Shown: positions 1 to 30,146 of the stretch, one piece after another
Layout: the number at the start of each line of letters is the position of its first letter
Numbering within the stretch: position 1 is the stretch's first letter
Source of the DNA: a virus
Strand: one strand, 5' to 3'
Length of the DNA stretch: 30,146 bases
IMG/VR virus record: IMGVR_UViG_3300021381_000092
Location: 1 to 30,146 of that record
Translations under genes and position numbers: made by a program
The notes under the pieces: model-generated
What the model was told of the DNA's origin: nothing
Seen by the model: the letters and a program-made list of their open reading frames with translations, nothing else
Databases searched by the model: none

Positions 1-57
1 AAGACGGCATACGAGATCACTGTGTGACTGTAGTTCAGACGTGTGATCTTCCGATCT
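1..57 (+). other. Illumina TruSeq indexed adapter (artefact)
   Basis: These bases match the Illumina P7/TruSeq index primer from its AAGACGGCATACGAGAT part through GTTCAGACGTGTG to CTTCCGATCT. The six bases between the two constant parts (CACTGT) are the reverse complement of TruSeq index 5 (ACAGTG). Two substitutions are present (GTAG for GGAG and GTGATC for GTGCTC), which fits read errors at an assembly edge. This is untrimmed library sequence, so phage sequence begins at about position 58. Confidence 0.96.
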
Positions 58-84
58 GTTAAGTTTTGGAAAAAAGTGGTAAAA

Positions 85-116
85 TTTGGACATACTAATA
101 TTTTACCATATCTTTG
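85..116 (+). promoter_or_regulatory. Bacteroidota-type promoter for the late operon
   Basis: TTTG at 85-88 and TATCTTTG at 109-116 are separated by 20 bp, which matches the primary sigma factor consensus of Bacteroidota (TTTG, 19-21 bp, TAnnTTTG). Transcription would start near 122-124, leaving a short A-rich leader before the ATG at 142. It is the only good promoter upstream of the packaging genes and is therefore probably the main rightward promoter. Confidence 0.72.
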
Positions 117-141
117 ACGAAACGAAAACAAACGAAACAAT

Positions 142-360
142 ATGAAAGCACCAACAAAACGAAGCGCGGACATTGATCACCCGGACGAATGTCGCGAGAT
201 ACAAGAAGCATTTTTTGAAAAAGGTTATGACGTGACACTGGAGTATGTTCACGAATGGTGGCGGGAGTACAGCCGCGAAGACTATTGTGCTGGATGGATG
301 TTTGTACCAAGCAAGTATGAACTTTTTAGAATTATTGAAATGAAATTCGAAACGGAATGA
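142..360 (+). CDS. small hypothetical protein, first gene of the late operon
   Basis: A 72-residue acidic protein of unknown function. It has no signal peptide, membrane segment or recognisable motif; it is rich in aromatic residues around positions 32-53 (EWWREYSREDY, then GWMF). The ATG follows an A-rich leader about 25 bases downstream of the promoter's -7 box. Its stop overlaps the start of the next gene by four bases (ATGA), so the two are probably translationally coupled. From its position upstream of the terminase genes it could be an accessory packaging factor, but nothing in the sequence proves that. Confidence 0.7.
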   Translation: MKAPTKRSADIDHPDECREIQEAFFEKGYDVTLEYVHEWWREYSREDYCAGWMFVPSKYELFRIIEMKFETE

Positions 361-692
361 ACAAAGCAACGCGAACGAAACTATACAACGCCAAGATCAA
401 GGAGTTAAAGCAACACTTAAACCCGGAGGTCGTAAACAATGTAGTTTTCAAGGGGTTAATGCACACTTACGCTAAGATATGCGTGCAAGAAGAGGAACTT
501 CAAAAATTCGTTGAAGAGGAAGGCACGAGCTATGAAAACCCGTCGAGTGGTGCGCTTGTTAGCCGTCCAGAGGTCCAGCAATTGGAGCGCACGCGCCGCA
601 TGAAACTACAGTACAGCAAGGATGTTTTTAAGTACAAGCACAACAAGGCCGAAGGCGACGCATTTGATAAATTGATAGGAGGGAAGGGATGA
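357..692 (+). CDS. putative terminase small subunit
   Basis: A 111-residue basic protein directly upstream of the large terminase, whose start it overlaps by four bases (ATGA at 689-692). Small terminase subunits bind the packaging site on phage DNA and pass it to the large subunit. The middle of the protein (about 55-75, with YENPSSGALVSRPEV) resembles the segment of P27-like small terminases in which a conserved 'gg..kpHP' stretch precedes a helix of charged residues. There is no clear helix-turn-helix. The call leans mainly on position, size and this weak resemblance. A head-assembly accessory protein is the alternative. Confidence 0.6.
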   Translation: MNKATRTKLYNAKIKELKQHLNPEVVNNVVFKGLMHTYAKICVQEEELQKFVEEEGTSYENPSSGALVSRPEVQQLERTRRMKLQYSKDVFKYKHNKAEGDAFDKLIGGKG

Positions 693-2317
693 AAGAGAAG
701 CAGCCGAGCTGGGTTAAACGTGTTGTAAAGGCTACGCAACCCCATGAAAAGGGCAAATACTACTTCGATTGGGAGGAAGCGGAGCGCCGTGTGCGGTTTA
801 TTGAGGGTGTTTGTCGCTATCCAGAGGGTAAAAAAGCGGGCGAAAGGATTGAGCTGGAGCAATGGCAGAAGGAGCAAATCATATATCCGGCTTTTGGATG
901 GAAGAAAAAAGGTTCTGGACTGCGTAGGTATAGGACTGTTTTCACGTTTATACCGCGTAAAAATGCCAAAACAACTCTAATCGCGTGCGTTGGGCTGTCT
1001 ATTTTGTTTCAAGACAAGGAGCATGGCGCGCAAATGTATTGCCTTGGAAGTGTTAAGGATCAATCGGCTATCATTTACCGAATAATGAAGTCAATGATCA
1101 AAAACGAGCCGGCTTTGTCTAGCCGAATGAAATTAAGGGCGGATCAATTCGACTACAACGGCAGTGATAGCTTTGTGAAGGTGTTGGCTAACTCACCAGG
1201 TAAGCACGGGTTAAACGCTCACGCTTTGTTTGTTGATGAACTGCATGAGTTCCTTTTACCAAAGCATTTGGAAGCGCTTGAAGCAATTGAGACTTCAATG
1301 ATCAGTAGGAGCCAGCCTATTACGTTCGTAATGACTACGGCGGGCCATGACACCAACTCCAGATGCTACGACGATTATCTTTACGCGAAGGATGTAGCCA
1401 GCGGCAAAATTATTGACGACACTTTTTTGCCTTTAGTGTTCGAAGCGGGACCGGATGCAGACTGGACGGATCCAAAAAACTGGGAAAAAGCAAATCCGGG
1501 ACTGGGAAACATTATTCCCTATGACAATTTTGAAGGTGAATTTCAGAAGGCGTTGAAAAGGCCGCATAAGGTCAACAGTTTCAAGCGTCTTCATTTGAAC
1601 ATGTGGGCGAGCCAGATGGAAAGCTGGTTGCAGGATAGCACGTGGATGGGGTGTAAATTAGACTTTGAGGACGAGGACGTGCGCCATTTGCCGTGTTATT
1701 TAGGGATGGACCTTGCAAGCACGCGAGACTTGAACGCTGTAGCTGCTTTGTGGGTCGATGTGCTTGAATGGAAATTTTATTTGCGCGTTCATCATTGGGT
1801 AAATGAAGAAAAGGCGTTGCAACGCAAGCTGGCAAAGGGTGTTGACTATTTGCGGTTTCAAGAAGAAGGCAGCGTGACAATTACAGACGGCAACGCTACC
1901 GACCACAAACGCATTATTGATTGGGTGTTGAATTTCGCCACGGAGTTCGATGTTAAGACGGTGGCCTATGACAAAGCCATGAGCGCGTACATAATTGCGG
2001 AGCTTATTGACGGGAATATAAATTGCGAGCCATTCGGTCAAGGCATCATGTCCATGAGTTACCCGACAAAACAATTTGAAATAGCAGTTGAAAACGGCGA
2101 GCTACACCATGATGGCAGCGCGTGCATGCGTTGGCAAATGGGGTGCGTGGTGATCAAGCGCGACGAGAACGACAACGTGAAGATCACCAAAAACATGGGC
2201 AACGAAGCAAAAAAGGTTGACGGTCCTGTTGCTGCTGTTATGGCGTTCGGGCAATTTATGGACGAACACGGCCAAGACGACGGTCCACCAAGTTTGACGG
2301 TTATTGGTTTAAGTTGA
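689..2317 (+). CDS. terL: terminase large subunit (packaging ATPase-nuclease)
   Basis: A 542-residue protein of the Terminase_1/YmfN-like family. It is the motor that pumps DNA into the prohead through the portal and cuts the concatemer. The ATPase domain shows a modified Walker A (IPRKNAKTT, about residues 88-96), Walker B (LFVDELHE, about 180-186) and a coupling motif (MTTAG, 215-219). The C-terminal RNase H-like nuclease begins with GMDLAST, whose aspartate at about 341 is the first metal ligand. The length is usual for the family. It starts inside the stop of the small subunit gene and is followed by an intrinsic terminator before the portal gene. Confidence 0.95.
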   Translation: MKEKQPSWVKRVVKATQPHEKGKYYFDWEEAERRVRFIEGVCRYPEGKKAGERIELEQWQKEQIIYPAFGWKKKGSGLRRYRTVFTFIPRKNAKTTLIACVGLSILFQDKEHGAQMYCLGSVKDQSAIIYRIMKSMIKNEPALSSRMKLRADQFDYNGSDSFVKVLANSPGKHGLNAHALFVDELHEFLLPKHLEALEAIETSMISRSQPITFVMTTAGHDTNSRCYDDYLYAKDVASGKIIDDTFLPLVFEAGPDADWTDPKNWEKANPGLGNIIPYDNFEGEFQKALKRPHKVNSFKRLHLNMWASQMESWLQDSTWMGCKLDFEDEDVRHLPCYLGMDLASTRDLNAVAALWVDVLEWKFYLRVHHWVNEEKALQRKLAKGVDYLRFQEEGSVTITDGNATDHKRIIDWVLNFATEFDVKTVAYDKAMSAYIIAELIDGNINCEPFGQGIMSMSYPTKQFEIAVENGELHHDGSACMRWQMGCVVIKRDENDNVKITKNMGNEAKKVDGPVAAVMAFGQFMDEHGQDDGPPSLTVIGLS

Positions 2318-2388
2318 AAAAATTACTATATTGCGGGTTCCAATTAGGCTTTAAGTAGTTTGGTTACACGTTTTGTTTTGTTTAAGGG

Positions 2389-2421
2389 AAAGCCCGTTGT
2401 AGAAATGCAACGGGTTTTTTT
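2389..2421 (+). terminator. intrinsic terminator after terL
   Basis: CCCGTTG (2393-2399) pairs perfectly with CAACGGG (2408-2414) around an 8-base loop. Seven T follow (2415-2421), and matching A bases lie upstream. It sits between the large terminase and the portal, so it would reduce read-through inside the virion operon. Confidence 0.82.
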
Positions 2422-2422
2422 A

Positions 2423-2430
2423 TATATTTG
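2423..2430 (+). promoter_or_regulatory. possible -7 box before the portal gene
   Basis: TATATTTG matches the Bacteroidota -7 consensus exactly and directly follows the terminator. The nearest upstream TTG (2397-2399) is 23 bp away, longer than the usual 19-21, and lies inside the hairpin. If used, transcription would begin around 2436, giving a leaderless portal mRNA or a short leader for the alternative ATG at 2454. Weak evidence. Confidence 0.3.
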
Positions 2431-2435
2431 CACGG

Positions 2436-3683
2436 ATGGGAGTTTTGCAACGCATGTATCAAGCAATAACGGGTGGCGCCACGGTCCAAGACCAGGAGCG
2501 TGAAACTTATATTGGATATGCTTCCGGCGATTGGGCGCAACGCCTACTTCCACAACCAACCGCGTCGGGCGTCTATGTTACGCCACAGATAGCAATAGGC
2601 GTTTCGACTGTTTACGCTTGTATCGCTAAAATAAGCTCGACCCTCGCACAACTTCCAATAGAGTTGATTGACACCAGAGGCGGGCAATTCACGAAAATTA
2701 AAGATAGCCGAACGCGCTTGTGGAACATTTCACCAGACGGCAACACAAATGCTTTTTGCAGTCGCGAGACGCAATATGCAATGATGCTTCTTTTTGGTGG
2801 TGCTATGTACGAGCAGATCCGAAACCAACGCACTGGCGAGGTGACGAGCTTACGCCGTGTCGATAGGTCTACGGAGCAACCCGAAAAAATGATTGCGGCA
2901 GATGGTCGCCACTTGTACAGCTTGAAAACGTCGGACGGACGCCGCAACGTGTGGGCTTCTGACATGGTTGTGTTCGAATATCTTTTAGGGCGTGGACCAG
3001 GTGAGGTGTCAAAGGAAACGATAGGCATATTGAAGGCCGCGCAAGACTACGCGGTGAAGTTCTTTGCTGGTGGTGGTGTGATGGATGGGCTTTTGAGTTC
3101 AGAACAAAACCTAAAAGCGACGCAAATCAACGAATTTGTGGAATCATGGGAGGCGCAACGCGGCAAACAGACGCGAATGTTGCCACTTGGGTTGAAGTAT
3201 CAGCGCCTCGGTGTTGAGCCAGACAAGGCACAAAACACCACTTCGAGACAATATCAGAGCCGCGAGGTGTGCCAATTGTACGGTATTGACCCAAGAATGA
3301 TAGGTATAATTGAAGGAAGCGCCTACAAATCAACGGAAGAGGCATCGAACCATTTTGCAGTTCACACGATCACGCCGTTGGTTAACAGGCTTGAAAGTGA
3401 ATTGAATTTCAAAATGCTTTTTGAAGGTGAACAACAAAATTTGTACTTTCGTCACAACATGGACGAGCTTGTGCGCGGTGACATGAAGACACGCGCCGAA
3501 GTGCAAGACATTCAATTGAAGAACGGGACGCGAAATATTAACGAGGTGCGAGCAACGGACTTGCTTAATACAATTGAAGGTGGCGATATTCATTTGGCAC
3601 AAGTCAACCAGATTGACATAAACGAAATGAAGCAGTACAGCAAGAAAATGGCGGCGTCTGGCGACGCTGGTAATAACGGATAG
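2436..3683 (+). CDS. portal protein (HK97 family)
   Basis: A 415-residue protein of the Phage_portal family that forms the dodecameric DNA gate at one capsid vertex. The N-terminal block GVSTVYACIAKISSTLAQLP (about residues 53-72) is the typical portal signature 'V..v.aci..ia..va.lp'. The C-terminal part (about 270-330), with QYQSREVCQLYGIDPRMIG, matches the conserved 'q.....eia..f.vPp..lg' segment. It lies in the expected place between the large terminase and the protease-capsid gene. The first ATG is used here; a second ATG at 2454 would remove six residues and is equally possible given the very short distance to the upstream terminator. Confidence 0.92.
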   Translation: MGVLQRMYQAITGGATVQDQERETYIGYASGDWAQRLLPQPTASGVYVTPQIAIGVSTVYACIAKISSTLAQLPIELIDTRGGQFTKIKDSRTRLWNISPDGNTNAFCSRETQYAMMLLFGGAMYEQIRNQRTGEVTSLRRVDRSTEQPEKMIAADGRHLYSLKTSDGRRNVWASDMVVFEYLLGRGPGEVSKETIGILKAAQDYAVKFFAGGGVMDGLLSSEQNLKATQINEFVESWEAQRGKQTRMLPLGLKYQRLGVEPDKAQNTTSRQYQSREVCQLYGIDPRMIGIIEGSAYKSTEEASNHFAVHTITPLVNRLESELNFKMLFEGEQQNLYFRHNMDELVRGDMKTRAEVQDIQLKNGTRNINEVRATDLLNTIEGGDIHLAQVNQIDINEMKQYSKKMAASGDAGNNG

Positions 3684-3684
3684 G

Positions 3685-5616
3685 ATGGAAAAACTTGTAA
3701 GAAAAAACGCGAAGATCACAAGCGCAGTGCGTAAGGTGCAAACGGTTGCATCTACGTACAACAAAGAAGCTCGCACCGTTGAGGTTGTGGCAGCCACTGA
3801 CTACCCTGTTGTACGTTTCATGTGGGATCAGAAGAAACGCGATTTTGTTGAGTTTAACGAGGTTCTTGGATTCGATGAAGGTCATTTAATGACGGAGCGA
3901 CTTGATCAAAAAGTTGTAACGCTGCTTGACAACCATGACCGCTGGGCTGGGACAAAAGGAGTGCGCGGCGTGATTGATGCTTACAGCATCGAAGACGGTA
4001 AACTTATGACGACGGTGCGCTTTGGTAAGCGTGAAGAAAGCCAAGCAATTGCAGACGACGTTGAAGATGGAATTTTGAACGGTTTTTCTATTGGGTACAG
4101 AGTACACGAGTACGAAGATACGGGCGAAACGGGTTCAAATGGACTACCTAACTACAAGGCAGTAAGATGGGAACCGCTTGAACTAAGTGTTGCACCAGTA
4201 CCGGCGGACCCACGAAGCACAAGCAGAAGCGAAGAAGACGCGAAAACGCCAGTAGTATTGCTACAGCGAAGCGAAGAAACACCGGCGCCAGCGCCACCAC
4301 CGACCCCAAAGAAGAAAAAGGAAACCCCGCAACAAAGGAAAGTTGCGACAAATAAACACACAATGAAAAATTCGACAGAATTGAAAAAGTTGCGGGATGA
4401 CAAAACCCGCCTTTTGACTTCGCTGAATGAGCAAGAAACGCGCAGCGAAGCGGATGAAACGCGTATGGACGAGCTGGCGCAAGAAATTGCAGACCTCGGA
4501 ACGCAGATTGAAAAGCGTGAGCAACGCGAGGCTGTTTTAGCAGCTGCGGCAGCACCAGCGCCAAGCGCCAACGGCGAGACGAAAGAAATCAACCAAGCGG
4601 TTCGCGCTGCTGACTTTGGGCGAGCGTTTGCCACTATCCACGACGGTAAAGCGTTGACAGGAGCAATGGCGGAAATTGACCAAGAAGGAAAGCGTGTTTC
4701 TACAGAAGGTGGCGGCACAAACTCTTTCAGCTATCCAACTGCATGGCTAGGACGTGCGGGATCTGCTGACGACTTTCAGGCTGGTTCTGGTGATGGTTCT
4801 GGGTTCGTTCCAACGGAAGTGCCTGGATTCATTCAAGCGCTTATGGCGCCAACAGTGATGGAGGAATTAGGCGTTACAACATTGAACGGCCTCGTTGGCA
4901 CAATTCAATTTCCACGTGAATCTGTTGCGGCAAGTGCCACAGCGGAAGGCGAAGTTGATGCAAATGCGGATTCTGGACTAGAGCTTGACCAGTGGCAAAT
5001 GTCACCGAAGCGCTACAGCTCAAAGACGAAGTACAGCAAGCAATTGTTACTTCAATCACCTTTGGCCGCTGAAACGATCATTGCGGAGGCTTTGCGTAGA
5101 GGTATGAACCGAAAGTTGAACACGGACATGTTCACGGGTGCTTCTGGTGGTTCTTCAATTACCGGGCTTTTCAATTACACCGGTATTTTGGAGCCGAACA
5201 CGGCAAACTCAACAGACTACGAAGCAATTTTTGCGGGATTGAGAAAATCAATTCTTGCAAATCATGGCGACGTAGCCACGGCAAAAGCGGTGCTTTCGCC
5301 AACTGCTGACGAGCTGGCTGGATCTGCTGCCAACGTTACAGGAGTTGACGCACTTGTGCGCGACGGACGTATCAAAGGCATGGAGTTCATGGCAACGCCA
5401 TACGTGGCCGACGCAACTGAAAACCTCGTAGGACGAGCAGTAGCCGGAAACTTTGACAACATCTTGTTCGGTAATTATGGAGCGCTTGACTTCATTATTG
5501 ACCCGTACACGTCAGCTGGAACGGCGCAGATTGTAATCCACTTGAACCGCTGGTTGGATATGCTAGTGCAAAACCCGGAAGGGTTCGCGTTCGACGAACA
5601 CATTGCCAACTCATAA
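3685..5616 (+). CDS. prohead protease fused to major capsid protein
   Basis: A 643-residue single reading frame joining two normally separate proteins. Residues 1 to about 180 resemble the HK97 prohead protease (peptidase U35) with likely catalytic His84 (LLDNHDRW) and Ser135 (LNGFSIGYRV). A proline- and lysine-rich linker follows (about 199-215). A charged coiled-coil delta/scaffold-like segment spans about 227-290, then the HK97-fold capsid domain (about 370-643, with GFVPTEVPGFI and the SSKTKYSKQLLLQ segment). The start is one base after the portal stop. Met227 (ATG at 4363) follows an A-rich leader and could be an internal start for a free capsid protein. An intrinsic terminator follows the gene. 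Confidence 0.92.
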   Translation: MEKLVRKNAKITSAVRKVQTVASTYNKEARTVEVVAATDYPVVRFMWDQKKRDFVEFNEVLGFDEGHLMTERLDQKVVTLLDNHDRWAGTKGVRGVIDAYSIEDGKLMTTVRFGKREESQAIADDVEDGILNGFSIGYRVHEYEDTGETGSNGLPNYKAVRWEPLELSVAPVPADPRSTSRSEEDAKTPVVLLQRSEETPAPAPPPTPKKKKETPQQRKVATNKHTMKNSTELKKLRDDKTRLLTSLNEQETRSEADETRMDELAQEIADLGTQIEKREQREAVLAAAAAPAPSANGETKEINQAVRAADFGRAFATIHDGKALTGAMAEIDQEGKRVSTEGGGTNSFSYPTAWLGRAGSADDFQAGSGDGSGFVPTEVPGFIQALMAPTVMEELGVTTLNGLVGTIQFPRESVAASATAEGEVDANADSGLELDQWQMSPKRYSSKTKYSKQLLLQSPLAAETIIAEALRRGMNRKLNTDMFTGASGGSSITGLFNYTGILEPNTANSTDYEAIFAGLRKSILANHGDVATAKAVLSPTADELAGSAANVTGVDALVRDGRIKGMEFMATPYVADATENLVGRAVAGNFDNILFGNYGALDFIIDPYTSAGTAQIVIHLNRWLDMLVQNPEGFAFDEHIANS

Positions 5617-5635
5617 ACGAGTAAAAACCTAACTT

Positions 5636-5671
5636 AAAGCACCCGCAAGGCTTACGTCGGGCGGGTGCTTT
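5636..5671 (+). terminator. intrinsic terminator after the capsid gene
   Basis: AAAGCACCCGC (5636-5646) pairs with GCGGGTGCTTT (5661-5671) in an 11-bp perfect stem with a 14-base loop. Six T follow the stem's GC-rich part (5669-5674). There is no recognisable promoter between it and the next ATG at 5686, so downstream genes must depend on read-through or antitermination. Confidence 0.88.
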
Positions 5672-5685
5672 TTTAATTGAACGAA

Positions 5686-6255
5686 ATGAACGTAATAACG
5701 TCCAACTTTACGACAACGGTAACGGCAGAAGACATCTTGCCTTTGGCTAGGTTAAAGGAGCATTGCCGTATTGACTATGACGACGAGGACACAATCCTTG
5801 CTAGTTATAGAGCCGCCGCCATTGAGAAAATACAAGGGCTGACGGGGCGCATGTTGGACCGCGTGACGGTTGAGTTTTACGCAGAATCATTTCACGAAAT
5901 TTGCTTGCCGTGGTCGCCTGTTGTGAGCATCACGAACATTCAGTACAAAACAACCGTATCAGATTACGCAACGTTAGGCACTTCGAATTATTGGGTTGAC
6001 CTCTACAGGGCAAAACCTAAAATTCATTTCAAAAACATTCCGACGGTGTTCAGCGACACGTCGAACAAAATTAAAATTACAGCCGAGGTAGGGTACGACG
6101 CCAGCGCTGGCAATACACCGGAAGCGCTCATTGCTGCCGTTCGTTTGCTTGCTAAAGACTTGTACGAGTTCAGAGGCGACGAATTGGCGGGCGTGATAGT
6201 GCGCACCGTGCCAAACGGCATAATGAATTTAATTTCTGAATATCGAATACTATGA
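5686..6255 (+). CDS. head-tail connector (gp6-like)
   Basis: A protein of about 189 residues of the phage gp6-like head-tail connector (DNA-packaging) family, which forms a ring under the portal. The N-terminal signature LARLKEHCRIDYDDEDTIL followed by a long helix ending IQGLTGR is characteristic: 'lk.hlRid.d.eD..l..l...A...ie..tgR'. The frame is open to a TTG at 5677, but the ATG at 5686 is chosen because it is a standard codon preceded by an A-rich leader. The stop overlaps the next start by four bases (ATGA at 6252-6255). Confidence 0.87.
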   Translation: MNVITSNFTTTVTAEDILPLARLKEHCRIDYDDEDTILASYRAAAIEKIQGLTGRMLDRVTVEFYAESFHEICLPWSPVVSITNIQYKTTVSDYATLGTSNYWVDLYRAKPKIHFKNIPTVFSDTSNKIKITAEVGYDASAGNTPEALIAAVRLLAKDLYEFRGDELAGVIVRTVPNGIMNLISEYRIL

Positions 6256-8066
6256 GGGGCGGGCGTCTTGACATACGATTGACAATTCAAAGCGCTACAA
6301 CAAGCACTTCAAGCACTGGCGCCAAGCAAAAAAGCTGGGCGACATATTCGACGGTGTGGGCTGAAAAGTCAGAAGGAGGCAAATCGGGCGCGTCAGAGAA
6401 GACGCACAGCGAGCAGCTTACGCCTATACACAATGTAATGTGGAAGCTACGCTATTCGAACAGCTCGAAAGCAATCACACCAAAGATGCGCGCCGTTGAA
6501 GGTGGGCGCATTTACAACATTATCAGCGTCCAGGAGGCAGTACATCGCCAGTGGATCATGCTGAATTGCGAGATAGTGAACAGCGGCGCCGGAAGTAGTA
6601 CGCCCGCCGCTTGCGAGCCAGCTACATACCAAAATTCGGACGGTAGCTATACGCAAGAAATAGCCAGCAACGCAACCGGAACGGGTCCAGACATTACGGT
6701 GACGGACGCCGACACCACAACGCGAGCCGTACCCGCGAACACGGATGTCGCTTGTGCGTTCCCTTCGCTTGACTTGGTAAATAGTAACGACACGAATATT
6801 GGAAGCGTCAGCGCGTACCCAACAGGGGGCGAGGTAGACGTGCCAGACACCCCAATAACAAACACGGACGGCTCGCGAGCTATCAACGCTCCTTCTGGTG
6901 AGACGTACACCGCGCCAGATATTACAATGACAGAGGTTAATGGTTCAAGCACTACAGCGCCATCATTGAAAGACCTCGTTTGCGCATGGGCCACTATTCG
7001 TGTGGATAACACGGTTGGCACTTCGCTGCTTAGTATAGCGGCCTATCCGGTTGGGGGTGTGGCTACTTTACCCGACGCGCTTGTGACGGTCAACAATTCG
7101 GACGGCGACGCTATTGAGACGAATGTAGACTACGGCTACGACAATATAATTGAGCTAGACGACATTGAAATTGAAGACAGCGGAGGCGCAACTTTTGACG
7201 TGCCTGTTGCTATGTCTATAATTCTGCCGGACACCACTATTGATGCGGCTAGTGTTACTGGGGGCGTTCTTACTATTGAGACACCAACGGCGGCCACGCC
7301 AAGCGGCATTTGTTACCGCGACACCTTCCCTGCATTTAATGAAAGTTTTGTGACGGGGGATAGTTGGGACAACTTTACTTCTGGAAACTACAACAGAACG
7401 CCCCCTACCTACCCAGAGGCTTTCGCTATGCTCAAATACAATGCTACACAAGCAGACGTGCGAGGTGTAGCGGCAACCGGGACGAGCTTAACCGACGCGG
7501 TGGCGCCAACGATTTTAGAAGAGAATAACGCTTTTGGGAATAAATTCAGATACACCGACGATGCAGGAAACGAAAGTGATGCTACAGTAGGTTCTAACTT
7601 ATGGGCGCACGTAGACTGGAATAACCATAGCTGGACAGGGGCAACCTCTTACTATGTAATTGACCACCTAACAGGATGGGGGTTCACGGTTAAGTACGAA
7701 GATGATTCGGGCAAAGTCAATCTAAGCACAACGGGCAATAATTGGGCAGGATGGATGGCTTATATTAACGGAACTCACTACTCAATGACAGGATGGATGC
7801 CTTTGGACTTGGGAGATGTTAACAACGCTCACGGGGCAAGGGTGCAACCTAACATGGTGTGGGCCGATGAATTTTTTGAGTTTGATTCTTCAGTGTCTGG
7901 TTCTGCTCGTGGTGGATTTATAACAGGCGAAAGTTACGCGTCTACTATTTTCTATCACTTGTATGATAGTGGTAACCCCGACATGGTGCTAGACCTAACC
8001 AAAGCCAAAGACAATGGCTTTCAAAGTAGGTTAACTAACTGCTTTATGAAACGTAAGCACTACTAA
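6252..8066 (+). CDS. head-closure protein fused to fibre-like extension
   Basis: A 604-residue protein. Residues 1 to about 112 resemble SPP1 gp16/Phage_H_T_join head-closure proteins (RLDIRLTIQ, then WATYSTVWAEKS, and a VEGGRIYNIISVQE strand), normally about 110 residues in total. The remaining ~490 residues are an unusual C-terminal extension. Two related beta-rich repeats occupy about 130-210 and 218-290 (PDITVT...ACAF...AYPTGG and PDITMT...VCAW...AYPVGG). The last ~250 residues are rich in aromatics and glycine and end in GFQSRLTNCFMKR, reminiscent of DUF1566/Fib_succ_major surface domains. The gene overlaps both neighbours and has no internal stop. Expected product: a neck ring carrying fibres. 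The fold of the extension is inferred only. Confidence 0.78.
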   Translation: MRGGRLDIRLTIQSATTSTSSTGAKQKSWATYSTVWAEKSEGGKSGASEKTHSEQLTPIHNVMWKLRYSNSSKAITPKMRAVEGGRIYNIISVQEAVHRQWIMLNCEIVNSGAGSSTPAACEPATYQNSDGSYTQEIASNATGTGPDITVTDADTTTRAVPANTDVACAFPSLDLVNSNDTNIGSVSAYPTGGEVDVPDTPITNTDGSRAINAPSGETYTAPDITMTEVNGSSTTAPSLKDLVCAWATIRVDNTVGTSLLSIAAYPVGGVATLPDALVTVNNSDGDAIETNVDYGYDNIIELDDIEIEDSGGATFDVPVAMSIILPDTTIDAASVTGGVLTIETPTAATPSGICYRDTFPAFNESFVTGDSWDNFTSGNYNRTPPTYPEAFAMLKYNATQADVRGVAATGTSLTDAVAPTILEENNAFGNKFRYTDDAGNESDATVGSNLWAHVDWNNHSWTGATSYYVIDHLTGWGFTVKYEDDSGKVNLSTTGNNWAGWMAYINGTHYSMTGWMPLDLGDVNNAHGARVQPNMVWADEFFEFDSSVSGSARGGFITGESYASTIFYHLYDSGNPDMVLDLTKAKDNGFQSRLTNCFMKRKHY

Positions 8067-8545
8067 TGATAAAAGTCGAACTAGATACACGCGATATTGA
8101 GAAGGCAGTTCGTAAGGCTTCTATCTGGGGTATGAAAGACATGAAGGAGCTGCGAAAGATCAATACGAAAGTCTCGAAGGTGTACGTTAACGCGTTGAGA
8201 ACTAAACTACAGACCCCAGCAAAGACAACAATCAGGGTCAAAGGACGTGCGCCAGTTACACCTGGCACGCTTCGCCGCAGTATTGGAAGTTGGACGGTTG
8301 ACATGGTGGACAACAGAGTGATGGCGGGACCACGGGCAAGGTTTTTGGGGCGTCGTGTGTCAGCTAGAAACGACGGTTGGTTCGCCCACTTTGTTGAGCA
8401 AGGGGCTTTGCCGGACGAGTTCGGAGGCCATAGAACTAACCAAAAAACGGGTGTTTTTAAGCAGACTTTACGCGAGACGACCGGACGCATGAAAAGCGAA
8501 CAACGAAAATTGTACAAAGTACGCCTTCACAAATACTTGAAATAG
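8066..8545 (+). CDS. HK97 gp10-like neck/tail-joining protein
   Basis: A 159-residue basic protein resembling the HK97 gp10 family, which acts at the head-tail interface. The characteristic PGTLRRSI motif is at about residues 66-73 and the WFAHFVEQG motif at about 107-115, corresponding to 'tGtLr.si' and 'yA.fvE.Gt' of the family. The start overlaps the previous stop by one base (TAATG), and the next gene begins directly after its stop. The family, length and position between head-closure and tail-terminator genes agree. Confidence 0.85.
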   Translation: MIKVELDTRDIEKAVRKASIWGMKDMKELRKINTKVSKVYVNALRTKLQTPAKTTIRVKGRAPVTPGTLRRSIGSWTVDMVDNRVMAGPRARFLGRRVSARNDGWFAHFVEQGALPDEFGGHRTNQKTGVFKQTLRETTGRMKSEQRKLYKVRLHKYLK

Positions 8546-8947
8546 ATGCAAGCTGGAAAAGCAATTTACACAATACTCACAAACGGAGCGACTGCCGCCA
8601 TTACAACGGAGGTAGCACCTTTGCACGTTGATCAATTTAACGACAGCACAACGGAGTATATAAAGTATGTGATTGAAAGCATTGAACCGCACGACACCAA
8701 GAGTGGCGCCAGCACTTTGGACGAAGAGACATATAATATCGTGTGCTTTTCGAAAGACGCTGACGTTTTACTATCTTTGACGGAAGCGTTGCGCTCGGAC
8801 TTAGATAGATACCCGCCCGGAGTGGTTGGCACTATTAACATTGACGGCGTGCAATTTTTGGACATGAGTAACGTGGACTTCGACGACAAAACAAGGCGTT
8901 TTGATGTTGAACTTCGTTTCAAGTTTAGAGTAAAAAGGACACCATAA
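8546..8947 (+). CDS. tail terminator/completion protein
   Basis: A 133-residue protein in the position of the tail terminator (gpU/gp17/DUF3168-like), which caps the tail tube and joins it to the neck. The order of elements fits the family: an N-terminal helix (GKAIYTILTNG), a strand pair ending in a YVIESIEP-like segment, a helix (DADVLLSLTEALRSDLDRY) and C-terminal strands finishing in FDVELRFKFRVKR. The call rests on this predicted fold order, length and synteny rather than on invariant residues. Confidence 0.68.
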   Translation: MQAGKAIYTILTNGATAAITTEVAPLHVDQFNDSTTEYIKYVIESIEPHDTKSGASTLDEETYNIVCFSKDADVLLSLTEALRSDLDRYPPGVVGTINIDGVQFLDMSNVDFDDKTRRFDVELRFKFRVKRTP

Positions 8948-8958
8948 AAAAAGGAAAA

Positions 8959-9267
8959 ATGATTATTGTATTAAAAGTGCCTTACGGAAGATGGAAAGCC
9001 GGGCAAATGATCAGCAGCCGCCGTGGTTTTTACGAAAAGCTATTTGCAGAGGGCAAGTGCTGGCCGGAAGACGAAGTGAACAAGCTGCGCCAGAAATGGT
9101 ACAAGGTAAGACCTAGACCCAAAGGAGGTTTCGGCCCGTGGGCGCATGAAAATTTGGAGGCACAATTTGGCGAGACGGAGCCGGATGGTCCACAGGACCC
9201 GAAAGACCCGAAGCCAGTAAGAGGGAAAAAACAACCAGCCGCAAAGAAAACGGCACAAAAAAGGTAA
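8959..9267 (+). CDS. small basic protein between tail terminator and tube genes
   Basis: A 102-residue protein of unknown function. The N-terminal half is compact (MIIVLKVPYGRWKAGQMI) with several tryptophans. The C-terminal quarter is a proline- and lysine-rich tail that ends in a poly-basic stretch (about residues 85-102) and is probably disordered. An SD-like AAGGA lies just upstream of the ATG. Its position next to the tail tube gene suggests a minor virion or tail-assembly role, but no family is recognised. Confidence 0.75.
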   Translation: MIIVLKVPYGRWKAGQMISSRRGFYEKLFAEGKCWPEDEVNKLRQKWYKVRPRPKGGFGPWAHENLEAQFGETEPDGPQDPKDPKPVRGKKQPAAKKTAQKR

Positions 9268-9270
9268 ACA

Positions 9271-9696
9271 ATGGCACAGACAACTGGACCAATGAACGGC
9301 ACAGATATGGCCGTTTATTTTTCGGACACAGAAGGCAGCGAAGTGTTAGTAGCACACGCAACTTCTTGTTCATTCGACTTTACGCACGATTCGCGCGACA
9401 TCACAACCAAAGACAGCGGCGCATGGCGTGAGCTGGCAGAGGGACTGCGTTCGGCTTCGCTATCAACAGAACACCTCTACGCAGAGGACGCGACCGTTGG
9501 ACTTGACGAGCTATTCGCTACGAGCCGCGACAAGTGCTATGTAGTATTCACACCAAAGGAAAACGTCGGCGACACGCGTATTCGATTCGAAGCACGTTTG
9601 GCAAGTATTTCAATTTCCGGTGGTGTTGAGGACAACGTGACCTATTCGGCTTCGTTCGATTCAAGCGGCACGGTAACGCGTGAAGTGATCACATAA
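9271..9696 (+). CDS. major tail tube protein
   Basis: A 141-residue protein resembling the TP901-1-type major tail protein family. Hexamers of such proteins stack to form the tube of a non-contractile tail. The N-terminal GTDMAVYFSDTEGSEVLVAHATSCSFDF and the following DITTKDSGAWRE segment match the family's pattern ('dits.ds.gw.e.l.g....sis..gl'). The alternation of strands to the C-terminus (SYSASFDSSG-like end) fits a tube beta-sandwich. No sheath gene is present nearby, supporting a siphovirus tail. It starts three bases after the previous stop. Confidence 0.87.
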   Translation: MAQTTGPMNGTDMAVYFSDTEGSEVLVAHATSCSFDFTHDSRDITTKDSGAWRELAEGLRSASLSTEHLYAEDATVGLDELFATSRDKCYVVFTPKENVGDTRIRFEARLASISISGGVEDNVTYSASFDSSGTVTREVIT

Positions 9697-9716
9697 AAAT
9701 GTAAAACATAGACCCC

Positions 9717-10016
9717 ATGAATAGCATTTTAATTGACGGAAAAACACACCCGTTTCGACGTAGTATGAACGCATTGAAAAAATTCGATGCACACTACAAA
9801 AAAGACGGCGTTACTTCGTTTACTCCAGAGCTTTGGACACCAGAACACATTGTGCAATTTGTATTTCTTTGCATTGAGGCTGGTTACAAAATGGAAGACA
9901 AGTCTGTACCCTTTGATATTGAAAGGCTTGGCGACTTAATGACCGACCAGGACATTGCACAGTTTGCCGAAGCAACAAAAGAAGAGGCCGAGACGGACAA
10001 AAAAAAAGCGAAGTAG
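9717..10016 (+). CDS. tail-assembly chaperone, G-like short form
   Basis: A 99-residue acidic protein between the tail tube and tape measure genes, the invariant place of the lambda G/GT chaperones that coat the tape measure during tail assembly. The body (IDGKTHPFRRSMNALKKFD, then a helix around IVQFVFLCIEAGYK) resembles Bacteroidota phage chaperones. The C-terminus runs into an A9 tract encoding three lysines immediately before the stop, where a -1 slip would produce the longer G-T protein. Confidence 0.82.
   Translation: MNSILIDGKTHPFRRSMNALKKFDAHYKKDGVTSFTPELWTPEHIVQFVFLCIEAGYKMEDKSVPFDIERLGDLMTDQDIAQFAEATKEEAETDKKKAK
10001..10007 (+). promoter_or_regulatory. programmed -1 frameshift site (A AAA AAA)
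   Basis: The last seven A of the A9 run at 9999-10007 fit the X XXY YYZ slippery rule in the frame of the G gene (codons AAA AAA at 10002-10007). After a -1 slip, translation reads AGC GAA GTA GAA AAA TTG and enters the downstream frame with no stop. Such a slip is conserved in long-tailed phages at exactly this place. Confidence 0.78.
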
Positions 10017-10021
10017 AAAAA

Positions 10022-10381
10022 TTGACTTTTGAAAAATTGGAGGCGGTCGGGTTTGGTTTACTAAAATTGAGCCCGACCGTTTTCTTTTCTTGCACGGTTG
10101 AAGAAATACTATTGATGTCGAACGGTGAACGCGAAAGGCGTGACGCTGAATTTCAAGCAATAATGGAAGGCGCAAGGTTCACGGCCCGCGCTTTAATTTC
10201 ACCCAACTTGAAGAAAAGTCAACAGGGCAAAAGTGCGCGGTCGATATTCCCGTTTCCGTGGGACTTTGACCCAGCAACAGACAGCGAAGCGGTGACAAAG
10301 GAAGACATTGAAAAGTCACGGGAGCGAATAAGACGAAGAGACAAAAAAAAGGCGTTGAGGTCGGCGCCGTTCAAAGGTTAA
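10022..10381 (+). CDS. T domain of tail-assembly chaperone G-T
   Basis: A 119-residue open frame in the -1 frame relative to the G gene. It has no ATG near its beginning: the first possible start is a TTG at 10022, and the frame stays open upstream through the A9 slippery run. It is therefore best read as the T part of a G-T fusion made by a -1 frameshift at 10001-10007, giving a protein of about 220 residues from 9717. The segment FPFPWDFDPA (about residues 76-85) resembles the conserved tryptophan motif in similar phage proteins. In lambda the T domain recruits tail tube subunits while G binds the tape measure. Confidence 0.78.
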   Translation: MTFEKLEAVGFGLLKLSPTVFFSCTVEEILLMSNGERERRDAEFQAIMEGARFTARALISPNLKKSQQGKSARSIFPFPWDFDPATDSEAVTKEDIEKSRERIRRRDKKKALRSAPFKG

Positions 10382-10385
10382 GTAA

Positions 10386-12902
10386 ATGGCTGGTTTAGGA
10401 AATTTAGTTGCAACAGTTGGCGCGGATCTAAGAAATTGGAACCAAGCAATGGGAACCGTCAAGCGTGACGTTAACCGCATGACCTCCAACTTTCAAGCGG
10501 CTGGCCGAACAATGACGGCAGCGTTCACGGCGCCAATAGGCTACTTAGCTGGCACAGGGTTTCAAACATTCCGAAACTTTGAACAGCAGATGGCAAAGGT
10601 AAAAGCCGTTTCCGGTGCGGTCGATTCGGAATTTGCAAGTCTTACCAAGACAGCCAAAGACCTCGGAAGCACAACCCGCTTCACGGCGACGGAGGTGGCT
10701 GGCTTGCAACTCGAATATGCAAAGCTCGGTTTCACTACGGAAGAAATAAACAACGTTACAGAAGCGACGCTAAACCTAGCACAAGCAACTGACAGTGATC
10801 TTTCACAAGCGGCGGAGGTAGCTGGGTCCACGCTTCGTGCGTTTGGGCTTGACGCAAGCGAGACGGCACGCGTCGCGGACGTTATGGCGTTCAGTTTCAG
10901 TAACAGTGCGCTTGACATGGACCGCTTTCAAGAATCCATGAAGTTCGTCGCTCCAGTAGCGAAAAGCGCTGGCATGTCGATTGAAGAAACGACCGCAATG
11001 CTTGAAGTGCTTTCGAACGCTGGTATCAAAGGTAGCCAAGCGGGTACAGCATTACGTCGTATTATTTCGGACCTTGGCGACACGGGGGGCGACACCGCTG
11101 GAGCAATTCAGAAACTAGCGGGTGAGGGCATTACGATGTCTAGCGCAATGGACGAGGTTGGCCGTAACGCTCAAAGCGCCTTGCTCGTGCTTGCGGAAGG
11201 TAGTGGCGACTTTGACAGGCTTACAAAGGAACTCGAAGACAGCGGAGGCGCGGCCAAAACTATGGCCGACATCATGGACAACACCGCCGAAGGAGGTATA
11301 AAGAAAATGCAAAGCGCCATTGAAGGCGCGCAGCTTGTGATAGGTGAGGCACTGGCGCCAGCGGTGACGTCGTTGGCGGGCAATGTGGCCGACCTTGCCG
11401 GATGGTTCACAACACTAGACAGCGACAGTCAGTCTCTTGTCATGGCGTTCGGCGGTATTCTTGCGGCGACGGGTCCAATGCTTATTGCAATACCGAAGCT
11501 GGTGCAAGGGTTCGGAATGATGAAAGTCGCAGTAGTAAAAGGTGTGATACCAGCGTTGACAAAAATGACAGCAGTAATGTTAGCAAATCCAATTGCAGCC
11601 GTGACGGTTGCCGTGGTAGCTTTGGGCTTTGCGCTCAAAGACTACGTACATTTTCAAGACGCAGCGACAGCGGCGGAGGCAAACTATCAAAGCGCCGTGA
11701 CAGACGCGAACGTGATAACAGCCAAGAAGATGGCGAACGTTGAGCGTTTAGCTAGTATTGTTGAGAACGAGGCGAGATCTGAAGACCTAAGACGGACAGC
11801 ACTTGAAAAGCTCAACAGCATAGCACCCGACTACTTTTCAAACTTGGATTTAGAGGCAGTCAAGACGGGCGCGCTTACAACTGCCGTTGATCAATACCGT
11901 GAAAGTCTATTAAGGGCCGCAAAGACAAAAGTATTCCAGCAGCAACTTGAAGAGAACGTTGCGAAAATGGAAGAACTGAAAGCGGAGTTGGCAGAGGGTC
12001 CGAGCTTGATGGATCAAATACTTGGCGCCGGAAGTGCTGCCGGATCACATGCGGCAAGTATTCAAAGGCTTGGCGGTGAGATGGGAGAGACGCAAAAGAC
12101 AATCGACAAACTAACCGAAGCGCTTGCGGAGTTGGAAGGTTCGCAGTCTAGCGCCGAGACAGGAACGCAAGACCTCACCACCAAGACAGCAGCAGCAAAG
12201 AACGAATACAAGCAACTGGCCGAAGCCGCCACGTCAGCAGCCGAAGCGATCGAGCGCGGACCAGACATGGAAGGTATTGACAGCATAGGCCAAGACGCAC
12301 CAACGCAAGAGCTGCAAGGTGGCATGGTTGATATTGGCGCCGAAGATAGCACCGAAGGTGTTAACGAGACGTTCGATACGATTGACGAGCGCATGCAAAA
12401 AACAATGGGACTGGCCGACGAGTTTGGCGGTACCGTTGGCGCTGCACTTGGTTCGGTAGTAAGCGGAAGCGCAGAGGCGGGCGAAGCAATGAAACAAGCT
12501 GGTTTGTCTATGCTGAAATCACTTATAGGAATTGCAAAAGCCAACGTGATAGCCGCAATGTCGTCACCAGCTAACCCAATAAACGCCGCTTCTGGAGGGC
12601 TTGCAATGCCAGCCGTGATAGGTGGAGGGCTTGCACTTGTTGAGGGGCTTTTAGGGGCCATCGCATTTGCGGACGGAGGTATTGTATCTGGTCCAACAAT
12701 GGGGCTTGTTGGTGAGTACCGAGGCGCACGAAATAACCCCGAAGTAATTGCACCGCTTGACAAGCTCAAAGGAATGATAGCAGACACGCAAGGTGGTGGA
12801 AATGGTAACGGAGGCGGAACGCTTCGCGCAGTGGTCAAAGGCTCGGACCTTGCTTTTATATTGAAACGAGGCGAAAAGGACTTAAATAGAAAACGTGGAT
12901 AA
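10386..12902 (+). CDS. tail tape measure protein
   Basis: An 838-residue protein of the PhageMin_Tail/TP901-type tape measure family. It sets tail length and is ejected with the DNA. The family core lies at about residues 55-240 (FEQQMAKVKAVSG, LGSTTRFTATEVA, SMSIEETTAMLEVLSNAGIKGSQAG-type segment). A strongly hydrophobic block at about 350-415 could cross the host membrane. A coiled-coil region spans about 490-620. The C-terminal ADGGIVSGPTMGLVGEY segment (about 760-778) is the usual ending motif. At about 1.5 angstrom per residue the tail would be near 125 nm. The stop overlaps the next start by one base. Confidence 0.92.
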   Translation: MAGLGNLVATVGADLRNWNQAMGTVKRDVNRMTSNFQAAGRTMTAAFTAPIGYLAGTGFQTFRNFEQQMAKVKAVSGAVDSEFASLTKTAKDLGSTTRFTATEVAGLQLEYAKLGFTTEEINNVTEATLNLAQATDSDLSQAAEVAGSTLRAFGLDASETARVADVMAFSFSNSALDMDRFQESMKFVAPVAKSAGMSIEETTAMLEVLSNAGIKGSQAGTALRRIISDLGDTGGDTAGAIQKLAGEGITMSSAMDEVGRNAQSALLVLAEGSGDFDRLTKELEDSGGAAKTMADIMDNTAEGGIKKMQSAIEGAQLVIGEALAPAVTSLAGNVADLAGWFTTLDSDSQSLVMAFGGILAATGPMLIAIPKLVQGFGMMKVAVVKGVIPALTKMTAVMLANPIAAVTVAVVALGFALKDYVHFQDAATAAEANYQSAVTDANVITAKKMANVERLASIVENEARSEDLRRTALEKLNSIAPDYFSNLDLEAVKTGALTTAVDQYRESLLRAAKTKVFQQQLEENVAKMEELKAELAEGPSLMDQILGAGSAAGSHAASIQRLGGEMGETQKTIDKLTEALAELEGSQSSAETGTQDLTTKTAAAKNEYKQLAEAATSAAEAIERGPDMEGIDSIGQDAPTQELQGGMVDIGAEDSTEGVNETFDTIDERMQKTMGLADEFGGTVGAALGSVVSGSAEAGEAMKQAGLSMLKSLIGIAKANVIAAMSSPANPINAASGGLAMPAVIGGGLALVEGLLGAIAFADGGIVSGPTMGLVGEYRGARNNPEVIAPLDKLKGMIADTQGGGNGNGGGTLRAVVKGSDLAFILKRGEKDLNRKRG

Positions 12903-15424
12903 TGGCGGAGCGACTGTATTACGAGTTCAAGAACGACAAAGAAATTGTGTATCGGGTTTCGATACATGATGAAGACTTTACCGGATCCGCTTCTGAAATT
13001 ATACCAGAGGCCGACGGGTTCATTTTGGAGTACGAAGGCAAGGCGGAAGAGTTGTTTGTGCCATTGTGCGCCAGTTCTTGCACGTTCCCGATACTTGTAA
13101 CGGAAGACACCGACACCGTATGTGGCGGCTTCATTGACGACCTAGCAACGGCAGACGAAGGACGATTCACGGTGGCTATATACAAAGACCCAGACGGTGA
13201 CAACGATTTGTTCTGGTGCGGCGTGGTACTTAGTGACTTGACTGAATTTGAAGACAACACACCGTACAGCTTTGACCTTGTTGCTAGTGACGACATAGGC
13301 AACCTTAAAGGTATTGAGTACGCCGACGACGGGACAGCTTACGAAGGGCAACAAACGATAATTGAACACCTGGTTAACTGCCTCGGAAAAACCCGAACGC
13401 AGCATTTTTGGGCAACGGACGACGCTTATATTCGCGGTGTTAAATGGTTTGAATACCTGGACGGGCCACCTTTAGGCGGAACGCTTCGAAACATCTTCAC
13501 TGAAATAGGTTTCGTACATGATGAAATGTACGAAACGAACGATGTGGGTATCACTGAATATCCTTCGACGTATGACATTATTGAAGGTATCTGCAAAACC
13601 TTCATGCTAACGTTAATACAAGACAAAGGCGTCTGGTATTTCCATAGCCGCCAAGTCAATCACACGTCAATGGGCAAGGTGTGGAAGGAGTTCAAGAAGG
13701 ACGGGACATTTATTCAAGACGGCAGCGACTTGGATTTTTTCAGTATCAACACCACCACTGGTGCGAAGCGTCTGGCGGGGTATCAATACGCGTTTTTGAA
13801 CCCTAGCAATAAGGTCACAATTGATTATAATTTCAAAGGTCAAATACCGATCATTCAAGACACTTGGGAGGAAGCCGACTTTGGGACGCTCACGGCTACA
13901 AGTGACAACTATATTGTACCTTCTGGTCAAGCGCTGACGTTGATCATTCCGTTGAGCATTGAGCAAGCGGCAGACGGCACGCGAACGGGTGCAAATAGGT
14001 TCCTAAAATACGAACTACAAATAACGGTCAAGTGTGGGGACTACTACTACAACAGGATAGCAATACCACTATCAGCGGGGTCGGTCAACTTCTTGGACGA
14101 CGGAACGCAAGTGTCAGTATTTGCGCACCAGCTTAGTACAAACGACACTTGGACCGTGGCAGATACCAACCGCCTCGAATGGTTCACGCCAGCGATCAAC
14201 GCGGTCGATGGTGACAGCCTTATTCAAAACTTTGTCATATCAACCCCAGGATTACCAGCGGACAGCACCGGTATTGAATTGACTTGTGACCTTGCCGCCT
14301 ACGATGCGGAAGGAAACACAAGCGCGGGCATCACTTCCGCAGCACTTGCCGACGCTGTTATTTCATTTAACAATGCGAAAGTCTGGATAGGTGACGGCAG
14401 CACCTCCAGCGGTGACACAATACGCTTCGTGTCCAGCGCTGACAACAACGCGCGCGACGTGTTCGACTTAGGGGATGCGTTCTTAGGTGACAACCTTTCG
14501 AATGCTGCAACGCGTGGATCACTTCGACTTGCGGACGGTTCTTACACCGACGACAGCTGGAACGCGTCTGGTATTATTGTTGAGTTGTTCGTTAATCAAA
14601 CGCTCACGCGTCAGCACATGGCGCAGCTAAAAACACCTACACGCTTGATGCGCGGGACGCTGTATTTCGACGAGATACACATGACGGAAGTGGCTTTTTT
14701 CAGCGGTGCAACTATGTGGTGCATATTCTCTATGAAGTATAACGCCAATTTGAGTGAGTACGACATCGAGGCGTTCGACGTAAAAAACGAAGTGTCTGGT
14801 ATCACTGTTGCAGAAGGCGACCGCTTCGACACTGACGGAAGTGAGGACGACGGCAGCACAGGCGTAGCGCTAGGCAACGCACTAGCTACAGAAAGCGCAC
14901 AGCGTGCAGCAGACAACGCGGCACAAGTCGCGGCGGCTGTTCGTCCAGCTGGTGAGGCTGGTATCGCGGTAAGGAACACCGAAGGCGACACGTATGGTAC
15001 CACTTTGCGGGGGCGTTCTGGCCTTACCGCCGACGAAGTGATGGAACTACCCTCCGGGTTCTTTTCAGCGCGTCAGGCGGCGGCTAATTTGGTGGCGTCA
15101 GGCACAACGTATTACATGCCTTTGGGTGGTGGGTTCGCGTCAAGCACGTCGCTATCAATCGAGACGCGTTACATGCTTCCTTTCGACTGCGAGGTAGTTG
15201 AATGCCTACTATTGACAGAGAACGCGGCGGGGCTTAGTACGGTGAAGCTGTACGTAGACGACACGGAAGTTGACGAGCTGACGCCAACAATGCTGGCGGG
15301 GTCGCCTTTGGTGCTGAACTTTAGCGGCAATGACGTTGACATGGGCGAGACGATCAGCGTGAGTATCAACAGCGCCAACGCTCCAGGTGAAACATATTTC
15401 GCACTGAATGTGCGTATAAAGTAG
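12902..15424 (+). CDS. large tail-tip (distal tail/hub-like) protein
   Basis: An 840-residue beta-rich protein directly after the tape measure, the place of distal tail, hub or receptor-binding proteins. The N-terminal ~130 residues (YYEFKNDKEIVYRVSIHDEDF, then GGFIDDLATADEGRF and FWCGVVLSDLTEFED) look like the tail-tip proteins of Bacteroidota phages, followed by a helix-containing hub-like part (about 140-260). A short alanine-rich helical segment (about 660-690) precedes a C-terminal module of about 115 residues (TYYMPLGGG... to the end) that resembles a beta-sandwich binding domain. It is the only tail-tip gene, so it probably combines structural and adsorption roles. The operon ends after it. 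Confidence 0.78.
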   Translation: MAERLYYEFKNDKEIVYRVSIHDEDFTGSASEIIPEADGFILEYEGKAEELFVPLCASSCTFPILVTEDTDTVCGGFIDDLATADEGRFTVAIYKDPDGDNDLFWCGVVLSDLTEFEDNTPYSFDLVASDDIGNLKGIEYADDGTAYEGQQTIIEHLVNCLGKTRTQHFWATDDAYIRGVKWFEYLDGPPLGGTLRNIFTEIGFVHDEMYETNDVGITEYPSTYDIIEGICKTFMLTLIQDKGVWYFHSRQVNHTSMGKVWKEFKKDGTFIQDGSDLDFFSINTTTGAKRLAGYQYAFLNPSNKVTIDYNFKGQIPIIQDTWEEADFGTLTATSDNYIVPSGQALTLIIPLSIEQAADGTRTGANRFLKYELQITVKCGDYYYNRIAIPLSAGSVNFLDDGTQVSVFAHQLSTNDTWTVADTNRLEWFTPAINAVDGDSLIQNFVISTPGLPADSTGIELTCDLAAYDAEGNTSAGITSAALADAVISFNNAKVWIGDGSTSSGDTIRFVSSADNNARDVFDLGDAFLGDNLSNAATRGSLRLADGSYTDDSWNASGIIVELFVNQTLTRQHMAQLKTPTRLMRGTLYFDEIHMTEVAFFSGATMWCIFSMKYNANLSEYDIEAFDVKNEVSGITVAEGDRFDTDGSEDDGSTGVALGNALATESAQRAADNAAQVAAAVRPAGEAGIAVRNTEGDTYGTTLRGRSGLTADEVMELPSGFFSARQAAANLVASGTTYYMPLGGGFASSTSLSIETRYMLPFDCEVVECLLLTENAAGLSTVKLYVDDTEVDELTPTMLAGSPLVLNFSGNDVDMGETISVSINSANAPGETYFALNVRIK

Positions 15425-15449
15425 CTGGCCGAAAGGCTTGCACGGGGTC

Positions 15450-15481
15450 AAAGGGGTGTCATTTATTTGGCGCCCTTTTTT
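15450..15481 (+). terminator. rightward terminator at end of virion operon
   Basis: AAAGGG-G-TGTC (15450-15460) can pair with GGCGCCCTTT around an ATTTATTT loop, with one bulged G and two G-T pairs. The hairpin ends in six T (15476-15481). It is weaker than the other terminators here but is correctly placed 25 bases after the last virion gene. Confidence 0.5.
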
Positions 15482-15487
15482 CGGCGC

Positions 15488-15523
15488 AAAAAAGAAGGCC
15501 GGAAGTCGTTACCTCCAGCCTTC
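15488..15523 (-). terminator. leftward terminator at end of DNA-metabolism operon
   Basis: On the - strand GAAGGC-T-GGA pairs with TCC-G-GCCTTC around a loop of about ten bases, and six T follow (A run at 15488-15493 on the + strand). It lies about 60 bases beyond the last leftward gene and faces the rightward terminator, separating the two converging operons. Confidence 0.75.
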
Positions 15524-15580
15524 ACCCTTATACTAAACCAGCATACCTATATGCTACCTTGGATGCTTAGACCAAGACTA

Positions 15581-15754
15581 TCAGCAGAGCGAGTAGTAAA
15601 ACTCGTCCACTCCGACGCCGTTCTTTTCGTATTCATCTACGAGCGCGACGCCAATATTGTAAAAGGTTTTATGATCGCCATTGTCCCAAGTGAAAACAAC
15701 CGTATAGGTTCCTTTCTTGTCTGGCGTTGAATTTACTTGTGTCGGATCTTTCAT
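15581..15754 (-). CDS. 57-residue hypothetical protein after the endolysin
   Basis: A small acidic protein (begins MKDPTQVNSTPDKKGTY and ends DEFYYSLC) whose ATG overlaps the stop of the amidase by four bases (ATGA). The central part alternates hydrophobic and polar residues (TYTVVFTWDNGDHKTFYNIG), suggesting a short beta structure. There is no signal peptide or membrane segment. The coupled start and codon composition like its neighbours make it a likely real gene; being last in the operon with the endolysin, it could be a lysis accessory, but its function is unknown. Confidence 0.68.
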   Translation of the reverse strand: MKDPTQVNSTPDKKGTYTVVFTWDNGDHKTFYNIGVALVDEYEKNGVGVDEFYYSLC

Positions 15755-16323
15755 TTGCCGTGAAGATAGTTAAAAATTGAGTTTGCAAGAAGCAAAGCAA
15801 CGTCGTCTTTGTTCGCCTGGTATTTGTTCCAGTCGTCGTCGGACGTGATAAAACACACCTCCAGAAGCACGTTTGTTGCAACCTCTGGACTATGCAAGTG
15901 GCGCAGCCTTTTGTGGTATGTGTAGCTTTCGTCCCTCACTCCACCCGTGCCACGTGGCGAGATATGCGCCGCCTCTTTAATTGCTGCCGCCATCTTGCGC
16001 GCTAAATTTAGCTCGTTCTCTGTTGGCTTCGTCGGCACGATAGCAGTGCAGCCGTTGGCGCGTGATGAATGGAACGCGTCGAAATGTATTTCAATGGCCG
16101 TGTCTGCTGCGGTGAGTTTGTTTTTAAGCCACGTCATTACCTTACCAAACGAAGTGGCATTGTCGTCGGTCACTACTTCAATGCAGCGGCTGCGTAAATT
16201 GTCCGCGATCATGTCGCGTAATACAACGGCCTCTTTTGCTTCGTCGCGTCCTTTGTGATGTACGCCCGTACCTTTGCCGTTCACGATGTTGTGGCCAGCT
16301 GTTAAATAGACTTTCTTTTTCAT
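15751..16323 (-). CDS. N-acetylmuramoyl-L-alanine amidase (endolysin)
   Basis: A 190-residue zinc amidase of the Amidase_3 family, which cuts the bond between muramic acid and the stem peptide of peptidoglycan. Visible family residues are His11 (TAGHN), a glutamate at 28 or 31 (DEAKEA), His80 (IEIHFDA) as zinc ligands and Glu155 (LLEVCF) as the catalytic acid. There is no signal peptide or separate cell-wall-binding domain, as is usual for endolysins of Gram-negative hosts that need a holin. It starts three bases after the recT stop and overlaps the next gene, so lysis is transcribed with recombination genes here. Confidence 0.92.
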   Translation of the reverse strand: MKKKVYLTAGHNIVNGKGTGVHHKGRDEAKEAVVLRDMIADNLRSRCIEVVTDDNATSFGKVMTWLKNKLTAADTAIEIHFDAFHSSRANGCTAIVPTKPTENELNLARKMAAAIKEAAHISPRGTGGVRDESYTYHKRLRHLHSPEVATNVLLEVCFITSDDDWNKYQANKDDVALLLANSIFNYLHGK

Positions 16324-16326
16324 GGC

Positions 16327-17019
16327 TTAATCAATTAAATCGTCGTCGCCGTCTTCAATCACTTCGGCGTCTTCAATGGTTTCGTGTTTCAATGTTTCTT
16401 GCGGCACGTCTTCGCCCGCTGCGTTCTGCAACTGGTCGTTTAGTTCTTGAACTTCGTCGCTTGCGCTTTTGTAGCTTTCAATATCAACTACCTCGTCCGA
16501 GGTCTGCATACCGTTCAACAGCCCCGGTGTGTAAAGACGGCCGAAGAATGTCGCAGCACGGTACGCCAGCATTTGTTGAGACATTACGCCCCATTTGTTA
16601 CCCTTTCTTGTGGTCCAACCTTCCGCCTTTGCCATTTCCATTGTTACCGTTGTGCCTTCCACAATTTCGCCCGTCGTCAAGTCTTTTGCATACGCCGTGC
16701 AAGCGGTGTTGTCCTCGTTGTACTTGTAACGTAGTCCAGAAAATTCGCCACTGGCTTTTATCGCGCTTGCAATGTACGTAGACTTCCAAGCTAGCTTGTT
16801 GTAAATTATATCCGCGTTGTTCATTACGAAAATAGGGCTTTTACCCATATCGTTAGCAGTCATGCAAGCGATCATACAATTGGCTATTTTACCTCGATAA
16901 CTTTCCGGTATAATGTCTGACGTTGACAGCATCTTCGCGACGCGTTGCATGTGTTCAAACGATTGAGCGGTTGCCACGCCTGTTGTCTGCTGTTCTGTTG
17001 GTGCTAGTTCTTTGCTCAT
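16327..17019 (-). CDS. recT: RecT-family single-strand annealing protein
   Basis: A 230-residue protein resembling RecT, which coats single-stranded DNA and anneals complementary strands during phage recombination and replication. Typical segments are CMIACMTANDMGKSPIFVMN near residues 48-67, an AYAKD-T-GE segment near 108-117, and MLAYRAATFFGRLYTPGL at about 150-167. The C-terminal ~50 residues are acidic and low complexity (ending EDGDDDLID), as in many single-strand annealing and SSB-like proteins. It overlaps the upstream coiled-coil gene by four bases. Its likely exonuclease partner is encoded about 9 kb away on the other strand. Confidence 0.9.
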   Translation of the reverse strand: MSKELAPTEQQTTGVATAQSFEHMQRVAKMLSTSDIIPESYRGKIANCMIACMTANDMGKSPIFVMNNADIIYNKLAWKSTYIASAIKASGEFSGLRYKYNEDNTACTAYAKDLTTGEIVEGTTVTMEMAKAEGWTTRKGNKWGVMSQQMLAYRAATFFGRLYTPGLLNGMQTSDEVVDIESYKSASDEVQELNDQLQNAAGEDVPQETLKHETIEDAEVIEDGDDDLID

Positions 17020-17870
17020 GCTTTCAATTCGTTTAGTGCGTTAATAATTTCTTTTTTGCTGGACGTCTTTTGAACGATGGCGATGGCCAAAGTACGGGCA
17101 GCGTCGAAGCCGTTTTTGTAAAGGGTTGGTTTTTCAAGTGGCGTGTCGCCAAACATTTCAGTGCGGTCCGATGTTTTCGGGGGTATGTAGTCAACCCGCG
17201 TTGGTGCGCCAGTATTTGTCGGCGCGGCTTCTGCTTTTGGCTCGCTTGTCTCTTTGAATGGATCTTCTTTCGCTTCCAGCTTTGCCAACTTCGCTTTCAA
17301 CTCTGCGTTCTCTTTCGCCAGGCGTTCATCTTCAATCCGCTTCGCTTCGGCCTCTTTTGCTAATCGCTCCTTCTCTTCCTTACCGCCAGCAATGATAGCT
17401 TTCCATTCGTCGTCGCTCGATTCGTCAATTGCTTGACCGTGGACAACCTTCGTGCCTATACGATACGCACCCGCGCTAAACTCAAAGCCCGCGCCAGTCA
17501 GTTCGCGCGTTCGTTCTTGCGCCTTCTTGCGGCGGATGGCGTCCATTTCACGCGTCACCTTGTCAATAGCTTCAATGCGCGCCTTTTCTACTGGCTCAAT
17601 CAGTGCCGCCCACTGTTTTGCTTTCGCGTCAATTGCTCGCCCACCATTTAGGTACGGATCTTTCAACTCCTTCCGTTTGTCGTCGATGGCTTTCTTGTAC
17701 TTCCGTAGCTCGCGCACGTCGGCTTTCGCCGCCTTCATTGCGTCGTCGTCAAAAATAGGAATAGTGATATCGGTAAAATCTTCCAGCCTTTTTTCAAGGC
17801 CGATGGTCACGTCTTCAAACTTTTCTAGTTGAAGTTGTAAAAATTCGTCGTGTTGGATTGCTTTGTTCAT
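17016..17870 (-). CDS. coiled-coil protein (DUF1351-like), RecT-associated
   Basis: A 284-residue protein that overlaps the recT start by four bases. The first ~115 residues are a charged helical region (VRELRKYKKAIDDKRKELKDPYL at about 52-74) resembling DUF1351 proteins, which often stand next to recT in phages. Residues ~160-205 form a second charged coiled coil rich in E, K and A. A proline- and threonine-rich linker follows, and the C-terminus ends in a helical segment (KKEIINALNELKA). A role as a recombination accessory is inferred from this neighbourhood. It has its own Bacteroidota-type promoter immediately upstream. Confidence 0.72.
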   Translation of the reverse strand: MNKAIQHDEFLQLQLEKFEDVTIGLEKRLEDFTDITIPIFDDDAMKAAKADVRELRKYKKAIDDKRKELKDPYLNGGRAIDAKAKQWAALIEPVEKARIEAIDKVTREMDAIRRKKAQERTRELTGAGFEFSAGAYRIGTKVVHGQAIDESSDDEWKAIIAGGKEEKERLAKEAEAKRIEDERLAKENAELKAKLAKLEAKEDPFKETSEPKAEAAPTNTGAPTRVDYIPPKTSDRTEMFGDTPLEKPTLYKNGFDAARTLAIAIVQKTSSKKEIINALNELKA

Positions 17871-17893
17871 AAAGGGTTTGTTTTGTTATACTG

Positions 17894-17924
17894 CAAATAT
17901 AGTACTTTTTTATTACTATCCAAG
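17894..17924 (-). promoter_or_regulatory. Bacteroidota-type promoter of the recT-endolysin group
   Basis: Read on the - strand, CTTG (17924-17921) and TATATTTG (17901-17894) are separated by 19 bp. The -7 box is a perfect match. The -33 element lies within the last codons of the primase gene, so the promoter is embedded at the end of one gene and drives the next. Transcription would start about 15 bases or fewer before the A-rich leader of the gene at 17870. Confidence 0.75.
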
Positions 17925-20612
17925 TGCGTCGTCCCATTTAATTATCACACCCCGCGAACGGTGGCCCTTCGCAAAGGTGGTGTGAGGCGTGGGTGCGCTT
18001 CCTGGTATTCTGCTCAACACTTTACCGTGGGACTTACTCCACGGTGTATCGCGTAGAATGTTTTTAATGCCGTCCGCCGTGTTGCTTATTATGAACGTGC
18101 CGCCTTCTATCTTAATACCCAACCTAAGCAGTCGCATTTCGCTACCGTGAACGTCTGCGCCACCGCCGCCCATACAGTTCGAAATAAGTTCACCCACACT
18201 TCGTTCAACGGTTCGCGGGTAGTCCTCACCAAGTTCAACGCGGACAATATTCTGCATAATTTTATCCAGACATTTTTGCTCGTCGTTAATTTCTTCGCTG
18301 CTTATCTCGTCGCTCCACTCGTGTTGAAGCAGCCATTTTTCAGCGTCCTTTTGTTCTATCACCTCATCGCTAACCAAGCTATAAGCAGCCGCCGCAAGCG
18401 GTGCGACTTGATCACGCGCCCGGCTTGACTGTAATATTTTGCGCCCAGCACGTTCAAACACCGCGATGTTTTCAATGATAACGGGCAACAGCTTCAGTGT
18501 CCTTGCCCTTAGACCTCGCACCCAGTCTTCTGTCATTTCATCTTTCACAATACCTTGCAGCTCGACGAAGCGTTTTGCTTGTGCAGTAGAATTGTCCTCG
18601 TTCAATGTTAGCAAAGTGATACGCGAAAGATCCGCCGCCCTCATTGCCTGGTAAACAATCGAAAGGAAGCAGAAGCAACTACGAATGTTGAAGCTGCGCG
18701 ACTGGTGCGCCGTCGTTCCCTTGTAGACCTTGGACCCGCTTTCGCTGGAAGCAATACGCATGAGCGTCATAATCTGTTCGATACGCTCGTTGTCTTTCTT
18801 GGTGTCGCTGTCAATCTCGTCGAACACAACGGGCAGCGCGTCACTTGCTAGCGTTTGTCTTAGTCCCGCCTCTGTCGTTTCACCGATAGCGTTGACCGTT
18901 GCGTCACCTAGTACGCGGTCAATTATCTCGCGCTTGATCCATGTCTTTCCAGCACCACGCGGACCCGTCACCCATACGTGAGGGCGCCAATCCAGCACGC
19001 CACCAATAGGCGCAAGCACTAGCCAGCCCGCCAATAAGTAAGCGTTCACGGGACGTTGCCAGCTCACCAATTTAAGGGCGTCAATTAGCCGTGAGCTTTC
19101 GCGTTTAAGCAATGGACTACCAACAGCGAAACCGGTTTCATGGTCTAGTTGATAAATGTATTTCGAAGCTAGCTGGTCGGTCGGTATTGTCCGCCCGTCA
19201 ACAATCAAATGGCTTCCAGCGTGTATCACAATACGGCTTTCGTCCATCCATGCGCCTCGCCCTCGTATGCGGTCAACGTTATACAATCCACTGCGAATTG
19301 ATATGTCGGTAAACGCGTCGGCTGCTTGGTCCCAATCAACACCGCCTTTTGCTCCGGGGTGTCGACTTTCCCAATGGTTCAACGGCGCTATCTGCATGAG
19401 GTTCAATTTTGTCAGCTTTGACGGCGTGAACGTGTGTACCTTCTTGGCACGGTCGTCGTACACGAAATGCTCGACGCTGCCGTTGCTGTTCATTGCATAT
19501 CCTAAGTGTCTGTAATACGCTCCCTTGTGCGGCTCCGGTTCCGGTGCTACGGGTGCTGGTGGCGTAGGTTCGGGCTTTGTTTTCTTTTCCGGTGGCTTTG
19601 GGTACGTCGTAATGCGGTCGCCTTTTATCTTCAGCGCGCCCTCCTTACCATGCAAGTTGAAATGAATTGCACGGTCAGCGTCGTTAATCCATTCTTTTGG
19701 CGTGGTCCAGTGCTGAAACTCGTATTTGTTCGCTTTAATGAACGCTTTTGTTTGTTCTTCGTTCCATCCTGTATCGGCAAAATCCCAATGTTCGGGCGCG
19801 TCTTTTGGTGCGCCAATGTACTTGCTTTGTCCTCCCGTCACCAGGTGAATGTAATGCGCTGCCGCGTGGCCTTGCCAGTCGTGGTCCGGCCAGTATATTT
19901 TTTTACGGTCAATAAGCGGGTCAAAGTCGCAGTTGATCACGCCGTTTGCACCTCCTACCCACGTCGTAACAATGAATGACGGAAGAACTTGTTGCAGTGC
20001 TTCCGCTGTCTTCTCACCTTCAACAATGATAATGCTAGCTTTTTTGTCTGCTTCAATACGTTTAAGGTTGTAAAGCGGTCGCGGGCGTGGGTGTCCTTTG
20101 AACTTCCATTTTTCAACGCCGTCCTGGATGCACAACGTGTACGGCACAACTTCTTTGCCATCCTTCGTGTCGTAGCGCAACACGTAGAACGTATCATTGT
20201 ACCGCCATACTCCAGACGGTTCGCCGTGCTTGTAGTGCTTGAAGTCGGGCTTCGGACTGTCTTCGGATAGGTGCTTTCGGTAGTCCCATTTCGGGGCTTT
20301 TGGCGCTTGCGCTTCGATGGTGACGGCGTTGTTTGTCAGGGCGCTATCCGAGGCTATAATTTTCGCCGCTTCCTTCACGTCGACGTTGTTGTACTTCATC
20401 ACAAAGTCCAACGCGCTGGATCCTTCACCACACGCCAAGCACTTCCATAGCTGCTTGTCTGGTCGCACGCCTAAACTGGCTTTTTTGTCGTCGTGAAACG
20501 GACACACGCCTTTGTATTCTTGGCCTTTTTTCGTCAGCGGTATAGCGCCGCCAATCAGTTTAACCAGGTCGGTCGTTTCGTTGATCTTCTTGAAATCAAT
20601 TTGCTCGTTCAT
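17916..20612 (-). CDS. primase-helicase (CHC2, TOPRIM and AAA/SF3-like)
   Basis: An 898-residue replication protein with three parts. A CHC2 zinc finger uses Cys37, His40, Cys58 and Cys61 (VCPFH...WKCLACGEG). A TOPRIM-like region has Glu198 (IIVEGEKTAE) and the acidic pair in WPDHDW (about 241-246). After a proline-rich linker (about 338-365) comes an ATPase with Walker A GPRGAGKT (550-557) and Walker B VVFDEID (595-601), followed by an arginine-containing segment (DLSRITLL). It would unwind DNA and lay primers for the host polymerase, since no phage DNA polymerase is present. Only 23 bases separate it from the methyltransferase gene. Confidence 0.9.
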   Translation of the reverse strand: MNEQIDFKKINETTDLVKLIGGAIPLTKKGQEYKGVCPFHDDKKASLGVRPDKQLWKCLACGEGSSALDFVMKYNNVDVKEAAKIIASDSALTNNAVTIEAQAPKAPKWDYRKHLSEDSPKPDFKHYKHGEPSGVWRYNDTFYVLRYDTKDGKEVVPYTLCIQDGVEKWKFKGHPRPRPLYNLKRIEADKKASIIIVEGEKTAEALQQVLPSFIVTTWVGGANGVINCDFDPLIDRKKIYWPDHDWQGHAAAHYIHLVTGGQSKYIGAPKDAPEHWDFADTGWNEEQTKAFIKANKYEFQHWTTPKEWINDADRAIHFNLHGKEGALKIKGDRITTYPKPPEKKTKPEPTPPAPVAPEPEPHKGAYYRHLGYAMNSNGSVEHFVYDDRAKKVHTFTPSKLTKLNLMQIAPLNHWESRHPGAKGGVDWDQAADAFTDISIRSGLYNVDRIRGRGAWMDESRIVIHAGSHLIVDGRTIPTDQLASKYIYQLDHETGFAVGSPLLKRESSRLIDALKLVSWQRPVNAYLLAGWLVLAPIGGVLDWRPHVWVTGPRGAGKTWIKREIIDRVLGDATVNAIGETTEAGLRQTLASDALPVVFDEIDSDTKKDNERIEQIMTLMRIASSESGSKVYKGTTAHQSRSFNIRSCFCFLSIVYQAMRAADLSRITLLTLNEDNSTAQAKRFVELQGIVKDEMTEDWVRGLRARTLKLLPVIIENIAVFERAGRKILQSSRARDQVAPLAAAAYSLVSDEVIEQKDAEKWLLQHEWSDEISSEEINDEQKCLDKIMQNIVRVELGEDYPRTVERSVGELISNCMGGGGADVHGSEMRLLRLGIKIEGGTFIISNTADGIKNILRDTPWSKSHGKVLSRIPGSAPTPHTTFAKGHRSRGVIIKWDDALG

Positions 20613-20635
20613 TATAAGGGGGTCGGTTGGTTGGG

Positions 20636-21346
20636 TTAAAACATCTGTATTTGTCGGGTGTGCTTTTCAATTCGTTTCGTTGTTGCTTTGAAATAGTCAG
20701 GGTCTAACTCGAACGCTGTTAAATCGAAGTTCAAGTTCCAACAGGCTATTGCGTGGCTTCCGCTTCCTAAATGCGTGTCCAGTATTTTATCCCCTTCTTT
20801 GGCGTAGTTCATCAATAACCATTCGTATAGTTTGACAGGTTTTTGGGTGGGGTGAATGCGCTTTTCGTTTTTCTTCTTATTACCCTCTTGAATTCTGCCG
20901 TCTGAGCTAGAACCTTGCATCATACCCGACCACATAAAATCGAATTTACGAACAGCTTTTTTGTGACTAGTGAAAGCTAGTTCGCAATCTGCGAAATCAT
21001 TCGTTCCGTTCACCTTGTCCCAAACAACCCACGAAGGAGAATCTATTTTAATTTTCGACATAAAATGATTTGCACCCCAAATTATTTGGTTCTCACTTAC
21101 CCGAAATAATTCTTGGAAGAAATCCTCGCTAGGGGGTGTTTTATCGCCTCCAAAAAAACCCTTGTAATCACAAGCCTTGACCAAGTTGCCTCTTGATTTA
21201 TTGTTACTTCCGTCCTCACCAATCCCATAAGGCGGGTCAACGATAGCCAAATCAAAGGCGTTGTCTTCCATTTCACGCATAGCGTCCAAGCAGTCACGTT
21301 GGTATATCGAAATATTTGAGCGTCCGCTCCAATGTTGTTCGTTCAT
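20636..21346 (-). CDS. DNA methyltransferase (N6-adenine/N4-cytosine, beta class)
   Basis: A 236-residue S-adenosylmethionine-dependent DNA methylase of the N6_N4_Mtase family. The catalytic motif DPPYG is at residues 37-41. HPTQKP (165-170) and the cofactor-binding segment DTHLGSGSHAIAC (190-202) come later, so catalysis precedes cofactor binding as in the beta class. The usual FxGxG motif is changed to THLGSGS. No restriction endonuclease is adjacent, so it is an orphan enzyme, probably protecting phage DNA from host restriction. It overlaps the glycosyltransferase gene by four bases. Confidence 0.92.
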   Translation of the reverse strand: MNEQHWSGRSNISIYQRDCLDAMREMEDNAFDLAIVDPPYGIGEDGSNNKSRGNLVKACDYKGFFGGDKTPPSEDFFQELFRVSENQIIWGANHFMSKIKIDSPSWVVWDKVNGTNDFADCELAFTSHKKAVRKFDFMWSGMMQGSSSDGRIQEGNKKKNEKRIHPTQKPVKLYEWLLMNYAKEGDKILDTHLGSGSHAIACWNLNFDLTAFELDPDYFKATTKRIEKHTRQIQMF

Positions 21347-22047
21347 AACTCCATCACATATTTAAGCTCTGGACAGCGGTTAACTTGCAAAGGTCTTTCA
21401 GCCTTCGTCAGCTTATTGTAGGGGTTGATATTCACATCGCTTTTGATGTCGAAGACTTGCGGCCTCCACGTGTTCACAACCGTAGGCATTGTCTGCGTCG
21501 CTGCGTACACGTTCTGTTGCATCATGTTGTCCAGCCCGCTTCGCTGGTTCGCGTCCCATAGCACGTGCGTCTTCTCAACAAGCGCGCGGCTAATCATGCG
21601 CCCCGCGCCAAACGTGTTGGAACTTAGCAACTCTTTCATTCGCTTCGTTACGCTGTCAACAAAATACAACTGCCGGAACCCGAAAAACGGGCAACCGCAA
21701 AAAGCGTATGCCATAAGCGACAAAACACCGCCGTCAGTTATAAGGTCGTCGGATCCCATTTGCATCATGTAGTCCCAGTCCAACCCGTCGGCGTCGGCCA
21801 TTGCCCTGTTCATTCGCTCACCAAGTGGCATGTCGTTTGAAATAACCGTGTGCAGTATGTTCGGGTCAACGCTTGCCACCTGGTCGACGAGTAGTGTGTT
21901 TTGCTCGTCCGTCTCGTCAACGATGAAAAGCACTTGACTATCAACGCCAAGGCTATCCATGAGGGCGCGCATACGTTGAAGCCCCGCCGTCATTATCTCA
22001 AAAATCTGCGGCCTTTTCCAGACCGCGCATGTTATCAATACTTTCAT
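21343..22047 (-). CDS. glycosyltransferase-like protein (GT-A fold)
   Basis: A 234-residue protein with features of family 2-like glycosyltransferases. The N-terminal MKVLITCAVWKRPQIFEIM begins a nucleotide-binding strand-helix. PLGERMNRAM (about 74-83) matches the 'g..N.a...a' helix, and DWDYMMQMGSDDLI (about 90-103) contains the acidic GSDD motif that binds metal and the sugar nucleotide. A glycine-rich stretch (FGAGRMISR) may hold the acceptor side. It has no membrane segment. It is coupled to the DNA methyltransferase by ATGA and to the upstream small gene. It could modify DNA, virion or host surface; the sequence does not say which. Confidence 0.78.
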   Translation of the reverse strand: MKVLITCAVWKRPQIFEIMTAGLQRMRALMDSLGVDSQVLFIVDETDEQNTLLVDQVASVDPNILHTVISNDMPLGERMNRAMADADGLDWDYMMQMGSDDLITDGGVLSLMAYAFCGCPFFGFRQLYFVDSVTKRMKELLSSNTFGAGRMISRALVEKTHVLWDANQRSGLDNMMQQNVYAATQTMPTVVNTWRPQVFDIKSDVNINPYNKLTKAERPLQVNRCPELKYVMEL

Positions 22048-22367
22048 TCTTCCTTAATTACCTTCGTTAAACTTTCAGCGTACAAAATAAAGTCCGCCAT
22101 TTCAAGGCCGCCAATACGCTCAATGAACGTGTCGAGGGCTTCCATGTACCGCATTGAAGTGGTGTTGTTATCGTCGTTGCAGAAGATGCCGACGGTATCA
22201 TTGTTGTACTTCTTTTCCAGCGCTTCGATCAATTTGTTCGTGTGAAATTTCACGCCTTTTTCATAGGCGTCCGTACCGCGTAGCTGCTCCACATCGTCGC
22301 CCGACCAATGGCCTAGCAACATAAGCCGCACAATGGCTTGTCTGTCTTGTTCGTTTAGTTTTCTCAC
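22044..22367 (-). CDS. small hypothetical protein (GTG start)
   Basis: A 107-residue protein of unknown function with a helical N-terminus (RKLNEQDRQAIVRLMLLGHW) and an acidic centre (CNDDNNTTS). The start is GTG at 22367, overlapping the stop of the VRR-NUC gene as GTGA; this coupling supports it over downstream ATG codons. Its stop overlaps the glycosyltransferase start by four bases. The LxxxGHWSGDDVEQLRGT segment could be a small helical DNA- or protein-binding element, but this is only a guess. Confidence 0.72.
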   Translation of the reverse strand: MRKLNEQDRQAIVRLMLLGHWSGDDVEQLRGTDAYEKGVKFHTNKLIEALEKKYNNDTVGIFCNDDNNTTSMRYMEALDTFIERIGGLEMADFILYAESLTKVIKEE

Positions 22368-22750
22368 TTTGCTTTGTTTATAATTTCCAAGGCTTCCGCC
22401 TCACTCGTAGCGAAACCGCCAAAACCTCCAGCGGCGTTGACCCTATCAATAAAATTTCTTTGCTTCTCACTGCGCACGCCTTTCGGTTTCTTGACCTCGA
22501 CGGCTGTGAATATAGCCACTTTCTTGCCAACCATGTCCGGCGTCACTTCCTTTTCAGTATAGCCAATCAAGTCGCTTGATCCTGGACACAACCCGAAGCG
22601 TATTATCTGCGGGTTTTCAATCACCCTTCGCCCGTCTTTCGTCGCGTAGTTCTTACCGTTCCACGCCGTGCCGACGTTGTTCCGGAAAATACGGCAGTTC
22701 GCACGGCTCAAAGCCAGCATGATCAAACGTTGTATATTGGTTTCCTTCAT
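22364..22750 (-). CDS. VRR-NUC domain nuclease
   Basis: A 128-residue protein consisting essentially of one VRR-NUC domain, a PD-(D/E)XK-type nuclease fold found in phages beside SF2 helicases and possibly acting on branched DNA. Conserved residues visible are the PGSSDLIG loop (Asp60), the AVEVKKPKG strand (Glu85 and Lys87) and the following helix (SEKQRNFIDRV), numbered from the chosen ATG at 22750. The frame is open 26 codons further upstream, but that part overlaps the previous gene and does not look like the family, so the ATG one base after the previous stop is preferred. Confidence 0.87.
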   Translation of the reverse strand: MKETNIQRLIMLALSRANCRIFRNNVGTAWNGKNYATKDGRRVIENPQIIRFGLCPGSSDLIGYTEKEVTPDMVGKKVAIFTAVEVKKPKGVRSEKQRNFIDRVNAAGGFGGFATSEAEALEIINKAK

Positions 22751-22751
22751 G

Positions 22752-23387
22752 TTAATACCTCCGCCCCAAAAAATCAAACTCACTCCAGACGTTGTACGTG
22801 CTTCCTTCTGAAAAGTTGCGCAATCCAATGTGCAGCCCTAAGAAGCCCGACGTGCCAATAAGCACATCCAAATACCCTTCAATGTTGTCCTGTACGTTGG
22901 ATAGTCCCACGTTGCCAATATGAAGGTAGAACATACCCTCCGGTAGTAGTATGTCAACGCTCCAGTCAAAGCCAGGTGAAGTGTCTGCAACAACGTCAAC
23001 CATAGGGCTGTTAATACAAGACGCGCTTGTTGACCATAATGTTGGACCTTGGCAGCCGTCCGTGATAAACGCGTGCGCCCATACCATACCGTCTGGCTCA
23101 AAGTCGTAGTTGAGCTTGCTATCCACAATAATCGAAACGGGGTTCACGCCGTCGCTGTAGAACTCATACACGAACCCTCCGCCATTGTACCACGTTGGGC
23201 AAGTAGGTTGGAACTCGTCGGTCGCATTTAGTGGCGCCGTCCAGCAGTGCTGGAAAAAATCGTAAGGGAAAAGCGCCGTATCTGTCACGCACTGGCCGCA
23301 CGACTTGAAGGCTGCGGATAGCAATATTGCTATAAATATAGCCACGGCAATCATGTTGCGGCTTTGGTCGGGGTGTGATGTCTTCAT
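22752..23387 (-). CDS. signal-peptide protein of unknown function
   Basis: A 211-residue protein with a clear N-terminal export signal: a short basic region, then a hydrophobic core (MIAVAIFIAILLSAAF, about residues 12-27) followed by KSCGQ. The cysteine at 30 might be lipidated, although the preceding residues do not form a classical lipobox, so cleavage by signal peptidase I or simple anchoring is also possible. The mature part is rich in aromatics, glycine, aspartate and several cysteines (C33, C48, C63 and others), resembling secreted beta-sandwich proteins. It sits between nucleic-acid genes with overlapping ends. An envelope role such as exclusion of other phages is only an inference. 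Confidence 0.8.
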   Translation of the reverse strand: MKTSHPDQSRNMIAVAIFIAILLSAAFKSCGQCVTDTALFPYDFFQHCWTAPLNATDEFQPTCPTWYNGGGFVYEFYSDGVNPVSIIVDSKLNYDFEPDGMVWAHAFITDGCQGPTLWSTSASCINSPMVDVVADTSPGFDWSVDILLPEGMFYLHIGNVGLSNVQDNIEGYLDVLIGTSGFLGLHIGLRNFSEGSTYNVWSEFDFLGRRY

Positions 23388-23473
23388 ATTGGATCGTCTT
23401 GAATGGTTATGTCTAAAATTGTGTGCAGTAAGTTCACGTACTGGCGCACTCGGTCGCGTTCTGGTGTTTTCAT
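23384..23473 (-). CDS. 29-residue micro-gene
   Basis: A very short frame encoding MKTPERDRVRQYVNLLHTI followed by LDITIQDDPI. Its ATG overlaps the stop of the 42-residue gene upstream, and its stop overlaps the ATG of the signal-peptide gene, both as ATGA. The chain of exact four-base overlaps is the main argument that it is translated. It has an amphipathic helix-like first half and no recognised family. It could also be a coupling device that passes ribosomes to the next gene. Confidence 0.5.
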   Translation of the reverse strand: MKTPERDRVRQYVNLLHTILDITIQDDPI

Positions 23474-23598
23474 TTTTCCCAATGGTTCAAATATGGTTTA
23501 TAAACTTTGTCAAATACACGCCGCGCCTCCGCAATGCTTATGCCTTTCTTTTTTGCATAGGTTGCCAAATGCGCCGACGTTATGCGTGGGGTGGTCAT
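23470..23598 (-). CDS. 42-residue basic micro-gene
   Basis: A short frame encoding a basic, helical protein (MTTPRITSAHLATYAKKKGI, then a helix with SIAEARRVFDKVY). Its ATG overlaps the helicase stop by four bases and its stop overlaps the next ATG by four bases. The pattern 'a.ya.k.gis..ea.rvf' is reminiscent of small helical DNA-binding or anti-host proteins of phages, but no family is recognised. It was found by reading the gap between larger genes. Confidence 0.58.
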   Translation of the reverse strand: MTTPRITSAHLATYAKKKGISIAEARRVFDKVYKPYLNHWEK

Positions 23599-24971
23599 TT
23601 CGTTATGCGTTTGAATTTCATCATTTGATAGACCCAGCCAGATTTGTAGCCGCGTTCCTTCGCTATCCTTTGTAAGTCTTCTTTTGTCCTAGCCGCGCCG
23701 ACCTCCATGCGCTTTGCGCGCTTCACTTCCGCCGTTATTTCGACCAGCTCGCCGCCAACCTCTTCGGGGCGTGGTCTAGCCTTCACCTTTAACACCTCGC
23801 CGCAGTCTGGACATACCGGAGCCGGAACGAACACGCTGAAACAGTTCGGACACTGCTGAATTTGCACGTCGTCGTCCTCGTCTTTCTTCCGTCGCTTGCC
23901 CTTCGGCCTACCTTGCAACGTCCATGCTCTGTCCTGTGTCGGCATACCGTGGCGCTTGCAGTTGCCTACGTGGTCCAAAATTATTGCAAACTCTTTGTCG
24001 TCAGTCACACGCAAGGCGCGGCCTACTTGCTGCAAAAATAGTCCTTCGCTCATGGTCGGGCGTAGTAATATCGCACAAGCAATCTTCGGTATATCAGTAC
24101 CCTCGCTTATTATGTCGCAGCTGCACGCTACTTGAACGCTTCCGTTTTCAAGGCCGCCCAATATACGCTTCCTTTCTTCGTCGCTCATTGCGCCACTCAC
24201 ATGCTCTGAACGGTAGCCGCTTGCTCTGAACTGCTCCGCCACGTGTTCGGCATGTGCTACGCTCACGCAGAACGCCACCGCTGGCACGCCGTCGCAAAGT
24301 TTGCGATAGTGTGCAACCGCGTCGCCTGTAATTGTCGGCTTGTCAACGGCCTCCAGGCTTTGCGTCTTGTTGAAGTCGCCCATTTGTAAGCCCATAGCTT
24401 TGAAGTCGATGTTGTTCGGCGGGGCGTACACCTTCGGGCGCGCCAAATATCCTAACTCAATCAACTCGTTCACCGTGGGACCAATCACAAGGTCGTCAAA
24501 GCACTCTATCAGCCCGCGCCCGTCCGTTCGTACTGGTGTTGCTGTCACGCCTAGCGTCTTGGCATCCGGGAAGTGGTCCAATATTTTCTTCCACTGTCCA
24601 GCTGTTGCGTGGTGCGCCTCGTCAATGATAATCAGATCCGGCACGGGTACTTTGTCCAGCCTTCGCACTAGCGTTTGAACGCTTGCAATTTGCACTTGCT
24701 CGTAATACTTCGGCGTGAAGCGCGGGTTGATAAGCCCGTGCGGCACTCCGTAGTCGGTAAGTTTCTCGGACGTTTGGCGCAGTAGCTCAATACGATGAAC
24801 TAAGATAAGCACACTAAAACCGCGCTCACTTGCAGTGCTGGTGATATGGCTGAAAATAATTGTTTTACCTCCGCCCGTGGGTATCACTAGCAAAGGGCTT
24901 CTATTGCCTTGCTTGTAGGAATAGCGCACGAGGTCAACGCTGCGCTGCTGGTATTGTCTAAGGGCGTACAT
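23595..24971 (-). CDS. SF2 DEAH-box helicase with C-terminal zinc finger
   Basis: A 458-residue helicase of the type III restriction/DEAD-like superfamily 2. Motifs visible: Walker A PTGGGKT (31-37), Ia LVHRIELLRQ, II DEAH (117-120), III TAT (143-145), and in the second RecA-like domain the SGAMSDEERKRIL, SEGTDIP and QVGRALR segments (motifs IV-VI). A four-cysteine zinc finger (CPNC...CPDC, about 374-396) follows, then a basic tail ending in a segment with RIAKERGYKSGWVYQMMKFK. It probably unwinds or remodels DNA in phage replication or recombination, with the VRR-NUC enzyme three genes downstream. It overlaps its upstream neighbour by one base. Confidence 0.9.
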   Translation of the reverse strand: MYALRQYQQRSVDLVRYSYKQGNRSPLLVIPTGGGKTIIFSHITSTASERGFSVLILVHRIELLRQTSEKLTDYGVPHGLINPRFTPKYYEQVQIASVQTLVRRLDKVPVPDLIIIDEAHHATAGQWKKILDHFPDAKTLGVTATPVRTDGRGLIECFDDLVIGPTVNELIELGYLARPKVYAPPNNIDFKAMGLQMGDFNKTQSLEAVDKPTITGDAVAHYRKLCDGVPAVAFCVSVAHAEHVAEQFRASGYRSEHVSGAMSDEERKRILGGLENGSVQVACSCDIISEGTDIPKIACAILLRPTMSEGLFLQQVGRALRVTDDKEFAIILDHVGNCKRHGMPTQDRAWTLQGRPKGKRRKKDEDDDVQIQQCPNCFSVFVPAPVCPDCGEVLKVKARPRPEEVGGELVEITAEVKRAKRMEVGAARTKEDLQRIAKERGYKSGWVYQMMKFKRITK

Positions 24972-25819
24972 TATGCGGGGCGTTGTTCGAGGCTGTCAGC
25001 TATCTTGCCTTTATATGGTGAGTTAGGGCGTATGCTTAAAAAACCAATAATACTACCGCCTTTTTTGTCGTTCCAATGTCCCGAACGCGTGTTAACAGGT
25101 TGCTTTTTCCACTCTTCAATATCACCTTCTTTATTCGTACACATCCACATTGTCTCCGGTTGTGCCTTGCTCCAATCGTAGATGGTGCGCGGTGCGGGTG
25201 GCTCTTCACCTTCATACGTCCGCGCTTCCATAATAGCGCCTTCGTCGTCCTCTAGCTGCGCAAGCGTTGCCGCATCCTCATTGTCCGATTCATGCCCCGC
25301 AATAACAGCAAGCAAGTCGGAAGTCGAAACCATGCCGTCGCCGTCTAAGTCGGCCTCTAAAACAGCAAACGCATACGGGTCAACGTCTGGGTAAAAGTCG
25401 TAAAACACACCGAAGCGCATCGGCCTTTCGCCACCTTCCAGCGTTGGGCTTATACCAATCATGTCGAAGAAAGCCCATTGCGAACGCTCGTAAATCGTTC
25501 CCGTCGGTAGGTGCTTGATTATCAGTTGAACACGAAGAACACCGTCATAGTCGTCTGGCACTAAGTCTTTTACCTTCGGGTGGTGTGACTGAAACTTTAA
25601 CTCACCATCCACAAACCACTGAAACTGAAAGTCTTGTAGTTCGCTGGTGTTGTCGCCGTTCTCGTACATACGCACGCCGTTCACCAGCGTAAGGTTACCA
25701 ATGTAGCTTTCACCTGGTCCAGCATCTTGGTAGTAGTTACCAAAGGCCGGTATCACGTCCGGGCTGTTCTGAATGTTGCGGCCAAATTGCGCCAGCAACG
25801 TCAATAGTTCATTTGTCAT
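24971..25819 (-). CDS. hypothetical protein with a dockerin-like calcium loop
   Basis: A 282-residue acidic protein of unknown function. Residues 157-168 contain DLDGDG followed by MVSTSD, a textbook EF-hand/dockerin calcium loop (D at 157, 159, 161 and 168), then a short helix (LLAVIAGH). Only one such loop is present, whereas true dockerins have two. The N-terminal ~130 residues look beta-rich (FQFQWFVDGELKFQ and VLRVQLIIKHLPTG), as in immunoglobulin-like domains. No signal peptide is present, so it should act inside the cell or in the virion. It lies upstream of the helicase, overlapping by one base, and begins within the end of the preceding small gene. Confidence 0.75.
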   Translation of the reverse strand: MTNELLTLLAQFGRNIQNSPDVIPAFGNYYQDAGPGESYIGNLTLVNGVRMYENGDNTSELQDFQFQWFVDGELKFQSHHPKVKDLVPDDYDGVLRVQLIIKHLPTGTIYERSQWAFFDMIGISPTLEGGERPMRFGVFYDFYPDVDPYAFAVLEADLDGDGMVSTSDLLAVIAGHESDNEDAATLAQLEDDEGAIMEARTYEGEEPPAPRTIYDWSKAQPETMWMCTNKEGDIEEWKKQPVNTRSGHWNDKKGGSIIGFLSIRPNSPYKGKIADSLEQRPA

Positions 25820-26081
25820 TTTGTTTGTCTTGCTGCCGTGCTAGTTCACGGCAATGGTTAAAAAACGCCATCATGTCTTGGTGCGTCTTCGGGTCTTGAC
25901 CCTTTTGTTTTCGAATTGCGTGGTAGGTCGGCGACCCAGTTGCGTGGATCACTTTTGGTATGCTTGTTTTCACAAGGCGCACCATTTTGTTATACTTCAT
26001 AAAAAGGTCGATGTCTTCGACTAAAATACGCTCGATCTGTTCGACCTTCGTCAGTGCATCTGCTGCAGTTTCTTTCGCCAT
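25809..26081 (-). CDS. small hypothetical basic protein
   Basis: A 90-residue, mostly helical protein (KVEQIERILVEDIDLFMKYNKMVRL in its first half, and a C-terminal RELARQQDKQNDK). No membrane segment or known motif is seen. It overlaps the 58-residue gene upstream by 31 bases and the dockerin-loop gene downstream by 11 bases, in the compact style of this operon. The function is unknown. Confidence 0.65.
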   Translation of the reverse strand: MAKETAADALTKVEQIERILVEDIDLFMKYNKMVRLVKTSIPKVIHATGSPTYHAIRKQKGQDPKTHQDMMAFFNHCRELARQQDKQNDK

Positions 26082-26227
26082 TTTTCGCGCTCTTTGTCCG
26101 TTGGGACGATTTGTATTAACCTGTTCAGTGCGTTATAAGCTGTCGCGTAATTGACCGCCGCAATGTGCTGCGTCTGCGCCTCGCTTATATCCGCAATTGT
26201 AAATTCTTTTTTTGGGGTGGCTTTCAT
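26051..26227 (-). CDS. 58-residue hypothetical protein, first gene of the leftward operon
   Basis: A small basic helical protein (MKATPKKEFTIADISEAQTQ at the start and a KEREKWRKKLQQMH end). It is the first frame after the divergent promoter region at 26239-26285 and has an ATG about 24 bases from the -7 box. Its 3' end overlaps the next gene by 31 bases. It was identified by translating the gap upstream of the 90-residue gene. Function unknown. Confidence 0.65.
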   Translation of the reverse strand: MKATPKKEFTIADISEAQTQHIAAVNYATAYNALNRLIQIVPTDKEREKWRKKLQQMH

Positions 26228-26238
26228 GTCCCTTTCGT

Positions 26239-26269
26239 TTTGTTGTTCGACAAATATAGTATAAATTTA
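26239..26269 (+). promoter_or_regulatory. promoter of the RecE-like exonuclease gene
   Basis: TTTG at 26239-26242 and TAAATTTA at 26262-26269 are separated by 19 bp; only the last base of the -7 box differs from TAnnTTTG. The ATG at 26286 is 17 bases further on. It is intertwined with the leftward -7 box at 26251-26258. Confidence 0.58.
26251..26258 (-). promoter_or_regulatory. -7 box of leftward promoter
   Basis: On the - strand this is TATATTTG, an exact Bacteroidota -7 box, 24 bases before the ATG at 26227. A TTG lies 23 bp upstream (26284-26282), longer than normal, so the -33 element is uncertain. It overlaps the opposing promoter of the exonuclease gene, so the two directions may interfere. 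Confidence 0.5.
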
Positions 26270-26285
26270 CCACATAAACGACAAC

Positions 26286-27089
26286 ATGAACGAAATAACG
26301 CGAAAAAATTACCACACCGACACAACCCGTATATCAAAAAGCGGGCTGGACCTTATCAATAGATCACCGCTGCACTACCTACACCGATACAAGACAGGAC
26401 AGCGCGAGCGAAAGCGTCATTTCGATATAGGTACAGGAGCGCATACCTTTATACTTGAACCCGAACGCATCGACGAAGAACTGGCGATAGTGCCAGACTA
26501 CGCACCCAAGCGACCAACAGCGTCCCAGCTTAAAGCAAAGCACCCAAGCGACAAAGCAAAAAAGTCAATTGAATTTTGGGGCCACTTTGACCGTGAACAT
26601 GCAGAAAAGGCGTTCATCTTTCCACGCGATTTAACAGATATACATGCAATGCGCGCGTCGGTGTTTTCTCACCCCGCAGCGGCAGAACTATTGCGCGAAG
26701 GAGTGGCCGAACATATCCACACATGGACAGACCCTACAACGGGCGTTGATATGAAAATGCGCGCGGACTGGATAGTGCCAAAAAGAAAAATGATAGTGGA
26801 CCTAAAGACAACAGACGACGCCAGCCCCAAAGCGTTTGCAAGGTCTGCAAGAAAATGGAGGTACGATGTGCAAGCGGCGGTGTACTTGGACGGTATCAAT
26901 TACGACAACTTTATTTTCATAGCGGTAGAAAAAAAGCCACCCTATGCCGTTGGGGTGTATTTCGCAACGCCGGAAATGATCAACGAAGGGCGCGACAAAC
27001 GCGATGCTAATCTAAACACTTACGCTGAATGTCTTTCAAATGGCATTTTTAGGGGGTATAGTGATATTATTGAGCCGATGGCTTGGTAA
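26286..27089 (+). CDS. RecE-like PD-(D/E)XK exonuclease
   Basis: A 267-residue nuclease resembling the C-terminal domain of RecE/exonuclease VIII (DUF3799-like). Family marks in order: RISKSGLDLINRSPLHYL (about 15-32), FDIGTGAHTFILEPE (about 46-60, His53), RADWI (Asp161), VDLKTTDDASP (Asp172 and Lys174) and YDVQAAVYLDG (Gln196). Such enzymes resect double-stranded ends to give the single strands that RecT anneals. It is the only sizeable + strand gene within the leftward region, with its own promoter, and its last 23 bases overlap the end of the converging cupin gene. Confidence 0.9.
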   Translation: MNEITRKNYHTDTTRISKSGLDLINRSPLHYLHRYKTGQRERKRHFDIGTGAHTFILEPERIDEELAIVPDYAPKRPTASQLKAKHPSDKAKKSIEFWGHFDREHAEKAFIFPRDLTDIHAMRASVFSHPAAAELLREGVAEHIHTWTDPTTGVDMKMRADWIVPKRKMIVDLKTTDDASPKAFARSARKWRYDVQAAVYLDGINYDNFIFIAVEKKPPYAVGVYFATPEMINEGRDKRDANLNTYAECLSNGIFRGYSDIIEPMAW

Positions 27090-27693
27090 ACACACAACCC
27101 GCATGGCAAGGGTTGCTACACGGTATTGTTTCGCGCGTTTCAATCTCTTTACGTAGGCGCTCAATCTCTTTTTCGTCTTGCGTGGTCGTTATCTCGTTCG
27201 CAAGGTCCAATATTACACGATCTTTGCAAGTGCTTTTGTCCAAGAAGTCAAAACCAAGAAAGTCGTCACCCTCACCCAACCAAGTGATCAAAAACAACGT
27301 GTTCGCGTCGAACTTGCACCCGTGAGCAACGCCCGCTTCAATAGTGAAGCTCTGGCCACGTGTCAACTTAGTCGTCCCGGTAGGCGTTTCAATGCTTATG
27401 CCTCCAGTGATCACGAAAATATTTTCGTCCGCAAAGTCATGCACGTGGTCCTTAAAATTGCCAGCGTATTGGCTGTGATAGACAGCGCAAATGCAGCCGC
27501 TACCTTTCGGCATGTGTACGCCCTTAATCATTTGCTTAGTTCCCGGAAAAAATTCCTTCCAACGTTCTGGAAACTCGTTCACGGCCACTTGCTCTGGTTC
27601 ACGCCTCAAAAAAGCAATGTTGCGCAGCCTATTTTGTGCGCGCCGTACTTCGGCCATGAGCTTTCCACGGTCGGTGCTGTTACTTTTGTCCAT
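27067..27693 (-). CDS. cupin-domain protein with cysteine-rich C-terminus
   Basis: A 208-residue protein with a central cupin barrel. The metal-binding pattern is HVHDFADE (His83, His85 and Glu90), then a strand with TPTGTTKLTRGQSFTIEAG and His124. Many cupins of this size are sugar-modifying or oxygen-dependent enzymes; this one has no feature that fixes the reaction. A C-terminal helix (about 172-188) is followed by PCSNPCHAGC (Cys192, Cys196, His197, Cys200), a possible zinc or iron-sulphur site. It overlaps the holin candidate upstream by 14 bases and the exonuclease gene at its 3' end by 23 bases. Confidence 0.8.
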   Translation of the reverse strand: MDKSNSTDRGKLMAEVRRAQNRLRNIAFLRREPEQVAVNEFPERWKEFFPGTKQMIKGVHMPKGSGCICAVYHSQYAGNFKDHVHDFADENIFVITGGISIETPTGTTKLTRGQSFTIEAGVAHGCKFDANTLFLITWLGEGDDFLGFDFLDKSTCKDRVILDLANEITTTQDEKEIERLRKEIETRETIPCSNPCHAGCVFTKPSAQ

Positions 27694-28078
27694 GTATAAT
27701 GTCTTTTACCGCTTGAACTTCATTTGTAACGTGCGGGCCTATCTTTTCCAAGTTCTTGCCCGGCAGTCCCTCCATGCTTCGGTGCAACTCCTTTTGCATG
27801 TTGTCAATGTTCGATACCAATTTCGTCGCCACGTCGTCCGGGAGGCTCGACATCTTCGATATAACTACGCCGTAACTTGTAAGCTGCTCGCGCAGCATTG
27901 CCACAAAGTTCAACTGTTCTTCTTGCAGTCGTTTACGGTAGTCGTCAATTTCCTTGTCTTTGCGTGCCATTTGCTTTTCATGGTAGCGCCAAAGGAAATA
28001 CAAGCCAGCGGCAAGAATACCAGGAACACCCAATTGTAGTACTTCGCTAAGTAGACCCGTTTCGGCTTGCAATATCAT
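27680..28078 (-). CDS. single-membrane-segment protein, holin candidate
   Basis: A 132-residue protein with one hydrophobic segment near the N-terminus (about 11-29, LGVPGILAAGLYFLW), followed by a strongly charged coiled coil (about 33-55) and a polar C-terminal half. This is the layout of BhlA-like and other single-pass holins, which open the inner membrane for the endolysin. It also resembles an inner-membrane spanin subunit. The spanin candidate is divergent and only 30 bases away, which supports a lysis role. The endolysin itself is 12 kb away. Confidence 0.6.
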   Translation of the reverse strand: MILQAETGLLSEVLQLGVPGILAAGLYFLWRYHEKQMARKDKEIDDYRKRLQEEQLNFVAMLREQLTSYGVVISKMSSLPDDVATKLVSNIDNMQKELHRSMEGLPGKNLEKIGPHVTNEVQAVKDIIHGQK

Positions 28079-28108
28079 TTTCCGTAATTTTACCCCAAAG
28101 ATAGCAAA

Positions 28109-28525
28109 ATGAAAAACACCTTTTTTGTGATCGCAATACTTATGCTAACAAGCTGCGGCATCACCAGGACGACTAAGCGCGTGAAGTTCGAAACGCACAC
28201 CATTGAAAGGATTGATACCACTGTTGCAATACGTCCGGTACAAATGCTGGCAACGTTTGACAGTGTGACCACTACACGCCAGACCATCCAAACGCCAAAA
28301 GGCCGCGTGTCAATTCAGCGGAACAAAAACGGATCCACTTCGGTTGAGTGTGACACTGACACGGTATTCGTGGACGTGTTCATTGAGCGCGAGACTACAA
28401 CAAAGGTCAAAAAAAAGGACACCACGATTGAAAGTCATGGTGTCCGTTTAAGATGGTTCCTTTTTGGTGTTATAGCTGTTTTCGTAGTTCGTTTATTGTT
28501 ATCACGGTCCCCACTCCGAAGGTAG
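28109..28525 (+). CDS. candidate unimolecular spanin (lipoprotein with C-terminal membrane segment)
   Basis: A 138-residue protein with a lipoprotein signal peptide at the N-terminus (MKNTFFVIAILMLTSCG, lipobox LTSC with Cys16) and a membrane helix at the C-terminus (about 116-132, FLFGVIAVFVVRLLL) followed by a basic end (SRSPLRR). The middle is threonine-rich and beta-like, without a coiled coil. This is the topology of u-spanins such as phage T1 gp11 (131 residues): lipid anchor in the outer membrane and helix in the inner membrane, fusing the two at lysis. Its 3' part overlaps a converging gene and contains a terminator for the opposite strand. Confidence 0.8.
   Translation: MKNTFFVIAILMLTSCGITRTTKRVKFETHTIERIDTTVAIRPVQMLATFDSVTTTRQTIQTPKGRVSIQRNKNGSTSVECDTDTVFVDVFIERETTTKVKKKDTTIESHGVRLRWFLFGVIAVFVVRLLLSRSPLRR
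28409..28445 (-). terminator. leftward terminator inside the spanin gene
   Basis: GGACACCA (28417-28424) and TGGTGTCC (28438-28445) form a perfect 8-bp stem with a 13-base loop. Eight A precede it on the + strand (28409-28416), giving eight T after the hairpin on the - strand. It lies 25 bases past the stop of the last leftward early gene (28470) and would end that transcript within the coding part of the opposite gene. Confidence 0.85.
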
Positions 28526-28673
28526 GCGTGTTGTAGTGCCAAGTCCTACCAATGATGCGAACGTGCGTAAAACGCGCCATTTGTTCAGCCGACCACATAC
28601 CGCCAACATACGACATACCAAGCGCCTCCAGGTCTTCAATCATGCCGTCGTATATTTTTATGGTTTGCTTCAT
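28470..28673 (-). CDS. 67-residue hypothetical early protein
   Basis: A small protein (begins MKQTIKIYDGMIEDLEALG; later segments TWHYNTPTFGVGTVITINELRKQL). It starts inside the stop of the upstream gene (ATGA at 28670-28673). Its 3' end overlaps the converging spanin gene by 56 bases, and a strong leftward terminator lies just beyond its stop, which supports it as the last gene of this transcript. No known family is recognised. Confidence 0.62.
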   Translation of the reverse strand: MKQTIKIYDGMIEDLEALGMSYVGGMWSAEQMARFTHVRIIGRTWHYNTPTFGVGTVITINELRKQL

Positions 28674-28990
28674 TTACGGGGGTCGAATACTTTGGTGTAA
28701 GCCTCGTAATGTTGAAGTTCCATACATTGATTCATAGCTTCATACATATACCTTGCCTCTTCCTCTGTCTCTAAGGTGATAGTGATAGGCTCAAACTTCT
28801 TTTCCTCAAAAGGGTTGGGAATGGGGGTGAAAGAGGTTTCGCTCCAATTGCTACAGCTAAAACCAACTTCTTTCGAGTGTTCGCCTTTCGCAATCAAAAC
28901 ACCTGTTTCATGTGCTGTGAAATAAACTGTGCATCCGTGATCGTTCTTCCCATAATACGGGTACTTGCTTTGTTCTCTTGTTACTTTCAT
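28670..28990 (-). CDS. hypothetical early protein
   Basis: A 106-residue acidic protein with a beta-like first half (CTVYFTAHETGVLIAKGEH) and a helix near the end (TEEEARYMYEAMNQCMELQHYEAY). The frame is open upstream to a TTG at 29029, but that overlaps the previous gene; the ATG at 28990 is preferred and lies 13 bases after that gene's stop. It overlaps the next gene by four bases. Function unknown. Confidence 0.68.
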   Translation of the reverse strand: MKVTREQSKYPYYGKNDHGCTVYFTAHETGVLIAKGEHSKEVGFSCSNWSETSFTPIPNPFEEKKFEPITITLETEEEARYMYEAMNQCMELQHYEAYTKVFDPRK

Positions 28991-29003
28991 TTTAATATTG
29001 GTT

Positions 29004-29249
29004 TCATAGGGTTTTGATAGTTTGCTCAATTTCGTGTAAACAATCTTTTAGCTCGTCGTATTCTTGGGTTCTGAAACGTCCGGTAGTTGATCCGTTTTTG
29101 AATCTCACAACTCCGGACCATTTCATTGGATCACTTGACCAAAAACTTCCGTAAGTCAATGATATTTCTTTAACACGTTCCTTCGAAAACGGGTCTTTCA
29201 GTAATGACACGAAATTTTGATCTTCGTCATTGTCTAGTTTTAACGACAT
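29004..29249 (-). CDS. 81-residue hypothetical early protein
   Basis: An acidic protein (MSLKLDNDEDQNFVSLLKD at the N-terminus; later SSDPMKWSGVVRFKNGSTTG and a helical C-terminus). The frame is open 14 codons further upstream, but the ATG at 29249 is chosen because the A-rich leader (AAACGAAACGAT) directly precedes it. The alternation GVVRFKNGSTTGRF suggests a beta hairpin. No known family. Confidence 0.62.
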   Translation of the reverse strand: MSLKLDNDEDQNFVSLLKDPFSKERVKEISLTYGSFWSSDPMKWSGVVRFKNGSTTGRFRTQEYDELKDCLHEIEQTIKTL

Positions 29250-29352
29250 ATCGTTTCGTTTAAGAACACGTCCAAAGGCACTTGCGCACACTTGATAAAG
29301 GACATTCTTACTTGTATCGTTCGCGACCGAGTGTCCACCGTGTTGGGTTTGT

Positions 29353-29523
29353 TTATTTTAGGTTAGACAGTGTTATTCCGAACTTATTGATACAAGTAAG
29401 TGCAAGTACTTGCATCGAAGGGCGCAATGTTTCCTTCCAGTTGTTTTCCATTTTATCACGAAGGTTAATGAACTGCTCCTTTGTCATTTCAGAGGTGTTG
29501 TTTCTTAGTTCTGTAGTTGTCAT
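29353..29523 (-). CDS. 56-residue hypothetical protein, first gene of the early transcript
   Basis: A small, mostly helical protein (MTTTELRNNTSEMTKEQFIN at the start, LRDKMENNWKETL in the middle). The frame continues upstream into the promoter, so the ATG at 29523 is used; it follows an A-rich leader (AAACAAAACGAAACGAA) about 28 bases from the -7 box. As the first gene after the presumed early promoter it may be a regulator or host-directed factor, but no helix-turn-helix or other motif is recognisable. Confidence 0.65.
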   Translation of the reverse strand: MTTTELRNNTSEMTKEQFINLRDKMENNWKETLRPSMQVLALTCINKFGITLSNLK

Positions 29524-29551
29524 TTCGTTTCGTTTTGTTTGTTTGATACCG

Positions 29552-29582
29552 CTAAGATACAACCCTTTTTCTAAAAACCAAT
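29552..29582 (-). promoter_or_regulatory. leftward early promoter
   Basis: On the - strand ATTG (29582-29579) and TATCTTAG (29559-29552) are separated by 19 bp; the -7 box differs from TAnnTTTG at one base. Transcription would begin about 20 bases before the ATG at 29523. The heptamer repeats begin 25 bases upstream of the -33 element, where an activator or repressor could act. Confidence 0.66.
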
Positions 29583-29606
29583 ACTTTTTTCCTACCTTCT
29601 TGAAAT

Positions 29607-30013
29607 CGACCAGAAATCGACCAGTTAATACATTGATAATTAGCAAGTTAATGAAGGCCGTCCAGATTCTGTGCGCGCTGGTCGCTGTTTTGGTCGCACA
29701 ACTTTGTAGGTTTCATAGGGTCTACAGCCCAAAATCGACCAAACGACCAGAAAATTCGGAAAAATATACACTGTAGTAGAACACTTTCGAGAAAAAGGTA
29801 CTATCAAAAAAACTCATTGCAGCACCTCCCGTATAGTAGTACTTTTCTTAAAATAGGTTTGGTTTGGTCGCTTTTCGCCTGTAACGCCCGCCAATGCTGA
29901 AAAGTTAAGCGACCAGAAACGCGACCAGAAAAAACGCCCCGGTCGCAAAAGCTCTACAACCCCCGTCAATGCTACAAACCTAATCGACCAGAAATCGACC
30001 AAAACGCGACCAG
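29607..30013. repeat. CGACCAG/CGACCAA heptamer cluster (iteron-like)
   Basis: CGACCAG or CGACCAA occurs at 29607, 29618, 29736, 29744, 29910, 29922, 29985, 29996 and 30007, and in inverted orientation (CTGGTCG or TTGGTCG) at 29678, 29690 and 29874. Close pairs are usually 11 or 12 bp apart, about one helical turn. A looser 75-bp repeat is also visible: CAATGCT at 29892 and 29967, each followed by a heptamer at 29910 and 29985. The surrounding stretch has no convincing gene. The arrangement suggests binding sites for a replication initiator or regulator. Confidence 0.75.
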
Positions 30014-30035
30014 AACGTAAAAAAACATGCTTCCC

Positions 30036-30146
30036 TCGCGCGCGATCGCGCGACACCCGCCCACGCGTGTGCCTGATGCGCGCACGTCACGCGCCCGCAC
30101 ATGAGGCGCACATGAGGCGCACGTGACGCCCACGCGTGTGCCTGAT
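30036..30146. repeat. GC-rich direct and inverted repeats at contig end
   Basis: A 20-base sequence ending GTGTGCCTGAT occurs at 30058-30077 and again at the very end, 30127-30146, 69 bp apart. Between them ACATGAGGCGC is repeated in tandem at about 30099-30120, followed by an ACGTGACGC variant. A 14-bp perfect palindrome (CGCGCGATCGCGCG) lies at 30039-30052. The region is far richer in G and C than the rest. The contig ends exactly in a repeat copy, so the array may be longer in reality. Confidence 0.8.

Follow-up and report, generated by a model that had tools for sequence, protein, structure and literature searches.

PICI origins of replication always consist of two sets of iterons arranged around an AT-rich region, immediately 3′ of the initiator gene (PMC6092414). 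SaPI Rep recognizes its iterons via its C-terminal domain, and the C-terminal domain of Cch2 binds direct repeats downstream of its own gene (PMC7581432). Few metagenomic phages have a known origin of replication. Here, we analyzed a 30,146-nt stretch of viral DNA (the window), which comprises bases 1-30146 of a 30435-base record classed as linear, and considered how a heptamer array near its right-hand end might function. Judging from the sequence and its comparison with other loci, we read this array as an iteron-type replication origin recognized by the phage's own 898-aa primase-helicase, with a probability of roughly 0.72.

The window contains 21 copies of the heptamer CGACCA(G/A), that is, CGACCAR, where 7.49 would be expected, and none of 100 shuffled sequences reached 21. 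Positions 29607-30013 hold 12 of these copies (nine on the + strand and three on the − strand) and a 13th, degenerate site (CGACCG); the other nine copies are scattered over the remaining 29.7 kb at approximately the chance rate. The expectation for 407 bp is 0.10, which corresponds to a Poisson P of ~2e-21 for 12 copies of a motif that was picked post hoc. As a control for the choice of motif, 7-mers were compared by their highest count within 410 bp; CGACCAG itself came first, with eight copies versus three to five in 40 Markov shuffles, and the array is the window's sole 8-mer cluster with at least five copies. These counts, including the genome-wide comparison with shuffled sequence, bear out the preliminary description, which had noted about 12 copies in some 400 bp, both orientations, and few isolated copies elsewhere. 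Its claim of a helical, 11-bp spacing is upheld only locally. The gaps between neighboring copies are 11, 60, 12, 46, 8, 120, 46, 12, 63, 11 and 11 bp, and five of the 11 measure 11-12 bp (null mean 0.67, p ~2e-4), but phasing across the whole array was not significant (p=0.19); the spacing is 'helical' only within the pairs and the triplet. What had been described as an overlying 75-bp repeat is actually a shorter element that occurs twice. The features to which we refer are the following.

357-2317, + strand: TerS-like gene and TerL gene, the late unit across the array once the ends are joined
17916-20612, − strand: CHC2 primase-helicase, 898 aa, the proposed reader of the iterons; C-terminal domain at residues ~772-898
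29353-29523, − strand: first early gene, adjoining the array, 56 aa, no assigned function
29607-29624, + strand: iteron pair 1-2 (CGACCAG twice, 11 bp apart), closest to the early gene
29678-29696, − strand: iteron pair 3-4 (CGACCAG, CGACCAA), 12 bp apart
29736-29750, + strand: iteron pair 5-6 (CGACCAA, CGACCAG), 8 bp apart
29751-29863, no strand: iteron-free AT-rich stretch of 113 bp, a candidate DNA-unwinding element by base composition
29864-29870, − strand: iteron 7 (CGACCAA)
29883-29919 and 29958-29994, + strand: 37-nt element, two copies 81% identical and 75 bp apart, both of which terminate in an iteron
29910-29928, + strand: iteron pair 8-9 (CGACCAG twice), 12 bp apart
29940-29946 (~29942), − strand: degenerate iteron CGACCG, the 13th site
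29985-30013, + strand: iteron triplet 10-12 (CGACCAG, CGACCAA, CGACCAG), 11 bp apart

Two iteron groups thus sit on either side of the 113-bp stretch, which is 67.3% AT versus a window mean of 51.2%; just 0.5% of 113-bp windows are equally high, and the length of the iteron-free gap alone is not significant (p=0.16). The array is intergenic, the overlying ORFs being unsupported and starting with TTG or GTG, and Rfam detected no RNA family in the array region. A secondary motif shared by the window and locus L021 (CGCCAATGC) was also considered, and it showed no enrichment in other arrays.

The left-hand genes of the window, on the + strand, encode TerS-like, TerL, portal, head and tail proteins. 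The right-hand early genes, on the − strand, encode an endolysin, RecT, the primase-helicase, a methyltransferase, a VRR-NUC nuclease and a phrog_16 helicase, with one exonuclease gene on the + strand amid them. The 289 bases past the window contain an N-N gap and then the start of an HNH-like gene on the + strand, which runs off the record. The preliminary description had placed the array between the early and late units; the strand of the HNH-like, TerS-like and TerL genes agrees with this, but the closure of the genome is a step that we infer for a record classed as linear. If the ends join, the array would lie between the divergent early (−) and late (+) units. The NN gap at G000 30127-30168, at the window end, is flanked on both sides by CACGCGTGTGCCTGAT, which is also present at 30062-30077, and it probably marks two contigs joined at a repeat in the GC-rich, repeat-rich region 30030-30170. 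Bases 1-58 of the window look like an indexing adapter of the Illumina type (aagacggcatacgagat...gacgtgtgatcttccgatct), so that the record's left end is either an artefact or a fixed DNA end. GC skew, a check proposed earlier, was set aside as evidence for an origin: the skew tracks coding direction, and the third-codon-position skew is ~0 on both arms.

This setting bears on two other roles that such repeats could have. The terminase and HNH-like genes are on the same side of the genome as the array, where a packaging site (pac or cosB) bound by the small terminase might be sought, but the HNH-like gene intervenes between the array and terS, and the arrays of relatives described below follow the primase gene. 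A parS-like partition array would agree with repeats in a non-coding region, but no ParA/ParB-type gene was recognized among the early proteins searched. We found no support for either reading, and consider packaging very improbable and partition extremely so.

Might a phage regulator bind the heptamers and thereby control divergent early and late promoters? The array's place between the divergent units, with the first iteron pair close upstream of the first early gene, would suit such an operator, as would two TAnnTTTG elements (TAGGTTTG) inside the array, at 29854-29861 (+) and 29975-29982 (−) in convergent orientation, which we take to be Bacteroidetes-type −7 boxes. However, promoter elements of this type are not above chance, their count being reached by 39 of 100 shuffles and by 35 of 200 in a second test. 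It would also be unusual for an operator to comprise 13 sites spread across 407 bp with an AT-rich core in their midst, most relatives' arrays are located 3′ of the primase gene rather than at a promoter, and no repressor was recognized among the early proteins searched. We regard an operator array as unlikely; an operator role in addition to that of an origin is possible.

The proposed initiator has a PHROG primase match of 1e-110 and a CHC2 zinc finger, and its architecture comprises an N-terminal DnaG-type zinc finger, an AAA+ helicase of the Cch/SaPI-Rep kind and a C-terminal domain. Residues 365-898 were modeled with AlphaFold2 from an alignment with 17 sequences from the loci of this analysis (pLDDT 85, pTM 0.71). 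In the PDB, the model matches the helicase SCCmec Cch best (5dgk, E 1.1e-9, 12% identity); next come D5-type helicases and a structure of PriRep1 with dsDNA (7pds, 1.7e-5). The D5-type matches reflect only the common AAA+ helicase fold. The C-terminal domain is modeled confidently (pLDDT 93) and gave no match in the PDB (best E 0.17); a DNA-binding role is presumed for it. When the helicase half was compared by profile with three DUF927/Cch-HTH proteins, the result lent no support, the profiles being shallow. The primase-helicase gene and the array are 9 kb apart, and no array was found 3′ of this gene in the window or in the related loci L003 and L104.

Is an array a regular companion of such proteins? 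The module exonuclease, helicase, VRR-NUC and primase-helicase recurs across many viral contigs, and dense arrays of a different octamer lie directly 3′ of the primase-helicase gene in L006, L008, L013, L021, L018 and L101. We scanned 234 loci with a detector that requires a 7-mer in at least six copies within 420 bp and in both orientations, and obtained 94 arrays versus ~8 in shuffles; the two iteron regions annotated in P4, which served as a positive control, were both recovered. In CHC2-primase loci, 14 of 37 arrays start between −150 and +500 bp from the 3′ end of the gene, where a uniform distribution would place 1.7. The cleanest test uses another sample, 24 loci selected solely for homology with the helicase half of the window protein. 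A mixed-orientation array lies ~0-480 bp 3′ of the stop codon in 19 of these 24 loci, or in 8 of ~12 phage types, the loci not being independent (eleven represent one phage type) and two types having only five copies; the sample yielded 39 arrays versus 5 in shuffles. Arrays thus co-occur regularly with this helicase subfamily, and the repeat sequence varies from phage to phage. Five members of the subfamily (L179, L180, L285, L293 and L270) had no detected array. The genes that precede arrays encode VapE-domain proteins in L006, L013 and L021, and CHC2-DUF927 proteins with a 'Cch helix turn helix' domain in L130, L146 and L160.

Arrays are also found away from the 3′ end of the gene. In L280, the array is 5.4 kb from the primase-helicase gene. 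Arrays are present in four named phages of the family. Three of these arrays lie in divergent intergenic regions like the window's: CGGTTACC in Pseudomonas phage Jeremy, GGATACC in Bordetella phage PHB04 and TGTAACAC in Acinetobacter phage Acjo_20, all three of which encode primase-helicases homologous to that of the window. In the fourth, Synechococcus phage S-H1, the array follows the primase-helicase gene on its 3′ side. The named phages gave no near DNA match to the window. The contigs of the two closest relatives, L003 and L104/G001, break at the array site, and no relative with sequence spanning this site was found.

Other repeats were observed in these loci. A GTAGTAA array of 10-11 copies lies ~2.6-3.0 kb before the primase-helicase stop codon in L289 and L290, near the 5′ end of the gene. 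At 6730-6950 of L104 (a 43% relative), there are tandem coding-like repeats (GCTGCGTGGGA...) unrelated to the iterons, and the ~60 bp tandem repeats at 1-340 of L007 (TCTGCGTTCGCTCACGTCTGCCGCCGGGTTAAAGTTGCCT...) are probably a coding repeat.

The window's motif itself occurs with another type of initiator. L088 (7060-7280) and L092 (2325-2520) contain CGACCAG/A arrays (CGACCARAA) of 7-8 copies, often 12 bp apart, within an initiator gene of the DnaD/lambda-O kind, which is followed downstream by a gene for a DnaB-type helicase. This is a lambda-O-like arrangement, a helicase loader with a DnaB helicase, that has its motif in common with the window; in lambda O-type systems the iterons lie within the initiator gene, whereas the window's array is intergenic. 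When the exact CGACCARAA pair pattern was sought in viral contigs, mostly single pairs were found, in about the number expected by chance, and only L088/L092 had a clear array; the matches in L079 were coding or scattered. The L088 initiator has no homologue among the window proteins, and the shared motif may be a coincidence or reflect a shared recognition helix. Because the L088/L092 array lies inside a DnaD/O-like initiator gene, a winged-helix loader can pair with CGACCARAA. The window's array could then be an iteron origin read by some other protein, either a host factor or an unrecognized initiator or helicase loader similar to lambda O, and several early proteins of the window are indeed without assignment. 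However, besides the missing homologue of the L088 initiator, no loader-requiring DnaB-type helicase was recognized in the window, where the primase is fused to the helicase. We consider another reader of the iterons quite unlikely.

Several observations argue for an origin read by the primase-helicase. First, arrays lie near the 3′ end of the gene both in the helicase-half sample and in the CHC2-primase loci. Second, the arrays of Jeremy, PHB04 and Acjo_20 occupy divergent intergenic regions in phages with homologous primase-helicases. Third, the ori/crr layout of P4, the Cch and PriRep1 fold matches and the iterons flanking a 67% AT core point in the same direction. The reading is weakened by the 9 kb between array and gene, by a C-terminal domain that lacks a PDB match and by the array-less members of the subfamily. 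The preliminary description had offered a replication initiator, a partition system or a regulator as the binding partner; the comparative evidence favors the initiator, whereas the early proteins searched contain no recognizable partition gene.

We propose that the primase-helicase would recognize CGACCA(G/A) through its C-terminal domain, assemble on the iteron groups flanking the AT-rich stretch, load on and melt this 113-bp center, and then prime and unwind outward in both directions, so that replication would start at the array. Iterons bound beside the first early gene could also serve to repress transcription or to switch it. More tentatively, we speculate that a large and so far barely described group of tailed phages are self-initiating replicons similar to P4 and SaPIs, their phage-specific iterons being read by a fusion of CHC2 primase and Cch-like helicase via a C-terminal domain without a solved relative. 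The array would lie at the 3′ end of the gene or have moved to the early/late junction, where it might also set the early-to-late switch. The motif would vary in concert with the C-terminal domain, so that the origin would be private to each phage.

A mixed-orientation octamer array around an AT-rich core, beside a primase-helicase gene or at a divergent junction, should allow origins to be predicted from sequence, and it also pairs each predicted origin with its likely initiator. Should this pairing hold, nature would offer dozens of combinations of iteron and DNA-binding domain from which to work out a recognition code. PICI-like anatomy appears here in records that contain a tailed phage or are part of one, named phages included.

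How closely does the locus resemble the known systems? P4 (NC_001609) has short, 8-bp iterons in both orientations with a pair spacing of 9-14 bp, similar to those of the window. Its annotated type-1 iterons lie in ori, where the early alpha and late sid operons adjoin, a junction like that of the window, and both alpha and the window protein are fused primase-helicases. In contrast, a second iteron region of P4, crr, adjoins the 3′ end of alpha, whereas the window has no second CGACCAR cluster; the iteron sequences also differ, and the likeness is one of layout and fused architecture. With SaPI/PICI elements, the window shares several short iterons of mixed orientation, in two sets flanking an AT-rich stretch, and a predicted helicase fold resembling Cch and PriRep1 (E 1.1e-9 and 1.7e-5, respectively). 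The SaPI/PICI origin, however, is immediately 3′ of the initiator gene and not 9 kb from it, and the window, unlike these elements, belongs to a tailed phage that has virion genes of its own. SCCmec Cch (5dgk) is the closest solved structure to the helicase half, but Cch lacks the fused DnaG-type primase of the window protein. Because the window departs from the PICI definition in the location of the array, and from P4 in the missing second region, our claim is that the array works like these origins, not that it is one of them. By analogy, the array in the window probably works in the manner of satellite phage P4 and the staphylococcal SaPI/SCC elements.
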